Source: Halothermothrix orenii H 168
Lineage (GTDB): Bacteria; Bacillota; Halanaerobiia; Halanaerobiales; Halothermotrichaceae
Assembly: GCF_000020485.1 (NCBI RefSeq)
Contig: NC_011899.1
Span: 1,210,501 to 1,274,500 of the forward strand
Direction: 5' to 3'
DNA: 64,000 bases
Below are positions 1-64,000 of this stretch, one piece after another (position 1 is the stretch's first letter; each line of letters starts with the position of its first letter). The notes beneath the pieces were generated by a model that saw only the letters and a list, made by a program, of their open reading frames with translations, made no database searches and was not told where the DNA came from. A program made the position numbers and the translations under genes.

Positions 1-1
1 T

Positions 2-874
2 CCCTTTAATTTGGGACTCTGCGGTTTAAGATATTCAAAAAGAAATAATATACCACTAATTGCCTCCTACCACACTAATTTTGATAAATACCTTTCATAT
101 TATAACTTAAGGTTTTTAGAAAAACCGGTCTGGAATTTTTTAAAGTGGTTCCATGGGCAGAGCAGTCTAAATTTGTGCCCCTCAAAAATGACCAAAAGAG
201 AACTGGAGGAAAAAGGAATAGAAAATATTAGGGTATGGGGGCGTGGTATTGATACAGATTTATTTTCACCTGAAAAAAGGAGTAATAATGTGAGAAAAAG
301 ATATAATTTTGAAAACAAATTAGCTTTACTATATGTTGGGAGACTGGCTCCCGAAAAGAATCTTAAATTATTAATTAAAGCTGTCAAATTACTCAACAAA
401 AAGTATAAAAATAAAATATCATTAATTTTAACAGGTGAGGGACCTATGTTTAGTGAATTAAAGGAAATTGCACCTGAAAATACTATTTTCACAGGTTATT
501 TAACAGGTAAAACTCTGGCATCAATTTATGTTTCAAGTGATGTTTTTGTTTTTCCATCGGTTACAGAAACGTACGGTAATGTAATCCTGGAAGCAATGGC
601 ATCCGGTTTGCCGGTTGTTGCTTTTGATGCCGGTGGGGTTAAGGAAAATCTGATAGATAGGTATAACGGGCTCGCCTGTTTCCGGAATAATATAGATGAT
701 TTTGTAAATAAAATAGAAGAAGTAATAAGTAATGAAAGTTTAAGAGAAACACTGGGACAAAATGCCCGTCAACATGCTTTAAATAATACCTGGAATGAAG
801 TTTTTAATGAGTTATTTGATTATTACAGATCTATACTTGGTAAAATAGATAATAATGTTATTAAATCAGCTTAA
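2..874 (+). CDS. Glycosyltransferase family 1/4, 5' end outside the window
   Basis: The reading frame is open from base 2, so the N-terminus lies upstream; the TTG at 11 is probably not the start. About 290 residues are visible: the end of the N-terminal Rossmann half (SYHTNFDKYL), then the C-terminal GT-B half with the nucleotide-sugar site (LLYVGRLAPEKN, TGEGP, and FVFPSVTETYGNVILEAMASG with the E-x7-E arrangement). This is the layout of MgtA/SqdX-like GT4 enzymes, which transfer a hexose from an NDP-sugar to a lipid or glycan at the cytoplasmic membrane face. Donor and acceptor cannot be read from the sequence. A terminator follows about 110 bases downstream. Confidence 0.88.
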   Translation, partial: PFNLGLCGLRYSKRNNIPLIASYHTNFDKYLSYYNLRFLEKPVWNFLKWFHGQSSLNLCPSKMTKRELEEKGIENIRVWGRGIDTDLFSPEKRSNNVRKRYNFENKLALLYVGRLAPEKNLKLLIKAVKLLNKKYKNKISLILTGEGPMFSELKEIAPENTIFTGYLTGKTLASIYVSSDVFVFPSVTETYGNVILEAMASGLPVVAFDAGGVKENLIDRYNGLACFRNNIDDFVNKIEEVISNESLRETLGQNARQHALNNTWNEVFNELFDYYRSILGKIDNNVIKSA

Positions 875-982
875 ATATTTTTGTTCCTGATTTAAGTTCA
901 GATAAAGAACTGGGAACTTTGAAGCCAATCAGTTAAATATTAAAACAAGCTCCCCGGTTTTTTAATATATACTTCCCTCATG

Positions 983-1016
983 GTCCTGCCTAACGGGGCA
1001 GGACTTTTGCCTTTTT
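983..1016 (+). terminator. Intrinsic terminator after the glycosyltransferase
   Basis: GTCCTGCC (983-990) pairs with GGCAGGAC (997-1004) over a 6-base loop, followed by a T-rich tail. Confidence 0.8.
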
Positions 1017-1098
1017 AAAAATAAAAAGCCAGGGAGGAATTCCTTTTTATTAAAAGAATATACTATATTAGGGTCAGGTTATCAGGGGAGGTTTTAAA

Positions 1099-1335
1099 AT
1101 GCCTGAATTGATTCTTTATTATTTTGAAGAATGTCCTTACTGTCAGAAGGTGCTGGACTATATTAAAAAAAATGAAGTAGAAGTGACCTTGAGAAATACA
1201 AGAAAGGACCATGAGGCAAGGAGAGAACTGGAAATGATAGGGGGTAAGTATCAGGTTCCCTGTTTATTAATTAACGGTTCCCCCCTTTATGAGTCAGATG
1301 ACATTATCAGGTGGTTTCAGGAGAATAATAGTTAA
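1099..1335 (+). CDS. Glutaredoxin-like thiol-disulfide protein
   Basis: A 78-residue protein, the length of short glutaredoxins/NrdH. It has the redox motif CPYC near residue 12, the cis-Pro segment QVPCLLI in the middle and a GSPLYESDDI glutathione/strand segment near the C-terminus. The family reduces disulfides in the cytoplasm with electrons from glutathione or thioredoxin reductase. A GGGGAGG ribosome site precedes the ATG. The extra Cys beside the cis-Pro (VPC) is unusual. The following gene is a nitroreductase, so the two may form a redox unit. Confidence 0.85.
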   Translation: MPELILYYFEECPYCQKVLDYIKKNEVEVTLRNTRKDHEARRELEMIGGKYQVPCLLINGSPLYESDDIIRWFQENNS

Positions 1336-1397
1336 TAGAAGACCATTAACAGTTCTTACATGTTACATATAATTAATACATTAAAGGAGGTATTTAA

Positions 1398-1928
1398 ATG
1401 GATATATATGAGGCAATTAAAAAGAGAAGGAGTATTCGTAAATACATATCAAAGCCTGTTGAAGAGGAAAAACTGAAAAGGGTGCTGGAAGCAGGGCGGC
1501 TGGCTCCCTCAGGCAAAAATGTTCAGGCCTGGAAGTTTATTATTACCCGTGATGTTGGGTTAAAAGATAAGCTCATAGAAGCCTGTAAAGGTCAAAAATT
1601 CATGAAAGAAGCTGATGCTATTATTACAGTATGTGTTAATGAGGAGGAAGTTTATCAATATCATGGTAATTATATGACGTCCTTTGCTGTAGACGGAGCC
1701 ATTGCCTTACAACAGATGATGTTGGCTGCTACTGCTGAAGGTCTTGGTACCTGCTGGATAGGAGCCTTTTATGAAAAAGATGTAAAAAAGATTCTTGATA
1801 TACCAGCTCCATACCGGGTTATTGGATTAACTCCCCTGGGATACCCTGCTGAACGGGGAAGGGACAGGGGAAGAAAACCCTTAAAAGAAATTGTGTATAA
1901 TGAAAAGTGGGGAAATAGTTACAATTAG
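1398..1928 (+). CDS. Nitroreductase-family flavoprotein
   Basis: 176 residues, typical of single-domain nitroreductases. The FMN-binding start MDIYEAIKKRRSIRKY and the segment LAPSGKNVQAWKF are at the N-terminus; the central DGAIALQQMMLAATAEGLGTCWIGAF is the usual dimer and flavin segment (shown in pieces by the family), and the C-terminal GLTPLGYPAE closes the fold. The family reduces nitro compounds, quinones or flavins with NAD(P)H. Ribosome site AAAGGAGG lies seven bases before the ATG. It is probably co-transcribed with the cupin gene downstream. The substrate is unknown. Confidence 0.88.
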   Translation: MDIYEAIKKRRSIRKYISKPVEEEKLKRVLEAGRLAPSGKNVQAWKFIITRDVGLKDKLIEACKGQKFMKEADAIITVCVNEEEVYQYHGNYMTSFAVDGAIALQQMMLAATAEGLGTCWIGAFYEKDVKKILDIPAPYRVIGLTPLGYPAERGRDRGRKPLKEIVYNEKWGNSYN

Positions 1929-1967
1929 ATTAACAATATAATAATAGTTATTTAAGGAGGTATGGCT

Positions 1968-2240
1968 ATGGCGAGGATTAAAGTTGAAAGACCATCCCAG
2001 GAAAAACTTAGAAAATTAGGAGTGGAATCCTGGCCTATCTGGGAAAAGGATGTTTCAGAGTTTGACTGGTACTATGATGAAAAAGAAGTGTGTTATCTTT
2101 TACAGGGTGAAGTTGAGGTAAAAACCAATGAAGAAACAGTTAAATTTGGTGCCGGTGATCTTGTAACCTTCCCTGAAGGGCTGGAGTGTAGCTGGAAGAT
2201 AACTAAACCTGTTAAAAAACATTATAAACTTGGCCAGTAA
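1968..2240 (+). CDS. Small cupin protein (DUF861/Cupin_3 type)
   Basis: An upstream in-frame ATG at 1962 lies only one base after the AAGGAGG (1954-1960), so the ATG at 1968 with 7-base spacing is chosen, giving 90 residues. The sequence shows one cupin barrel: WPIWEKDVSEFDWYYDEKE, then CYLLQGEVEV (motif 1) and FGAGDLVTFPEG (motif 2). This matches the EutQ-like Cupin_3 family, whose members bind a small ligand or metal; the function here is unknown. It is the last gene before a strong terminator. Confidence 0.85.
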   Translation: MARIKVERPSQEKLRKLGVESWPIWEKDVSEFDWYYDEKEVCYLLQGEVEVKTNEETVKFGAGDLVTFPEGLECSWKITKPVKKHYKLGQ

Positions 2241-2266
2241 ACAGGCTGGCACAACACCACTAAAAC

Positions 2267-2297
2267 ACCGATGCCTTTTAAGGCATCGGTTTATTAA
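2267..2297 (+). terminator. Intrinsic terminator after the cupin gene
   Basis: ACCGATGCC (2267-2275) pairs perfectly with GGCATCGGT (2282-2290), followed by TTATTAATA. Confidence 0.85.
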
Positions 2298-2456
2298 TAT
2301 ATAAAAAACAGAAAATTAAATAAAATTATTTTTCTGAAATGTGTATAAATGTATTTACTGTTCAATAAAAGATTAAAACACATTTACAATTATTATAATA
2401 AATAAACAGGAGAAAAAATATATTTATAATGTAGATTAAAAGAGGTGATTAGGGTT

Positions 2457-3412
2457 TTGACAGGGATAATAAATAAATCCTTTAAAAAGGCAGGAATGCC
2501 ACCTGGTTCTATTATTTATACCGGTGATAAAACAAATGAAGAGATTAGTATATCTCTGATAGAATATAATAATGAAGATTATTTTGTAAAAGAAATGGAA
2601 AAACCAGAAGATATACCAGACCTGGATGATCATAACAAAGTTTACTGGCTAAATATTGTAGGGTTAAGTAAAACAGATATTATAGAGGGGACAGGTAATA
2701 GATTTGGAATCCATCCTCTGATACTGGAAGACATAGTTAATGTTAATCAAAGACCTAAATTAGAAAACCAGGGAAAATATATTTATATAGTTTGCCACTT
2801 GTTTTCATATGAAAAAAAGGTAGTTTCAGAACAATTAAGTATTATTCTAGGAAAAAATTACGTTATTACATTCCTGGAAAGTACAGACACCGTATTTGAA
2901 CCTATAAAAGATAGATTGATAAATAACAAGGGACAAATAAGGAAAAAAGGATTATTACTGACCCGGATACAGTTGATGTCAAATCTATATATAAATTAAA
3001 GAGGGAACTTATATTTGTCCGGAAATCCCTGTGGCCTTTAAGAGAAGTTATCTCAAAACTTGAAAGGCCTGTAACTTCCTTAATAAAAAAAGAGACTGTT
3101 TTTTACTTAAAAGATGTTTATGATCATATAATTGAATTAATGGACATTGTTGAAAGTTACCGGGATGTTATCTCGGGTCTACTGGAAATTTATCTGTCCA
3201 GCACTAACAATAGAATGAATGAAATAATGAAGGTTTTAACTATTATCTCTACCATATTTATACCCTTATCTTTTATTGCCGGAATTTATGGTATGAATTT
3301 TAATTATATGCCCGAGCTTGAATACCGCCTGGCCTACCCACTTGTTCTTGTAATAATGTTAGTAGTGGCTGTAGTTATGCTGATATACTTTAAAAAGAAA
3401 AAGTGGTTTTAA
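2457..3412 (+). pseudogene. corA: CorA-type Mg2+/Co2+ transporter, broken by an internal deletion and frameshift
   Basis: The 5' part (TTG 2457 after AGAGGTGAT, to the stop at 2997-2999) encodes the cytoplasmic domain (GMPPGSIIYTG, FGIHPLILEDIVN, QRPKLE). The 3' part, in another frame, can be read from about 2951 and encodes LKRELIFVRKSLWPLREV, then the stalk helix, two membrane helices and the signature YGMNFNYMPEL with the basic end YFKKKKWF. Compared with Thermotoga CorA, roughly 35 residues between KKG and the helix before LKREL (the segment with LLYSLIDVIVDNYF in that protein) are absent, and the join is out of frame. The flanking parts are well preserved, so the lesion is recent or an assembly fault. 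The short downstream reading frame starting at 3140 has no independent ribosome site. Confidence 0.88.
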
Positions 3413-3491
3413 AATAGTGTTAATAATAATATAATAAAATAATAAAATTAGAGTAAAATATTTCTTGTAATTTATTAAACAATCGTATATA

Positions 3492-3543
3492 ATAATATTA
3501 GATAATCATAAAACATTATATATTTTTTATCATAATATTAGAT
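3492..3543 (+). promoter_or_regulatory. Direct repeat upstream of the MFS/ArsR pair, possible operator
   Basis: The 12-mer ATAATATTAGAT occurs at 3492-3503 and 3532-3543, exactly 40 bases apart (about four helical turns), 58 to 109 bases before the MFS start codon. It could be the operator of the ArsR-type regulator encoded downstream. This is inference from position and spacing only, and AT-rich sequence makes chance repeats more likely. Confidence 0.3.
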
Positions 3544-3600
3544 GGTTGTATAAAATAAGGTTTTAGAATTCTAAAAAATAAAAAGGAAGGGGTTTATTTC

Positions 3601-4902
3601 ATGTCCTCTAAAGAGAAGAGTATTTTTAGAAACACCAATTTCTTGTTATTATTTACTGGCGGGCTTGTTTCTCGAATCGGTAATGCGGTTCACTATGTGG
3701 GGTTAACCTGGTTTGTTCTGGAACTGACCGGAAGTGGAGCTGCAACAGGAATTATTTTATTTCTGTCTACCATACCCGGGGTAATTGTCAGTCCTTTTGG
3801 TGGAGTAGTAGCTGACAGAGTCAGCAGGAAACTCCTTATTGTCGGGATGGATTTAATCAGGGGTATAGCTGTAATATTTTTAAGCTGGGCTATATATACA
3901 GATGTTGTAACTTTTATTCACCTTGCTGTTATTACTGTTATTCTGGCTGTTTGTGGTTCTTTTTTCAACCCGGCAGTTTCGGCAACTATTCCCAATATTG
4001 TCCTTGATAGAAATTTACAGAAAGCCAACTCCATTGAACATTTTAGTCAAAACTTTTCACAGGTAATCGGCTTTGCTCTTGGGGGAATATTGATTGCCAT
4101 CTTCGGGGTCGCTGGTGTCTTTCTCCTTAATGGAATATCTTTTATTATCTCAGCAATATCTGAGCTTTTTATAAATATCCCACCTGTAGAAAAAACATTA
4201 ATAAAACATAAGACATCTTTTTTCTCTGACTTTAAGTTTGGAGTAAAATATTTATTCAAACATAAAACAATTTTGTCACTATTTAACACTGCATTATTTT
4301 TAAATTTTATTACATCTGGAATTATGGCAGTTGGAATACCGTATGTTTTTAAGGAAGTTATTGCTGTAGGAAGCAAATTATTTGGTTTTGCTCAGGCTGT
4401 AACTCCAGCCGGGGCTTTTATTGGTGCAATAGTAATGAATTTTTTACCCGAAATTAAAAAGTACTATAAAGTTTTTATTATAAATATAACAATACTGGCT
4501 CTTTTATTACTGGGATTTAGCTTTACTATAATGCCTTCAGTATTCAAAGCTTATGGGGTTAATAATGTTTATCTGACATTATTGGTTATCCTGGCAACGC
4601 TGGGTATTATTAATGCCATTATAAATATACCGATAATGGTCTTACTACAACGAATAATTCCTGATGAGATCCGGGGAAGAATATTTGGTTTGATTATGTC
4701 ATTGAGCCAGGGTCTGGTGCCTATCTCCATGGCAATTACAGGTTATCTCTTTGACTTAATAGCTGCCTATTTACTATTTGCATATACAGGTGGTTTTACT
4801 TTAGTTGTTGCCTTTGTTATGACCAGAGTAAAAGCCCTTAGAAATTTAAATAAAAAAGCAGAAGATAATATAATGACAGATGATGTTGACTATTCTATGT
4901 AA
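3601..4902 (+). CDS. Major facilitator superfamily transporter, probable drug or solute exporter
   Basis: 433 residues with about twelve hydrophobic segments. The MFS loop 2-3 motif is present (GGVVADRVSRKLLI, residues about 72-85) and the related loop 8-9 signature DEIRGRIFGLIMS lies near residue 355. This arrangement matches the MFS_3/enterobactin-exporter-like group common in Firmicutes. Ribosome site AAGGAAGGGG precedes the ATG. The gene is followed after 29 bases by an ArsR-family regulator that probably controls it. Substrate unknown. Confidence 0.88.
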   Translation: MSSKEKSIFRNTNFLLLFTGGLVSRIGNAVHYVGLTWFVLELTGSGAATGIILFLSTIPGVIVSPFGGVVADRVSRKLLIVGMDLIRGIAVIFLSWAIYTDVVTFIHLAVITVILAVCGSFFNPAVSATIPNIVLDRNLQKANSIEHFSQNFSQVIGFALGGILIAIFGVAGVFLLNGISFIISAISELFINIPPVEKTLIKHKTSFFSDFKFGVKYLFKHKTILSLFNTALFLNFITSGIMAVGIPYVFKEVIAVGSKLFGFAQAVTPAGAFIGAIVMNFLPEIKKYYKVFIINITILALLLLGFSFTIMPSVFKAYGVNNVYLTLLVILATLGIINAIINIPIMVLLQRIIPDEIRGRIFGLIMSLSQGLVPISMAITGYLFDLIAAYLLFAYTGGFTLVVAFVMTRVKALRNLNKKAEDNIMTDDVDYSM

Positions 4903-4931
4903 TATTATCTATTAATGAGGAGGAGTAAACA

Positions 4932-6008
4932 TTGAAGATAAATACATCCAACATTATACTTCATACTAATTCAAGTTACGAATTACTGATAAGCTTAATC
5001 AGATTGGCCAAAAATGATGAATTACAAAAACTAATCCGGGAATTTAATTTAAATAGTAAAAAAGAAATACATGACTGGGTTAAAAACACCCTTAATTCAT
5101 TTAATGATAACGAAAAGGAGTTATTAAATTATTACTTTGGAACTGAATGTTTATTTTCCCTGGGGTTAATTGAATATATAAATTCAATTGAGTTCAGGGA
5201 AAACGATCTTAATATAGATAGATTTATAAATGGTTTAAAAAGTCTGGAGTTAAACCACTTTTTATACTATTTACTGAAATCAAATTATGTCGGTCAAAAA
5301 CCATTATCCCCCGGGTTTATAAATAACTGGATAAATAATGGAAATCTATTTGAAATCATTGATAGTAATTTCAACCTTGATGATAAAGGGAAGTGGATGG
5401 TGTATAAAACAATCAGCAGGGCCAGTACAACAAAGAAAGAATTCGTAGATTTTCTTTTTAATTATTATCATAAACATTTTAAGAGTAGAGAAGAAGTGGT
5501 TTTAAAAACAATAAATAATTATATTAACGAACATATAGAGGAACTGATAAATTCAGTAAATCAGGGCATGAAATATATATTCACAGAAAAGAGCAATCTT
5601 TTAAATACAGACCGGGAAATTAAAGTTATCGTTTCTTATTTTGGAGAGTATATTGATATTATTTTTCCATCTTCTCAACTAATAATTGTTGGCTATAAAT
5701 TTCCCGAATATGCATCTAAAGTTATGAGAGGTAAAAAGAACCTTGAGGAACAGGCCCATGTCTTTAAAGCCCTTGGTGATAAAACCCGGTTGCTTATGCT
5801 GCAGCATCTCAGCCAGGGACCGAGTTATATGACTGAACTGGGTGAAAAGCTCAATATTAGTAATCCAACTGTAAATTATCACTTAAAAAAATTTATAAAT
5901 TCAGGATTAATCAGGATAGATAAAGAAGGTAACAGAATTTATTATAAATTATGTAAGGATAGAATAAAACAGGTAATTGATATACTGAAAGAAACCCTGG
6001 GATTGTAA
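4932..6008 (+). CDS. Long ArsR-family transcriptional regulator
   Basis: 358 residues starting at TTG, nine bases after GAGGAGG. The last 90 residues are a winged helix-turn-helix: FKALGDKTRLLMLQHL, then MTELGEKLNISNPTVNYHLKK as recognition helix, and SGLIRIDKEGNRIYYKL as wing. The first 260 residues are a polar helical domain I do not recognise by name; similar long ArsR proteins accompany MFS exporters in Firmicutes. There is no cysteine metal motif in the recognition region, so it probably senses a compound handled by the neighbouring transporter rather than a metal. It ends at a strong terminator. Confidence 0.85.
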   Translation: MKINTSNIILHTNSSYELLISLIRLAKNDELQKLIREFNLNSKKEIHDWVKNTLNSFNDNEKELLNYYFGTECLFSLGLIEYINSIEFRENDLNIDRFINGLKSLELNHFLYYLLKSNYVGQKPLSPGFINNWINNGNLFEIIDSNFNLDDKGKWMVYKTISRASTTKKEFVDFLFNYYHKHFKSREEVVLKTINNYINEHIEELINSVNQGMKYIFTEKSNLLNTDREIKVIVSYFGEYIDIIFPSSQLIIVGYKFPEYASKVMRGKKNLEEQAHVFKALGDKTRLLMLQHLSQGPSYMTELGEKLNISNPTVNYHLKKFINSGLIRIDKEGNRIYYKLCKDRIKQVIDILKETLGL

Positions 6009-6018
6009 TTACTAAAAG

Positions 6019-6055
6019 AGCCCCTATCTTTTGTGATAGGGGCTTAATAGTTTGT
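6019..6055. terminator. Terminator after the ArsR gene, possibly bidirectional
   Basis: AGCCCCTATC (6019-6028) pairs perfectly with GATAGGGGCT (6035-6044), with a T-rich tail on the plus strand. It also sits just past the 3' end of the minus-strand TolB-like remnant. Confidence 0.85.
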
Positions 6056-6089
6056 TTATTTGGGTATATAGTATCATAATTGTTACCTT

Positions 6090-6559
6090 TTATATGTATT
6101 GCTTTATCACTTTCATTATATTTATAATGTAGAGACCATAATATGTTTCATCATCTTCCATGACTGGAGGGATTGTTTTTGTATAAGCAATATATTTGCT
6201 GTCAGGACACCAGGAGATGTCTTCACCATCTGATAAATATGTTTCATTCCTACCATCAGGATTAATTATATATATTCCTGATTTTTTATCAAATATATTG
6301 AGAAAGGCTTTATCATAAACATAGGCTATCTTCTTTCCATCAGGGGCCCAGATGGGAATTACATCATCTTTTTTATTTTTTGTTAATTGTTTTAAACCTG
6401 TACCATTATCATTAATAACAAAAATATCTTTATTACCAGTTTGGTCTGAGACAAAGGCAATTTTGTATTTTCCTTCAAATAGTTTTTCACTACGTAAATG
6501 GTAGGAGTTATAATTAATAAAATAAGTAACATTACTGGTATTAATAATCTGTTTTTCAT
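6090..6559 (-). pseudogene. TolB-like beta-propeller lipoprotein or exported protein, frameshifted remnant
   Basis: On the minus strand an AGGAGG site precedes ATG (6559) and a typical signal-anchor MKNRLLIPVMLLILLIITP. The frame then closes, but from about 6480 another frame reads YKIAFVSDQTGNKDIFVIN, IPIWAPDGKKIAYVYD, GIYIINPDGRNETYL, DISWCPDSKYIAYT. These are WD40-like TolB blades (xxIAFVSDxxGxxDIFVxNxDG). Adding one base to the A-run near 6480 would fuse the two. A second shift near 6130 leads into a further plausible frame (YNESDKAIHIKGNNYDT). Only about 150 of the usual 300 or more residues remain. A degraded or miscalled gene. Confidence 0.72.
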
Positions 6560-6691
6560 AGAAATAACCTCCTGAATATATTTATTTTTCTAATTCTACA
6601 AAATAATAAAAAATCCCTTTTTACGATAAAATTTGCAGGAATTTATTTATTAATGGAGAAAAATATATTTAAATTGAAAGATAGTAGATAA

Positions 6692-6865
6692 ATTAGGGAG
6701 GTTTATAAAAAAGGTAATTTCCAGGATAATGTTAATATTGGTGGCGGTCTTGGGTATGAATACAATTCGATAGAGTCAATTGATAATATAAAAACCAGGA
6801 GTGAACTTGGTTATACTTCAGGTAATATATTATACATTTCAGCTGGTTTGAGAGTTTATTTCTAA
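6692..6865 (+). pseudogene. 3' fragment of an outer-membrane beta-barrel-like gene
   Basis: An open frame with no start codon, but with a GGGAGG site at 6695-6701, reads GNFQDNVNIGGGLGYEYN, then KTRSELGYTSGN and ends ILYISAGLRVYF followed by TAA. Alternating polar/hydrophobic residues with a terminal phenylalanine is the usual last strand of outer-membrane barrels. Only about 57 residues survive. If correct it supports a diderm host. Frame and ending are seen directly; the family is inference. Confidence 0.45.
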
Positions 6866-7078
6866 TAAGATTCTTTTATAATCTGTTTTTTTAATTGTAA
6901 AATGGTCTTAATTGGTAAGACTGGACGTTTTTCTGTTCCAGTAAGATATAATAGATATAATTTCAAAAAATAGTGTCAAAATAACATTTATTTGTATATT
7001 ATGTAATTAGTTATTCAATTCATGGTGGCAAAATTAATTAATATAAATTAAATATGAAATTTATAGGGAGGTATTATT

Positions 7079-7435
7079 GTGAGAAGAGAACAGTTACAGG
7101 AACTAAGTAAATGGACAGGATTTGTAGGAATTGTCACTATTATATTCGGTGTAATAGCTACTATTTTTGGTCTTTTTCAGTTTGTAATAGGTGCTATTCC
7201 CGGAATTGTTACTATTGTTGTTGGGGTTAAGCTAAGGAATGCCAAAAAGGCTGCAGACAGAATGTTAAGGCCTGGAGGAGAGGAGAACCCTGAGGCTGAC
7301 ACTTATGACCTTTTTGAAAACCTTAATTCTTATTTTAAAATCCAGGGTATTTTGTTAATAATCTATTTAGTTTTATTAGGAATTTCTATTATTGCAGGAA
7401 TTGCCCTTATGGGTACAGTATTTAGTAGTTTTTAA
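7079..7435 (+). CDS. Small membrane protein, DUF5362-like
   Basis: 118 residues from a GTG start behind AGGGAGG. Two hydrophobic segments occupy residues about 13-50 (GFVGIVTIIFGVIATIFGLF, IGAIPGIVTIVVGVKL), followed by a charged loop KNAKKAADRM and a third segment near residues 88-113. The order matches small DUF5362-type proteins of Firmicutes with no known role. It stands alone and ends at a perfect palindromic terminator. Confidence 0.7.
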   Translation: MRREQLQELSKWTGFVGIVTIIFGVIATIFGLFQFVIGAIPGIVTIVVGVKLRNAKKAADRMLRPGGEENPEADTYDLFENLNSYFKIQGILLIIYLVLLGISIIAGIALMGTVFSSF

Positions 7436-7498
7436 TTTTAAATACCACTGTCTAATTTTAAATGCCACTGTAAATATAATATAATCTTGTACTAGTAA

Positions 7499-7526
7499 AC
7501 GGGGATAGTTTTAAAACTATCCCCGT
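7499..7526. terminator. Perfect 28-base palindrome, terminator-like
   Basis: ACGGGGATAGTTTT (7499-7512) is the exact reverse complement of AAAACTATCCCCGT (7513-7526). It lies between the DUF5362-like gene and the TPR membrane gene. The U-tract is poor, so activity as a terminator is likely but not certain. Confidence 0.7.
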
Positions 7527-7556
7527 AAATATATTGTAAGGAAAGGAGAGATTTTT

Positions 7557-8606
7557 ATTACTAAAAAAAGACCGACCGGTATTTATATCCTTTCTTTTTT
7601 CTTTTTTCTGAGTGGTGTAATATTAATTCCATTATTAATTTTTAATAATGGTCTATGGTTATCATTAACTAAAGGACTGGCTATAAATCAGTCAGTATTA
7701 AAATTTGTTATAACAAGTTTAGGTCTGCTTGCGATTCTAATTTCATATGGATTATGGAAGGGTAAAAGATGGGCTTACTGGCTTGCTTTAATTATATTTT
7801 TTCTTTCTATTGGCAGGAGTATAAGTATCAATATACTTTCTTTTTACAATTTCCAGTTTAGTATGAAATTTGTTTTTGAAGTAATTATTAATGGATTAGT
7901 TATTTTATATTTATATAGGCCTGTTGTTAAAAAATATTTTGGTATAAGTCAGAAATACCGTATTATAAGGATTGTAGTAAGTATCTGTCTTATTTCAATT
8001 CCTTTATTTATCTCAGTTTTACCATCATTGATTGATCAGTTTACATATTTTTATTATATGGGCCAGTTGGGTGAAATCAGTGAAATTTATTTACAGGGAG
8101 ATCTGGATAGGGCCCTGACAGAAGCAAATAAGTTTGTAAAAAAATACCCGGAAAATGACCTGGCCTGGACTATAAGAGGAAATATACTTTTAGATAAAGG
8201 CATGGTTAATGAAGCTGAAAAAAGCTTCAAAAAGGCCCTTATAATTAATCCCGAAAACTTCAGGGCAAAAAGCACTTTAGGACTGGTTTATAAAATGAGA
8301 GGAGACCTTGACAAAGCCCTTAGCCAGTACAAAAAAGCCATTGAAATCAAACCAAATTATGGTCAGGCCTATACCAATATTGCTGTTGTTAAACTTATGC
8401 AGGGTCTTTATGAAGAGTCTTTACATTATGCAAAACTAGGTTATAAATATGATAAAAGTGACCCTGTTATTGTAGCTAACCTGTCATTTTGCTATCATGC
8501 TGTGGGGGACTATAAAAACCGGGATAGATATTTAAAAATGGCAGAAGAGATGGGGTATAAAAATGTTGAGGTCTTAAAAAGTGTTTATACTGAAGAAAGT
8601 AATTAA
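7557..8606 (+). CDS. Membrane-anchored tetratricopeptide repeat protein, probable ATT start
   Basis: The first ATG of the frame (7863) lies inside a membrane segment. The frame is open back to AAGGAGAG (7543-7550), and the only well-spaced codon is ATT at 7557, giving 349 residues beginning MTKKRPTGIYILSF, the usual start of such proteins (KRPxGxxIL). Four or five membrane helices occupy residues 1-160; a TPR array follows (residues about 185-330: GDLDRALTEANKFVKKYP, DKGMVNEAEKSFKKALIIN, GDLDKALSQYKKAIEIKP). TPR domains mediate protein contacts. No partner is visible. The ATT start is inferred from the ribosome site and from similarity of the N-terminus. Confidence 0.78.
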   Translation: MTKKRPTGIYILSFFFFLSGVILIPLLIFNNGLWLSLTKGLAINQSVLKFVITSLGLLAILISYGLWKGKRWAYWLALIIFFLSIGRSISINILSFYNFQFSMKFVFEVIINGLVILYLYRPVVKKYFGISQKYRIIRIVVSICLISIPLFISVLPSLIDQFTYFYYMGQLGEISEIYLQGDLDRALTEANKFVKKYPENDLAWTIRGNILLDKGMVNEAEKSFKKALIINPENFRAKSTLGLVYKMRGDLDKALSQYKKAIEIKPNYGQAYTNIAVVKLMQGLYEESLHYAKLGYKYDKSDPVIVANLSFCYHAVGDYKNRDRYLKMAEEMGYKNVEVLKSVYTEESN

Positions 8607-8682
8607 TATTTTTAGACTTTTTATAAAAACGGAAAAGTTTTTGATCAAAAATGAATAAACAATAAAAAAGATTAGAATAAAC

Positions 8683-8715
8683 CAAGGAGTAGCCGGAAGC
8701 TACTCCTTGATTAAT
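8683..8715. terminator. Terminator between convergent TPR and lipoprotein genes
   Basis: CAAGGAGTAGC (8683-8693) pairs with GCTACTCCTTG (8699-8709) over five loop bases; both strands have A/T-rich flanks. Confidence 0.8.
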
Positions 8716-8846
8716 TTGATAAAATTAAAAATTTAATTATAAAAAACCTAATCAGTAACCTCTATTTTAAAGAAATGGGCACTATACTGGAAGGGTTCAT
8801 TAACTAGAAAAAAACTCCCCGTGGTATGTCCTGAAATAATTCCATT

Positions 8847-9593
8847 TTAGACACCAGGTTCAACATCTTCTTTTACTGTAATATTATTACTGTATGCTAC
8901 ATTGGATTTCATTGAATAAATTATAGTTGTTATATTAAAAGCAGGTACTTTCAGTTTTGTTATTACACTATCTGTATTTGTGTCTTGGTCAGAAAAGTTA
9001 ACGGTAACTGATATATTTAAATCTTTATTTGGACTAACAGGCTCAGGCTCTGTTACAGTAAATTCTATTGAAGATTCAACTTCATTTTCGGTATCAAATG
9101 ATTTAAAATTGTTGAGGCTCCGGTTTGCAATTTTCCAGTAGTCACCTTCTCTGGCCACATCATATATGATTTCCCCACTGATGGTAGCTAATTTTTTATC
9201 AAGTTCATCCATTGTTTTATTGTCATTATCTATATCATATAATGTAATTTCAATAGGAATCTCAACATATACCCAGACCGTACCTGTACCGGCCTCTTCA
9301 TCAATCACAATATCTTTTATTTTTCTGGTTTTATTACCATGGTCGATATGAATATAGCTGGCCCATACTTCATCTGTAGTGGAAGAACTGTTAACACTAC
9401 TTGTTGTCATTGGTGACTCTGATACATATTCTTCTTCTCCTTCTTCAGGGACCAGATATTTTTCCATTATTTTAACGTCTTTTAATACAAGGGTTTTTAC
9501 CTCTTCTTCATCGGTTTTAAGTTTTTCACAACCGGTTATAAATATCCCCAGTAGAACCATAAAAAGCATAGTAATCACAAAAATTCTTTTCAT
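8847..9593 (-). CDS. Secreted lipoprotein of unknown function, possibly truncated by a stop codon
   Basis: 248 residues. A lipoprotein signal peptide (MKRIFVITMLFMVLLGIFITGC, shown here only as its type) ends in the lipobox ITGC, so it should be lipid-anchored. The rest is acidic and beta-rich (EITLYDIDNDNKTMDELD, SIEFTVTEPEPVSPNKD); no known domain is recognised. The frame stays open for a further 32 codons after the TAA at 8847-8849, ending at TAG 8748-8750, and reads like protein (NGIISGHTTGSFFLVNEPFQ). One base change from TAT or TAC to TAA would explain it. A good ribosome site (AGGAGG) precedes the ATG. Confidence 0.8.
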   Translation of the reverse strand: MKRIFVITMLFMVLLGIFITGCEKLKTDEEEVKTLVLKDVKIMEKYLVPEEGEEEYVSESPMTTSSVNSSSTTDEVWASYIHIDHGNKTRKIKDIVIDEEAGTGTVWVYVEIPIEITLYDIDNDNKTMDELDKKLATISGEIIYDVAREGDYWKIANRSLNNFKSFDTENEVESSIEFTVTEPEPVSPNKDLNISVTVNFSDQDTNTDSVITKLKVPAFNITTIIYSMKSNVAYSNNITVKEDVEPGV

Positions 9594-9965
9594 AAAAAAA
9601 CCTCCTTTTAAATTTTAGAGTTCTGTTAAGTTATATGAAACTTGAGTTAGATTCCTTCCCAGGATTAAAATGGTTTAAACAACTTTATATTACCTCCCGG
9701 GAAAAGAGCCCAGAATAAAGTAAAAGGAATACTAAATATATTTAATTAAATTAAATGGGGTTTTTAAAATGGTTTATTTAATTATTCTTCAAACATTAAT
9801 TATTTTCCTTTTGTAATTAATCCTCTTTATATATTAATTTATAGTAATATGGTACTATTATTGAAAGTTTTGTGTAAATTATTAAATAACTTAATAAGAT
9901 AAGTCATGTATATTAATAAAAAAGAAGGCACTGAAGGCCTTCCTGTATACTTTAATGGAGTTATA
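9594..9965. other. Intergenic region between two minus-strand genes
   Basis: AT-rich, 372 bases. It should hold the promoter of the lipoprotein gene and, at 9910-9942, the terminator of the oxidoreductase gene. No further coding signal or repeat was seen. Confidence 0.5.
9910..9942 (-). terminator. Terminator of the oxidoreductase gene
   Basis: On the minus strand GAAGGC (9942-9937) pairs with GCCTTC (9929-9924) over a 7-base loop and is followed by TTTTTTATTAATA. It lies about 25 bases after the stop codon of the gene at 9966. Confidence 0.7.
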
Positions 9966-11015
9966 TTAATAGATAGGTTCATATTCTTTAATTTCGTCAA
10001 CACCGGTGACCTTTTCTGTTTTGATAGATTCCAGAATAGAAAAGATGGTCAGAGCATCACCGAATTCCATTTCTGGTGTTACTGAGAGGGGTTCCTGGCC
10101 GGTGACTGCTTTATAAAAATTTAAAAGTTCATTATAAAAACCCTGTTCCGGTTTATAGGGTATCTGTTTACTATTTCCATCATTATAGGCTATATTTATG
10201 GTGCCACAGTTACGTTCTTCAAGGTAAATCATACCCTTACTCCCGAATATTCTGAGGCCAATTAGTGGTCTCTGCATTTCCTTTCCTGCTGTGAAAAAGG
10301 TAAAATTACCGGTGACACCATTTTTAAATATCATATTGGCCTGAATGACTGAATAGGGGAAAAAATCCCTTTTTTCCTTTCTGGCAATAGCCTGAACCCG
10401 GTCAATGGCTCCAAATATATGTCGTAGGGCTGCAATATCATGTATGGCTGTATCCATAAATGTTCCGCCCGGGTATTCGGGATGTTGCCTCCACTCGGTT
10501 GCTGCAAATTTATTTTTTAACATATCCTCAGGAAAATTAATTACCCGGTTTTGGATAAAATAATGGACTTCACCAATTTCTTTTGTTCTTATTAGATCCC
10601 TGATTATATTGTTTTCCTCATTATACCTGAAATTTTCAGCAATCATAATGGGTATTTCATACCTGTCAACCAGGTTCCGGGCAGCCTCAATCTGTTCTCT
10701 GGTTGCTCCCAGTGGTTTTTCACAGATAATTGGCTTTCCGGCTTCTGCTACTGCCTCAGTGGTTTCATAGTTGATTTCAATTGGTACCATGATATCAAAA
10801 GCGTCAAGGTCAGGTCGTGTGATCATATCTCTAAAATCCCTGTAAATATCCCTTTCATTTAAACCCAGTTTTTCTTTCCATTGTTTTAATCTGTCAGTAT
10901 TCTTATCAGCTATGGCCACTATTTCAAATTTATCAGTCAGTTTCCGGTAGGCAGGATAATGAAGGCGTTCAAAGGCCATTCCTGCTCCGATGATTCCCAT
11001 CCTTAATTTTTTCAT
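9966..11015 (-). CDS. Gfo/Idh/MocA-family NAD(P)-dependent oxidoreductase
   Basis: 349 residues, normal family length. The N-terminal Rossmann domain carries GIIGAGMAFERLH, the adenine-ribose strand IVAIADKN and the conserved EKPLG (residues about 97-101) with the catalytic lysine. The C-terminal alpha/beta domain contains GGTFMDTAIHDIAALRHIFG with the active-site D and H. Such enzymes oxidise or reduce a sugar, inositol or related polyol. There is no sugar gene next to it, so the substrate stays open. Single-gene unit with its own ribosome site (GGGGTGA) and terminator. Confidence 0.9.
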   Translation of the reverse strand: MKKLRMGIIGAGMAFERLHYPAYRKLTDKFEIVAIADKNTDRLKQWKEKLGLNERDIYRDFRDMITRPDLDAFDIMVPIEINYETTEAVAEAGKPIICEKPLGATREQIEAARNLVDRYEIPIMIAENFRYNEENNIIRDLIRTKEIGEVHYFIQNRVINFPEDMLKNKFAATEWRQHPEYPGGTFMDTAIHDIAALRHIFGAIDRVQAIARKEKRDFFPYSVIQANMIFKNGVTGNFTFFTAGKEMQRPLIGLRIFGSKGMIYLEERNCGTINIAYNDGNSKQIPYKPEQGFYNELLNFYKAVTGQEPLSVTPEMEFGDALTIFSILESIKTEKVTGVDEIKEYEPIY

Positions 11016-11270
11016 ATAGTCACCCCTTTTTTTAGTATTCTTTAATAGTATGTTTTAATAGGTAGTTGTTATCCATGATGTCTAAATTGAACTTTCATGG
11101 TGGTGGTGTTAGAATATAATTACTGATATTTGCAGATTTTTATTATAAATTATAACTGTATTTTAAATTATATTTATAACCAAATTATATAAAAAGTATA
11201 ATAAATAGTATTGAAATAGTATAAATAACTTTTAACCAAGATTCTTGATAACATAATGGGAAGGAGAGAA

Positions 11271-11756
11271 ATGTATACAGTGATGGTTATGGGCTGGGTA
11301 TTAATAATATTTTTGTTTATTATTAGTTTGGCCGGGGTTATTATTCCTCTTATTCCTGACATAATACCACTGTGGATTGGTATTATTATCTATAGTATTA
11401 TCGGGAGTCAATCACTTCCATTAATATACTGGGTTATCCTGATTACAGTAACAGTGGTTATATTTACTTCTGATTATCTAACAAATGCCTATTTTGTAAA
11501 AAAGTATGGTGGAAACAAATGGTCAGTTCTGGGTTCAATTACAGGAATATTGGCTGGTATAGTTATACTGGGGCCTCTGGGTCTGGTAGTTGGTCCGTTT
11601 ATTTTTGTATTAATAATTGAAATAATGAAGGGAAAAAGATTCGAAGCTGCCCTTAAGGTCTCTACGGGAACGGTTATAGCTTTTTTTAGCAGTATTTTTA
11701 TTAAATTTAGTTTACATGTTTTTTTAATCATCTGGTTTATAATAATAATTATTTAG
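11271..11756 (+). CDS. DUF456-family membrane protein
   Basis: Of the possible starts, ATG 11256 lies before the AAGGAG (11261-11266) and is rejected; ATG 11271 fits better and gives 161 residues. The whole protein is hydrophobic with about four to five helices and the glycine-rich DUF456 pattern (GVIIPLIPDIIPLWIG; ITGILAGIVILGPLGLVVGPF). The family has glycine-zipper-like segments and no established function. Alone between divergent and parallel neighbours. Confidence 0.8.
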   Translation: MYTVMVMGWVLIIFLFIISLAGVIIPLIPDIIPLWIGIIIYSIIGSQSLPLIYWVILITVTVVIFTSDYLTNAYFVKKYGGNKWSVLGSITGILAGIVILGPLGLVVGPFIFVLIIEIMKGKRFEAALKVSTGTVIAFFSSIFIKFSLHVFLIIWFIIIII

Positions 11757-11863
11757 TGAACATAACTTTAGTTTAAAGGTAATTAATGGTATAATTTCTG
11801 TAAAGTTGCCATGGAAATTTGGTAATGTAACTCTAAGTTATCAATTGAACAGGAGGGATAAGG

Positions 11864-12370
11864 ATGAAAAAAGTAGAATATAATGACTATATTAAAGAGA
11901 TGACAGAGGCTTTACCCCGGGGGGCTTTTTTAACAGTTAAAAGTGGTGATAAAGTTAATACCATGACTATCGGCTGGGGTAATATAGGGTATATCTGGGG
12001 AAAACCAGTATTTATGGTTCTGGTCAGGGATTCAAGATATACATATCAGCTTATTGAAAACAGCAAAGAATTTACTGTTAGTATTCCCTTTAAAGGAATG
12101 AAGGAAGAGTTATCCTTTTGTGGGACAAAGTCCGGCAGGGATTTTGATAAGTTTAAAGAATGTAATCTCAAAAAATTAACCCCTGATCATGTAAGTACTC
12201 CTTTCATTGGTGGTTGTGATCTTCATTATGAATGTAAAATTATGTTTAAACAGAGGATGAATCCTGAAAACCTGGACGGCAATTTAGATAAAAAGTGGTA
12301 TCCACACAAAGATTATCATACTTTATATTTTGGAGAGATACTGGGTTGTTATTTTGATAAAGATATTTAA
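11864..12370 (+). CDS. Flavin reductase-like FMN-binding protein (flavoredoxin type)
   Basis: 168 residues. The start ALPRGAFLTVKSGDKVNTMT and the segment TIGWGNIGYIWGKPVFMV are the FMN-binding strand pair of the flavin reductase/flavoredoxin split barrel; SRYTYQLIENSKEFTVSIP and CGTKSGRDFDKF follow as in the family. Such proteins bind FMN and transfer electrons in anaerobes. It has a good ribosome site and is followed after 47 bases by a DJ-1 family gene, which may share its transcript. Confidence 0.88.
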   Translation: MKKVEYNDYIKEMTEALPRGAFLTVKSGDKVNTMTIGWGNIGYIWGKPVFMVLVRDSRYTYQLIENSKEFTVSIPFKGMKEELSFCGTKSGRDFDKFKECNLKKLTPDHVSTPFIGGCDLHYECKIMFKQRMNPENLDGNLDKKWYPHKDYHTLYFGEILGCYFDKDI

Positions 12371-12416
12371 ATAATATAAGATATTTTTATAAATGACTGT
12401 AAGGAGGTAGAAGCAT

Positions 12417-12962
12417 ATGAAAATATTAATTCCACTGGCTGAAGGTTTTGAAGAGATAGAAGCTATTACCAGTATAGACGTTCTCAGGAGGGCCGGGATA
12501 GAGGTAATAACATCTTCTTTAACTGAATCAACTGAAGTTATGGGTTCCCATGATGTGAAAGTTACTGCCGATACTACCCTTGATAAGGTTTCTGTTGATA
12601 ATCTAGATGGGATTCTTTTACCGGGGGGGATGCCGGGTTCAGCTAATTTAAAGGATGACATACGAATAATCAAACTAATTAAGAGATTAAATAAAAAATC
12701 CGGGCTGATTGCTGCTATCTGTGCTGCTCCCATCGTCCTTGAAAAAGCCGGTGTTATAAAAGAAAAAAGGGCGACCAGTTATCCGGGTTTTGATAAAGAG
12801 ATGAAGACCTGTAATTATCAAGAAAATAGAGTAGTGGTAGATGGAAATATAATTACCGGACGGGGTCCCGGGGTGGCTATGGAATTTGCCCTGACTGTGG
12901 TTAATTATCTTACTAGCGAAGATATGGTTAAAGAACTTTCGGAAAAAATGATGGTTGAATAA
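12417..12962 (+). CDS. DJ-1/PfpI superfamily protein
   Basis: 181 residues, standard for the DJ-1/YajL branch. Conserved features are the start ILIPLAEGFEEIEAITSIDVL with the family glutamate, LLPGGMPGSANL and the nucleophile elbow AAICAAPIVLEKAG with the reactive cysteine near residue 103. Family members act as glyoxalase or deglycase enzymes or redox chaperones on damaged proteins. Ribosome site AAGGAGG precedes ATG. Exact activity cannot be assigned. Confidence 0.9.
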   Translation: MKILIPLAEGFEEIEAITSIDVLRRAGIEVITSSLTESTEVMGSHDVKVTADTTLDKVSVDNLDGILLPGGMPGSANLKDDIRIIKLIKRLNKKSGLIAAICAAPIVLEKAGVIKEKRATSYPGFDKEMKTCNYQENRVVVDGNIITGRGPGVAMEFALTVVNYLTSEDMVKELSEKMMVE

Positions 12963-13283
12963 TAATTTATGAGAACATTCAATAACATATGTTTTATTGT
13001 AAATTAATCTAATTTTATAAAAATAAAACTTGATTTTAACATTTGTGAAGTTAAAAAAAGGTACCCCTCTTTTGTGAATTTAATAGTAGCTAACATAAAA
13101 TCCTAAAATATGTATATAAAAGGAAGTGAGGGGGTAAATTACAAAACGAGGTTTTGGTCGTCCTCAAGGTAATTTCAATATTTACTCGACATATCAGAAT
13201 TATAGAACAGGCAGAAAAATTTACATAAAATATAAATACAGTCAAATAATATTATTGTATTTTTATAAGTGGAGGTTTTTATA
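12963..13283. other. Intergenic region with a doubtful small frame
   Basis: AT-rich, 321 bases. A 48-codon frame beginning ATT 13138 after GAGGGGG reads MTKRGFGRPQGNFNIYS and runs into the ribosome site of the next gene. It lacks a normal start codon and recognisable homology, so it is not called. Otherwise nothing was seen. Confidence 0.4.
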
Positions 13284-13961
13284 ATGAAACTCGCTATTTT
13301 TGATTTTAATGGTACAATCTTTCCTAAAGAAACTATGCCATTCATTTTAAATCAATGGTATAAAAATAAATATTCCAAGTATAAATTGTTAAAAGTTTTT
13401 GTACCACTTATCCCCTTATATCTCAAATATAAAATGGGACTTACATCAAATTTGAGTAAAGAAGAAATGGAAATTGAAGCAGTAAGAGGGGTCAGCAAGA
13501 TTTTCACTGGTATGAGTAAAGAAGAAATAAATAATTTCTTTAATAGGGCTGTAATCTCAGCTAAAAAGTTTTTTAACAAACCAGTTGTTATGGAAATTAC
13601 CGAATGTAAGAAAAAGGGGTATCATACTGTTTTACTTTCCGGAGCCTATAAGCCTTTTTTGCGGGAAGTGGGAGAGCTGCTCAATATAGATACAGTAATC
13701 GGCAGTCAATTTTTGTACAAAGATAATTGTTTAAATATGATATCCAGAGAGGGAATTATAAGTGGTTCGAATAAGCTGGATAAATTGCAGTCATTTTTTA
13801 AAGAACATAAAATTGACTGGGAAAATAGTAAAGCTTATGCAGATAGCTATCATGATTTACAGCTATTAAAATCGGTTGGTAAGCCAGTAGCAGTTGACCC
13901 GGATTTCGAATTAGAAAAAGTTGCAAAAAGTAATAACTGGCGAATAATTCATTGTAATTAA
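13284..13961 (+). CDS. HAD-superfamily phosphatase, SerB-like (subfamily IB)
   Basis: The GTG at 13269 precedes the GGAGG (13271-13275), so ATG 13284 is taken; 225 residues. All four HAD motifs are visible: DFNGT (I, nucleophile Asp near residue 7), LLSGA (II), the lysine in SGSNKLDKL (III) and ADSYHDLQLL (IV). A helical cap fills residues about 20-100. Subfamily IB enzymes dephosphorylate phosphoserine or similar small phosphates. A T instead of the usual D in the DxDxT motif (DFNGT) keeps the first Asp, but N replaces the second, which is seen in other IB members. The substrate is not known. Confidence 0.8.
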   Translation: MKLAIFDFNGTIFPKETMPFILNQWYKNKYSKYKLLKVFVPLIPLYLKYKMGLTSNLSKEEMEIEAVRGVSKIFTGMSKEEINNFFNRAVISAKKFFNKPVVMEITECKKKGYHTVLLSGAYKPFLREVGELLNIDTVIGSQFLYKDNCLNMISREGIISGSNKLDKLQSFFKEHKIDWENSKAYADSYHDLQLLKSVGKPVAVDPDFELEKVAKSNNWRIIHCN

Positions 13962-14086
13962 GCGAATTTTATAAAGCTTGATTTTTCTACATATGTGAAG
14001 GTAGATAAATTATTGATTTTAATAGAATAAAGTTTGTTTTAAACTTCAAATAAGGGGATTATGAAAGACCCTTAAATAATATTTTT

Positions 14087-14116
14087 GTTGACTTTGCAAT
14101 ATCTTTTTGTTATAAT
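14087..14116 (+). promoter_or_regulatory. Sigma-A promoter of the trpB leader
   Basis: TTGACT (14087-14092) and TATAAT (14111-14116) are separated by 18 bases. Transcription should begin near 14123, giving a leader of about 230 bases before trpB. Confidence 0.85.
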
Positions 14117-14146
14117 TAAGAAAAATTTAATTAAATAATGCTTCAG

Positions 14147-14275
14147 GAGGTGAGCTGAGCCAGTTTAAGATTTTTAGAGAGTAGAGTTTAGCAGGAGATG
14201 AGAATTTAAAAAAAGAAGTTGTTTTAGCTGAGATTGGGTAGATTAGACAGGTGAGCCGAGGTTAGGTGAGGAGAG
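14147..14275 (+). promoter_or_regulatory. Probable TRAP-binding site: array of (G/U)AG triplets in the trpB leader
   Basis: GAG or TAG triplets begin at 14147, 14152, 14157, 14175, 14179 or 14182/14184, 14189, 14195, 14200, and again at 14225, 14230, 14239, 14244, 14253, 14258, 14263, 14268, 14273. Most are spaced exactly 5 bases apart, sometimes 9 or 10. In Bacillus, tryptophan-loaded TRAP (MtrB) binds eleven such triplets with 2-3 base spacers. The 3' triplets lie in TGAGCCGAGGTTAGGT (14252-14267), which can pair with 14301-14317 as an antiterminator (GGT/ACC, AGGTTA/TAACCT, TGAG/CTCA). TRAP binding would therefore free the downstream terminator and shut off trpB. The repeats and pairings are seen; the TRAP role is inferred. 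Confidence 0.85.
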
Positions 14276-14306
14276 TATTTTGCTATATATTTTTTCAGGT
14301 ACCTAT

Positions 14307-14337
14307 AACCTTACTCACATGAGTAGGGTTTTTTTAA
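14307..14337 (+). terminator. Attenuator terminator in the trpB leader
   Basis: AACCTTACTC (14307-14316) pairs with GAGTAGGGTT (14321-14330), ten pairs including one G-U, followed by TTTTTAATTTT. It is 20 bases upstream of the trpB start and its 5' arm is shared with the antiterminator, so it is a regulatory attenuator rather than an end-of-gene terminator. Confidence 0.88.
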
Positions 14338-14356
14338 TTTTAAGGAGGAGATATTA

Positions 14357-15553
14357 ATGGCTTTAGATGTTAGACAACTGGAAGATGGTTTTTTTGGTAA
14401 TTTTGGGGGGAGATATGTTCCGGAAAAATTAGTTCCGGTTCTTGAAGAACTTAAAAAGGCATTTTTAAAATATAAGGATGATGAAAATTTTAATAAAGAG
14501 CTGGATTACTATTTAAAAGAATATGTAGGGAGGGCTAACCCCCTGTATTTTGCTGAAAAATTATCAAAAAAATTAAATGGGGCCAGAATTTATTTAAAGA
14601 GGGAAGATTTAAACCATACTGGTGCTCATAAAATTAATAATTGTATTGGTCAGGGGTTACTGGCCAAAAGAATGGGTAAAAATAGGATTATTGCTGAAAC
14701 TGGAGCAGGTCAACATGGGGTGGCAACTGCAACTGCCTGTGCTTTACTAGGTATGGACTGTGTTATTTATATGGGTGAAAAAGATACCAAACGGCAGGCC
14801 TTAAATGTATTCAGGATGGAGCTGTTGGGGGCTAAGGTTGTCCCTGTTAAGACGGGAAGCCGTACTTTAAAAGATGCAGTTGATGAGGCCTTAAAAGATC
14901 TGATTGAAAACTATGATAATACTTTTTATATGCTCGGGTCAGCGGTAGGTCCTGATCCCTATCCTACAATAGTTAGACATTTTCAGTCTGTTATCGGCAA
15001 GGAAGCTAAAAAACAGATAATTGAAAAAGAAGGTCGTCTGCCTGACTATATAATTGCCTGTGTCGGTGGTGGAAGTAATGCTATTGGTCTGTTTTATCCC
15101 TTTATTGAAGATAAGGAGGTTAATATAATTGGAGTAGAACCGGGAGGAAAGGGCTCAGAACCGGGGCAAAATGCAGCTCCCTTAAATTTTGGTGAGCCCG
15201 GTGTCTTACATGGTTTTATGTGCTATATGCTTAAAGATAAAAAAGGAAATGTTGCTTCTACCCATTCAATAGCAGCAGGACTTGATTATCCTGGTGTAGG
15301 ACCGGAACATAGCTATTTAAAAGAAACAGGTCGGGCCCGGTATACAACCATAAATGATGAAGAAGCCCTTAAGGCTTTTAATCTTCTGTCACAGGTTGAA
15401 GGTATTATTCCGGCCCTGGAAAGTTCCCACGCCGTTGCCCAGGCTATAAAGCTGGCTCCAGAATTAGATAAAAACCAGATTATTATTGTTAATCTTTCAG
15501 GCCGGGGAGATAAAGATGTCCATCAGATTGCTGGTTTAATGGACAAAATTTAA
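14357..15553 (+). CDS. trpB: Tryptophan synthase beta chain
   Basis: 398 residues, the length of canonical TrpB1. It condenses indole with serine to tryptophan using pyridoxal phosphate. Seen: [13 protein letters not shown] at the start, the PLP lysine in [10 protein letters not shown] (residues about 80-90), the catalytic glutamate in AETGAGQHG, the phosphate loop [10 protein letters not shown] and the C-terminal SGRGDKD. No trpA or other trp gene is adjacent on either side, so trpB is an orphan here; it either works with a TrpA encoded elsewhere or uses indole directly. Expression is probably controlled by the TRAP-type leader upstream. A terminator follows. Confidence 0.96.
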
Positions 15554-15641
15554 ATAGTTATATAGTTTATTAATAATTGTTTTACAGATTAAAAGTAATC
15601 TGTAGTATTTATTTACTTAAGCAAATTAAATAAAGTATATT

Positions 15642-15670
15642 AAGGGAGCATGGTTGTGCTCCCTTTTTTT
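15642..15670. terminator. Bidirectional terminator between trpB and the LysM gene
   Basis: AAGGGAGCA (15642-15650) pairs with TGCTCCCTT (15657-15665), followed by TTTTT; the A-rich 5' flank serves the minus strand less well. It overlaps the last codon of the convergent LysM gene. Confidence 0.85.
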
Positions 15671-16190
15671 ATTCCTGGTCAGGAATACATATTTTCTGGC
15701 CAACCAAAAGGGCTTCAGGATTGATTCCCTGATTGGCTCTTCTTAATTCATCTACAGTTATATTATACCTTCTGGCTATTGAATAAAAGGTATCACCTCT
15801 TTTTATTGTATAAGTTATTGAGCCCGGGGGACAATCAACCGGCGGGGTGGCCAGGGGTATACAGATGACTGTACCTACCTCCAGGTTCTCCGGAACGATA
15901 AAAGGGTTAGCTTCAAGGAGGTCATCAAGGGAGACACTAAACCGTTGAGCAATACTATAAAGGGTGTCCCCTCTCTTTATTGTATAAAAATTTCCTTCCG
16001 GACAGGGTGGATAATATTCCTGCCGGGGTATACAAATTCTCTGTCCAATCCTTAATGATTCTGGGTCCGCTTCTGGATTGGCGGAAATAATTGCCGAAAG
16101 TGATATATTGAATCTTCTTGCCAGACTATAAAAGGTGTCTCCAGCTTTGATGGTATATGGCCTGGTATTGGGCGGACATCTTTGTGTCAT
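15669..16190 (-). CDS. Triple LysM-domain protein
   Basis: 173 residues consisting almost entirely of three LysM peptidoglycan-binding motifs, each of the form YTIKAGDTFYSLARRFNI ... GQRICIP, at residues about 11-55, 67-112 and 126-171. There is no signal peptide and no catalytic domain. Proteins of this kind in spore-formers are commonly spore-coat or cortex-binding factors (SafA/YaaH-like), which need no signal peptide because they assemble from the mother cell. That role is inference. The ribosome site GGAAGGAGGG is strong. Confidence 0.85.
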   Translation of the reverse strand: MTQRCPPNTRPYTIKAGDTFYSLARRFNISLSAIISANPEADPESLRIGQRICIPRQEYYPPCPEGNFYTIKRGDTLYSIAQRFSVSLDDLLEANPFIVPENLEVGTVICIPLATPPVDCPPGSITYTIKRGDTFYSIARRYNITVDELRRANQGINPEALLVGQKICIPDQE

Positions 16191-16402
16191 GATATCCCTC
16201 CTTCCTTTTATTTCATTATATTCGGAAAGATAAAAATTGCTATTATTGTAGAAAAAATAATATGTAACCAGTATGTATATAAAAGGACTTTATACAGACA
16301 ATAAGTTTAGGTTTTCTCAATACTGCCAGATAAAAATATAAAATTAACCATATTTATTATTACCTTATTATTAAAATAATAAATTTATAGGGGTGGTTTA
16401 AA

Positions 16403-18478
16403 ATGATAGAATATACAAAAAGTAAATATACAAACAGGTTGATAAATGAAAAAAGCCCATATCTGCTTCAACATGCTCACAACCCGGTTGATTGGTATCC
16501 CTGGGGTAATGATGCCTTTATGAAGGCTAAAAGTGAAGATAAACCCATATTCCTTTCAATTGGTTATTCAACGTGTCACTGGTGTCATGTCATGGAGAGG
16601 GAATCCTTTAAAGATGAAGAGGTAGCCAGGTTATTAAATGAGAACTTCATATCGATTAAAGTTGATCGGGAAGAACGTCCTGATATTGATGCTGTATATA
16701 TGAATGTATGTCAGGCATTGACAGGAAGTGGAGGCTGGCCTTTAACTATATTGTTAACCCCTGATAAAAAGCCTTTTTTTGGCGGGACCTATATTCCCAA
16801 AAACAGTAGAGGCGGAAGAATGGGTTTGATTGATCTTTTATCAAGAGTTACAGAATTATGGTCTAAGAATAATGAAAAAATTATAAAAAATGCAGATAAA
16901 ATAACTTCAAGTATTCAAAGAAGTATGACCGATGATTCCTATAAGGGACATAAAGAAACATCTCTTGGTAAAAATACCCTTGAGAAGGCATTTGATGATC
17001 TGAAAGTTGTTTTTGATGTTGAATACGGTGGATTTGGAACAGCCCCCAAATTTCCAATTCCACATCAACTAATATTCTTACTCCATTACTGGTATAGAAC
17101 AGGTAATGATATGGCTCTCTATATGGTTGAAAAAACCCTTACAGCTATGAGGTGTGGTGGCATATTTGACCACATAGGGTATGGCTTTCATAGATATTCG
17201 ACTGATCGCAAGTGGATACTTCCCCATTTTGAAAAAATGCTTTATGACCAGGCTTTACTTACATATAGTTATTCAGAGGCCTATTTAGCGACTGAAAATA
17301 AAAAGTTTTTAACAACTATCAAAGAAATAATTGACTATGTAAGAAGAGAGTTAAAGTCTGACAGGGGTGGTTTTTACTCTGCTCAGGATGCAGAAAGTGA
17401 AGGTGTTGAAGGGAAATACTATACATGGAGTGTTAAAGAAATAGAAAATATACTTGGCAAACAGGCTGACCGTTTTATAGAAACATATAGCCTGAAATCT
17501 GATGGTAATTTTATTGATGAAGCAACCGGTAAAAAAACAGGGAAAAATGTACTTTATTTAAGGAATTATAAGGAAGAGGTAGAGGAGTTAAAAAAGGAAA
17601 GAGAAAAATTGTTTAAGGTGCGGCAGAGAAGAAGACCACCTTTTAAAGATGATAAAATTTTAACTGACTGGAATGGTTTAATGATTGCTGGACTGGCCAG
17701 GGCAGGGCAGGCAACCGGGGAGATAGAATATATAACAATGGCCCGGGAGGCAGCTGACTTTATAATAAATAATTTATATTCCAGTGATAACCGCTTATAC
17801 CACAGATTCCGTAAAGGTGAGGTCTCTATAAAAGGGAATTTAAATGATTATGCCTTTTTTATCTGGGGTCTTCTGGAGCTTTACCAGGATACATTTGAGG
17901 TTAAATACTTAAAAAAAGCCTTGAAATTAATAGACCAACAGCTTAATTACTTCTGGGATAATAAAAATGGTGGTTTTTATTTTACTCCTGATGATGAAGA
18001 GGAGATTCTGGTAAGGCAGAAAGAAATATATGATGGGGCCACACCCTCCGGTAATTCAGTTTCTATATGGAATTTATATAGAATAGGCCATTTGACCGGA
18101 AACAGTGACTATGAAGAGATAGCAGAAAATATTTTAAGGGTTTTCTCTGATAAAATAAAAAATGATCCAGCTTCTTATAGCATGGCCCTGATTGGATTAA
18201 ATTCATTGCTTGGTCCCGGGTATGATGTCGTTGTTGTTGGTGATAAAAATAAAGCAAAAACCCATAAAATACTTTATTCCCTCAAAAATGAATATATCCC
18301 AAATGTAAATACCCTGTTTAAACCTGCTCATAATGGGAAGATATTAACTGAACTGGGTCCCTTTATTGAAAATTACCATATGATTAATAATCTCCCCACC
18401 ATTTATGTGTGTAAAGATTACTCCTGTCGCAGGCCAACCAATAATGTTGATGAGGCAATAAGTATGTTAAAAAAATAG
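16403..18478 (+). CDS. DUF255/thioredoxin-domain protein of the YyaL/SSP411 family
   Basis: 691 residues, matching the family. The N-terminal thioredoxin-like domain contains [35 protein letters not shown] with the CxxC pair and [11 protein letters not shown]. The remainder (residues about 190-691) is the alpha/alpha-barrel related to N-acylglucosamine 2-epimerases, with [33 protein letters not shown] and GGATPSGNS-like segments. The family is widespread in bacteria and mammals (SPATA20) and its reaction is not established. Single-gene unit. Confidence 0.92.
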
Positions 18479-18522
18479 ATGTAAAGCAGAAACAGGGCAA
18501 AATAGATCAATAGACAGGTAAA

Positions 18523-19362
18523 TTAAAAACTAACCAGTATTCCCCCAAGGTCTGCATAACCTGAAATGGTTGGACCCATGGGAGTAATTATAATATCTTT
18601 AAAATTATATTGTTTCTGAATCTCTTCTTTTAAATTAAGGGCTTTATCATAACAGTTGCAATGGGCTATTCCCAGTATTTTATCCTGAAAATTGGTACCA
18701 TACTGACCGATAATATTTAAAATTCTTTTCATGGCCCTCTTTGAACCCCTTGTTTTACTATAAATATCAATTTTACCCTTATCATTTTTTCCCATGATAA
18801 ACTTAATATTAAGGGCAGAAACTATTCTACCCAGAATTCGGTTTATACGGCCACTTTTCATTAGATTATCCAGCCTGTCAAGTATAAAAAAGGTTTTTAA
18901 ATTCTTTATATAATTCTCAGTTGTCTCTATAATTTCGTTAAATGAAACATCGTTATTAATTAATTCATTTATTTTTAAAACAACTAACCCCTGCCCGACA
19001 GAAGCATTTAAAGAATCAAATATATGTACTGCCCTGTCCTTAACATCATCAAGTAACATTTTCCTGGCCAGCAGTGCGTTATTATAACTACTGCTCAATG
19101 AGGAAGATACTGTTACCACAAAAGAATTTTCAGCATCACTTAATTCATTTAGGAATTTTACCGGGGATGGACTGGCTGATGTTGTATGACTACTTGAGGA
19201 TTTGAGCTTTTTATAAAAAGTCTCAAGACTTATGTCCCTTCTATCTTCATATTGTTCACCATCTACAGTTAAATTCATAGGTACAATACTAACATTTTTA
19301 AGCTTTTTTAATAAATTGTCTGGTAGATCACAGCAACTATCTGTTATTATTTTATTCTTCAT
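18523..19362 (-). CDS. DegV family fatty-acid-binding protein
   Basis: 279 residues, the normal DegV length. The N-terminal lobe begins IITDSCCDLPDNLLKKL and contains TTSASPSPVKF, where Ser/Thr residues hold the fatty-acid carboxylate; VTVSSSLSSSYNNAL and DSLNASVGQGL follow, and the end HCNCYDKALNL...GPTISGYADLGGILVSF completes the fold. FakB-type members present exogenous fatty acids to the FakA kinase; no fakA is nearby. Ribosome site AAGGAGG precedes the ATG. Convergent with the DUF255 gene over 44 bases without an obvious terminator. Confidence 0.92.
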   Translation of the reverse strand: MKNKIITDSCCDLPDNLLKKLKNVSIVPMNLTVDGEQYEDRRDISLETFYKKLKSSSSHTTSASPSPVKFLNELSDAENSFVVTVSSSLSSSYNNALLARKMLLDDVKDRAVHIFDSLNASVGQGLVVLKINELINNDVSFNEIIETTENYIKNLKTFFILDRLDNLMKSGRINRILGRIVSALNIKFIMGKNDKGKIDIYSKTRGSKRAMKRILNIIGQYGTNFQDKILGIAHCNCYDKALNLKEEIQKQYNFKDIIITPMGPTISGYADLGGILVSF

Positions 19363-19512
19363 TTTAAACCTCCTTAACGGGTATAATTTTAGTTTATTAA
19401 TATCTTTCTCCTAAATAATTTAAAATCCTTTTTTTTTACTGTATAATAATACTGTTACTATTTGTTTAGAAATAATTTCGTTTATAATATTTTTATAAGG
19501 AGTTGAACAGAT

Positions 19513-20454
19513 ATGAGTAACATGTTTGTTTTAAAATGTTTGACAATACTACTGACAACAGGCATCTTAATGATTTTACCCTCACCAGATGTTTTAGCAG
19601 AAAAAAGGATTGATTATAAGTCCAGAGATAGCTGGAATGATATCCTTAACCATGAAGATACCGTAAATTACCCGGTTATATTTATTCATGGTATTGGTGG
19701 CAAACTATCATTCTGGGAAAAGACAATAAAAACCATGGTCGGTTCAAATTATTATGAAATGAGATATATAAAAAACAATAAAGTATACCATAATTATTAC
19801 GGTGAAGAGCCAGAGAGATGGGTCTGGAATATTTCATATTATACTTTAAATGGTGTTAAAGAAACTATTTATGGTGATTTAAATCTCTATGCCAGAAGGT
19901 TACATAAAATGATTGAAATAATTAAAGAAATTACCGGCAAAGACAAGGTAATAATAGTTGCCCACAGTATGGGAGGCCTTGTTGCCAGAAAATATATGAC
20001 CACTAATAACAAATGCTGGGAGTCAGTTTATAAAATCTTAACTGTAGGAACCCCTAATGAAGGTGTAGAAGTCTCTGTGGGGATCGTGGGACAACTAAGG
20101 GATTTAAAAAAAGGTAGTTCATTTATAAATAATTTGAACAGAGACTGGGTTAAAATGAAAAAACATCATGAAAAATGGGGTATTGTTGCCGGAATTAAAA
20201 ATAATTCCTTTTTAATTGATTATAATTTTAACCCCAGGGCAACCGATGCAGCTGGCCCCGGCTTTGTAACCGTTTCTTCAGCTATTCCCTTTGGGGAGTG
20301 GGAAGGGGCATTCAGGACAGGAGTTGGTAAAGAAGCATATAACACCCCTCATTTTGGTTTCAGGATTCTGGTTGAAGCCAGTCATATGGATTTATTGTAC
20401 CACCGGGGAACATTTATGGGAATACACTGGGCTCTAATGAAAAATGACAGGTAA
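19513..20454 (+). CDS. Exported lipase/esterase of the alpha/beta hydrolase fold
   Basis: 313 residues with a signal peptide ending about residue 30 (SPDVLAEKR). The lid and oxyanion segment VIFIHGIGGKLSFWEK is followed by the nucleophile elbow VAHSMGGLVARKY (Ser near residue 156). A late Asp/His pair is likely in NPRATDAAGPG and SHMDLLYHRG. This matches the extracellular lipase/PGAP1-like group. Substrate length preference is unknown. The gene has its own ribosome site and is flanked by divergent and unrelated genes. Confidence 0.85.
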   Translation: MSNMFVLKCLTILLTTGILMILPSPDVLAEKRIDYKSRDSWNDILNHEDTVNYPVIFIHGIGGKLSFWEKTIKTMVGSNYYEMRYIKNNKVYHNYYGEEPERWVWNISYYTLNGVKETIYGDLNLYARRLHKMIEIIKEITGKDKVIIVAHSMGGLVARKYMTTNNKCWESVYKILTVGTPNEGVEVSVGIVGQLRDLKKGSSFINNLNRDWVKMKKHHEKWGIVAGIKNNSFLIDYNFNPRATDAAGPGFVTVSSAIPFGEWEGAFRTGVGKEAYNTPHFGFRILVEASHMDLLYHRGTFMGIHWALMKNDR

Positions 20455-20621
20455 TTTGAATTAAGTTAAAACAACTGGTATAATTTACATGGTTATAAGG
20501 ATACTAAAAAAGTAAGGTTAATTATTCCTGTTATTGAATAAGTAAATTACTGTTTGCATTTTTAATAAGTAAAATACCATTAACTACTTTACATCCCAAT
20601 AAAACTGGAGGGAATCATATT

Positions 20622-22367
20622 ATGCTATCTAAACAGGAGCTTAAAAAAAATTTAAAAAGTATTAATGGTAGAGGGTATAAGGCGTATAAGAAAATCCAGA
20701 ATAACTGGTATGATTTTGGAGAATATCAGCTGGGTATCCCCTATGTACAGGGTGATCCATATGCCCGGCCATCAAGTATATTAATAAAAATAAGTCAGGG
20801 ACAGGCCGGTTTTCCCGGATGGTTTTTTGATAATAAAATAAGGAGAATTGCTACAGCTGATTATTTAACAAGGGTTATAAGTAACAATATAAAGAAGTTT
20901 GTAAAAGGCAGACGTGGTTCTGGTAAAAGTGGTATTATTAATATTGCCAGAATTGGCCAGGAAGTTCTTGAAAGGACATCTGTAGAGTTTAATAAAGATT
21001 ATGTTGAAGTAAGGTTGAATATGGGGTTGCCGGCCCGGGGAAGACGAGTCCTGGGATTTGAAGCCATTGATATGTTTTTCAAGGAAGTTCCTGAGATTGC
21101 TACCAATAGTCTTTATTACACCAGACTAAACCAGGATAAACTCAAAAAACATGTACAGGTTGTAGAAGATCAGCATATTCTTAGAAAGAAGTTAAAAGAA
21201 AAAGGTCTGGTCGCTTTTATTGCTAACGATTCCATATTACCACGAAGGAGTGGAATAGATGAACGACCAATGAATGGTGAAAATGTTGTTCCCTTTACCT
21301 CTCCTTCTGAATATGAAGTTGAATTTGAACTCCCATACCATGGATTAATAAAGGGGATGGGAATAAAACAGGGTGTTACCTTAATAGTAGGTGGTGGCTA
21401 CCATGGAAAATCTACTTTGCTTAATGCCATTGAAAAAGGTGTTTACAACCATATTCCGGGGGACGGTCGGGAATATGTTGTAACCAGGGAAGATGCTGTA
21501 AAAATTAGAGCTGAAGATGGCAGGAGAATTGAAAGGGTTGATATTAGTCCCTTTATTAATAACCTTCCCCAGGGAGTAGATACCCGTAATTTTAGTACAG
21601 AAAATGCCAGTGGGAGTACATCACAGGCCGCCAATATTATTGAAGCCCTGGAAATTGGAACTGGTTTGTTATTAATTGATGAAGATACCTGCGCTACAAA
21701 TTTTATGATCAGGGATGCCAGGATGCAAAAACTTGTTGCCAGAGAAAAAGAACCCATCACCCCCTTTATTGATAAAGTAAAATGTTTATATACAGATTAT
21801 GATGTTTCTACGGTTATTGTTGTAGGTGGAGCTGGTGATTATTTTGATGTTGCTGATCATATTATATTGATGGATGAATATAGACCTTACGCGGTTACTG
21901 ACAGGGCTAAAAAAATAGCCAGGGAGTTACCTAGCAAACGTATTGCTGAAAACTCCCGGACATTTGGTAATATTTCTAAAAGGTACCCCGATCCTTCAAG
22001 TATCAACCCGAGGAAGGGTCGCAAGGTTAAAGTAAAGGCCCGGGGAAAAGAGACAATACAATTTGGTCGCGAAAATATTGATTTAGGCCTTCTGGAACAA
22101 CTGCTTAATCGTGAGCAGACCAAAACTATCGGTGATATAATAGTTTATGCTCTTAAAAATAACATAATTGATGGCAAGAGGTCAATAGGTGATATTCTGA
22201 ATATTATATTTAAGAATATGGAAAGAGAAGGTTTGGGTGTTATATCTCCATTTGGACACCCGGATGGTGATTATGTTAAACCAAGGCCCTTTGAAGTAGG
22301 TGCGGCCTTGAACAGATTAAGAGCCCTTGTCATAAAGAATATTAAATATGATAACCAGGAGAAGTAA
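20622..22367 (+). CDS. Predicted ATPase of the ABC class (PF09818/COG3044)
   Basis: 581 residues. A Walker A motif GGGYHGKSTLLNAIE lies near residue 260 and a Walker B-like LLLIDEDTCATNFM near residue 350; RSGIDERPM and SPFGHPDGDYVKPRPFEVGAALNR are typical of the family. There is no membrane segment and no transporter partner, so it is a soluble P-loop ATPase of unknown role. It ends before a terminator. Confidence 0.85.
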   Translation: MLSKQELKKNLKSINGRGYKAYKKIQNNWYDFGEYQLGIPYVQGDPYARPSSILIKISQGQAGFPGWFFDNKIRRIATADYLTRVISNNIKKFVKGRRGSGKSGIINIARIGQEVLERTSVEFNKDYVEVRLNMGLPARGRRVLGFEAIDMFFKEVPEIATNSLYYTRLNQDKLKKHVQVVEDQHILRKKLKEKGLVAFIANDSILPRRSGIDERPMNGENVVPFTSPSEYEVEFELPYHGLIKGMGIKQGVTLIVGGGYHGKSTLLNAIEKGVYNHIPGDGREYVVTREDAVKIRAEDGRRIERVDISPFINNLPQGVDTRNFSTENASGSTSQAANIIEALEIGTGLLLIDEDTCATNFMIRDARMQKLVAREKEPITPFIDKVKCLYTDYDVSTVIVVGGAGDYFDVADHIILMDEYRPYAVTDRAKKIARELPSKRIAENSRTFGNISKRYPDPSSINPRKGRKVKVKARGKETIQFGRENIDLGLLEQLLNREQTKTIGDIIVYALKNNIIDGKRSIGDILNIIFKNMEREGLGVISPFGHPDGDYVKPRPFEVGAALNRLRALVIKNIKYDNQEK

Positions 22368-22473
22368 AGTCTGCACTTGAACAGTATATATACCCTTTTA
22401 AATATGGGGGATAGGGCTCAATATAGTTTTGTATCTTTAAATGAATACTTGAAGATATTTTTTTAAGAATGTA

Positions 22474-22501
22474 AGCAGGGGAATTTTCCCTGCTTTTTTT
22501 A
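22474..22501 (+). terminator. Intrinsic terminator after the ABC-class ATPase
   Basis: AGCAGGG (22474-22480) pairs with CCCTGCT (22488-22494) over a 7-base loop, then TTTTTTATT. It isolates the ATPase gene from the small-protein cluster. Confidence 0.85.
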
Positions 22502-22538
22502 TTATATAAGAGAATAACATTTTGTATATGGGAAAATC

Positions 22539-22566
22539 ACATTACTGATATAGTTGACATATTATA
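22539..22566 (+). promoter_or_regulatory. Sporulation sigma-K-like promoter, unit 1 of the small-protein cluster
   Basis: AC (22539-22540, in TCACAT) and CATATTATA (22558-22566) are 17 bases apart. The -10 element ends 30 bases before the chosen ATG. Known sigma-K promoters have AC near -35 and CATAnnnTA at -10 with 16-17 bases between. The same arrangement recurs three more times in the cluster. Confidence 0.6.
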
Positions 22567-22596
22567 ATATAAAATATGTTAAAAGGAGTGACAGAG

Positions 22597-22767
22597 ATGG
22601 AAGGTAATAATAATGCCGGTGCTTTTGTTGCGAGTGTAATAAACCAAAAATCAGTAAATCAAAATGCTCAACAGGTATTGGTTGCAGTAGCTGCCCAGAT
22701 TCAGAAGGTCTATGAATCCCAGGTCGGTTTTTCTACCAATGATGAAATGGATAAAATTAAAATATAA
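22597..22767 (+). CDS. Small cluster protein, family A (copy A1)
   Basis: 56 residues. The upstream ATG 22576 precedes AAAGGAG, so ATG 22597 is chosen. It shares with A2 and A3 the core FVASVINQKSVNQNAQQVL and AAQIQKVYESQVGFSTN, rich in Gln/Asn and predicted helical, with an acidic-basic tail. No signal peptide, membrane segment or cysteine. I do not recognise the family. The 3' half is nearly identical in DNA to A2 (22696-22742 against 23347-23393), indicating recent duplication or conversion. It is followed by family-B gene B1 and a terminator. Confidence 0.75.
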   Translation: MEGNNNAGAFVASVINQKSVNQNAQQVLVAVAAQIQKVYESQVGFSTNDEMDKIKI

Positions 22768-22830
22768 AAAAAATTAGTTAAATAATAATATCAAAGAGAT
22801 ATGAAGAGATGTGAAAGGAGGCGTGATAAA

Positions 22831-23082
22831 TTGAAAGTAGGTTTTACTAAAGATAGTATTACGATAAATTCTAAAAAATTTGACCCTCTAAATATTTTGA
22901 TAGGTGACCATGGACTAGAATCTGATTTCTCTGAAGATGAAGTAAATCCCTTTGAGTTAATAGAAAAATTAGCTTCAGTAGCAGAACAAGAAAATAAAAT
23001 TGAAAAGCTAAAAGTTTTACAATCCATAGCTGAAGAAGATTCAAATAAACGACCACATCCGGGCTTTTCCAAAAGAGATTAA
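22831..23082 (+). CDS. Small cluster protein, family B (copy B1)
   Basis: 83 residues from TTG 22831, nine bases after AAAGGAGG (22814-22821); earlier codons overlap the ribosome site. The N-terminus KVGFTKDSITINSKK looks like a beta hairpin, followed by the family motif FDPLNILIGDHGLE and a helical acidic stretch NPFELIEKLASV. B2 (23505) and the gene at 24584 share this order. Function unknown; its pairing with A1 in one transcript suggests that the two products act together. Confidence 0.72.
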   Translation: MKVGFTKDSITINSKKFDPLNILIGDHGLESDFSEDEVNPFELIEKLASVAEQENKIEKLKVLQSIAEEDSNKRPHPGFSKRD

Positions 23083-23098
23083 TATTTAACATTTAATA

Positions 23099-23140
23099 AG
23101 GCCTCTTACGAATTAAGGGGCCTCATCTAATTTGTTTTTT
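23099..23140 (+). terminator. Terminator of cluster unit 1
   Basis: AGGCCTCTT (23099-23107) pairs with AAGGGGCCT (23115-23123) with one G-U pair, followed after a short gap by TTTGTTTTTT. Confidence 0.75.
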
Positions 23141-23173
23141 AATATAAAATATACTTCAAAAACTGTAATCCTC

Positions 23174-23201
23174 ACATAAATATGTAAAGGCACATATTAT
23201 A
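23174..23201 (+). promoter_or_regulatory. Sigma-K-like promoter, unit 2
   Basis: TCACAT (AC at 23174-23175) and CATATTATA (23193-23201), spacing 17, -10 ending 28 bases before GTG 23230. Both elements and spacing are identical to unit 1. Confidence 0.6.
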
Positions 23202-23229
23202 TAAAAAACAAGTAAAAGGGGTGAAAATA

Positions 23230-23418
23230 GTGACCAAAAAGAAATATTATCCCGGTAATTCTTCAGGTGATGTTTTTGTTGCCAGTGTAGTTAACCAAAA
23301 ATCCGTAAACCAGAATGCCCAGCAAGTATTGGTTACCATTGCAGCTCAGATTCAGAAGGTCTATGAATCCCAGGTCGGTTTTTCTACCAATGAAGAAATG
23401 GATAAAATAAAAATATAA
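23230..23418 (+). CDS. Small cluster protein, family A (copy A2)
   Basis: 62 residues from GTG 23230, eight bases after AAAGGGG; the GTG at 23221 lies inside the ribosome site. N-terminal extension MTKKKYYPGNSSG is basic and unlike A1; then the family core VFVASVVNQKSVNQNAQQVL and the same C-terminus. Followed by B2 and A3 before the next terminator. Confidence 0.75.
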   Translation: MTKKKYYPGNSSGDVFVASVVNQKSVNQNAQQVLVTIAAQIQKVYESQVGFSTNEEMDKIKI

Positions 23419-23504
23419 TTTGGTATTTTATGATAACTTTTGATACGTATTGATAATATTGATAATTATGTCTTAAAAGTTAATCAGGAAGGAGTAATGG
23501 AGAT

Positions 23505-23717
23505 ATGAAATTTAGTATGAAAAGGGAGGGTTTTTTTGTAAATCAAACTAAAATAGACCCATTAAATTTTAATATTGGAGGATATGGCATCGAATATAGA
23601 AATTTAGATAAAGATATTGATCCTGTCAGGACCCTTGAAAAATTCTCTTCAATAAGGAGACATAATAAAGATAAAATGGAACTATGGAAGTCCTTATCAT
23701 CCTTAATTAATGATTAA
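23505..23717 (+). CDS. Small cluster protein, family B (copy B2)
   Basis: 70 residues with AAGGAG upstream of ATG. It aligns with B1 through IDPLNFNIGGYGIEY and DPVRTLEKFSSI but is more basic at the N-terminus (MKFSMKREGFF). Unknown function; lies between A2 and A3 in one transcript. Confidence 0.72.
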   Translation: MKFSMKREGFFVNQTKIDPLNFNIGGYGIEYRNLDKDIDPVRTLEKFSSIRRHNKDKMELWKSLSSLIND

Positions 23718-23753
23718 TTAATTAAATGAATAATTAAAAAGGAGGTTTAGTCG

Positions 23754-23909
23754 ATGTCTGATTCTTTTGTAGCCAGTGTAGTTAACCAAAAATCAGTCAA
23801 TCAAAATGAACAGCAGGTGTTAGTAACTGTAGCAGCCCAGATACAAAAGGTTTATGAAAGTCAGGTTGGTTTTTCAACAAATCAGGAAGAAGATAAAGTA
23901 TATTCTTAA
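23754..23909 (+). CDS. Small cluster protein, family A (copy A3)
   Basis: 51 residues, MSDSFVASVVNQKSVNQNEQ then QQVLVTVAAQIQKVYESQVG, ending EEDKVYS. AAAAGGAGG lies 9 bases upstream. It lacks the N-terminal tail of A2 and so shows the minimal conserved unit of the family. Its stop is 18 bases before the terminator hairpin. Confidence 0.75.
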   Translation: MSDSFVASVVNQKSVNQNEQQVLVTVAAQIQKVYESQVGFSTNQEEDKVYS

Positions 23910-23927
23910 GTAAAAGAAGTTAAATCC

Positions 23928-23958
23928 GGGTCTCAATAGAGACCCTTTATTTTTTTAT
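23928..23958 (+). terminator. Terminator of cluster unit 2
   Basis: GGGTCTC (23928-23934), loop AATA, GAGACCC (23939-23945), then TTTATTTTTTT. Confidence 0.88.
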
Positions 23959-23969
23959 TATAACTATTT

Positions 23970-23996
23970 ACAAAACTTTTGCATATACATATTATA
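23970..23996 (+). promoter_or_regulatory. Sigma-K-like promoter, unit 3
   Basis: AC (23970-23971) and CATATTATA (23988-23996) with 16 bases between; -10 ends 36 bases before ATG 24033. An alternative sigma-A reading TTTACA-N17-TATTAT (23967-23995) overlaps it and cannot be excluded. Confidence 0.5.
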
Positions 23997-24032
23997 AGAA
24001 AAGTATTTTTATTATAATGGGGGGGTTTTCAT

Positions 24033-24284
24033 ATGTCAGAAAAAGGTATAAATGAAAAAAGACAGGATAATAATGAGCAACTTGAAACTGCAAATACCCC
24101 TGGTCTTAACAATGATAAGACAGAAACAAATATGGAAGCCAGCATTGTCGATCAACTTAATACAAATCAACAATCAAATATGGCCCTGAGTTCCCTTTCT
24201 GTAATTGACCAATCTTCCTCCACTATTAAAATAAATATAGTTCAGAATGAGGAGGGTGAAGATTATGGAGAAGGAGCAGAATAA
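24033..24284 (+). CDS. Small cluster protein, acidic, possible distant family A
   Basis: 83 residues after GGGGGGG; hydrophilic N-terminus (MSEKGINEKRQDNNEQLE), then MEASIVDQLNTNQQSNMAL, which resembles the ASVVNQ...NQ...QQVL core of family A in spacing, then SSSTIKINIVQNEEG. No signal or membrane segment. The next gene starts 20 bases before its stop, suggesting translational coupling. The relation to family A is a guess from the N/Q pattern. Confidence 0.65.
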   Translation: MSEKGINEKRQDNNEQLETANTPGLNNDKTETNMEASIVDQLNTNQQSNMALSSLSVIDQSSSTIKINIVQNEEGEDYGEGAE

Positions 24285-24567
24285 CAGCTGGCTGGTTATT
24301 AAAACAAAGAGTAAAAATGTCATAATACCTTCTGAAATAAAGATAAATAAAGATGGTCATGTATATATAAATGGCAAACCATATGATGAAAGTCAAAAAG
24401 AGTTTAGAAATTTAAGTATAAATGTAGATGTTCATGAAAAGGTTAATACCGGTGAAGAAACCAAAAAATTAATTGAAGCTGCCAGGAAAGCAAAAAGAGG
24501 GGAAACTAAAGTAATTAAGGATATTAAAGATGACGATAAAAAAGAACAAACCAGTGTTAAATTTTAG
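24265..24567 (+). CDS. Small cluster protein, basic, unknown
   Basis: 100 residues from ATG 24265 (ATG 24247 precedes the GAGGAGGG and is rejected). A beta-like N-terminus (SWLVIKTKSKNVIIPSEIKI, DGHVYINGKPYD) is followed by a charged helical tail ending KDDDKKEQTSVKF. Unrecognised. Overlaps the gene before it by 20 bases and precedes the family-B-like gene by 16 bases. Confidence 0.65.
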   Translation: MEKEQNNSWLVIKTKSKNVIIPSEIKINKDGHVYINGKPYDESQKEFRNLSINVDVHEKVNTGEETKKLIEAARKAKRGETKVIKDIKDDDKKEQTSVKF

Positions 24568-24583
24568 TAGGGAGGTTAATTTC

Positions 24584-24823
24584 ATGACTGAAGAAAAAAA
24601 GAAAGAAGTAAGTGAACCCAGAAATAGATTTTTTGTTTCAAATAAAGACAATTCTATGTATATTGAAACAAAATCCATGGAAATACAAATTAACAGTGAT
24701 TTCAATCAAAATATAAATCCTCTCGAATTAATAAACAAATTATATTCTATTAAAAATAAGGATCTTTCTTTAGATGAGAAACAGCAGTTAGTAAATACAG
24801 CTATAAAAAAATACCTCAAATAG
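24584..24823 (+). CDS. Small cluster protein, family B-like
   Basis: 79 residues from ATG 24584, behind AGGGAGG. NRFFVSNKDNSMYIETKSME is a beta-like start and NPLELINKLYSIKNKDLSLD matches NPFELIEKLASV of B1 in position and sequence. So unit 3 repeats the A/B theme in diverged form. No known domain. Confidence 0.68.
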   Translation: MTEEKKKEVSEPRNRFFVSNKDNSMYIETKSMEIQINSDFNQNINPLELINKLYSIKNKDLSLDEKQQLVNTAIKKYLK

Positions 24824-24835
24824 TGGAGTGTGATT

Positions 24836-25108
24836 GTGTTGTCTGTAAAGAAGAAACTTTCTTTAAATCTTTCCAATCAGGCTAATTTCAGTGGGGTTTT
24901 CAAGACTGATCTTTTTCAGGTGAATTATGTATTTGTTATAGGACTTGATTATTTAAATAAAAATATTCATCATGATAAGAAGAAAATACCATTAACTTTT
25001 AAATTTAATAAAAATAATGAACTGGAAATAGAAGGGATAAACGGGACAATCAATGATGACAGTATAAAAATTTATACTGATAGAAAAGTCACAGAAAGCC
25101 AGGACTGA
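24836..25108 (+). CDS. Small cluster protein, unknown, related to the next gene
   Basis: 90 residues from GTG 24836, seven bases after TGGAG; GTG 24830 is the alternative. Beta-rich: SLNLSNQANFSGVFKTDLFQ, YVFVIGLDYLNKNI, IPLTFKFNKNNELEIEG. The NQAN segment followed by a hydrophobic strand and a K/N-rich strand is also present in the next gene (ALNQANVVNTSN, SLIILIDPYQIEKI), so the two appear to be distant paralogs. Confidence 0.62.
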   Translation: MLSVKKKLSLNLSNQANFSGVFKTDLFQVNYVFVIGLDYLNKNIHHDKKKIPLTFKFNKNNELEIEGINGTINDDSIKIYTDRKVTESQD

Positions 25109-25147
25109 TTTAATTTTTAAGGGAACAGCTTGAAGGGAGGGGCAAAA

Positions 25148-25569
25148 TTGGAAAACTCTAACCAGAATGATAAAAACAATAACATTAATAAAGAAGAACA
25201 AAGAAAAAAAAATAATAATGAAGAAAACAATAAATCGTTTTCTGATAGCATACAGGAGTATAGCAATGAAAAAATTAGTGAAGAGGTTACCAGTAATGAT
25301 AATGCTAAAGATAAGATATATAACTTTCTTATTAATGCCCTCAACCAGGCAAATGTAGTTAATACGAGTAATAGTTCATTTTCCCAGATAAATTCGCTAA
25401 TTATACTAATAGATCCTTATCAAATTGAAAAAATTAATTTTGGAAAAAATATAATTTTAACATTAAAATTGACAACAATAAAGTCATAATTAATAACGAT
25501 AAATATGAAATAAAGGAAGTATACCCAGGTATCAAGATCTTTGGAATTATTAAAGAAAAAGATAATTAA
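25148..25569 (+). CDS. Small cluster protein, reading frame broken or recoded at an A-run
   Basis: Starts TTG 25148 behind GGGAGGGG. The first frame ends at 25487-25489 (NIILTLKLTTIKS). From 25444-25450, GG A AAA AAT, a -1 shift (or one more A) continues for about 40 codons as YNFNIKIDNNKVIINNDKYE then IKEVYPGIKIFG to the stop at 25567-25569, which resembles the end of the preceding gene. The heptamer fits the X XXY YYZ slippery pattern in the right phase, so programmed frameshifting is possible; a lost A in the run is the simpler reading. The N-terminus is Asn/Lys/Glu-rich. Confidence 0.6.
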
Positions 25570-25747
25570 GAAATAATATATATATATTTTAAAGCATGAT
25601 GAAAAAATTATTAAGAACAATTAAAAGAACAATTTTTAAGCTACATATTGCAATATACATGGTACAAATTATAATAGAAAATATATTAATATGATTTATA
25701 CTTAACTTAAAAATCTTTGGTTAAAAATTTTCGCAAAACAATTCATT

Positions 25748-25799
25748 AAATTATATAGAAAAAATAATTGTAAAAATTATATAGAAAAAATAATTGTAA
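25748..25799 (+). repeat. Perfect 26-base tandem repeat, two copies
   Basis: The unit beginning AAATTATATAG and ending AATTGTAA occupies 25748-25773 and 25774-25799 without mismatch. It lies directly upstream of the promoter of the coiled-coil gene. Nothing else was recognised in the intergenic stretch 25570-25802. Confidence 0.85.
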
Positions 25800-25802
25800 G
25801 TC

Positions 25803-25830
25803 ACAAAATAATTTCTTATGTCATATATTG
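25803..25830 (+). promoter_or_regulatory. Sigma-K-like promoter of the coiled-coil gene (unit 4)
   Basis: TCAC (AC at 25803-25804) and CATATATTG (25822-25830), spacing 17, -10 ending 33 bases before ATG 25864. The -10 deviates at the last base (CATAnnnTG). Confidence 0.5.
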
Positions 25831-25863
25831 TAATAAATATAATTAAGGAGGTTGTTAAACAAT

Positions 25864-26694
25864 ATGAGTAAAGATTTAAAACAATATCTTAAAAAATTAG
25901 AACAACAGGAAAAAGAATTATTTGATGATTATGAAAAAACTAATGATATTGATATGGATATCGAAAAGGAATTTTCCCTTGAAGGACTAATTACTTTTAA
26001 ATACTTCAAGAAAATAATATTCCTACTGAAGAAAAAAGTAATTCTGGAGCTGGTGCACTTACCAAAAGTAGATACTAAACTTGATAATATCATTGATCTA
26101 CTGGAAACAAAAGTAGAACTTGAAGAAGATATTATTGATCGTTTAGACACTAAAATTGAGCTTGAAGAAGATATTATTGAACGTCTGGATACAAAAATTG
26201 AATTAGAAGAAGATATTGTTGATAGATTAGATACTATTATTGAACAGCTTGAAGTTAAAATTGGCCTGGAAACAGAACAACCAGAAGTAGACTGTGAATG
26301 TGCTGTTGTCGGAATTGGAACTGGTCAGGTTGTACAGGGACAGGATACTGGAACATTAAATATAAGTGTCTGTGAAGATTGTACAATTGATAACAGTTTC
26401 TTTATGATAACTATATTAAATCCCGAGGGTATGCCATTAAGAAGAATTAACTCTGTTACTTTTGAAACTGAAGAATGTGACTTAACAGATGGCGACGGAA
26501 CTGTTACTATAACTGGCACAGCTGAAGTCAGGGTTGGTCAGGGCACTACCAGACTACAGGATTTTACACTGGTTTTAGATGTAGAAGATTTCAATGTAAC
26601 TTCCTTTACCATCACCACTGATAATGTTACCAGGGAAGTGGAAAATATTCCTCCTGGAGACATTGTTGTAGAAGAAATTTGCAATAGTCTGTAA
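25864..26694 (+). CDS. Coiled-coil repeat protein with C-terminal cysteine-containing beta domain
   Basis: 276 residues from ATG 25864 (AAGGAGG twelve bases upstream; TTG 25852 is too close to it). Residues 1-78 are charged and helical. Residues 80-135 carry three perfect and one partial 14-residue repeats LDTKIELEEDIIDR, which is two heptads, so a parallel coiled coil is expected. Residues about 144-276 form a beta-rich domain starting DCECAVVGIGTGQVVQG, with CEDC and further single Cys that could form disulfides or bind metal. There is no signal peptide. Stalk-plus-head architecture resembles spore or phage surface fibres, but no family is recognised. Confidence 0.75.
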   Translation: MSKDLKQYLKKLEQQEKELFDDYEKTNDIDMDIEKEFSLEGLITFKYFKKIIFLLKKKVILELVHLPKVDTKLDNIIDLLETKVELEEDIIDRLDTKIELEEDIIERLDTKIELEEDIVDRLDTIIEQLEVKIGLETEQPEVDCECAVVGIGTGQVVQGQDTGTLNISVCEDCTIDNSFFMITILNPEGMPLRRINSVTFETEECDLTDGDGTVTITGTAEVRVGQGTTRLQDFTLVLDVEDFNVTSFTITTDNVTREVENIPPGDIVVEEICNSL

Positions 26695-26765
26695 CAATAA
26701 TCTGTAACAAAAATAAAAATTACAACAATTGTTATAAATAAATTAGTAATTTTAGTATTTAATAT

Positions 26766-26800
26766 TACCGCAAGCTTGTATTAAGGCTTGCGGTATTTTT
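26766..26800 (+). terminator. Terminator of the coiled-coil gene
   Basis: TACCGCAAGC (26766-26775) pairs with GCTTGCGGTA (26786-26795), then TTTTTAAC. Confidence 0.9.
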
Positions 26801-26910
26801 AACATGATAATATTTTAGTTGGCCGAAATTTGTTAAAAAATCCTTAAATATACTTAAATATATATGATAAAAATTAATTTAAATACATTATAAATATATA
26901 TGGCATATAG

Positions 26911-27130
26911 TTATCCACAAAAAACTAAAATTATCCACAAAATTATTATTATTGCGCAAAATGTGTATTTTACGAAGAAAAATAAACCTGTTTATTACCA
27001 TATATTAGACAATATGTGATATAATAATTATTTTAAAAATGATATTTTATAAAATGTTATGTCAAAATAAGTAAGTAGAGTCAAATTAATAAGATTTAAG
27101 ATGCTTGTGGATAATTTGGGATAATTATTT
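26911..27130. other. AT-rich region with a DnaA-box cluster
   Basis: Perfect DnaA boxes TTATCCACA occur on the plus strand at 26911-26919 and 26931-26939 (20 bases apart) and on the minus strand at 27106-27114, plus a near match just after it (TTTGGGATAA, 27116-27125). The 550 bases between the coiled-coil gene and yneB are otherwise non-coding and very AT-rich. No dnaA, dnaN or rep gene is in the window, so this is more likely a DnaA-binding or titration site than the origin. Confidence 0.6.
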
Positions 27131-27194
27131 TATAACATTTGTAGATCCTTATAAAAATGTTGTTTAAATAATGTTATTTACAAGTTCTTTTAAC

Positions 27195-28027
<833 letters not shown>

Positions 28028-28097
28028 TCATAATTAAAAATTTGTATTTTTATTTTATAGTCTATATACTGGAAATTAAAAATCAATATAACTGGAA

Positions 28098-28412
28098 TCA
28101 ATTAACTGGAATTAATATTTGTTGTCCAGGCTGTATAATGGATTTATCAAGGTTATTGATTTGTTTTATTTTATAGACCATTTTTCGGGGGTCTTCGTTA
28201 TAACTATTATATTTATTTGCGATACTCCAGAGAGTTTGTCCTGATTTTACAGTGATTTTTTTAAATTCTACTTTATTATTTCCAAGGGTTTTGTAGGCAA
28301 AAACAGTTATTATAACAACACATAATAAAAAAGTTATTATGTAGTTTAAAACCTTTTTCGTGACTCCTGGTTTTTTTCTGTGATAACTATTTTTTATAAC
28401 CAGTTGATACAT
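28098..28412 (-). CDS. yneA: YneA-like SOS cell-division inhibitor with LysM domain
   Basis: 104 residues from ATG 28412, six bases after AAAGGAGGGG; the frame upstream lacks a ribosome site. One N-terminal membrane helix (LNYIITFLLCVVIITVFAY, residues about 23-43) and a C-terminal LysM (ITVKSGQTLWSIANKYN to GQQILIPVN). In Bacillus YneA delays division after DNA damage. Here the promoter contains a LexA box between -35 and -10. Name by architecture and position. Confidence 0.82.
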   Translation of the reverse strand: MYQLVIKNSYHRKKPGVTKKVLNYIITFLLCVVIITVFAYKTLGNNKVEFKKITVKSGQTLWSIANKYNSYNEDPRKMVYKIKQINNLDKSIIQPGQQILIPVN

Positions 28413-28477
28413 TAATATCCCCTCCTTTGTGAATCTATTAAAAACAGATGTACAATACATGTGTTCGACTTTATTTC

Positions 28478-28507
28478 ATTATAACAGAACATCCGTTCTG
28501 TTGTCAA
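28478..28507 (-). promoter_or_regulatory. yneA promoter with LexA box
   Basis: Minus-strand TTGACA (28507-28502) and TATAAT (28483-28478) are 18 bases apart; the spacer contains the palindrome CAGAACATCCGTTCTG (28485-28500), a near-match to the Gram-positive LexA box CGAACnnnnGTTCG. A weaker half-site (CGAACACATGTATT on the minus strand) lies downstream near 28455-28468. Confidence 0.85.
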
Positions 28508-28527
28508 GTAATATTTTCAAAAAATTA

Positions 28528-28566
28528 GAACGGGTGTTTGTTTTTTTGGGGGCTTTATGATATAAT
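28528..28566 (+). promoter_or_regulatory. lexA promoter with LexA box
   Basis: GAACGGGTGTTT (28528-28539) is a LexA-box-like element overlapping the -35 (TTGTTT, 28538-28543); TATAAT follows at 28561-28566. This gives negative autoregulation of lexA. Confidence 0.7.
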
Positions 28567-28636
28567 TATATTAATTAAAGTGATATTTATTACCAATATG
28601 TAAAGTGTAAAATTACTTTGTGGGAGGACGTTATAA

Positions 28637-29260
28637 ATGGAAGAATTAACCGAAAGGCAAAAGGATATATTAAGATTTATTCAGGAAGAAATTAAAGAAA
28701 AAGGCTATCCTCCATCTGTCAGGGAAATCGGCAAAGCTGTTGGCTTAAAATCACCTGCTTCGGTACACAGTCATCTTAAATCTCTTGAAAAATTCAATTA
28801 TATCAGGAGGGATCCCTCTAAACCGAGGGCAATAGAGGTTTTATATGGTGATGAAGATAAGATTAATAAAGAAATGCTTCATATTCCCATAGTGGGTCAG
28901 GTTACTGCAGGTCAACCAATACTGGCCCAGGAAAATATAGAAGATTATTTTCCTGTTCCCACTGATTATGTCAGGACCTCAGATAAAGAGCTTTTTATGC
29001 TCAAAATCAAGGGAAATAGTATGATTAACGCCGGGATTTATGATGGTGATTATGTTATAGCTCAGAAACAGGATAATGCTGAAAATGGAGATATAATCAT
29101 CGCTTTAATAGATAATGAAGCTACTGTTAAAAGATACTATAAAGAAAGGGACCATATCAGACTTCAACCTGAAAACCCTGACATGGACCCTATATATGTT
29201 AATTTTAATACCTATTTTAAAGTTCTCGGTAAGATTATTGGCCTTTACAGACAATTTTAA
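28637..29260 (+). CDS. lexA: LexA repressor
   Basis: 207 residues. Residues 1-65 are the winged helix DNA-binding domain ([39 protein letters not shown]). The cleavage site is Ala91-Gly92 in VGQVTAGQP; Ser128 (KGNSM) and Lys165 (EATVKRY) are the catalytic dyad. RecA-triggered self-cleavage derepresses the SOS genes. Divergent from the yneA-yneB unit across LexA boxes. Ends at a terminator. Confidence 0.97.
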
Positions 29261-29322
29261 GAAAAAATATCAGACATTTTTATCTTTAAGTATAGATTTA
29301 AAAATTTAAACATATTGTGTAG

Positions 29323-29356
29323 AGAGCTCTCTTTTAAGAGCTCTATTTTGTTTTTT
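29323..29356. terminator. Terminator between lexA and the UDG gene
   Basis: AGAGCTCT (29323-29330) and AGAGCTCT (29337-29344) are self-complementary arms with loop CTTTTA, followed by ATTTTGTTTTTTA. Confidence 0.85.
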
Positions 29357-29365
29357 ATAATATTA

Positions 29366-29998
29366 TTATAATTCACCAGTTTTCTTAAGTTCTTTTATAC
29401 GGTCTACTGCCTTCCTGATAACCTTAAAATCTCTCCAGACCAATTTTTTCATTTTGGGATTTCTCAAAAGAAAAGCTGGATGAAAGGTCGGAAAAAAATA
29501 ATATTTCCCTATCTTCTTCCATTTGCCTCTTGTTCTCATTATCGATGCTTTTTCATCAACTAAATTCTTTAAAGCTACAGACCCCAGAGGTACAATGACC
29601 AGGGGATCTATTAATTTAATTTCTGCCTTTAATATAGGTGAACAGGCTTCTGCTTCAGAACGGGTGGGTTGTCTGTTATTGGGAGGGCGACACTTAACAA
29701 TATTTGTGATGTAAACATCTTCCCTTTCAAGCCCCACTGAATTTAATATTTTAGTCAGCAGCTTACCTGCTTTACCGACAAAAGGTTTCCCCAGCCTGTC
29801 TTCATCAGCTCCAGGTCCCTCACCAACAAACATTATTTTTCTATCAATGGGACCATAGCCCATAACCACCTGGGTACATCCCTGCCTTAACTGGCACCTG
29901 TCACACTTCAGAGCTTTTTCTTTAAGTAGACTATAATCATTATCAGGATAAGTTATTAAACTACTGGATTGTATCTTACCATCTCTATCAAATATCAT
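29366..29998 (-). CDS. Type-4 uracil-DNA glycosylase (Fe-S)
   Basis: 210 residues from ATG 29998 behind GGAGGAG; the longer frame to 30040 lacks a ribosome site. The family 4 pattern is clear: CDRCQLRQGC and later CRPP / CSPIL cysteines ligate the 4Fe-4S cluster, MFVGEGPGADEDRLGKPFVG is the active-site loop, and FPTFHPAFLLRNP is motif B. It removes uracil from DNA. In thermophiles this enzyme is common. Stands alone; convergent with lexA. Confidence 0.93.
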   Translation of the reverse strand: MIFDRDGKIQSSSLITYPDNDYSLLKEKALKCDRCQLRQGCTQVVMGYGPIDRKIMFVGEGPGADEDRLGKPFVGKAGKLLTKILNSVGLEREDVYITNIVKCRPPNNRQPTRSEAEACSPILKAEIKLIDPLVIVPLGSVALKNLVDEKASIMRTRGKWKKIGKYYFFPTFHPAFLLRNPKMKKLVWRDFKVIRKAVDRIKELKKTGEL

Positions 29999-30087
29999 TT
30001 TTTCTCCTCCAACAATAAATACTATTATATACATAATCAAGTAACATATTTTTATATTCTAAATAAGGTATTGAAATTCCTGCAAGT

Positions 30088-30924
30088 TTAACGCCATTTA
30101 ATTACCAGTTGCTCCAGTTTAACAATTATATAGTACATTAATCCAGCAATTAAACATAACAGGATAATACTCATCATAACCAGATGCAGATTAAACACCT
30201 GACCACCGTAAACAATTAAATAACCGAGACCTGCTTTTGAGACCAGGAATTCACCTACTATTGTTCCTACCATAGACAATCCCACACTTACCTTTAAGGC
30301 AGAAAATATGGTAGGAATACTCGCTGGTAAAATAACCTTAAACAATACCTGTTTTTTTGATGCTCCCAGGGTTGACAGTAGTTTAACCAGGTTTCCTTCT
30401 ACTTCTCTAAAGCCATTAATCATCATCATTATGGTAACAATAACCGAAATTAGCAGGGCCATAACGATTATTGCCTGAGGGCCATTTCCCATCCATACAA
30501 TGATGACAGGCCCCAGGGCTACTTTAGGAATACTATTAAGGATAACAATATATGGTTCCAGGAGGTCATAGAGGTATTCAAACCACCAGAGTATAATAGC
30601 TATCAGGGTTCCCAGAAGTGTACCCGATATAAATCCAATAATATTTTCAGTTACAGTAACACCAATATGGTTAAGCAATTGTCCATTCTGCGTCATTTTT
30701 ACTAAAAGGCTTAAAATTTTACTGGGTTGACTGACAAGAAAGGTATTTATCACACCAAAATGACTTAATAATTCCCAGGTAGTAAATAATAAAACAATTA
30801 TTAATATCTGAAAAAATTTTATACTTATAGCTCTTTTCCTTAATCCATACAAATAATCAGCATGATCTGGTGATACTGCCTCCCTGGTAAGCCATCTATA
30901 AAAAAAACCTTTACGTCTGGACAT
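30088..30924 (-). CDS. ABC importer permease (NMT1/nitrate-taurine type)
   Basis: 278 residues, five to six membrane helices. The binding-protein-dependent permease signature EAA...G...I is present (EGNLVKLLSTLGASKKQVLFKVILPASIPTI, shown by its first and last parts: LSTLGASKKQV and LPASIPTIF). It overlaps the ATPase gene by 14 bases and forms an operon with it and the binding protein. The family imports nitrate, taurine, aliphatic sulfonates or thiamine precursors. Confidence 0.9.
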   Translation of the reverse strand: MSRRKGFFYRWLTREAVSPDHADYLYGLRKRAISIKFFQILIIVLLFTTWELLSHFGVINTFLVSQPSKILSLLVKMTQNGQLLNHIGVTVTENIIGFISGTLLGTLIAIILWWFEYLYDLLEPYIVILNSIPKVALGPVIIVWMGNGPQAIIVMALLISVIVTIMMMINGFREVEGNLVKLLSTLGASKKQVLFKVILPASIPTIFSALKVSVGLSMVGTIVGEFLVSKAGLGYLIVYGGQVFNLHLVMMSIILLCLIAGLMYYIIVKLEQLVIKWR

Positions 30925-31684
30925 TAATATCTAACTCCTTCCAGATGTTGTTAAAATAATCCTGGAATAGTTTTATATTTCTCTTCTGCAATGGCGTCAG
31001 GCCCTTTTCAAACTCAATATCAACTATTTTTTTGATCTTGCCTGGTCTTTTTGATAAAATAATTACCCTGTTAGAAAGGGATATGGCCTCAGCTATATCA
31101 TGAGTAACCAGGATTACTGTTTTTTGATCTTTATTTAGGATATCTGCCAGTTCTTCCTCCATCATCAGTTTTGTTTGATAATCAAGGGAAGAAAATGGCT
31201 CATCAAGAAGAAGAATATCGGGATCAGGTGCCAGTGTCCTGGCCAGTGCTACCCTTTGCCTCATTCCCCCGGATAATTCCTTCGGATAAAAGTCCTTAAA
31301 ATCTGTTAATCCTGAGATTGCCAGTAACTTATTTATCCTCTCTTCAGTTTTTTTATTAACCCTTCCTTTTATCTCCAACCCGAGCTTTATATTGTCATAT
31401 ACAGTTCTCCACTGTAATAGATAATCTTCCTGGAGCATATACCCAATATGAGGACAAATCCCCTTTACTTTTTTTCCATTTATATAGACTTCTCCCTTAT
31501 CAGGGGGAATCAAGCCACTTATTATTGATAACAGGGTTGTTTTACCACATCCACTGGGACCGACTATACTGATGAATTCATTTTCAAATATGGAGAAATT
31601 TATATCTTTAAGGGCCTGGGTCTCTCCTTTTTTTGAAATATACTTTTTTTCAACCCCTTTTACTATTACCTTTTCTTTAAACAA
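30911..31684 (-). CDS. ABC importer ATPase (NMT1/nitrate-taurine type)
   Basis: 257 residues from TTG 31684 behind GGGGGGAT. Walker A is GPSGCGKTTLL (residues about 40-50), signature LSGGMRQRVALAR, Walker B DILLLDEPF, and switch His in VTHDIAEA. It powers the permease downstream. The ligand is determined by the binding protein encoded upstream. Confidence 0.93.
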   Translation of the reverse strand: MFKEKVIVKGVEKKYISKKGETQALKDINFSIFENEFISIVGPSGCGKTTLLSIISGLIPPDKGEVYINGKKVKGICPHIGYMLQEDYLLQWRTVYDNIKLGLEIKGRVNKKTEERINKLLAISGLTDFKDFYPKELSGGMRQRVALARTLAPDPDILLLDEPFSSLDYQTKLMMEEELADILNKDQKTVILVTHDIAEAISLSNRVIILSKRPGKIKKIVDIEFEKGLTPLQKRNIKLFQDYFNNIWKELDINVQT

Positions 31685-31753
31685 AATTGATCCCCCCGCT
31701 TATTTTTATTTATAAGAAACCAATTCTCAAAAATATAAGATTTATAAAAATAA

Positions 31754-32764
31754 CTACTGTATGTTTTCAATGGCGTTATGAGCAAACTTATTATTAACAA
31801 GAACATCAAATGGAGCTTTTTCTTCAAGTTCACCAGCCATGATAATAATCTCTTCATATTTTTCAAAAATTTCTTTTTCAATTACAGGATTTGTATCCCA
31901 GGTTCCCTGTTCTTTGTAACGTTTAACAACACTTAACAGAATATCTTCATCGGTATCCGGAAAATAGGGTTTTATCTTTGTAACAATTTCTTCTACATTA
32001 TGGCTATGAACCCACTGTTGAGCCCGGTATATGGCATTAGTAAATGCTTGAATTATGTCAGGGTTCTTTTTAATATAATTAACCCTGGCCATATAAACAG
32101 TATATGGCAATTCACCACCGGATGTTCCTAATGAAGCTACAATATAGCCCTGTTTTTTTAATTCAAGCAATGATGCATTTGGTTCAAAGAGCTGGACAAA
32201 ATCTCCTAAACCACCAATAAAGGCTCCGGCATTGGCCTTAAAATCAAGATTAGTGATAACTTCAACATCTTTGCCGGGAATAATATTCCTGGTTTTAAGT
32301 ACATATTCTAAAACCATCTGTGGTGCTCCGCCGGGTCGATTACCGATTATAGTCTTTCCTTTAACATCTTCCCATTTAAAATCTGGCATCGGCTCACGGG
32401 CCAGCAGGAAGGAACCGGCGGTATTGGTTAGCTGGGCAAAATTAACAATATAATTTTCGGCACCCCTCTGGTAAACATAAATAGTAGGTTCTGGTCCAAT
32501 AAGGGCAATATCGGTAGCTCCTGCCATCAATGAGGCAGCAGCTTTATCACCACCCCAGGCTGTAGATAGTTCTACTTTGATTCCTTCCTCTTCAAAATAA
32601 TTATTGCTCAAGGCAATATACTGTGGTGTATAAAAGATAGAATGTACCACTTCAGTTAGTCTAACAACCGGCATTTGAGTTTCAGCCATAGATACCTGGG
32701 TACAAAAGAAAACAACCACACTTACCCATAATAACACCTTGATTAATAATTTTTTTCTAAACAT
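31754..32764 (-). CDS. ABC importer substrate-binding protein, NMT1/SsuA-like
   Basis: 336 residues with a signal peptide (residues 1-27, ending QVSMAET) and no lipobox. The NMT1 fold is visible from VVRLTEVVHSIFYTPQYIAL, ATDIALIGPEPTIYV and GKTIIGNRPGGAPQMVLE. First gene of the operon; 69 bases separate it from the ATPase gene. Ligand not determined: pyrimidine or sulfonate compounds are the usual choices and no thiamine riboswitch was seen upstream. Confidence 0.88.
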   Translation of the reverse strand: MFRKKLLIKVLLWVSVVVFFCTQVSMAETQMPVVRLTEVVHSIFYTPQYIALSNNYFEEEGIKVELSTAWGGDKAAASLMAGATDIALIGPEPTIYVYQRGAENYIVNFAQLTNTAGSFLLAREPMPDFKWEDVKGKTIIGNRPGGAPQMVLEYVLKTRNIIPGKDVEVITNLDFKANAGAFIGGLGDFVQLFEPNASLLELKKQGYIVASLGTSGGELPYTVYMARVNYIKKNPDIIQAFTNAIYRAQQWVHSHNVEEIVTKIKPYFPDTDEDILLSVVKRYKEQGTWDTNPVIEKEIFEKYEEIIIMAGELEEKAPFDVLVNNKFAHNAIENIQ

Positions 32765-32829
32765 TAAGCCACCTCCTGTAGTTTTTATTCATCATACATT
32801 TTTATATTATGTAATAGGTATTTTTTTGT

Positions 32830-32860
32830 GAAATAAAAAGCCCCCGTCAAGGGGGGCTTT
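32830..32860 (-). terminator. Terminator of the PHP phosphatase gene
   Basis: On the minus strand AAAGCCCCC (32860-32852) pairs with GGGGGCTTT (32845-32837), followed by a T-run. It is seven bases past the phosphatase stop. Confidence 0.88.
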
Positions 32861-32867
32861 AAAGGGT

Positions 32868-33647
32868 TTATTTAATTCTGATCATTTTCATTTTTTTCTC
32901 AGTAAAGGTAGCAATCCTTTGACAGCCATTTTTAAGTAACAAATTTCCCATCAGTTTTAAATTTTCACCCACCCGTTTTGGTCCATGGGCATCAGAGCCC
33001 AGGGTTAGTGGAATACCCATCTTTACAATTCTTTTTATAATTGATAGTGACGGGTAGATTTCATTGACCGGTTTATTTAATCCATTTGTATTTATTTCTA
33101 TAGCAAGGCCCCGTTTTTTTATTACTTCAAGGGCGGGTTCTACCATTTCAAGCATATTTATTCCTGGGGGTATGATATTAAAAATTTTAATCAGATCTAT
33201 ATGACCGATTATATTAAATAGACCACTGGAAGCGGCTTCTTTAACCAGTTCGAAATACTGTTTGTAAACTGTAATTAAATCACGTTTATGGTATTCTTCA
33301 ATATAAACAGGATGATCTACCTCCCAGTCACCAATCCGGTGTACTGACCCTATTGTATAATCCAGTGGGTATTCTTTAATTATTTTTTTTATGTCATCAA
33401 TTCTGTCCGGACTAAAATCAATTTCCAGGCCCAATTTAACATTATTTTTATTTTTCTCTTTAAATTTTAATAAATTATCCCAGTTAATTTCATCGATAAA
33501 CCGATCATGATCTGAAAACCCTATCTCCTTTACTTCAGCCACCTTTGCCATTTTTAAAAATTTCTTTAAGTAATCAAAATTATGGGCAGGTTTAACATTA
33601 TCTTCACCATGAGCATAGGGGTGGGTATGATAATCAACTAAATACAT
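32868..33647 (-). CDS. PHP-domain histidinol-phosphatase family protein
   Basis: 259 residues. Metal-binding PHP motifs: DYHTHPYAHG, GFSDHDR, GLEIDF, IGSVHRI, GHIDLIK and TLGSDAHGP. The length and order fit HisK/HisJ histidinol-phosphate phosphatases; other PHP hydrolases look alike and no his gene is adjacent, so the substrate is uncertain. Single-gene unit. Confidence 0.83.
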   Translation of the reverse strand: MYLVDYHTHPYAHGEDNVKPAHNFDYLKKFLKMAKVAEVKEIGFSDHDRFIDEINWDNLLKFKEKNKNNVKLGLEIDFSPDRIDDIKKIIKEYPLDYTIGSVHRIGDWEVDHPVYIEEYHKRDLITVYKQYFELVKEAASSGLFNIIGHIDLIKIFNIIPPGINMLEMVEPALEVIKKRGLAIEINTNGLNKPVNEIYPSLSIIKRIVKMGIPLTLGSDAHGPKRVGENLKLMGNLLLKNGCQRIATFTEKKMKMIRIK

Positions 33648-33859
33648 GAAAACACTCCTTTTATATATGGTTTATAATTATTTCTTACCATCTTAACAGA
33701 TTATACTTTAATTATTTATACTTTAATTAATTATGGAATAAAGTTTGTTTTTATTATGTAATTTTTATCATTTTTAAGATTATAACATAATTCATATATA
33801 TTAATCCAGCTTAATTATATATTTTTAATATAAAAAAATTCTGAATAAAACTATAAGTC

Positions 33860-33888
33860 TTGATTTGTTATACTAATTTATGTATAAT
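33860..33888 (+). promoter_or_regulatory. Sigma-A promoter of the aminotransferase-serA operon
   Basis: TTGATT (33860-33865) and TATAAT (33883-33888), spacing 17; 40 bases before the ATG 33928. Confidence 0.8.
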
Positions 33889-33927
33889 TATTAGAAAACT
33901 AGCAGGAAGCAGGAAGGAGATATTTAT

Positions 33928-35082
33928 ATGAATGAACAAATCAGGTTGCCCGGGCCAACACCGGTACCTCCTGAAGGGCTAACAGCCCAGAGCAGGCAGA
34001 TTATTGGTCACCGGGAAGATGATTTTTCCAAATTACTGGTCAGAGTTACTGAGAATCTTAAGAAAGTTTTTGAAACAAAGAATGATGTTCTAATATTTCC
34101 TGCCTCAGGAACCGGGGGTTTGGAAATAGCTGTTGTAAACATCCTCTCCCCTGGTGATAAGATTTTATCTGTAAATAATGGGGTTTTTGGTCACAGATTC
34201 AGGAATATTGCAAAAACCTTTGGTGCTGAAATAATAGATTTGTCATACCCATGGGGACAGCCCTGCAACTTTGTCGAATTTGAACAAACATTAAAAAAAC
34301 ACCCTGATATAAAGGCTGTACTTTTTACCCATAATGAAACCTCAACCTGTGTTCAAAACAACTTAGAAAAAGCAGGTCAAATTGTTAAAAATCATAATGC
34401 CGTATTACTTGTTGATGCTGTTAGTTCTCTGGGGGGACTACCAGTTAAATGTGATGACTGGAACCTTGATATTGTTGTTACCTCTTCCCAGAAGGCATTA
34501 ATGACACCACCAGGTCTGGCTATACTTTCTGTAAGCCCGAAAGCCTGGAAACAAATCAGGTCTTCTTCCTTTCCCGTATTTTACTGGGACCTTAAAAAAG
34601 CCAAAAAATATTATGATGAACGTCAGCAAACTCCATATACACCACCGGTTAGCTTACTTTATGCCCTTGATATGGCCCTGAAACGTATTCTCCGTGAAGG
34701 CCTTGATAAAGTTTATAAACGTCATAAATTACTAACAAAAGCCCTTAGAAAAGGTATGGTCAAACTTGGTTTTAAACCCTTTGTCCCCTGGGAAATTGCT
34801 TCATATACTGTTTCTGCTTTTTATCAACCAGAATTTGTTGGTTATTCTCTATTTAAAGAACATTTATATAAAAAATATAAAATCCACTTTGCCAATGGTC
34901 AGGGGAATTTAAAAAGTAAAATATTTAGAATAGGTCATATGGGTTATGTTTCCAGTAATGATATTTTAAAAACCATTGAGATTTTCGGTAAAGGTTTAAA
35001 AGATTTTAATATTAATACTGATTTAGATGTCGCATTATCAGACTGTAAAGAAGTTTTGAGAGGAGTTGAGGAGTATGTATAA
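33928..35082 (+). CDS. Class V aminotransferase, serine/phosphoserine type
   Basis: 384 residues. The start RLPGPTPVPPEGL and the region VIFTHNETST, LVDAVSSLGG and SSQKALMTPPG, with PLP lysine in TSSQKALM (near residue 190), are those of the SPT/AGT aminotransferases. It overlaps serA by eight bases, exactly as in Thermotoga (TM1400-TM1401), where the pair makes serine from 3-phosphoglycerate; the protein therefore likely acts as phosphoserine aminotransferase. The neighbour argument is inference. Confidence 0.87.
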   Translation: MNEQIRLPGPTPVPPEGLTAQSRQIIGHREDDFSKLLVRVTENLKKVFETKNDVLIFPASGTGGLEIAVVNILSPGDKILSVNNGVFGHRFRNIAKTFGAEIIDLSYPWGQPCNFVEFEQTLKKHPDIKAVLFTHNETSTCVQNNLEKAGQIVKNHNAVLLVDAVSSLGGLPVKCDDWNLDIVVTSSQKALMTPPGLAILSVSPKAWKQIRSSSFPVFYWDLKKAKKYYDERQQTPYTPPVSLLYALDMALKRILREGLDKVYKRHKLLTKALRKGMVKLGFKPFVPWEIASYTVSAFYQPEFVGYSLFKEHLYKKYKIHFANGQGNLKSKIFRIGHMGYVSSNDILKTIEIFGKGLKDFNINTDLDVALSDCKEVLRGVEEYV

Positions 35083-36658
35083 AGTACTGGTAAGTGATAA
35101 TATATCTCCCAAGGGAATAGAAATTCTTGAACAGGAAGCAGATGTTACCTTTAATCCCGATCTTTCGCGGGAAGAATTCCTTGATATAATTGGTGAATAT
35201 GATGGATTAATAGTTAGAAGTATGACTGAAGTTGATAAAGAGGCCCTGGATAAGGCCAGAAACTTAAAGGTAATCGGAAGAGCAGGTACGGGTTATGACA
35301 ACATTGATATTGAAGAAGCGAGCAAAAGAGGAATAATAGTTTTCAATACCCCAACCGGAAATACTATTTCTGCAGTGGAACACACTATCGGAATGATGCT
35401 GGCCTTATCAAGGAACATACCACAGGCAAATCAAGCCCTTCATGAGGGGATCTGGGACAGAAAAAAATACATGGGGGTTGAAGTTAAAGGAAAAACCCTC
35501 GGAATTATTGGACTGGGAAGGATCGGTAGTCGGGTTGCTGTTCGAGCCCAGGCCTTTGGTATGAAGGTTATTGCCAATGACCCTTATCTACCACCAGAGA
35601 AAGCAGCTAAAATAAATGTACCCCTGCTCGGATTTAAGGAAGTATTAAAAAAATCTGATTATATAACACTCCATACCCCACTAACTGATGAAACATACCA
35701 TATATTAAGCCATAAAGAATTTGCCATTATGAAAGATAATGTAAGAATTATAAATTGTGCCCGGGGTAAAAACGTAGATACACAAGCCCTGGCAAAGGCC
35801 CTTGCAGAACACAAGGTAGCCGGGGCTGCTATCGATGTTCATGAAGTAGAACCATTACCTGAAGATAATCCTTTACTGAAATATCAAGACAGGGTTATTA
35901 TGACCTGCCACCTTGGTGGTACAACTACAGAAGCCATGGATAATGTCTCTATAGCAGCTGCCGAACAGGTTCTTGATGTCCTGAATAATGGTCTACCTGA
36001 ATCCCCGCTAAATATTCCTTCTATAAACATTCAGGAATACAATAAAGCCAAACCCTATTTGAATCTTGTAAATAAACTGGGAAACTTTATAGCAAAATGG
36101 AAAGGACATGAACGCATTGAGATGATTGAAGCTGAATATGGTGGAGAAGTTATTGGTCATGACCTGAAACCATTTACAACAAGTCTTATTAAAGATATCC
36201 TTGATCCTATCCTGGATAGCCGTGTTAACCTGGTAAATGCTCAGCTGGTTGCTAAAGAACGTGGTATAGAAATTAAAGAAAGCCAGATTAGCAAACCGGA
36301 CGGGGTTAATAACATAATAAGGGTCAGGGTAAAAACAAATAAGGGTAATTATAGTGTGGCTGGAACTAATTTGCCCATTGGGTTAAGGATTATAGAAATT
36401 AATGATTTTCGGATTGACCTTAACCTTGAGGGTAAATTCCTGGTTATCTCCTACCAGGATAAACCGGGGGTAATTGGTAAGGTAGGTAGCATTTTAGGTC
36501 AGGATAATGTGAACATTGCCAGTATGCAGGTTGGAAGAAAATCATATGGTGGGCAGGCCATAATGATAATACAGACCGATAATAAACCTTCAAAAGCAAC
36601 TATGGAAAAAATAAATAAAAATATAGAGTTAACAGATTTAACATATCTGGAAATATAA
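35075..36658 (+). CDS. serA: D-3-phosphoglycerate dehydrogenase
   Basis: 527 residues from ATG 35075; TTG 35066 is in the ribosome site. Three domains: catalytic/NAD-binding (residues 1-310; [45 protein letters not shown]), the allosteric substrate-binding domain (about 320-450) and a C-terminal ACT domain ([19 protein letters not shown]). First enzyme of serine biosynthesis, usually feedback-regulated by serine through ACT. In operon with the aminotransferase. Confidence 0.95.
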
Positions 36659-36838
36659 CTACAATATTAAATTATGACAGTTATTTTTAAGTATTTAAAT
36701 TTTTCTAAAAATAACATGTAAAAAGATTTTGTTACCTTAAATTAGCTGATAATTATAAAATATGTTCTTAACAACTAAAAAAATATGTGTGATAACCAAT
36801 ATACCATCCAAAAACTAAAAAAACAAAATGGAATTAAA

Positions 36839-37498
36839 TTATTTAAAAACAAATCTGTTGACCAGGTCACCGGATTTAGTAAATTCATACAGAGCCTTGA
36901 AATATTTTCCCTGTTCATAATAGGTTAATCCCAGGAGCAGGTGAGAGTATTTGTTACTTTTCATCTTGATAGCCTTTTTCAAAATATCTTCAGCCTGATC
37001 ATAAAAATCAAGTTCCAGTAAAGTAGCTGCCAGGTAATTTTTCATCCAGACATTGTCTGGATCAAGTTTTACTATCCTTTCAAAATATGTTTTAGCCTTT
37101 TTATGGTTATTGTTTATTGAAGCGCTGAAGGCAGCATAATTAAGGAGCATTAAATTATTACGGTTCTCTTTATGGCCTAACCTTTCCAGGTAAGGTTTTA
37201 TCTCTTTATTAAACTGTTGTGTCGAAATCCTGTTAGAAATACCCTGAATATAGTTATATGACTTCTCGATTTCTCCCAGGTTGGCCATGGCTATAGCCAG
37301 GCGGAAACTATAAAGTATGTTATCCGGGTCCTGTTTAAGGATTAAATTAGCCTGATTTTTAACAGAATTCCAGTCAATTTTAGAAGAAGTGTTTGCCGTA
37401 ACTATATTAAAACCAGTTGTCAATGTTAATATATTAATTACAGTAAAATAAATTATAAAAATGAGTATTAATCTCCTGTTCTTTATTCTGGTATTAAT
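36839..37498 (-). CDS. Exported TPR protein, probable ATT start
   Basis: The TTG at 37423 would begin inside a hydrophobic stretch. The frame is open to ATT 37498, seven bases after GGGGGG, giving 219 residues with a textbook signal peptide (MNTRIKNRRLILIFIIYF, then a core to VTA-NTSS). The mature part is a TPR solenoid (ANLILKQDPDNILYSFRLAI, KAKTYFERIVKLDPDNVWMK, QAEDILKKAIKM). Secreted or periplasmic TPR adaptor of unknown partner. The ATG at 37505-37503 is in another frame and yields six residues. Confidence 0.75.
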   Translation of the reverse strand: MNTRIKNRRLILIFIIYFTVINILTLTTGFNIVTANTSSKIDWNSVKNQANLILKQDPDNILYSFRLAIAMANLGEIEKSYNYIQGISNRISTQQFNKEIKPYLERLGHKENRNNLMLLNYAAFSASINNNHKKAKTYFERIVKLDPDNVWMKNYLAATLLELDFYDQAEDILKKAIKMKSNKYSHLLLGLTYYEQGKYFKALYEFTKSGDLVNRFVFK

Positions 37499-37843
37499 CT
37501 CATTTCCCCCCTATACTAATAAAACATTTATATTTTACCATTATAATTTGAATTCAATGTTTTTACTCTGTAACACAATTATATCATGGTTACCATGTAA
37601 TTGTATGATCAGTTAAGAAAAGGTGAAATATAAAAATAATTGAGGTATATTATAAAATTCTCGAAAATTATCTTAATTTCCTGCCTGATAAATACCCGAT
37701 TTTCCTTAATCAGGGTGTTTTTCTAGATTAAAAACATTATAAAAACCGTTTTAAAATTTAAAAAACCTGTCCCCTCTGTGTCAGTTAACAGAGAATCTGT
37801 AAAATTACAGATAAAGGGACAGGTCTTTATTTTACTTAAAGTT
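37499..37843. other. Intergenic region between dapL and the TPR gene
   Basis: AT-rich, 345 bases. A hairpin around CATGGTTACCATG (37585-37597) and a plus-strand stem ACCCGATT...AATCAGGGT followed by GTTTTT (37697-37722) are present without an assigned gene. The dapL terminator occupies 37765-37824. No coding signal. Confidence 0.5.
37757..37824 (-). terminator. Branched terminator of the hfq-dapF-dapL operon
   Basis: On the minus strand ACCTGTCCC (37824-37816) pairs with GGGACAGGT (37773-37765), followed by TTTTTTAAAT. Two short hairpins sit inside the stem (TCTGT/ACAGA and CTCTG/CAGAG), so the RNA should form a three-way structure. Confidence 0.8.
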
Positions 37844-39013
37844 TTATTTAAATTTTATATCACTATTTTTAAGTCTTTCTAAAGCTTCTTTTATACGCTC
37901 TTCTGTTACTGTTAATGCAATTCTGACATACCCTTCACCGAATTCCCCGTAACCATTACCGGGTGTAAAGAATATCCCGGTTTTTTCAAAAACATGTGTG
38001 GAGAATTCAGTGGAATTATAGCCTTCAGGTACTTTAGCCCAGATATAGAAGGTGGCTTTATTTACAGGGACTTCCCAGCCCAGTTCACGCAGGCCTTCTA
38101 CCAGTAAGTCTCTCCTTTTAGAATATAATTCTGTCATTTTTTCAATATTATCTTCAGGGCCTGTCAGGGCTTCAATTCCAGCATACTGAATAGCTTCAAA
38201 TATACCGGAATCAATGTTTGTTTTGATTCTTCCTAAAGATTCTATCACATCAGAACGACCAACTGCCCAGCCTACTCTCCAGCCGGTCATATTAAAGGGT
38301 TTGGAAAGAGAATTAAATTCGATGCCAACCTTTTTTGCTCCTTCAAACTGCATAAAACTGGGAGGATTATATCCATCAAGGCCAATTTCACTATAGGCGG
38401 CATCATGGGCAATTATTATATCATATTTATCGGCAAAATCAATCAATTCTTCATAAAACTCCTCAGGAGCAATTGCCCCGGTCGGATTGTTGGGATAGTT
38501 TATAAAAAAGAGTTTAGCTTTTCTGGCGATATCTTCATCGATTGCTTTAAGGTCAGGTAGGAAATTATTTTCTTCAACTAATGGAACCTGAACCGGTTTT
38601 CCTCCTGCCAGCAAAACTGAAGTCTTATAGACAGGATACCCGGGATCAGGTACAAGGGCTATATCACCGGGGTTTATATAACAAAAAGGAAGATGGGCTA
38701 TCCCCTCTTTAGAACCAATTAAAGAAACAACCTCTTTATCAGGATCTAACTCCCTACCATAGTTATTTTTATACCAGTCAGCAACTGTTTTACGGTATTC
38801 ATACATCCCTTCATAAGAGGGGTAACTGTGAGTAGAAGGGTCTTTAACAGCCTCTATCATTTTATTTATTATATTATCAGGTGTTGGTTGATCCGGATCT
38901 CCAATTCCGAAACTGATTACATCTACTCCCTCTTTTTTTGCTCTGGCAATCATTTTATCAATTTCTGCGAATAAATATGGCGGCAGGTTTTTAATTCTAT
39001 CAGCATTTTCCAT
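37844..39013 (-). CDS. dapL: LL-diaminopimelate aminotransferase
   Basis: 389 residues of aminotransferase fold type I. SFGIGDPDQPTPDNI near the N-terminus, FINYPNNPTGA, HDAAYSEIG and the PLP lysine in FNSLSKPFNMTGWRVG are visible. Length, these motifs and the gene being 3 bases from dapF point to DapL, which converts tetrahydrodipicolinate directly to LL-diaminopimelate; DapF then gives the meso form for lysine and peptidoglycan. A general aspartate aminotransferase is the alternative. Confidence 0.88.
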   Translation of the reverse strand: MENADRIKNLPPYLFAEIDKMIARAKKEGVDVISFGIGDPDQPTPDNIINKMIEAVKDPSTHSYPSYEGMYEYRKTVADWYKNNYGRELDPDKEVVSLIGSKEGIAHLPFCYINPGDIALVPDPGYPVYKTSVLLAGGKPVQVPLVEENNFLPDLKAIDEDIARKAKLFFINYPNNPTGAIAPEEFYEELIDFADKYDIIIAHDAAYSEIGLDGYNPPSFMQFEGAKKVGIEFNSLSKPFNMTGWRVGWAVGRSDVIESLGRIKTNIDSGIFEAIQYAGIEALTGPEDNIEKMTELYSKRRDLLVEGLRELGWEVPVNKATFYIWAKVPEGYNSTEFSTHVFEKTGIFFTPGNGYGEFGEGYVRIALTVTEERIKEALERLKNSDIKFK

Positions 39014-39016
39014 TGC

Positions 39017-39871
39017 TTATCCCTCCTGTATTACGATTTTTCCTGTGTAAACACTCTCTGCAGGACCTGTCATAAATACATCCTGTTCCTGCCATTCAAT
39101 ATTAAGGTCTCCCCCGGGCAAGTGTACAGTCACCATGTTTTTGAGGAGACCATTTTTAATACCAGCTACTACTGAGGCACAGGCTCCAGTACCACAGGCC
39201 AGGGTTATTCCACTACCCCTTTCCCAGACCCTCATAATAATTTCATCTTCGGATTGAATCTGAATAAACTCTACATTGGTTTTTTGAGGAAACAGCGGAT
39301 TGTGTTCTATTTCCTGACCCCAGGTTGAAACCGGTATCTGGTTTACATCTTCTACAAATATAATAGTATGGGGGTTACCCATCGAAACACAATTAATGTT
39401 TAACTTCTTATTTCCTATTTTTAATGGGAAATTTTTAACATAATCAAGCTCATCTTCTATATTAACAGGAATTTCTTCTGATTTAAAATGAGGCCTTCCC
39501 ATATTTACTTTTATTAGACTCTTATCACCATTATAAGATACTATCTCAGGAGTTATAATACCGGCCAGGGTTTCAATTTTAAGTACATCCCTGGTAGTCA
39601 AATTATTTTCCCGGAGATAGTGGGCAAAACATCGAATGCCATTTCCACACATTTCAGCCTCACTACCGTCAGCATTGAAGATCCTCATTCTAAAGTCATG
39701 TTCAACACTCTCCGGTGGTAACACAATAATTAAACCATCTGCACCTATTGAAAAATGTCTGCGGCATAATTGTCTGGCAAGCTTACTAAAATCTAAATCA
39801 GGATAGTTACTACCATTTACCATAATAAAATCATTTCCAGTTCCATGCATTTTTGTAAAACTTAGTTCCAT
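39017..39871 (-). CDS. dapF: Diaminopimelate epimerase
   Basis: 284 residues. Both catalytic cysteines are present, in EMCGNGIRCFAHYL (about residue 75) and LACGTGACASVVAG (about 220). The N-terminus MELSFTKMHGTGNDFIMVN is typical. It interconverts LL- and meso-diaminopimelate. Starts 13 bases after hfq and precedes dapL, so one operon. Confidence 0.97.
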   Translation of the reverse strand: MELSFTKMHGTGNDFIMVNGSNYPDLDFSKLARQLCRRHFSIGADGLIIVLPPESVEHDFRMRIFNADGSEAEMCGNGIRCFAHYLRENNLTTRDVLKIETLAGIITPEIVSYNGDKSLIKVNMGRPHFKSEEIPVNIEDELDYVKNFPLKIGNKKLNINCVSMGNPHTIIFVEDVNQIPVSTWGQEIEHNPLFPQKTNVEFIQIQSEDEIIMRVWERGSGITLACGTGACASVVAGIKNGLLKNMVTVHLPGGDLNIEWQEQDVFMTGPAESVYTGKIVIQEG

Positions 39872-39884
39872 TTAATACCCACCT

Positions 39885-40115
39885 TTACTCTGAACTTAAC
39901 TGGATATCCACCTTTTCCTGTGGTATGATAGTTGAAATTGCATGTTTATACACCATCTGGTCCTTTCCTTCACTGTTAATTAAAATAGTAAAATTATCAA
40001 AACCGGTAACTTTACCTTTGATTTGAAAGCCATTAACAAGGTATATAACTACCGGAACATTCTTTTTCCTGACCTGATTTAAAAGGTTATCCTGAAGATT
40101 AAACTGGTTTTTCAT
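39885..40115 (-). CDS. hfq: RNA chaperone Hfq
   Basis: 76 residues, the normal Firmicute length. Sm1 motif [21 protein letters not shown] and Sm2 KHAISTIIP are intact; the distal and proximal RNA-binding residues (Q8-region NLQDNLLNQ, and YKHA) are present. Hfq binds small RNAs and poly-A tails. In Bacillus hfq follows miaA; here a block of about 4.8 kb including trkAH and spoVK separates them, while dapF-dapL follow hfq. Confidence 0.95.
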
Positions 40116-40186
40116 AATAAGATGCTCCCTTCTATTTCTGTTATACTTTTTATTCTACATTTTTATAAAAAGTCCTGCTTAAATTT

Positions 40187-40369
40187 TCATTTTTTATCAC
40201 CACATATTAAACAATGCCCCCTCTCCAGACTTTTTTGTAATATATTGAGAGGAGCTTTTGTATAACCATGCCTGTATCCCTTCCTGTAACCAGATTTAAA
40301 CCCCAGATTATATCCGATAATAAAACCTAATAAAACACTGAGTATTACAAAAAATATCATTTTAATCAA
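40187..40369 (-). CDS. Small membrane protein with C-terminal CxxC
   Basis: 60 residues. One N-terminal helix (FFVILSVLLGFIIGYNLGF), then a Gly/Tyr-rich basic segment GYRKGYRHGYTKAP, and the end HCLICGDKK with a CxxC. Starts TTG 40369 overlapping the stop of the previous gene by four bases (TTGA), or ATG 40360. Unrecognised; cotranscribed with the UbiA-like gene. Confidence 0.6.
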   Translation of the reverse strand: MIKMIFFVILSVLLGFIIGYNLGFKSGYRKGYRHGYTKAPLNILQKSLERGHCLICGDKK

Positions 40370-40950
40370 CTCATCTTTAAATTATGAGAATATAATTTAT
40401 ATAATTGCCAGAATAAAAGATACAGAGTAGTGGAGGCTATAACAAAATAAATAAGTTTAACTGGAAAAAACTTAAGACTGATTATTAATAATATCATAAA
40501 AAATGCTGTAGCCGTAGGAAACCCCATTACATCAAGTATATTATTTTTTTCTTTATATTTATCATACCTGTAATCGATAAAATCATCAACAATCTGTAAT
40601 CCGGTTATGAGGATTATAGCAGATAAAGTCTGAAGCCATGAAAAAAATATAACACTCAGAATAAAAACAAAAATACTTTCCTGCCATGATTTTAATTTAC
40701 TGGGTAGAACATAATTATTTATTTTAGCCATCCCCACAGTATAGCTGGCCAGAAAGTATGTAGCCGCTTCTTTAAAGTTAAGGGCAAGGGCTATAACAAT
40801 AATAATTAAAGAATATGGTAGGACACCTCTATCCAGTACCCTTACAATATTAATCTCTTCTTTTAAGTTATCTATATCAATGTCCAGATAATCGTCCATA
40901 ATTTTAATAACAAGGCCTACTAAAAAAATACTAAAAAACCTTTTAAACAT
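40366..40950 (-). CDS. Small polytopic membrane protein, UbiA-like
   Basis: 194 residues and about six to seven membrane helices. Two aspartate-rich segments, MDDYLDIDID near residue 18 and VDDFIDYRYDKY near residue 120, have the shape of the DxxxD motifs of UbiA-type prenyltransferases, but the protein is shorter than typical UbiA (about 290). It overlaps the GTPase gene and the 60-residue gene by a few bases. Function unknown. Confidence 0.6.
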   Translation of the reverse strand: MFKRFFSIFLVGLVIKIMDDYLDIDIDNLKEEINIVRVLDRGVLPYSLIIIVIALALNFKEAATYFLASYTVGMAKINNYVLPSKLKSWQESIFVFILSVIFFSWLQTLSAIILITGLQIVDDFIDYRYDKYKEKNNILDVMGFPTATAFFMILLIISLKFFPVKLIYFVIASTTLYLLFWQLYKLYSHNLKMS

Positions 40951-41548
40951 AACTTAACACCAGCTTTTTTACTTCTTTAAAACCATATTTATAAAGGGCA
41001 GAGATCGGTATTATCACCTTGTCATTAATAACATTCTTCAGGAGATTTACCCTGTCTTTTACGGTCTTGAGGTCTACCTTATTGGCCAGGATAGCATAAT
41101 TTTTTTCTAGACTGGCATAATTCATGATCATTTTATCAACAGACTGGAGTAACTCATCACTATTCATATTTAACTGGGTTAAATCTATTATATGTAATAT
41201 AAGATCACTGTTTTTAATCAATCTTATGGTCGTAGCCATGGCCAGTCTAACTTCATATTCAGGATGAATACCATCACCGAGCCCACAGCTATCGATAATT
41301 TTTAGCTTTTTAATTACTTTACCGGACGGAATTTCTATATCTATAGACTGGACCGAATCGGTAAAGTTACTCTCCGGTGATACCAGTTGTTCTCTTGCTT
41401 CTGTGACTGAATAACTTCTAATAGATGTATAACCGGCCGGTTGTTTAATACTTAATTTTAACCTATCAAGACCCAGGTATTCTGCAAAATTAATTACAAA
41501 ACAGGTTTTACCGACATTAGGCATCCCCGTTACCAGACAATCGGTCAT
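40943..41548 (-). CDS. Era/TrmE-type small GTPase
   Basis: 201 residues: G1 GMPNVGKT at residues 8-15, G3 DSCGLGDG and G4 NKVDL near residue 157; ISALYKYG gives G5. The closest named folds are Era/Obg-like GTPases, but no RNA-binding domain follows. It overlaps spoVK by 32 bases and the UbiA-like gene by eight, so the three are translated together. Function unknown; the operon suggests a sporulation or membrane role. Confidence 0.8.
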   Translation of the reverse strand: MTDCLVTGMPNVGKTCFVINFAEYLGLDRLKLSIKQPAGYTSIRSYSVTEAREQLVSPESNFTDSVQSIDIEIPSGKVIKKLKIIDSCGLGDGIHPEYEVRLAMATTIRLIKNSDLILHIIDLTQLNMNSDELLQSVDKMIMNYASLEKNYAILANKVDLKTVKDRVNLLKNVINDKVIIPISALYKYGFKEVKKLVLSYV

Positions 41549-42563
41549 TAGACCCTACACCCCCGGACAGGTCTTCCTCTTTTATCAGCATCAGAGTCTT
41601 TTTATTTATAACTTTCTGCTCTATAACCCTTTGGGCATGATGTCTTATCGTATCCTCGACCATATTGCGTACTGTTCGGGCATTACCTCTGATACTGTCT
41701 TCTTTGTTAAGAATATGGGTAAGAACTCGATATATATAATGTTTACTGTTTTCACTTAATATATATTCACGCTCGGCAAACATTAATTCCGCTATTTTTA
41801 CCAGTTCATCAACAGAATAATCAGGAAAATCAAGTTGAATAGCAAAACGGGAGCGGAGGCCGGGGTTTGCATCTAAAAAGAATTCCATTTCTCTGGGGTA
41901 ACCGGCCAGGATTATAATAAGTTTATCTTTATAATCTTCCATTGCTTTAACCATGGTATCAATTGCTTCTTTCCCAAAGTCCTTTTCTCCTCCCCTGGCC
42001 AGGGAATATGCTTCATCAATAAATAAAATCCCACCGAGGGCCTTCTGAATTACCTTTTTAGTTTTCTGGGCTGTATGCCCGATATATTCACCAACGAGAT
42101 CAGCCCGTTCTACTTCTATCAAGTCACCTGTTTCAAGAAGACCGAGTTCCTTGAAAACACGTCCCAGCAACCTGGCCATGGTAGTCTTTCCTGTACCAGG
42201 GTTGCCCTTAAAGATCATGTGCATAACAACTGGTTCTGTCTTTAGCCCATACTGTTCCCTCATTTTTTGAACCTGAATAAATGAAATATATTCTTTAACG
42301 AGTTTTTTTATCCGGGTTAAACCGACCAGTTTATCCATATCCTTGAGTACCTTTTCTACATTGGTTTTGTTAAAGGGAAGGGAATTACCGGCTGTATCTT
42401 TATTCTTTTCATCACGGGGTGTAAATGCGGTTGAATTAGATGATTGTCTATAGTCATCCAATTCCATCAATAATTTAAAAGCCCGGGGAATTGTTATTTC
42501 CCCTTTTTTTAAACGTTCCAGTATTGTCTTCTGATCCAGGTTATTATAGTTTTTAATATACAT
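41517..42563 (-). CDS. spoVK: SpoVK-like AAA ATPase (CbxX/CfqX family)
   Basis: 348 residues; AAA core from residue 80. Walker A GNPGTGKTTMAR, Walker B GGILFIDEAYSLA, sensor and arginine finger PGLRSRFAIQLDFPDYS. SpoVK is a Bacillus sporulation protein encoded near hfq, and the location here agrees. N-terminal 75 residues are a helical region with a leucine-rich start (QKTILERLKKGEITIPRAFK). Sporulation role is by homology and neighbourhood. Confidence 0.87.
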   Translation of the reverse strand: MYIKNYNNLDQKTILERLKKGEITIPRAFKLLMELDDYRQSSNSTAFTPRDEKNKDTAGNSLPFNKTNVEKVLKDMDKLVGLTRIKKLVKEYISFIQVQKMREQYGLKTEPVVMHMIFKGNPGTGKTTMARLLGRVFKELGLLETGDLIEVERADLVGEYIGHTAQKTKKVIQKALGGILFIDEAYSLARGGEKDFGKEAIDTMVKAMEDYKDKLIIILAGYPREMEFFLDANPGLRSRFAIQLDFPDYSVDELVKIAELMFAEREYILSENSKHYIYRVLTHILNKEDSIRGNARTVRNMVEDTIRHHAQRVIEQKVINKKTLMLIKEEDLSGGVGSNDRLSGNGDA

Positions 42564-42643
42564 AACCTCACCCCGTATTTTTAAATTGACACATCTATAT
42601 ATTATGAATGGGGTGAGGAAAATGTTAATATGTTATATACTAT

Positions 42644-44127
42644 TTAAGCTTGTTTTTTGATAAGAAAGGAAATATCTTTTATAATTTTTGTAATAGCAAA
42701 TATAATAATTAAAAATTCAAGGCGACCCAGAAACATTCCGATGATTTCAGTCCATAAAATAACACCAGGGGTGCTGGCTGAAGTTAACCCAACTGATAAT
42801 CCAACCGTTCCTAAGGCTGATGCAAATTCAAACATGCTATCCTTTAGAGAATATCCATATGCAAGAAAGATTAAAACCCCTGTAAAATAGGTAATAACAT
42901 AAATAGTAATAAAATTAGCTATTTCCTTTACATGGTGGCTTTTTATATACCACCTGTCTTCCCCTCTCCATACGTAATCTTCTTTAATAACATTTTTGGG
43001 ATAGAAATGATTTCTGATTTCCCAGAATAAAGACTTTAACATTATATAAATTCGAAACTGTTTAATGCCACCGGCAGTAGAACCTGTCCCCCCACCTATT
43101 AACATTAATATGATTATAATCATATTAGCAAAAATCGTCCATTCATTAAAACTAATTGTTGAAAAACCTGTTGTAGATAATGCTGAAATTAACTGAAACG
43201 TTCCAACTCTAATGCTTTTAGTAAAGGAATTGTAAAGGGGAATTAGGGAGACAAACAAAATAACAGGTAGTAATATGCCTAACAATAAACCCATTAATTT
43301 AATTTCTGCATTTCTGAAGAACTTTCTTACCTTCCCTTTTAACAGGGTATAATGGGTGGCAAAATTGATAGTTCCCAAAAACATTAAAATTATTGTAAAA
43401 CTTCAATAGATATACTATCCCATTGACCTATACTTTTTGGTACAGTAGAAAAACCACCGGTGGATATAGCTGCCATTGAATGGTTTATTGCATCAAAAAA
43501 ACTCATTCCAAAAATGTAATAAAGTAAGGTCCCTGTAACTGTATACCCGGTATATATTTGCATAATCATTTTTGTTGACCGTCTAACATGTGGTAATAAC
43601 TGGTCATTTCTACCTTCAGCCTGGTATAGACCCAGGCCCTGCATGGGAAGTATTGATGATAAAGCAATTACTGCCAGTCCAGCTCCACCTAAAAACTGCA
43701 TAAAACTCCTCCAGAAAAGATAGATAGATGGTGTTGTAGTTACATCAATCACTGAAAGACCTGTTGTGGTCCAGCCACTTACAACCTCAAAAATAGCATG
43801 AGTCCAATTCATATTTAAACCCCAGACAAATGGAATAGCAGATAAGATAATGGCAATTATCCAGGAAAATACTACTATAATACCACCTTCCTGCAAGGTT
43901 AAGGAAACATTATTTTTTTGTTTCTTTGTAAGTAAGTACATTAAAAACCCCAATAAAAACCCAAATAAACCAGTAAAAATAAAGTAGGGGGCATAATCAA
44001 GGTCCTGTGGGTAAAATAACAGTAAAAATAAGGGTATTATTATAGATACCCCAACTAACATTACTATAATTCCTGTGTACTTAATAATTAATCTGTAGCG
44101 AAATTTAAGAATATCCAGGTAGTTCAT
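42644..44127 (-). pseudogene. trkH: TrkH potassium transporter, split by a one-base frameshift
   Basis: Two frames, 44127-43390 (245 residues) and 43384-42644 (246 residues), together make one TrkH of about 490 residues. Each half has two of the four P-loop segments: GWTTTGLSVIDV and AAISTGGFST; LSTTGFSTI and SALGTVGLSVG. The first ends IEVLQ; if the T-run at about 43392 had one more T, the fused frame would read EVFTIILMFLGTINF, the usual TrkH sequence. Loss of one T, real or in sequencing, is the simplest account. It lies downstream of a damaged trkA. Confidence 0.88.
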
Positions 44128-44750
44128 TATTCTTCACCACCAAGAGCCTTGACTGCTTTTGCCTGATCCTGGGGCAGGGAAATAACCAGAACTTTATCAC
44201 CTGGTTTAATAATTGTTCCTCCCCTGGGAATTACTATATCACCATTTCTGATTATGCCTCCAAGGACAATACTTAACGGTAAATCTAATTCTTTTACTGT
44301 TTTACCAACTGAAGGGGCATTTTCAGGAATAATAATCTGGGCTACACTTAATTTCCCGTCTTCAAGGGTAATTAAATTACTGATATCCTCAACGGCAACA
44401 TGTTGTTCTATTAAGGAACTTAACAATTGGGTTGTATTAAATATAGATGTTATACCTATTTTCTTAAATAAACATTCATTATCAGGATTATTGACTAGGG
44501 CAGTAGTCCGTTCTACATTAAAATATTTCTGGGCCATTTTACATATAAAGAGATTATCATGGTCTTTAGGTGTTAAAGCAACAAGTATATCAGTTTTATA
44601 CCCCCCTGCATCTTCAAGAATTTGAGGGTCAGAAGCATCCCCATACACAACGTTGGCTTTTAGACTGCGGGCCAGTTCCTTACAATACTGGGGATCTTTA
44701 TTAATAAAAAAAGCCACTCCAGATAGACTGAAGTGGTAGAAATTCTTCAT
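44127..44750 (-). pseudogene. trkA: TrkA/KtrA-type K+ channel regulator lacking its Rossmann N-terminus
   Basis: From FINKDPQYCKELARSLKA onward this is a normal RCK protein (GDASDPQILEDAG; NNPDNECLFKKIG; C-terminal RCK_C with VGKTVKELDLPLSIVLGG). The first about 28 residues with the GxGxxG dinucleotide motif are missing. Instead the frame runs back through the riboswitch terminator hairpin (MKNFYHFSLSGVAFF). So a deletion seems to have removed the gene's own ribosome site, start and N-terminus. Stop and trkH start abut. Probably non-functional. Confidence 0.78.
44704..44737 (-). terminator. Expression-platform terminator of the c-di-AMP riboswitch
   Basis: On the minus strand CCACTTCAG (44736-44728) pairs with CTGGAGTGG (44722-44714) with one G-U, then CTTTTTTTATT. 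It lies inside the 5' end of the truncated trkA frame. Confidence 0.85.
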
Positions 44751-44757
44751 TATCTAT

Positions 44758-44894
44758 CTGTCCTTTTAACGCCTACGAGGTTAGCTGTCGGGTTAGGAGT
44801 AAAAGGTCTCCTTCCAGTAATAATTATATTGATACTGGATTAACCCCATAAAAAACGGGTCCCCCGTTCCCAAAAAAATGGGATTCGGCAACAG
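44758..44894 (-). promoter_or_regulatory. ydaO/yuaA (cyclic di-AMP) riboswitch
   Basis: The minus strand shows every hallmark of the ydaO class: GCCGAATCC near the 5' end, GGGGGACCCG, ATGGGGTTAATCC, GGAAGG and the 3' block CCTAACCCGACAGCTAACC followed by TCGTAGGCG. Distal ends CTGT/ACAG close P1. In Firmicutes it turns off K+ transporter and osmolyte genes when c-di-AMP is bound. It controls trkA-trkH here, through the terminator 25 bases downstream. Confidence 0.96.
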
Positions 44895-44937
44895 ATTTAT
44901 TATATTTAATCATAAATGTATTAAAACATAATTTATT

Positions 44938-45924
44938 TTAAAAGTCAAGTAAAAAGTCCCTGCTCAGTTTTTTTATTTCTGAATAAATTTTCTTATAATC
45001 ACCGGTTGAAAGGTTAAACCAGTTTATATCCTGATCCCGCCTGAACCAGGTCAATTGCCGTTTTGCATACCGTCTTGTGTTTCTTTTTAAAAGCCTGATG
45101 GCCTCTTCCCTGTCATACTCTCTTTTTAAATACCCGATAATTTCTTTATAACCGAGACCCTGTCTGGCTGTTTTACTTAAATCAGGGTATTTTGTTAAAA
45201 GGTACTTAACTTCATCAATGAGACCCTGTTCTATCATAATATCGACCCTTTTATTAATTCGTTTATAAAGTTCTTCACGCTCCCGGTAAAGCCCTATTTT
45301 CAGATTTCGGTAACGATCACCTTTTTTTTGTTTCTCTTTTTTAAAATAAGTCATGGTTTTTCCGGTCTGGTGATACACTTCTATTCCCCGTATTACTCTC
45401 CTCAAATCATTTGGATGGAGTTTTTTAGCAAGTTCAGGATCTATTTTTTTAAGTTTGTTATAAACATATTTATTTCCATACTGTTGCGCCTCTTTTTGAA
45501 GTTTTTGCCTTAATTCTATATTTTTGTCCATTTCAGGGAATAAAAATCCCTCTATAACAGCCCTTATATATAAACCTGTTCCCCCCACCAATATGGGGAC
45601 TTTATTTCGATATACAATCCCGGGTATTAAGTTATCAACCATGGCCTGGTATTCAGCTACTGAAAACTCCTGATCTGGTTTAATAATATCAATCATATAA
45701 TGGGGAATTATATTCCGCTCTTTTTGACTGGCCTTGGCAGTACCTATATCCATGTCTTTATATATCTGCATGGAATCGGCTGATATAATCTCTCCATTTA
45801 TATCCCGGGCAAGCTGCAAAGATAAACTGGTTTTTCCTACAGCTGTAGGTCCCAGGATAACGATAAGGGTAGAATTATCAGGATATATATTCTTATTTCC
45901 ATGATTTGTCAGGGGTTTAATCAA
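44938..45924 (-). CDS. miaA: tRNA dimethylallyltransferase
   Basis: 328 residues from TTG 45924 after GAGGAGG; the upstream frame codes into mutL. P-loop LGPTAVGKTSLSL, then ISADSMQIYKDMDIGTAKAS, VGGTGLYIRA, and tail motif RRYAKRQLTWFRRD. Adds a dimethylallyl group to A37 of tRNAs; MiaB, encoded at 50647, thiomethylates the same base. Follows mutL in one operon. Confidence 0.95.
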   Translation of the reverse strand: MIKPLTNHGNKNIYPDNSTLIVILGPTAVGKTSLSLQLARDINGEIISADSMQIYKDMDIGTAKASQKERNIIPHYMIDIIKPDQEFSVAEYQAMVDNLIPGIVYRNKVPILVGGTGLYIRAVIEGFLFPEMDKNIELRQKLQKEAQQYGNKYVYNKLKKIDPELAKKLHPNDLRRVIRGIEVYHQTGKTMTYFKKEKQKKGDRYRNLKIGLYREREELYKRINKRVDIMIEQGLIDEVKYLLTKYPDLSKTARQGLGYKEIIGYLKREYDREEAIRLLKRNTRRYAKRQLTWFRRDQDINWFNLSTGDYKKIYSEIKKLSRDFLLDF

Positions 45925-45937
45925 AATAATTACCTCC

Positions 45938-47872
45938 TCATTTACGCCCCATTCCCTTATTAATATCATCCTCTGTTATATGTATTATTATCGGTCTTCC
46001 GTGAGGACAGCGATAAGGGTTATCTGTTTTAAATAACCCTTCAATAATTTGTTCTGCTTCCTTTTTATCCAGATATTCACCGGCCTTTATTGCCCCACGG
46101 CACGACATATAGGAAATTATCTCATTAATTAATTCTGATGGTTTCATAGCTTTATCGTGTTCCAGGAGTTTATCTATTACTTCCCTAACAACCCTTTTAT
46201 TTGAACGTTTTTTTATCAGGGAGGGAACTTCCCTGACTATAAAACTATTAATCCCAAAAACCTCCAGTTTAAAACCCATTTTTTCTAACTGGGGCAAATA
46301 ACTTTTCAGCACTTCAGCCTCCGGAGCGGTAGTTTCAATGTTGACGGGAACTACCAGGGGTTGTGAGACAATCTCACTATTATTATATTTCTCAATAAAT
46401 GATTGATATAATATACGTTCATGGGCATTATGCTGGTCAATAATATAAAGCCCATCCCTTCCTTCAGCAATAATATAAGTGTTTTTAATCTGCCCCAGGA
46501 CCCTTTTTATCGGAATGTCCATCTTATTTTTATTTTCTTTAATACTATTATCTTTAATGTTTATTGAATCTGTTTTATAATGTTTATCTTTTTTGTAGTT
46601 ATCGTTAATCTCGGTTTTTTCTAATTTGTTATTAATATCCATAAATTTATTTTGACTAACCTGAGAGTTTTTTTTACTATAAAACCCATTTTTTTTACTG
46701 GGAAGCAAAATTGAATCCTGTGAATCTAAGGGATTTTGATTTTTTAATATACCAGCATCGGAAGATTTATTTGTAATTTGCTCTTTATCTTCAGGTAGTT
46801 TTATTTTTTGATACTCACTTTTATCTTTAGTCTTGTCATCCCTATTTAATGGATTAATATTTCTTTTAAGCCTTGGAGATTTATCTAATTTTGATAACTC
46901 AATATTAATTCCATTTTGAATTACTTCTTTTATTACCTTATCTCTACTAAACTTTACTTCTTTTTTGGTGGGATGAACGTTTACATCAACCAGAATCGGG
47001 TTTAGTTTTAAATTTAAAAATACAACCGGATAAGCCCCGGGAGGTAAGAGCCCCTGATAGGCTTCTTCAACTCCCCTGTTTAAAATTGAGTTATGAACTG
47101 CCCTTTTATTTACAAAAAATATTTCATAACTACGGTTATACCGGTAATAATCAGGTCTGGAAATATATCCCGATACCTTTATATACCTGTCTTCATAATC
47201 TATTTTAACCAGACTTTGTGCCATTTCTTTTCCATATATCGCATAGATACAATCCAGGGTTTTTCCAGTTCCCGGTGTTTTCAGGACTATTCGTCCATTA
47301 TGAATAAGGGTAAAATTAACCCCGGGATAAGCCAGGGCTTCCCTGGTTATAATGTTACTTATATGTTTAAATTCATTCCTTGTTGTTTTTAAGTATTTAT
47401 AACGGGCTGGAGTATTAAAAAATAAATCTTTTACTATAATATCTGTTCCGACCGAGGCACCACAGGGTTCTTTTGATATCACTTTACCCCCTTTAAGTCT
47501 CATTTTAATAGCTTTTGTTTGAGATTTTGTCCGGGATATTATATCAAGAATGGAGACTGATGCTATACTGGCCAGGGCTTCTCCCCTGAATCCGAGAGAT
47601 TTTAAAGAATAAAGATCATTTATATCAGTAATTTTACTTGTTGCATACCGGTCAAAGGCAATTTCTATCTCATCAGAAGGTATACCATGTCCATTATCTT
47701 TAACCCTTATTAAGTCCTTTCCACCGTTTTCAATTTCTATTAAAATCTTATTACTACCTGCATCCAATGAATTTTCAACAAGTTCTTTAACTACAGAAGC
47801 GGGTCTTTCAACAACTTCTCCGGCTGAAATTTGATTGGCAACAGATTCAGGTAATCGTTTTATCTCAGGCAT
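45938..47872 (-). CDS. mutL: DNA mismatch repair protein MutL
   Basis: 644 residues from ATG 47872 (AAGGGGG upstream). GHKL ATPase: ISAGEVVERPASVVKELVEN, DNGHGI, FRGEALASI; C-terminal endonuclease motif IIDQHNAHERILYQ, SCRGAIKAGEYL and CPHGRP. So an endonuclease-type MutL as in other organisms without MutH. A long low-complexity Lys/Asn linker occupies residues about 330-470. Starts eight bases before the mutS stop. Confidence 0.96.
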   Translation of the reverse strand: MPEIKRLPESVANQISAGEVVERPASVVKELVENSLDAGSNKILIEIENGGKDLIRVKDNGHGIPSDEIEIAFDRYATSKITDINDLYSLKSLGFRGEALASIASVSILDIISRTKSQTKAIKMRLKGGKVISKEPCGASVGTDIIVKDLFFNTPARYKYLKTTRNEFKHISNIITREALAYPGVNFTLIHNGRIVLKTPGTGKTLDCIYAIYGKEMAQSLVKIDYEDRYIKVSGYISRPDYYRYNRSYEIFFVNKRAVHNSILNRGVEEAYQGLLPPGAYPVVFLNLKLNPILVDVNVHPTKKEVKFSRDKVIKEVIQNGINIELSKLDKSPRLKRNINPLNRDDKTKDKSEYQKIKLPEDKEQITNKSSDAGILKNQNPLDSQDSILLPSKKNGFYSKKNSQVSQNKFMDINNKLEKTEINDNYKKDKHYKTDSINIKDNSIKENKNKMDIPIKRVLGQIKNTYIIAEGRDGLYIIDQHNAHERILYQSFIEKYNNSEIVSQPLVVPVNIETTAPEAEVLKSYLPQLEKMGFKLEVFGINSFIVREVPSLIKKRSNKRVVREVIDKLLEHDKAMKPSELINEIISYMSCRGAIKAGEYLDKKEAEQIIEGLFKTDNPYRCPHGRPIIIHITEDDINKGMGRK

Positions 47873-50555
47873 AGTTTTCCCCCTTTTCCTTAAGCTCCTT
47901 CTGAATTTCAAAGAGAAAATTAATTGCTTCCATGGGGGTCATATTAACAATATCTTTATTTTTTATTTTTTCAATAACCCTGTATTCAGACTTGAAAAGG
48001 GGGAGCTGCTGTACTTTATCATTCGTATTTCTTTTCGTAAGATATTCTTTATCACTTTCGTGTATATTATTTATAAGGTCTGATTCGGTTTTATGGGATA
48101 TATTTTTATTTTCTCCCTTACCTGTCTTTGTTGATTCTTTTCCTTTTTTTTCCAGTTCAGCTAAAATTTCCTGGGCCCTGATGATTATTTCCATCGGCAA
48201 TCCAGCCAGCTGAGCAACCTCAATACCATAACTTTCACTGGCTTTTCCCGGGATAATTTTATGGAGGAAATGAACCCCATCTTCATCTTCTTCAACCAGA
48301 ACATTGTAATTTTTTATCCCTGGTCTATTTTCTAACTGTGTTAGTTCATGATAATGAGTCGCAAACAGTGTTCTTGCTCCAATCCGGTCCGGATTATTAA
48401 TATATTCACTTACAGCCCAGGCGATACTCAGACCGTCGTATGTGCTGGTCCCTCTTCCTACTTCATCGAGTATTATAAGACTATTTCTGGTAGCATTATT
48501 AACAATGTTGGCAACCTCATTCATTTCAACCATAAAAGTACTCTGACCGGTGGTTAAATCATCACTGGCTCCAACCCTGGTAAATATTCTGTCTACAATC
48601 CCTATGGTTGCTTTATCAGCTGGAACAAAGCTACCCATCTGGGCCATTAAGACAATCAAAGCAACCTGTCTCATATAGGTTGATTTTCCTGACATATTGG
48701 GACCGGTAATTATAATAAAACGTTCTTCTTCAAGGTCAAGGTAAGTATCATTGGGGACAAAAGCTCCTTTTCCCATATCTTCAACGACAGGATGACGGCC
48801 CTTAATTATTTCAATAACCCCATCATTATTAATCCGGGGCCGATTGTAATCCCGTTCCAGGGCATTCTGGGCCAGTGAAGTCAGAACATCCAGTTTGCTA
48901 ATGATAGCAGCTGTTTTCTTGATACGTTTAATGTTATCCCTTACAATATCTCTGATTTTAACAAATAGTTTATATTCAAGGTCATTAATTTTTTCTTCTG
49001 CTCCAAGAACCAGGGCCTCTTTCTCCTTTAATTCAGGTGTAATAAAACGTTCACTATTTGAAAGGGTCTGTTTGCGGGTATAGTTATCAGGAACCCTGTC
49101 CAGATTTGCTTTAGTAATTTCTATATAATAGCCAAATACTTTATTAAAACCAACCTTTAGTGAACTTATTCCGGTTCTTTCTCGTTCTGTCTTTTGTAAG
49201 TTTGCTATCCAGTCTTTTCCTTCAGTACGGGCCTTCCTCAGTTCATCTAGCTCACTACTATACCCATCTTTTATCAAGCCTCCCTCTCTTACTGAAACCG
49301 GTGGTTCATCAACTATAGACCGGTCCAGTAATCCAGCAAGATCTATTAAGGGATCAAATGTTTCGTGCATATTTTTAAATAATTTAGTATTTAGTTGTTC
49401 CAGATCCTTTTTAATTTGAGGTAATTTCAATATGGAATATTTCAGAGCTGCTAAATCACGGGCGTTAGCAGAACCGTAGGAGACTTTTCCTAAAATTCTT
49501 TCCAGGTCATATATTCCTTTAAGGTGTTCCCTTATTTCCTGAAGAAGCAGATAATTATTAACCAGTTCTTCTACTGCATCAAGTCTTGTTTCTATTTTAT
49601 TCCTGTCTATAAGGGGTTGATTAATCCATTTTTTAATGAGGCGTCCTCCCATTGAAGTTATAGTTTGATCAAGAACGTTTAATAAACTACCCTTATGTTT
49701 GTTACCCCTTATTGTTGAGGTCAGTTCCAGATTATATCTGGTGGCAGAATCCAGGACCATATAATCAGTTAAATTGTATGTAGTAATTCTGTTTATATGT
49801 TCTAATGTTCTTTTCTGGGTATCTTTAAGAAAATTAATAATTTCTCCGGCCGCCAGGATAGCAGCTGGTTTGTCTTCACAGCCAAATCCTGAAAGAGAGT
49901 TTGTTTTAAAGTGTTCTAATAAAAAATTATAGGCCGCCTTAACCTTTTCTATTCTGGAATAATTGTAGACGAAGTTCATCTGTTTCTTTTTATCTGCAAA
50001 ATTTTCAGTTTCCTCAAGTTCTTTACAAATTATAACCTCCCGGGGTTGAATTCGGTCAAGCTCATCCCACACTTTATCACTGAACTTTTGTGAAAACTGG
50101 GTAACATAAAATTCACCGGTGGAAATATCAACATATGAAAAACCTAAATGATCTTTATAACAAATAGCTGACGCCAGGTAGTTATTCTCCTTATCTTTAA
50201 GCATTTCATTTTCTATTATTGTACCCGGAGTAATAATCCTTACAACTTCCCTGGATACCAGACCTTTTGCCTCACTGGGATCTTCTATCTGCTCACAGAT
50301 GGCAACTTTATATCCCTTTTCCAGAAGTTTGGCAATGTATGATTCAGCAGAGTGACAGGGAACCCCTGCCATTGGTGCTTTTTCACCACCACCCTTATTT
50401 CGGGCAGTAAGAGCCAGGTCCAGCTCTCTGGCTGCTATTTTAGCATCATCATTAAACATTTCATAAAAATCTCCCAGACGGAAAAAAAGGATGGCATCTT
50501 TATATTTATTTTTGATACTTTGATACTGTTGCATCATCGGTGTTAGTTTACTCAT
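47865..50555 (-). CDS. mutS: DNA mismatch repair protein MutS
   Basis: 896 residues from ATG 50555 (GAGGTGA upstream; GTG 50567 is within it). Mismatch-recognition FFRLGDFYEMF with the Phe-x-Glu, clamp region, ATPase Walker A GPNMSGKSTYMR, signature STFMVEM, LDEVGRGTSTYDG, THYHEL. The C-terminus has a charged linker and the tail used for dimerisation and clamp interaction. First of the mutS-mutL-miaA operon. Confidence 0.97.
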   Translation of the reverse strand: MSKLTPMMQQYQSIKNKYKDAILFFRLGDFYEMFNDDAKIAARELDLALTARNKGGGEKAPMAGVPCHSAESYIAKLLEKGYKVAICEQIEDPSEAKGLVSREVVRIITPGTIIENEMLKDKENNYLASAICYKDHLGFSYVDISTGEFYVTQFSQKFSDKVWDELDRIQPREVIICKELEETENFADKKKQMNFVYNYSRIEKVKAAYNFLLEHFKTNSLSGFGCEDKPAAILAAGEIINFLKDTQKRTLEHINRITTYNLTDYMVLDSATRYNLELTSTIRGNKHKGSLLNVLDQTITSMGGRLIKKWINQPLIDRNKIETRLDAVEELVNNYLLLQEIREHLKGIYDLERILGKVSYGSANARDLAALKYSILKLPQIKKDLEQLNTKLFKNMHETFDPLIDLAGLLDRSIVDEPPVSVREGGLIKDGYSSELDELRKARTEGKDWIANLQKTERERTGISSLKVGFNKVFGYYIEITKANLDRVPDNYTRKQTLSNSERFITPELKEKEALVLGAEEKINDLEYKLFVKIRDIVRDNIKRIKKTAAIISKLDVLTSLAQNALERDYNRPRINNDGVIEIIKGRHPVVEDMGKGAFVPNDTYLDLEEERFIIITGPNMSGKSTYMRQVALIVLMAQMGSFVPADKATIGIVDRIFTRVGASDDLTTGQSTFMVEMNEVANIVNNATRNSLIILDEVGRGTSTYDGLSIAWAVSEYINNPDRIGARTLFATHYHELTQLENRPGIKNYNVLVEEDEDGVHFLHKIIPGKASESYGIEVAQLAGLPMEIIIRAQEILAELEKKGKESTKTGKGENKNISHKTESDLINNIHESDKEYLTKRNTNDKVQQLPLFKSEYRVIEKIKNKDIVNMTPMEAINFLFEIQKELKEKGENYA

Positions 50556-50619
50556 ACAGCATTTCACCTCAAATTGTCTCTATTCAATTTGATTATAGCA
50601 TATTACAAACAGCCAATAA

Positions 50620-50654
50620 AGAAATATACCTGAAAGACAGGCTCTTTCAGGTAT
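50620..50654 (-). terminator. Terminator of miaB
   Basis: On the minus strand ATACCTGAAAGA (50654-50643) pairs with TCTTTCAGGTAT (50637-50626), then ATTTCTTT. The stem includes the miaB stop codon. Confidence 0.75.
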
Positions 50655-51999
50655 TTAAGACAGTTTCCCGGGTATTATCTATAACCTCACCATATAATGT
50701 CCAGCTTCCAACCCTGTTTATTTTAACATTTGCTATTTGACCCTTCAGGTTTTCATTTCTGGGGACTATAACCAGTTTATTGGTTCTGGTCCTGCCTTCA
50801 AAAGTATCGGGGTTATTTCTACTTTCACCCTCTATTAAAACCTCTACTGTTTTACCCTTGAGTTTCCTGTTGTTTTCTAAACTGATACTATTCTGGACCT
50901 CAATTAAGCGGGTTAATCTATCCTGCTTAATCTTTTCACTAACCTGGTCTTTATGTCTGGCAGCCGGAGTTCCCTTCCGGGGTGAATATTTGAATGTATA
51001 AGCCATATCAAATCTCACTTCCCTGATGACTTTTAAGGTTTCCTGGAAATCCTCTTCTGTTTCACCGGGGAATCCTACAATAATATCAGTAGTAATACTG
51101 TAATCCGGGATTTGACTCTTTATTTTTTTAATCAGATTTAAATATTCTGCCTGGGTATACCCACGGTTCATTTTTTTCAGGATTCTGGTGCTACCCGACT
51201 GGACAGGGAGATGAAAGTGTTCACATACTTTGTCACACTCTTTTATAATTTTAATCATTTTATCACTGAAATCCCGGGGATGAGAGGTCATATATCTTAT
51301 TCTCTTAATCCCTTCAACCCTGTTAAGTCTTTTAAGCAGATCAGCAAAATCTATATCTTCCTTTAAATCCTTTCCATAGGAATTAACATTCTGCCCCAGA
51401 AGGGTTATCTCTTTAACCCCTTCACTGGCTAATTTACGGGCTTCAGAAATTATATCAGCGGCAGGCCTGCTCCGTTCCCGGCCCCGGACATAAGGGACAA
51501 TACAATAGGTGCAGAAATTGTTACACCCCTGTATAATGGAGATCCAGGCCTTAAAGTCATCCTCCCTTTTATAGGGAATATCAGGAATTAACCCCTCTTC
51601 CTGATTCCAGACCTCAATGATACGTCCCCTTTCTTCTTTAATTCGTTTTATTAGTTCAGGGATATGGTGAATATTATGTGTACCAAATATGAGATCGACA
51701 TGGGGGTATTTTTCATAAAGCTTTCTGGCATTTTCATCTATCTGCATCATACAGCCGCCGACTCCAATTATTAAATCAGGGTTTTTCTCTTTTAATCTCT
51801 TAAAATCTCCGACCCTGCCAAAAACCCTCAATTCTGCATTTTCTCTTACAGCACATGTATTTACCATAATAATATCGGCTTCTTCTAAATTATTTGTAGA
51901 CTTATAACCCATTTCTTCAAGCATTCCGGCCAGTTTTTCAGAATCATGAACATTCATCTGACATCCATATGTCAAAATAAAGTATTTTCTGTTATTCAT
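50647..51999 (-). CDS. miaB: tRNA-2-methylthio-N6-dimethylallyladenosine synthase
   Basis: 450 residues from ATG 51999 behind AGGAGG. UPF0004 domain with three Cys ([31 protein letters not shown]), radical-SAM [15 protein letters not shown] and C-terminal TRAM domain. Inserts sulfur and methyl on i6A37 of tRNA, acting after MiaA. Separate unit upstream of mutS, same strand. Confidence 0.96.
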
Positions 52000-52338
52000 A
52001 ATTTTCCTCCTGTACAAGATGTCTTTATATTTTATATTACATTATTTTATCAAATTAAAGTAAAATCATTACATAATAAAAAAAATAAGTCTTTAAATCA
52101 ATTATTATTCTACCACCAAACCATGAATATTGCAAAATATATACATACCCCGGTATTATTGTACCCGGGGTTGGAAGTTAAAATCTATAATTTTAGACAT
52201 AATAACAATTCAGTGATGGGAAAGAATAACTACAGGCCTGAAATATATGTGAAATCTAAGTGTAAATAAGTTAGTTTTAGAAATTGTTTTTTTTTACGCT
52301 TTATATTAAGCAAAAAAATAACTATAAAAAAACGTGTA
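52000..52338. other. Intergenic region between miaB and ktrA
   Basis: AT-rich, 339 bases. Holds the miaB ribosome site and promoter region and an inverted repeat CCCCGG...CCGGGG near 52149-52171 with no T-tract. A plus-strand frame at 52126-52269 (48 codons) has no ribosome site and is not called. Confidence 0.5.
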
Positions 52339-52986
52339 TTATACTTTTTTCAATTTATCAAGGTTTTCGTTTTTACCCATAACGATTAAAACATCCCCTT
52401 CTAATATTTTATCATTGGCACCTGGAGTGATATTAAGGTTTTTCCCGCGTTTTATAGCCATAACATTTACCCCATATTTGCTTCTTAATTCAAGCTGGGC
52501 CAGACTTTTACCTACCATTTCAGGTGATGCTATTATTTCAACTATACTGTAATCCGGAGCAAATTCCAGGTAATCAAGAACATTGGATGATGTTAAATTA
52601 TGAGCAATTCTAACCCCCATATCCCTTTCCGGGTAAACAATTCTATCGGCTCCAACTTTGGTTAAAATCTTTCCATGAAGGGAATCTTTAGCTTTAGTAA
52701 CTACATAGGGTACACCTAATTCTTTTAAAATCAAGGTTGATAAAATATTGGCATGAACATTATCACCGATACTGACCACCGCCACGTCAAAATTTCTTAC
52801 ACCCAGGGTTCTTAAGGCTTCCTCATCAGTAGCATCGGCTTCTACGGCATGAGTAACTTCATTACTTAGTTCCTGAACACGTTCTTCATCATTATCAATG
52901 GCCAGGACATTATATCCACTTTCAGCCAGAGTCCTGGCTACACTTGAACCAAACCTTCCCAGTCCTACAACAACAAACTGTTTCAT
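52339..52986 (-). CDS. ktrA: KtrA potassium uptake regulatory subunit (RCK protein)
   Basis: 215 residues from ATG 52986 behind GAGGAGG. RCK_N dinucleotide fold VVVGLGRFGSSVARTLAE, VVSIGDNVHANIL; RCK_C with VGKSLAQLELRSKYGVNVM. Cytosolic ring that gates KtrB in response to ATP/ADP and c-di-AMP. Fourteen bases downstream of the ktrB stop, with overlap in frame upstream. One KtrA serves two KtrB copies in this cluster. Confidence 0.93.
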   Translation of the reverse strand: MKQFVVVGLGRFGSSVARTLAESGYNVLAIDNDEERVQELSNEVTHAVEADATDEEALRTLGVRNFDVAVVSIGDNVHANILSTLILKELGVPYVVTKAKDSLHGKILTKVGADRIVYPERDMGVRIAHNLTSSNVLDYLEFAPDYSIVEIIASPEMVGKSLAQLELRSKYGVNVMAIKRGKNLNITPGANDKILEGDVLIVMGKNENLDKLKKV

Positions 52987-52999
52987 TTTTAACTCCTCC

Positions 53000-54325
53000 T
53001 CAACCAATTAATATATCTTCTTGAGGATATCTTATGGCCTTTATTCTTTTTCTCCCCAGGGCCATGGCAATAGTAAAGGGACCAACCCGTCCTATAAACA
53101 TTGTAATTATAATAAAAAGGCGTCCAGTGTTGCTTAACTGTGGTGTTATCCCCGTTGTTAATCCCACTGTCCCAAAAGCTGAAAAGACTTCGAAAACAAT
53201 CTGGATAAACGCAAACTCTTCGGTAATCGATAGAACGATAGTAACAACAACTATTATTAGAAGGGATATAACAACAACAGACAGGGTTTTATATATATCC
53301 TTTTTTTTAATTCTTCTACGGAATATTTCAATATCCTCCTTACCCCGGGCCATATTATAGACAACAACAAGCAAAGTACCTGCCGTAGTTGTTTTGACAC
53401 CACCACCGGTAGAACCGGGTGAGGCCCCAATAAACATTAGTACAATCATTATAAAGAGAGATACATCCCGAAATTGGTTAATGGGGATAGTATTAAAGCC
53501 TGCTGTCCTCGGTGTTACCGCCTGAAAATAAGAAGCCAGTAACTTTATCCCGGGAGTGTAGTTACCCAGGGTAGCCGGGTTGTTAAATTCTAAAATAAAC
53601 AGGGCTAAGGTCCCCGAAATTATTAAAAACAGGGTCATTGATATAACCATTTTACTATGTAATGATAATTTTTTATACTGTCTTTTATTGTATATTTCAG
53701 ATATCACGAGAAAACCCAGCCCCCCGAATATAAATAAAAAAGTTATAATCAGGTTTATATAAAGGGAACCGGTAAAATTCTCAAGACTATTACCAAAGAG
53801 GTCAAAACCGGCATTATTAAAAGCAGATATAGAATGAAAAAGGGCATAAAACCAGGCCCTGTTGTCGGGCATTAATCCCTTAAAATACAGGTATAATAAG
53901 AGTGTTCCTGTTATTTCTGTAATAAATGTTAATAAAATTATATAACGGGTTAGCCTGATAACACCTGATAATTTATTATAATTAATTTCCTCCATGACAA
54001 TTAGTCTTTCCTGAAGAAGTACTTTCCGGCGCAGAATTAAAAATAACAAAGTAGTGGTAGTCATAAAACCAAGGCCACCAACCTGGATTAATAACATAAT
54101 AACTGTCTGGCCAAAGCCAGTCCAGTGTTCGGCTGTATTAACAACTATTAACCCCGTAACCGCTGTTGCTGATGTTGCAGTAAAAAGAGCTTCTAAAAAA
54201 TTTGTAGTTTGTCCTTCTACAGTTGAAACCGGAAGTAGCAGTAAAATTGTTCCAACCAGTATGACAGTACTATAACCGATAACCAGGATCTGGCCCGGTG
54301 ATAAGTTCTTAAAAATTGAGATCAC
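53000..54325 (-). CDS. ktrB: KtrB potassium channel subunit, copy 1
   Basis: 441 residues from GTG 54325. Eight membrane segments with four P-loops: TSATAVTGLIVV, SAFNNAGFDLFG, PRTAGFNTIPI, SAFGTVGLTTGI, each carrying the selectivity glycine, and GASPGSTGGGVKTTT as the M2C/gate loop. Sodium-dependent K+ uptake; works with KtrA. A later GTG/ATT could be the start because GGGGTGATC lies over the GTG. 58% or so apparent similarity to copy 2 was judged by eye only. Confidence 0.92.
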   Translation of the reverse strand: MISIFKNLSPGQILVIGYSTVILVGTILLLLPVSTVEGQTTNFLEALFTATSATAVTGLIVVNTAEHWTGFGQTVIMLLIQVGGLGFMTTTTLLFLILRRKVLLQERLIVMEEINYNKLSGVIRLTRYIILLTFITEITGTLLLYLYFKGLMPDNRAWFYALFHSISAFNNAGFDLFGNSLENFTGSLYINLIITFLFIFGGLGFLVISEIYNKRQYKKLSLHSKMVISMTLFLIISGTLALFILEFNNPATLGNYTPGIKLLASYFQAVTPRTAGFNTIPINQFRDVSLFIMIVLMFIGASPGSTGGGVKTTTAGTLLVVVYNMARGKEDIEIFRRRIKKKDIYKTLSVVVISLLIIVVVTIVLSITEEFAFIQIVFEVFSAFGTVGLTTGITPQLSNTGRLFIIITMFIGRVGPFTIAMALGRKRIKAIRYPQEDILIG

Positions 54326-54414
54326 CCCGCAAGAGAAAAAATTAATACCAGATCAAATATTCCATAAAAATAGCTATTATTAATATTCCCCCTACAGGGT
54401 GAAATATATTATTG

Positions 54415-55755
54415 TTAACCTACCATAATTTTTTCCTTAGGATAATGATAAACTCCATTGTGCTTCCTTTCTGCAAAAGCAATGGCCAGTGTCAACGGTC
54501 CGACCCTTCCTGAAAACATGGTAATGGTAATTAATATCCTTCCAAAGGTAGAAAGACCCGAAGTAATACCAGTTGACAGTCCTACTGTACCGAAAGCTGA
54601 GACTGATTCAAAGAAGACCCTCAGAAAATCCATTTTTTCGGTAACAGTAAGAATCATAGTAACAGCAACAACCAGTCCCAGTGAGAGCATGGTTATAGCA
54701 AGGGCTTTGAATATAATCTCGTCATCGAGGCGTCGTTTATATATTTCAATATCCCTTTTTCCGGTAATAAGACTCCAAACTGTAATCAGCAGGACCCCGA
54801 AAGTAGTTGTTTTAATACCACCACCGGTAGAACCCGGTGAAGCCCCGATAAACATTAAAACAATTAATAAAAAGAGAGTTGAACTCTTGAGATTTCCGGT
54901 GGGAACAGTATTGAAACCTGCCGTACGTGGTGTTATCGAAAGAAATAATGATGACAGTATTTTATCACCAGTATTTAAATTTCCCATTGTTCCGGGGTTA
55001 TTATATTCCAGACCCAGAACAGACAAAAAACCGGCTATAATTAATATTAAGGTTATAGTCAAAACTATTTTACTCTGCAGGCTCATTTTTTTGAAGTTCC
55101 TAATCTGGTAGAGTTCGGCCAGGACAGCAAAACCAAGACCACCCAAAACAATTAATCCCATAACAACAAAGTTCATTAAAATATCTCCTGTATAGTTTTC
55201 TAAACTATTACCAAAAAGATCAAAACCAGCATTATTAAAAGCTGAGATGGCATGGAAAATAGAATAATATAAAGCCTTCATAAATGGATAGTCTTTAATT
55301 AGTCTTACAAAGAGTAGTAAAGCTCCCAGTCCTTCAATAATAACAGTTACAAAAATTACATATCGGACCAGTCTTACCAGTCCTGATATCTTGAACTGAT
55401 TTAAATCCTCCTGGATTATTAACCTTTCCTTTAAGGTTATTTTTTTGCCAATAACAAAAGCTATCATGGTTGACATGGTCATGATACCAAGACCACCAAT
55501 CTGAATCAGGACCATTATCACTAACTGACCAAAGACAGTAAAGGCAGTACTTGTATTGACTACAATAAGGCCAGTGACACAGGTAGCTGAAGTAGCTGTA
55601 AATAAGGCATCTACTATGTTTAACCCCTGACCATTACTTGTGGCAAAGGGTAGCATCAATAATAAGGTCCCTATTATAATAACAGTAAAATAACCAAACA
55701 CCAGGACCTGGGCAGGTGTCATATTGTTTTTGTTTACTAATTGAGGAAACTTCAT
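54415..55755 (-). CDS. ktrB: KtrB potassium channel subunit, copy 2
   Basis: 446 residues, same layout as copy 1 with P-loops TSATCVTGLIVV, SAFNNAGFDLFG, PRTAGFNTVPT, SAFGTVGLSTGI. AGAGGAG precedes the ATG. The pair likely arose by tandem duplication and may differ in sodium or potassium affinity. First gene of a three-gene run ending with ktrA; two palindromes lie upstream. Confidence 0.92.
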   Translation of the reverse strand: MKFPQLVNKNNMTPAQVLVFGYFTVIIIGTLLLMLPFATSNGQGLNIVDALFTATSATCVTGLIVVNTSTAFTVFGQLVIMVLIQIGGLGIMTMSTMIAFVIGKKITLKERLIIQEDLNQFKISGLVRLVRYVIFVTVIIEGLGALLLFVRLIKDYPFMKALYYSIFHAISAFNNAGFDLFGNSLENYTGDILMNFVVMGLIVLGGLGFAVLAELYQIRNFKKMSLQSKIVLTITLILIIAGFLSVLGLEYNNPGTMGNLNTGDKILSSLFLSITPRTAGFNTVPTGNLKSSTLFLLIVLMFIGASPGSTGGGIKTTTFGVLLITVWSLITGKRDIEIYKRRLDDEIIFKALAITMLSLGLVVAVTMILTVTEKMDFLRVFFESVSAFGTVGLSTGITSGLSTFGRILITITMFSGRVGPLTLAIAFAERKHNGVYHYPKEKIMVG

Positions 55756-55784
55756 ATTTTATAACATCTCCTCTCTGCCAGCAT

Positions 55785-55858
55785 TTCTCTCCCACACTAC
55801 TTCTCTCCCACACTATGGTGTATTCTTAATGATGGTTCTCCGTCTACACTATGGTGTA
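55785..55858. promoter_or_regulatory. Repeats and palindromes upstream of ktrB copy 2
   Basis: TTCTCTCCCACACTA occurs at 55785-55799 and 55801-55815. ACACTATGGTGT occurs at 55810-55821 and, extended to the 14-base palindrome TACACTATGGTGTA, at 55845-55858. Such arms resemble a dimeric repressor operator (TACAC-N4-GTGTA). They lie 30 to 100 bases before the ktrB start on the minus strand, in its promoter zone. Confidence 0.5.
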
Positions 55859-55892
55859 AATTATACTATAATAACTTTTTAATGTAAAGTTA

Positions 55893-57178
55893 TCAGGATT
55901 TCACTTTATTTTGGTAGTTACTGATTTCACGGTAGAATAATTTTGGTGAATAAATTGATTCCGGGCAAATATGTTTACTAATATTACTGGCTAAAACAGC
56001 CCCCAGTAACAGTGGTAATATCAGTGAATAGTTTCCGGTTAACTCAAAGATTATTAAAACAGCAGTTAAAGGAGCCCTTATTATACCGCTTATAAAAGCA
56101 GCCATTCCTACAATACCATAAGATTCAGGTGAAGTTACAATACCGGGTAAATATGTATTTAAAAAACCCCCACAAAAAAGACCTGTTGAGGCCCCGACCA
56201 GTAAACCAGGAGCAAAAATACCCCCGGAACCTCCAGAGCCCAGAGTCAGGCAGGTTGCCACTATCTTTAAAATAGCTAATATTATCAAAGTATTAAATAG
56301 ATAACTTTTTGTAAAAGCTTTTGATATAACAGGAATACCTGTCCCCAGTACCCGGGGGATAAAAAAACCGGTTAAACCTACAAACAGACCTCCAATGATG
56401 GGTTTTAAATGGTAGTTAATTTTTAAATTGTTAAACAGGTTAGTAACCATGTAAAGCCCCTTTATAAAGAGGTTAGAGAATATCCCCAGCAGTATTCCCA
56501 GTATAATATAAAAAATATATTCCAGGGGATGGTTTAACTGAAATGGGGGCAAATCAAAGATAGGATTGTAGCCCGATATATTTCTTACAATAGCATCAGC
56601 ACTAATAGCACTTATAACAATCAAACTTAATCTTTTAATCTCCAGGTTAGTATATAGGACTTCTACAGCAAACATAATTCCCCCCAGCGGGGCATTAAAA
56701 ATTGCTGCAATTCCTGCAGCAGCCCCACAACCCAGTAGGGTCTGGTATGTACCGAGAGGCATATTTAATTTTCTCCCTGCAATATCCCCGAGCCCTGCCC
56801 CGATCTCTACCACCGGCCCTATTCTACCAGCAGAACCACCTGAGCCAATGGTGATAGCTGAAGCCAGCCCTTCAACCAGCAAATCTCTAGATGAAAGACC
56901 GTATTTATTAGATTCAATGGTTTCCAGAATAGCCGGTATTCCATGACCTTTGGCTGCCTTACTTCCAGTATATATTATAATTGAAGTAATAAATCCTCCA
57001 ATTGCCGGTAAGATCAATATAAGATAGCTTCTCCTGCGGTTATTTATAAAACTGTTTATAAAAATATCTAAAAAACTATCTACTATATGGGCATAAAACA
57101 ATGATATGATACCGGTTACAATACCTATGATTGCTGCTACGAAAATATAGAAATATTGTTTTTAAAAATTTCTTGCAT
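55893..57178 (-). pseudogene. ClC-family chloride channel/transporter, 5' end frameshifted
   Basis: The main frame begins at 57101 (TTG) and has 402 residues. The true start appears to be ATG 57178, seven bases after GGGGGG, giving MQEIFKNNISIF; with one more T in the run near 57143 it would continue VAAIIGIVTGIISLFYAHIVD, the missing first helix. The ClC motifs are GHGIPAI, SGGSAGRIGPVVEIG, GSGGSGGIFAPGLLVG and ELTGNYSL. The position of the gating glutamate (GREGP) is GRIGP, and the internal proton glutamate (EE) is EV. So it may be a passive channel rather than an H+/Cl- antiporter. A terminator lies between it and the small genes. Confidence 0.8.
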
Positions 57179-57195
57179 AAAACCACCCCCCTGCA

Positions 57196-57237
57196 ATAAA
57201 AAAGAAGCTACGGGTAAAAGAACCCGTAAACTTCTTA
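57196..57237 (-). terminator. Terminator of the two small genes upstream of clc
   Basis: On the minus strand AGAAG...ACGGGT (57235 to 57222) pairs with ACCCGT...CTTCT (57216 to 57203), then TTTTTATTG. Confidence 0.8.
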
Positions 57238-57244
57238 AAAGACA

Positions 57245-57382
57245 TTATTCTTTTTCAAAGGCTAATATAATAATATTATCTTCTTTCTCTCTATTTAGCT
57301 CCTCTTCAAGATGTTTTATCTTATCAATCTCTTTCTCCGATAGATTACTGAATTCATAACCATGGATACCCAGATTAATCAC
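57245..57382 (-). CDS. Small acidic protein of about 45 residues
   Basis: Minus strand. Reads NLGIHGYEFSNLSEKEIDK, then KHLEEELNREKEDNIIILAF and ends EKE. A ribosome site AGAAGGTGAT overlaps the GTG at 57382, so the start may be that GTG or the CTG at 57373; 42-45 residues result. No known domain; helical, cytosolic. It lies 20 bases after the stop of the next small gene, as a pair, before the terminator. Confidence 0.55.
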   Translation of the reverse strand: MINLGIHGYEFSNLSEKEIDKIKHLEEELNREKEDNIIILAFEKE

Positions 57383-57402
57383 CTTCTGTAAGATAAACTT
57401 TG

Positions 57403-57567
57403 TTAAGTGTTTTTGCCATTTTTCTTATCAAGTTTTTTGACAAAATCAACGATTTCCCTGGCATGCTCTTCCTGATCCTCAAAACTCATCCAGCCAAAAA
57501 TAGCCGGCATATAATCGGGAGGTGGGGCCCCTTTTTCACGTTCTGGCTTAATGTCTTTTTCAGTCAT
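57403..57567 (-). CDS. Small soluble protein of 54 residues
   Basis: MTEKDIKPEREKGAPPPDYM and PAIFGWMSFEDQEEHAREIV, then DFVKKLDKKNGKNT. AAGGGGG stands five bases before ATG 57567. Proline-rich start, helical end, no signal or cysteine. Unrecognised. Lies between the gyrase B gene and the 45-residue gene and is transcribed in the same direction. Confidence 0.65.
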   Translation of the reverse strand: MTEKDIKPEREKGAPPPDYMPAIFGWMSFEDQEEHAREIVDFVKKLDKKNGKNT

Positions 57568-57648
57568 GCAAGCCCCCTTTTCTTTTTAATCTTATTATCT
57601 CCTGCCCCGGTAATAATATTCAGTAATTTTATAGATATAAAAACTATC

Positions 57649-59696
<2,048 letters not shown>

Positions 59697-62087
59697 ATGG
59701 CTGAAAAAATCAGATCAATAGCAATTGAAGATAAAATGAAAGATTCATATTTAAGTTACTCCTTAAGTGTTATTGCCTCCCGGGCCCTTCCGGATGTCAG
59801 GGATGGTTTGAAACCTGTTCATCGCAGGATTCTTTATGCAGCCCGGGAATTAGGCTTAACCCATGATAAACCACATAAAAAGTCTGCCAGGATAGTCGGG
59901 GAAGTATTAGGTAAATACCATCCCCATGGTGATGCCTCAGTTTATGATGCTATGGTTCGTATGGCCCAGTATTTTAACCAGAGATATTGTCTTATTGATG
60001 GACATGGAAACTTTGGCTCAATTGATGGGGACAGCCCCGCTGCTATGAGGTATACCGAGGCCAGGTTAACCGAACTGGCTGAGGATATTATGGCAGATAT
60101 TACTCAGGATACAGTAGATTTTGTAGATAATTTTGATGGTTCTCTTCAAGAACCGGAGATACTTCCAACTAAAGTACCAAATTTACTCATTAATGGAGCC
60201 AGTGGTATTGCAGTCGGAATGAGTACCAGTATTCCGCCCCATAATCTTGGGGAAGTAGTTGATGCCATGGTTCACCTTTTGAAACACCCCAATGCTAAAC
60301 TTGAAACAATAATGAAATACATACCGGGGCCTGATTTTCCTACCGGAGCCAAAATAGTTGGACTTTCAGGTATTAAAAAAGCCTATAAAACGGGAAATGG
60401 AAAAATAACCTTAAGGGCCAGGACTCAAATTGAGAAAAAAGGCAGGAAAAAACAGATTATTATTAAAGAAATTCCTTATCATTTAAATAAAGTAAAGTTA
60501 CTGGAAGATATTGCAGAGCTAATTAATAAAGGAAAAATAGATAATGTATCCGATTTAAGGGATGAAAGTGACCAGGAGGGTTTAAGGATTGTCGTTGAGT
60601 TGAAATCAGGAGCTGATCCGGATATCATTCTCAATCAATTATATAAATTTACTTCACTGCAGACAAATTATCGTATTAATATGCTTGCCCTGGATGGAAA
60701 ACAACCCAGGGTTATGGATTTAATAACAATCTTAAAAAATTTTATTAATTTCAGGCGTCAGGTTATTACCAGAAGGACAAAATATAAACTCAATAAGGCG
60801 AAAGAAAGATTCCACCTTTTACAGGGCCTTATAACTGCAATTGATAAGCTTGACCTTGTTATTTCTATAATCAGACATTCCAAATCAACAAAAGAAGCCA
60901 GGCAAAAACTTCAGGAGAAACTTGTTATTACTGAAAAGCAGGCAGAAGCCATCCTGAGAATGAGATTGCAAAAACTTGTCGGTATGGAAGAGGAAAAGCT
61001 GCATCAGGAATCAGCAGGACTGGAAGAACAGATTAAGTATTATAAAAAAATCCTTAACAATAAAAATGAACTTGATAAAGTCTTGAAAAAAGAACTACTT
61101 GATATTAAAAATAAATATGCAGATAAACGTAAAACTGAAATTATCGAAGATGAAGAAAAAGCCATAATTGAAAAAACAGATTTAATCAAAAAAGAAAAAG
61201 TCTTTTTGACCTTTTCCTACCGCCAGAATATCAAACGCACCACTTCCTCAGAATATGCCCGGGCCGGCAAAAATGATTATATTATAGATACCATGACAGG
61301 GACAACCCTGGATACACTCCTTTTCTTTACCAATACCGGTGATGTTTATACATTACCAGTTCATAAAATACCAGAACATCATGGCTTATCAACAGGTGAT
61401 AATATTAAAGATTTCCTTAAAATACCTCTCTCTAAAAAAATAGTTAAAGTTATTTGCCTTAATGAAGAAACCAAAGAAAAATATATTACTATAGCTACCA
61501 AACAGGGTATGGTTAAGAAAACAATAGGTGGGGAATATCAAACCACCTATTCCAGAATTAAAGCAATTAAATTAAATAAAGGTGATGAAGTGGTTGGTGT
61601 GGAAATAACAGATGGAAACCAGGAAATACTACTGGGTACTAAAAAGGCAAAAACTATAAGGTTTGAAGAAGATTCAGTTAGTGATACCGGTCGGAACACC
61701 ATTGGAAGTATTGGAATAAAACTTGCTAAAGGTGATGAGGTAGTTTCCTTCAATCTTGTTAATAATAATACCAGTGTTGTCTCCATTTCAAAAACAGGCC
61801 GTGGTAAGAGAAGTCCTATCGAGGAATATAATCCCCAGAATAGAAATGGTAAGGGGTTAAAAACCTGTGGTTCAAGTATCTATAAAATGGCCGGGGTTAT
61901 TTGTGCTAACCCTGATGATTATATACTGATAACTACTGGTAATGAAAAACTTTATACAGTTAAGGTTAACGATTTAACCGAAACTTCCAGAACGGGTAAT
62001 ATGTATGAGGTGGTTTCTTTGAAAAATGATGATAAAATTACAGGGGTTGAAAAACTACCTTTTGCCCCTGAGGAAGATAATAATTAA
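59697..62087 (+). CDS. gyrA: DNA gyrase subunit A
   Basis: 796 residues. Breakage-reunion domain: [33 protein letters not shown], the catalytic tyrosine in [10 protein letters not shown] (near residue 123). C-terminal six-bladed DNA-wrapping domain with a gyrA box QNRNGKG (Bacillus: QSRGGKG), one residue off, and [12 protein letters not shown] before it. With GyrB makes the supercoiling enzyme. ParC is a less likely name because of the box. Ends before a terminator. Confidence 0.9.
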
Positions 62088-62273
62088 AGATTAGGGATAA
62101 TAATATTCCGGGACTTTCTTTTATCTGGTCGCAAAACCAGGTGATGATAATATAAATTTAATTATTAAGTCTAAATTTAGTAAAAAAATGTGTTAATATA
62201 AAAAAGATAACTTAAACCAACAAAACTTACTTTTACAGTACAAAAAGTCTTAAAATAAAAAGGCTTAAAATAC

Positions 62274-62307
62274 AAAAAGAGGTAGGCCATCTGGTCTACC
62301 TCTTTTT
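62274..62307. terminator. Terminator between gyrA and the SleB-type gene
   Basis: AAAAAGAGGTAG (62274-62285) pairs with CTACCTCTTTTT (62296-62307), a symmetric hairpin that can serve both convergent genes. Confidence 0.88.
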
Positions 62308-62327
62308 GTAATTAATACTAACATAAC

Positions 62328-62921
62328 TTATTTTGCAAAGACATGGTTACCGATTTTAACGGTAACCTTTCTCTGGGAAAGCCACCAGAGGGTTTTAGCT
62401 GTTTTGGGATTATAAAAATATAAAGCACCCTGACTTGGATCCCTGCCATTTAATGCCTCCCTGGCAGCACGAAAGGCAATTTTATTTGGAATTAGATAAA
62501 TTTGACCATCATCGACAGAAGAAAACTGTCCATCCTGAAAAATTACTTCCTTAACAGTATCCGGAAAATCAGGGCTCTCAACCCTGTTTAAAACAACAGC
62601 TCCAACAGCTACCTGCCCTTCATATGGTTCTCCTCTGGCTTCAGCATATATAACCCTGGCCAGTAATTCTATGTCTTCTCCAGATAAATTTATGTCACTG
62701 GGGTTGTCCACCGGTTCCGTGTTAGATTCAGCTGCTTTTCCCAATTTAGCAATCAGTACTAAAAGTAGGGCTATGCCTACTCCACGATAGACATCTTTCC
62801 TGTCTATTGAACTAGCCCGGGCTTTATAGACAAATATAGAACTGAATAATGCAGGTGTTAAAATATAAATTGTCAGTATTATTATTAAGGATAGTGCTAT
62901 AGATTTACTATATTTTTTCAA
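62328..62921 (-). CDS. SleB/CwlJ-type cell wall hydrolase
   Basis: 197 residues from TTG 62921, nine bases after GGAGG; the first TTG (62930) is too close. N-terminal signal-anchor (residues about 8-35) then catalytic Hydrolase_2 domain: LARVIYAEARGEPYEGQVAV with the conserved Glu, GAVVLNRV, FQDGQFSSVDDG, ALYFYNP. It hydrolyses spore-cortex or vegetative peptidoglycan (muramic lactam-like specificity not visible). The peptidoglycan-binding domain of SleB is missing. Sixteen bases downstream of the SLH gene. Confidence 0.86.
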   Translation of the reverse strand: MKKYSKSIALSLIIILTIYILTPALFSSIFVYKARASSIDRKDVYRGVGIALLLVLIAKLGKAAESNTEPVDNPSDINLSGEDIELLARVIYAEARGEPYEGQVAVGAVVLNRVESPDFPDTVKEVIFQDGQFSSVDDGQIYLIPNKIAFRAAREALNGRDPSQGALYFYNPKTAKTLWWLSQRKVTVKIGNHVFAK

Positions 62922-62936
62922 GATGGTCAACCTCCA

Positions 62937-63704
62937 TTATCTGGCAAGTAAGGCTAACAAAGCAACTCCAATAAGATATAATCTGTAATTACTATTTTCA
63001 TTCCTAAGTTGTTTTATTTCAGCCTGGCTTTTGGCCAGTTCTTCTTTAAGGTTGTTTACCTCACCCTGTAAACTCTGGATTTTAGTCATATTGATAGACT
63101 GTTGGTCTTTTAAGTTCTGGTAGAGACTTTCTCCAAGATCCTTTTTGATCTGTAACATTTCCTGATCCTGATTATTTAATTCGACTTCAAGTTCTTCAAT
63201 CCTGCTGTTTATTTTTTCTACTTTTTTCTCAAGGGTTGCTATTTTGACTATACTATCAATTATCTGGGTAATATCATTCTGTAAATCACTAATTTTTTCA
63301 TTAACCTTACCGATATCCTCATTCTGAATGAGATCATCTTCTTTTAACCTTTCAATCTGATCAGAAAAGATTTCCTGTTTTTTGGCCAGTTCCACCAGGT
63401 CATCCCTGAATTCAAGGGATAAACGTTTTACCTGGTTAATATCCTCTTCTGACATAGATAATTTACCCTGTTGAATATCTTCAAGAAGTCGCCCGATAAG
63501 GGCTGCTATTTCATAACGGGTAACACTATCCTTACCCCGGAAAGTACCATCTTCGTAAAGGGATAAATACCCCTTATCGATTAACATTTTTATACTCTGA
63601 TATGCCCAGTGGTCTTCTGGAACATCTTTTAAATCTGCAGCAGAAACAGTTAATCCTGAAAATAACATTAAAACAATTAAACAGGGAACAATAATTTTTT
63701 TCAC
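62937..63704 (-). CDS. SLH-domain coiled-coil surface protein
   Basis: 255 residues from GTG 63704 (eight bases after AAGGGGG). Signal peptide to about residue 24 (LTVSAADL), one SLH domain (LKDVPEDHWAYQSIKMLIDKG, FRGKDSVTRYEIAALI), a long coiled coil (residues about 95-235), and a C-terminal membrane helix RLYLIGVALLALLAR. Single SLH domains bind pyruvylated or polyamine-modified cell wall; with a C-terminal membrane anchor this fits a periplasm-spanning tether like OmpM/Omp-alpha of diderm Firmicutes. The tether role is inference. Followed by the SleB-type gene. Confidence 0.85.
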   Translation of the reverse strand: MKKIIVPCLIVLMLFSGLTVSAADLKDVPEDHWAYQSIKMLIDKGYLSLYEDGTFRGKDSVTRYEIAALIGRLLEDIQQGKLSMSEEDINQVKRLSLEFRDDLVELAKKQEIFSDQIERLKEDDLIQNEDIGKVNEKISDLQNDITQIIDSIVKIATLEKKVEKINSRIEELEVELNNQDQEMLQIKKDLGESLYQNLKDQQSINMTKIQSLQGEVNNLKEELAKSQAEIKQLRNENSNYRLYLIGVALLALLAR

Positions 63705-63723
63705 ACAAAATACCCCCTTAATA

Positions 63724-64000
63724 TTATTCAATCCCACGTAGTTCTACTTTTATCGGGTTATTATTATTTCCATAAAATCTGGATTCACCCCAGGTGAGGT
63801 CAATTTGTTGTAATGATATTACTTTAAAATGGATGCTGGTTATTTTACCCCTGTTTACCTTCCGGGGCAATTCTTCTTTTACTATAATGACCCCTTCTTT
63901 ATTTATATTTGGTTCTTCCCATGGCAATAATTTTCCATCTTTTAAGAAAATGTTTCCACGTGAAACATATATTGGTTTCAGGTGATATGGGTTATACTTT
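63724..64000 (-). CDS. Partial gene, unknown, 5' end beyond the window
   Basis: The minus-strand frame is open to the window edge (codons KYNPYHLKPIYVSRGNIF at the visible start) and ends GNNNNPIKVELRGIE at 63724. At least 91 residues, polar, with beta-strand alternation (VIIVKEELPRKVNRGKITSI). No family recognised. Nineteen bases before the SLH gene, so probably in the same operon; a surface role is possible. The TTG at 63927 is internal. Confidence 0.6.
   Translation of the reverse strand, partial: KYNPYHLKPIYVSRGNIFLKDGKLLPWEEPNINKEGVIIVKEELPRKVNRGKITSIHFKVISLQQIDLTWGESRFYGNNNNPIKVELRGIE

What the first reader, a model, noticed from the sequence alone, without database searches (positions are those of the whole stretch)
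14087..14356. TRAP-type attenuator in front of an orphan trpB
A strong promoter, about eighteen (G/U)AG triplets mostly at 5-base steps in two clusters, a candidate antiterminator (14252-14267 with 14301-14317) and an overlapping terminator form a complete Bacillus-style TRAP attenuator. The array is longer than the eleven triplets bound by one TRAP ring, and the gap of 23 bases between the two clusters could permit two TRAP rings or a cooperative switch. The gene controlled is a lone trpB, not a trp operon.
Basis: partly seen in the sequence, partly recalled or inferred. Interest (0 to 1): 0.8.

Follow-up and report, generated by a model that had tools for sequence, protein, structure and literature searches.

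The report
TRAP attenuator controlling a lone trpB
In a heat- and salt-loving bacterium that cannot make tryptophan from scratch, the tryptophan-sensing RNA-binding protein TRAP appears to have one remaining target, the lone gene that can turn indole into tryptophan, and its binding site there is nearly twice the usual length.

Summary
A promoter (14088-14116) is followed by 18 non-overlapping (G/T)AG triplets in two clusters (14147-14202, 14225-14275), an antiterminator (14251-14268 with 14300-14318), an overlapping terminator (14307-14330) and trpB (14357-15553). No dinucleotide shuffle reaches the array score, and nothing else in the window comes near it. The genome matches Halothermothrix orenii. 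It has an intact mtrB (TRAP) with the RNA-contact residues. It lacks trpA, trpC, the TrpP transporter and a convincing anti-TRAP, and it has tryptophanase. The published genome analysis calls it unable to make tryptophan. At the sensitivity used, this leader is the only evident TRAP array in the genome. Related Halanaerobiales carry TRAP arrays before orphan trpB (attenuator type in several families, start-codon type in another), trpE, trpD and trpP; trpB copies inside trp operons mostly lack one. So the TRAP-attenuator reading is well supported, as control of indole salvage rather than of biosynthesis. The two-ring idea is open: both clusters hold 8-9 triplets in about one ring's length, and no other leader examined has two such clusters upstream of the terminator. 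Not shown: TRAP binding, tryptophan response, two rings. New variant of a known kind.

The parts
14088..14116 (+). sigma-A type promoter, TTGACT-17-TATAAT with TG before the -10; transcription start expected near 14123
   Evidence: start position inferred from the -10
14147..14202 (+). (G/U)AG array 1: 9 triplets (14147,152,157,175,179,184,189,195,200) over about 11 slots of 5 nt
14225..14275 (+). (G/U)AG array 2: 9 triplets (14225,230,239,244,253,258,263,268,273) over about 11 slots of 5 nt
14251..14268 (+). antiterminator 5' strand; contains triplets of array 2 (14253, 14258, 14263; first base of 14268)
   Evidence: helix predicted at 37 and 60 C when the RNA ends at 14318
14300..14318 (+). 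antiterminator 3' strand; overlaps the 5' arm of the terminator
14307..14335 (+). intrinsic terminator: 10-bp stem 14307-14330, T tract to 14335
14344..14350 (+). ribosome binding site GGAGGAG
   Evidence: sequence
14357..15553 (+). trpB, tryptophan synthase beta chain, TrpB1 type, 398 aa, monocistronic
15642..15665 (+). terminator behind trpB

Best explanation
This is a TRAP-dependent transcription attenuator for a stand-alone trpB that salvages indole. When tryptophan is plentiful, Trp-loaded TRAP (MtrB ring) binds the (G/U)AG triplets of the nascent leader. Binding array 2 takes away the 5' strand of the antiterminator, so the terminator at 14307-14330 forms and transcription stops before trpB. 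When tryptophan is scarce, TRAP does not bind, the antiterminator forms, and trpB is made to convert indole plus serine to tryptophan. Array 1 most likely either loads a second TRAP ring or offers extra early triplets that raise TRAP occupancy before array 2 emerges. Shown by computation: array, promoter, competing hairpins, mtrB, absence of trpA and trpC, recurrence of TRAP arrays in the order. Inferred: binding, the direction of the response to tryptophan, indole salvage as the role, the role of array 1.
For: mtrB present and intact. 18-triplet chain reached by 0/2000 shuffles. Array 2 is the only place in the genome with 5 consecutive KAG at 2-nt spacing, and array 1 is found independently by a mixed-spacing pattern; the other 4-triplet hits lie inside genes or are a short run at one start codon. 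Antiterminator/terminator switch with triplets inside the antiterminator. Orphan trpB leaders in relatives carry significant arrays, most with a terminator behind, while five of six trpB genes taken as lying inside trp operons do not. TRAP arrays before trpE, trpD and trpP of relatives. No trpA or trpC in this genome; PMC2626281 reports that H. orenii makes all amino acids except tryptophan and has tryptophanase next to a sodium symporter, confirmed here.
Against: No binding or expression data. Nine triplets per cluster, not eleven, with empty slots. No local 5' stem-loop before the triplets and no convincing anti-TRAP gene, both part of the B. subtilis system. Antiterminator and terminator are single-sequence predictions, and at 60 C the predicted energies are small. 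In a fold of the complete leader without TRAP the terminator also forms, so the switch must rely on the order of folding during transcription. The antiterminator is not clear in every relative (L018, L033 and L035 have only 4 nt of the terminator arm paired upstream; L037 has no terminator found). Two relatives (L014, L016) have short arrays not above chance.
Confidence: 0.88

Rival explanations
1. One TRAP ring only. The leader offers about 18 triplets but one 11-subunit ring binds the best subset, mainly array 2; array 1 is redundant or a relic of an earlier site. (This and the two-ring reading are sub-cases of the best explanation.)
For: Array 2 alone spans one ring's length and overlaps the antiterminator. 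TRAP is reported to bind stably to RNAs with 7 or more repeats, so array 2 with 9 would suffice (PMC4027176). trpE or trpD leaders of four relatives have 10-11 triplets in one window, a single-ring site.
Against: Array 1 also has 8-9 triplets in one ring's length, and such runs are very rare in this genome; a relic would be expected to decay.
Confidence: 0.5
2. Two TRAP rings bind, one per array, so that repression is steeper or begins earlier; the 22-nt linker lets two rings sit side by side on one leader.
For: Both clusters exceed the 7-triplet threshold and span 56 and 51 nt, close to one ring's path; of the leaders examined only H. orenii has two such clusters (at least 8 each) upstream of the terminator. 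G002 and G025 have a second array near the ribosome binding site instead, so double sites do occur.
Against: No close relative with the same layout is available to show that both arrays are conserved; array 1 has a 15-nt hole between its third and fourth triplets.
Confidence: 0.35
3. Another control, such as a T-box or a leader peptide, governs trpB and the triplets are incidental.
For: The leader is long and has a terminator/antiterminator pair, which T-boxes also have.
Against: Rfam finds no T-box or other bacterial regulatory RNA family in the region; the triplet array is far above chance and recurs in relatives that have mtrB.
Confidence: 0.04
4. The attenuator is a decaying remnant of a lost trp operon leader and no longer works.
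For: H. orenii lacks the rest of the trp pathway (PMC2626281).
Against: Array, promoter, switch hairpins, ribosome site, trpB frame and mtrB are all intact; the orphan-trpB leader exists as a separate unit in relatives that keep a trp operon, so it is not the old operon leader.
Confidence: 0.06

Closest known systems
Bacillus subtilis trpEDCFBA leader controlled by TRAP (mtrB)
   Same: TRAP protein, (G/U)AG triplets at 2-3 nt spacing, triplets inside the antiterminator, overlapping terminator
   Different: Controls a lone trpB in an organism without trpA and trpC; two clusters with 18 triplets instead of 11; no local 5' stem-loop predicted; no convincing anti-TRAP gene
B. subtilis trpP, trpG and ycbK (TRAP controls translation by covering the ribosome site; from memory)
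   Same: The trpP of two relatives and the orphan trpB of eleven f4 genomes carry arrays over the start region
   Different: In the window gene the array lies upstream and the output is a terminator
Chlamydia trachomatis trpRBA (indole salvage under a tryptophan-sensing repressor; PMC7755916)
   Same: Tryptophan-regulated tryptophan synthase used to rescue indole in an organism without the full pathway
   Different: DNA-binding repressor TrpR and a trpBA pair, against RNA-binding TRAP and trpB alone

Membership tests
TRAP-dependent trp attenuator | TRAP (MtrB) encoded in the genome | tested here: met
   PF02081 at 1.4e-38; NCBIfam equivalog above cut-off
TRAP-dependent trp attenuator | RNA-contact residues of TRAP kept (B. 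subtilis Glu36, Lys37, Lys56, Arg58, PMC4027176) | tested here: met
   Query Glu34, Lys35, Lys54, Arg56 are identical in the alignment to a solved MtrB chain
TRAP-dependent trp attenuator | Array of about 11 (G/U)AG triplets with 2-3 nt spacers | tested here: met
   18 triplets, 9 per cluster, 0/2000 shuffles reach the score
TRAP-dependent trp attenuator | Antiterminator containing triplets and overlapping a terminator | tested here: met
   Predicted folds; terminator scan
TRAP-dependent trp attenuator | Controlled gene belongs to tryptophan metabolism | tested here: met
   TIGR00263 trpB, 636 bits
TRAP-dependent trp attenuator | Tryptophan-dependent TRAP binding and termination | not testable with these tools
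   Needs biochemistry
B. subtilis trp leader in particular | 5' stem-loop before the triplets | tested here: not met
   About 24 nt between the expected start and the first triplet; no local hairpin predicted there
B. subtilis trp regulation in particular | Anti-TRAP (rtpA) | tested here: not met
   Only a sub-cut-off match in a 375-aa frame, the length of DnaJ, whose zinc finger is expected to cross-match
T-box leader | Rfam T-box match in the leader | tested here: not met
   No match
Two-ring TRAP site | Two rings bound per leader RNA | not testable with these tools
   Sequence is compatible

The most novel reading that the evidence does not exclude
A natural leader that loads two TRAP rings side by side and so makes a steeper tryptophan switch, in a bacterium whose TRAP has been reduced to one target, a stand-alone trpB for indole salvage.
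Probability: 0.33. Interest if true: 0.68.

Novelty: new variant of a known kind. Interest (0 to 1): 0.55.

Why it matters
TRAP is the textbook RNA-binding sensor of tryptophan, studied almost only in bacilli, where it governs synthesis and uptake. Here it survives in an organism that lacks the pathway, apparently with a single target, and across the order the same gene (orphan trpB) seems to be controlled by termination in some families and over the start codon in another. That gives a natural experiment on how a regulator outlives its operon and how attenuation and translational control replace one another. The double array makes the question of ring stoichiometry directly testable on a thermophile's TRAP.

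Tried and rejected
Other pattern hits were read and rejected: inside coding frames or a short run at the start codon of a GTPase gene. T-box and other Rfam families: none (one snoRNA match below its threshold is chance). Anti-TRAP: rejected because the matching frames have the length of DnaJ. TrpP transporter: absent from this genome. The region around mtrB (L002) has no array by the scan; the tnaA leader was not scored. The named-genome scan gave only a few Halanaerobiales; two more distant Bacillota, Fusibacter and Clostridia Kmv40, have no array. The papers found in the held library include nothing on TRAP in Halanaerobiales; subscription papers on comparative trp regulation could not be checked, so earlier mention of TRAP sites before trpB in such genomes is possible.

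Full report
Identity of the source. The window lies in a genome of 2,578,146 bases in one contig. That is the published length of Halothermothrix orenii H 168, and the paper states that the organism can make all amino acids except tryptophan and has a tryptophanase beside a sodium symporter (PMC2626281). The identification rests on that match of length plus the biology; a Halothermothrix MAG is the closest named TrpB relative.

The observation. A near-perfect promoter is followed by 21 overlapping or 18 non-overlapping (G/T)AG triplets in two clusters of nine. The chain score is not reached in 2000 dinucleotide shuffles. Each cluster alone is reached by 16 and 3 of 2000 shuffles, which is a harsh control because the clusters are themselves rich in GAG. 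Elsewhere in the 64 kb, on both strands, the best score is 3.7 against 11.65. Genome-wide, five triplets at 2-nt spacing without mismatch occur only here. The two patterns of four triplets give four hits and three hits; array 2 and array 1 are among them, and the rest lie in genes or are a short run at one start codon.

The switch. When the RNA is folded only as far as 14318, before the 3' arm of the terminator exists, 14251-14268 pairs with 14300-14318. When the arrays are held unpaired, as if bound by TRAP, the terminator 14307-14330 forms. It also forms in the minimum-energy fold of the complete free leader, so antitermination must depend on the order of folding during transcription; this is inferred. 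The antiterminator contains the triplets at 14253, 14258 and 14263 and touches the one at 14268, so TRAP on array 2 would remove it. Array 1 is not part of the antiterminator.

The regulator. The genome has one mtrB, in a cluster with fumarase and accDA genes (L002; gene names from reading the translations). It aligns over its length to solved TRAP structures and keeps the glutamate, two lysines and arginine that contact each triplet in B. subtilis (residues named in PMC4027176). No convincing anti-TRAP gene is found.

The target. trpB is of the ordinary TrpB1 type and stands alone. trpA, trpC and the TrpP transporter are absent from the genome. A tryptophanase and a sodium-dependent transporter are adjacent elsewhere in the genome. 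The simplest role is salvage of indole to tryptophan; this is inferred.

The relatives. Of 38 genomes in the order, 32 have mtrB. Leaders of orphan trpB carry arrays above chance in families f1, f2, f3 and f5, mostly followed by a terminator. In eleven f4 genomes the array covers the ribosome site and start codon of orphan trpB instead, which points to translational control, although the coding sequence there is also rich in Glu, Lys and Arg codons. Two f5 genomes have both kinds and sit directly behind mtrB (G025, G026). Of six trpB genes taken as lying inside trp operons (L034, L036, L038-L041), five have no array; L040 has a weak one (p = 0.018). Array-bearing leaders also precede trpE and trpD in relatives, and trpP in G014 and G022, which lack ordinary trpB. 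trpE and trpD were named from the translations, not by a family search. A tree of TrpB places the H. orenii protein inside the clade of orphan copies from f2, f3 and f4, apart from the f3 operon copies, so it does not look like the leftover of a lost operon; in f5 orphan and operon copies mix.

One ring or two. In windows of 60 nt, trpE or trpD leaders of four relatives hold 10-11 triplets, the expected single-ring site. H. orenii is the only leader examined with two separate windows of at least 8 upstream of the terminator. TRAP is reported to bind stably to 7 or more repeats (PMC4027176), so each cluster could hold a ring. TRAP can also terminate transcription without the hairpin by acting on RNA polymerase (PMC3913778), which would give array 1 another possible role. 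The sequence cannot decide.

Verdict. What is added here is the regulator's presence, the absence of the pathway, the apparent single target, the order-wide pattern, and the calibration of the double array. The class of mechanism is known; the target, the double array and the context make it a new variant.

Noticed in passing
L021-L031 (family f4 genomes, start region of orphan trpB): (G/T)AG arrays cover the ribosome site and start codon of orphan trpB, suggesting TRAP control of translation rather than termination.
   Followed up: partly
L033, L035 (G025, G026): mtrB lies directly before orphan trpB, with one array before a terminator and a second array over the trpB start: two TRAP outputs on one gene.
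   Followed up: partly
L152 (G014), L161 (G022): TRAP arrays at the start of trpP in genomes that keep mtrB but have no ordinary trpB.
   Followed up: yes
L156, L153 (G022 contig C5): Arrays before a ferredoxin-domain protein (with a terminator) and over the start of a probable ion or solute transporter, targets not described for TRAP as far as I know.
   Followed up: no
L042/L154 (G032): A distant trpB-like gene (38% identity, probably TrpB2 type) has an array at its probable start; this genome has no ordinary trpB.
   Followed up: partly
L040 (G019): A trpB taken as in-operon has a weak array over its own start, unlike the other operon copies.
   Followed up: no
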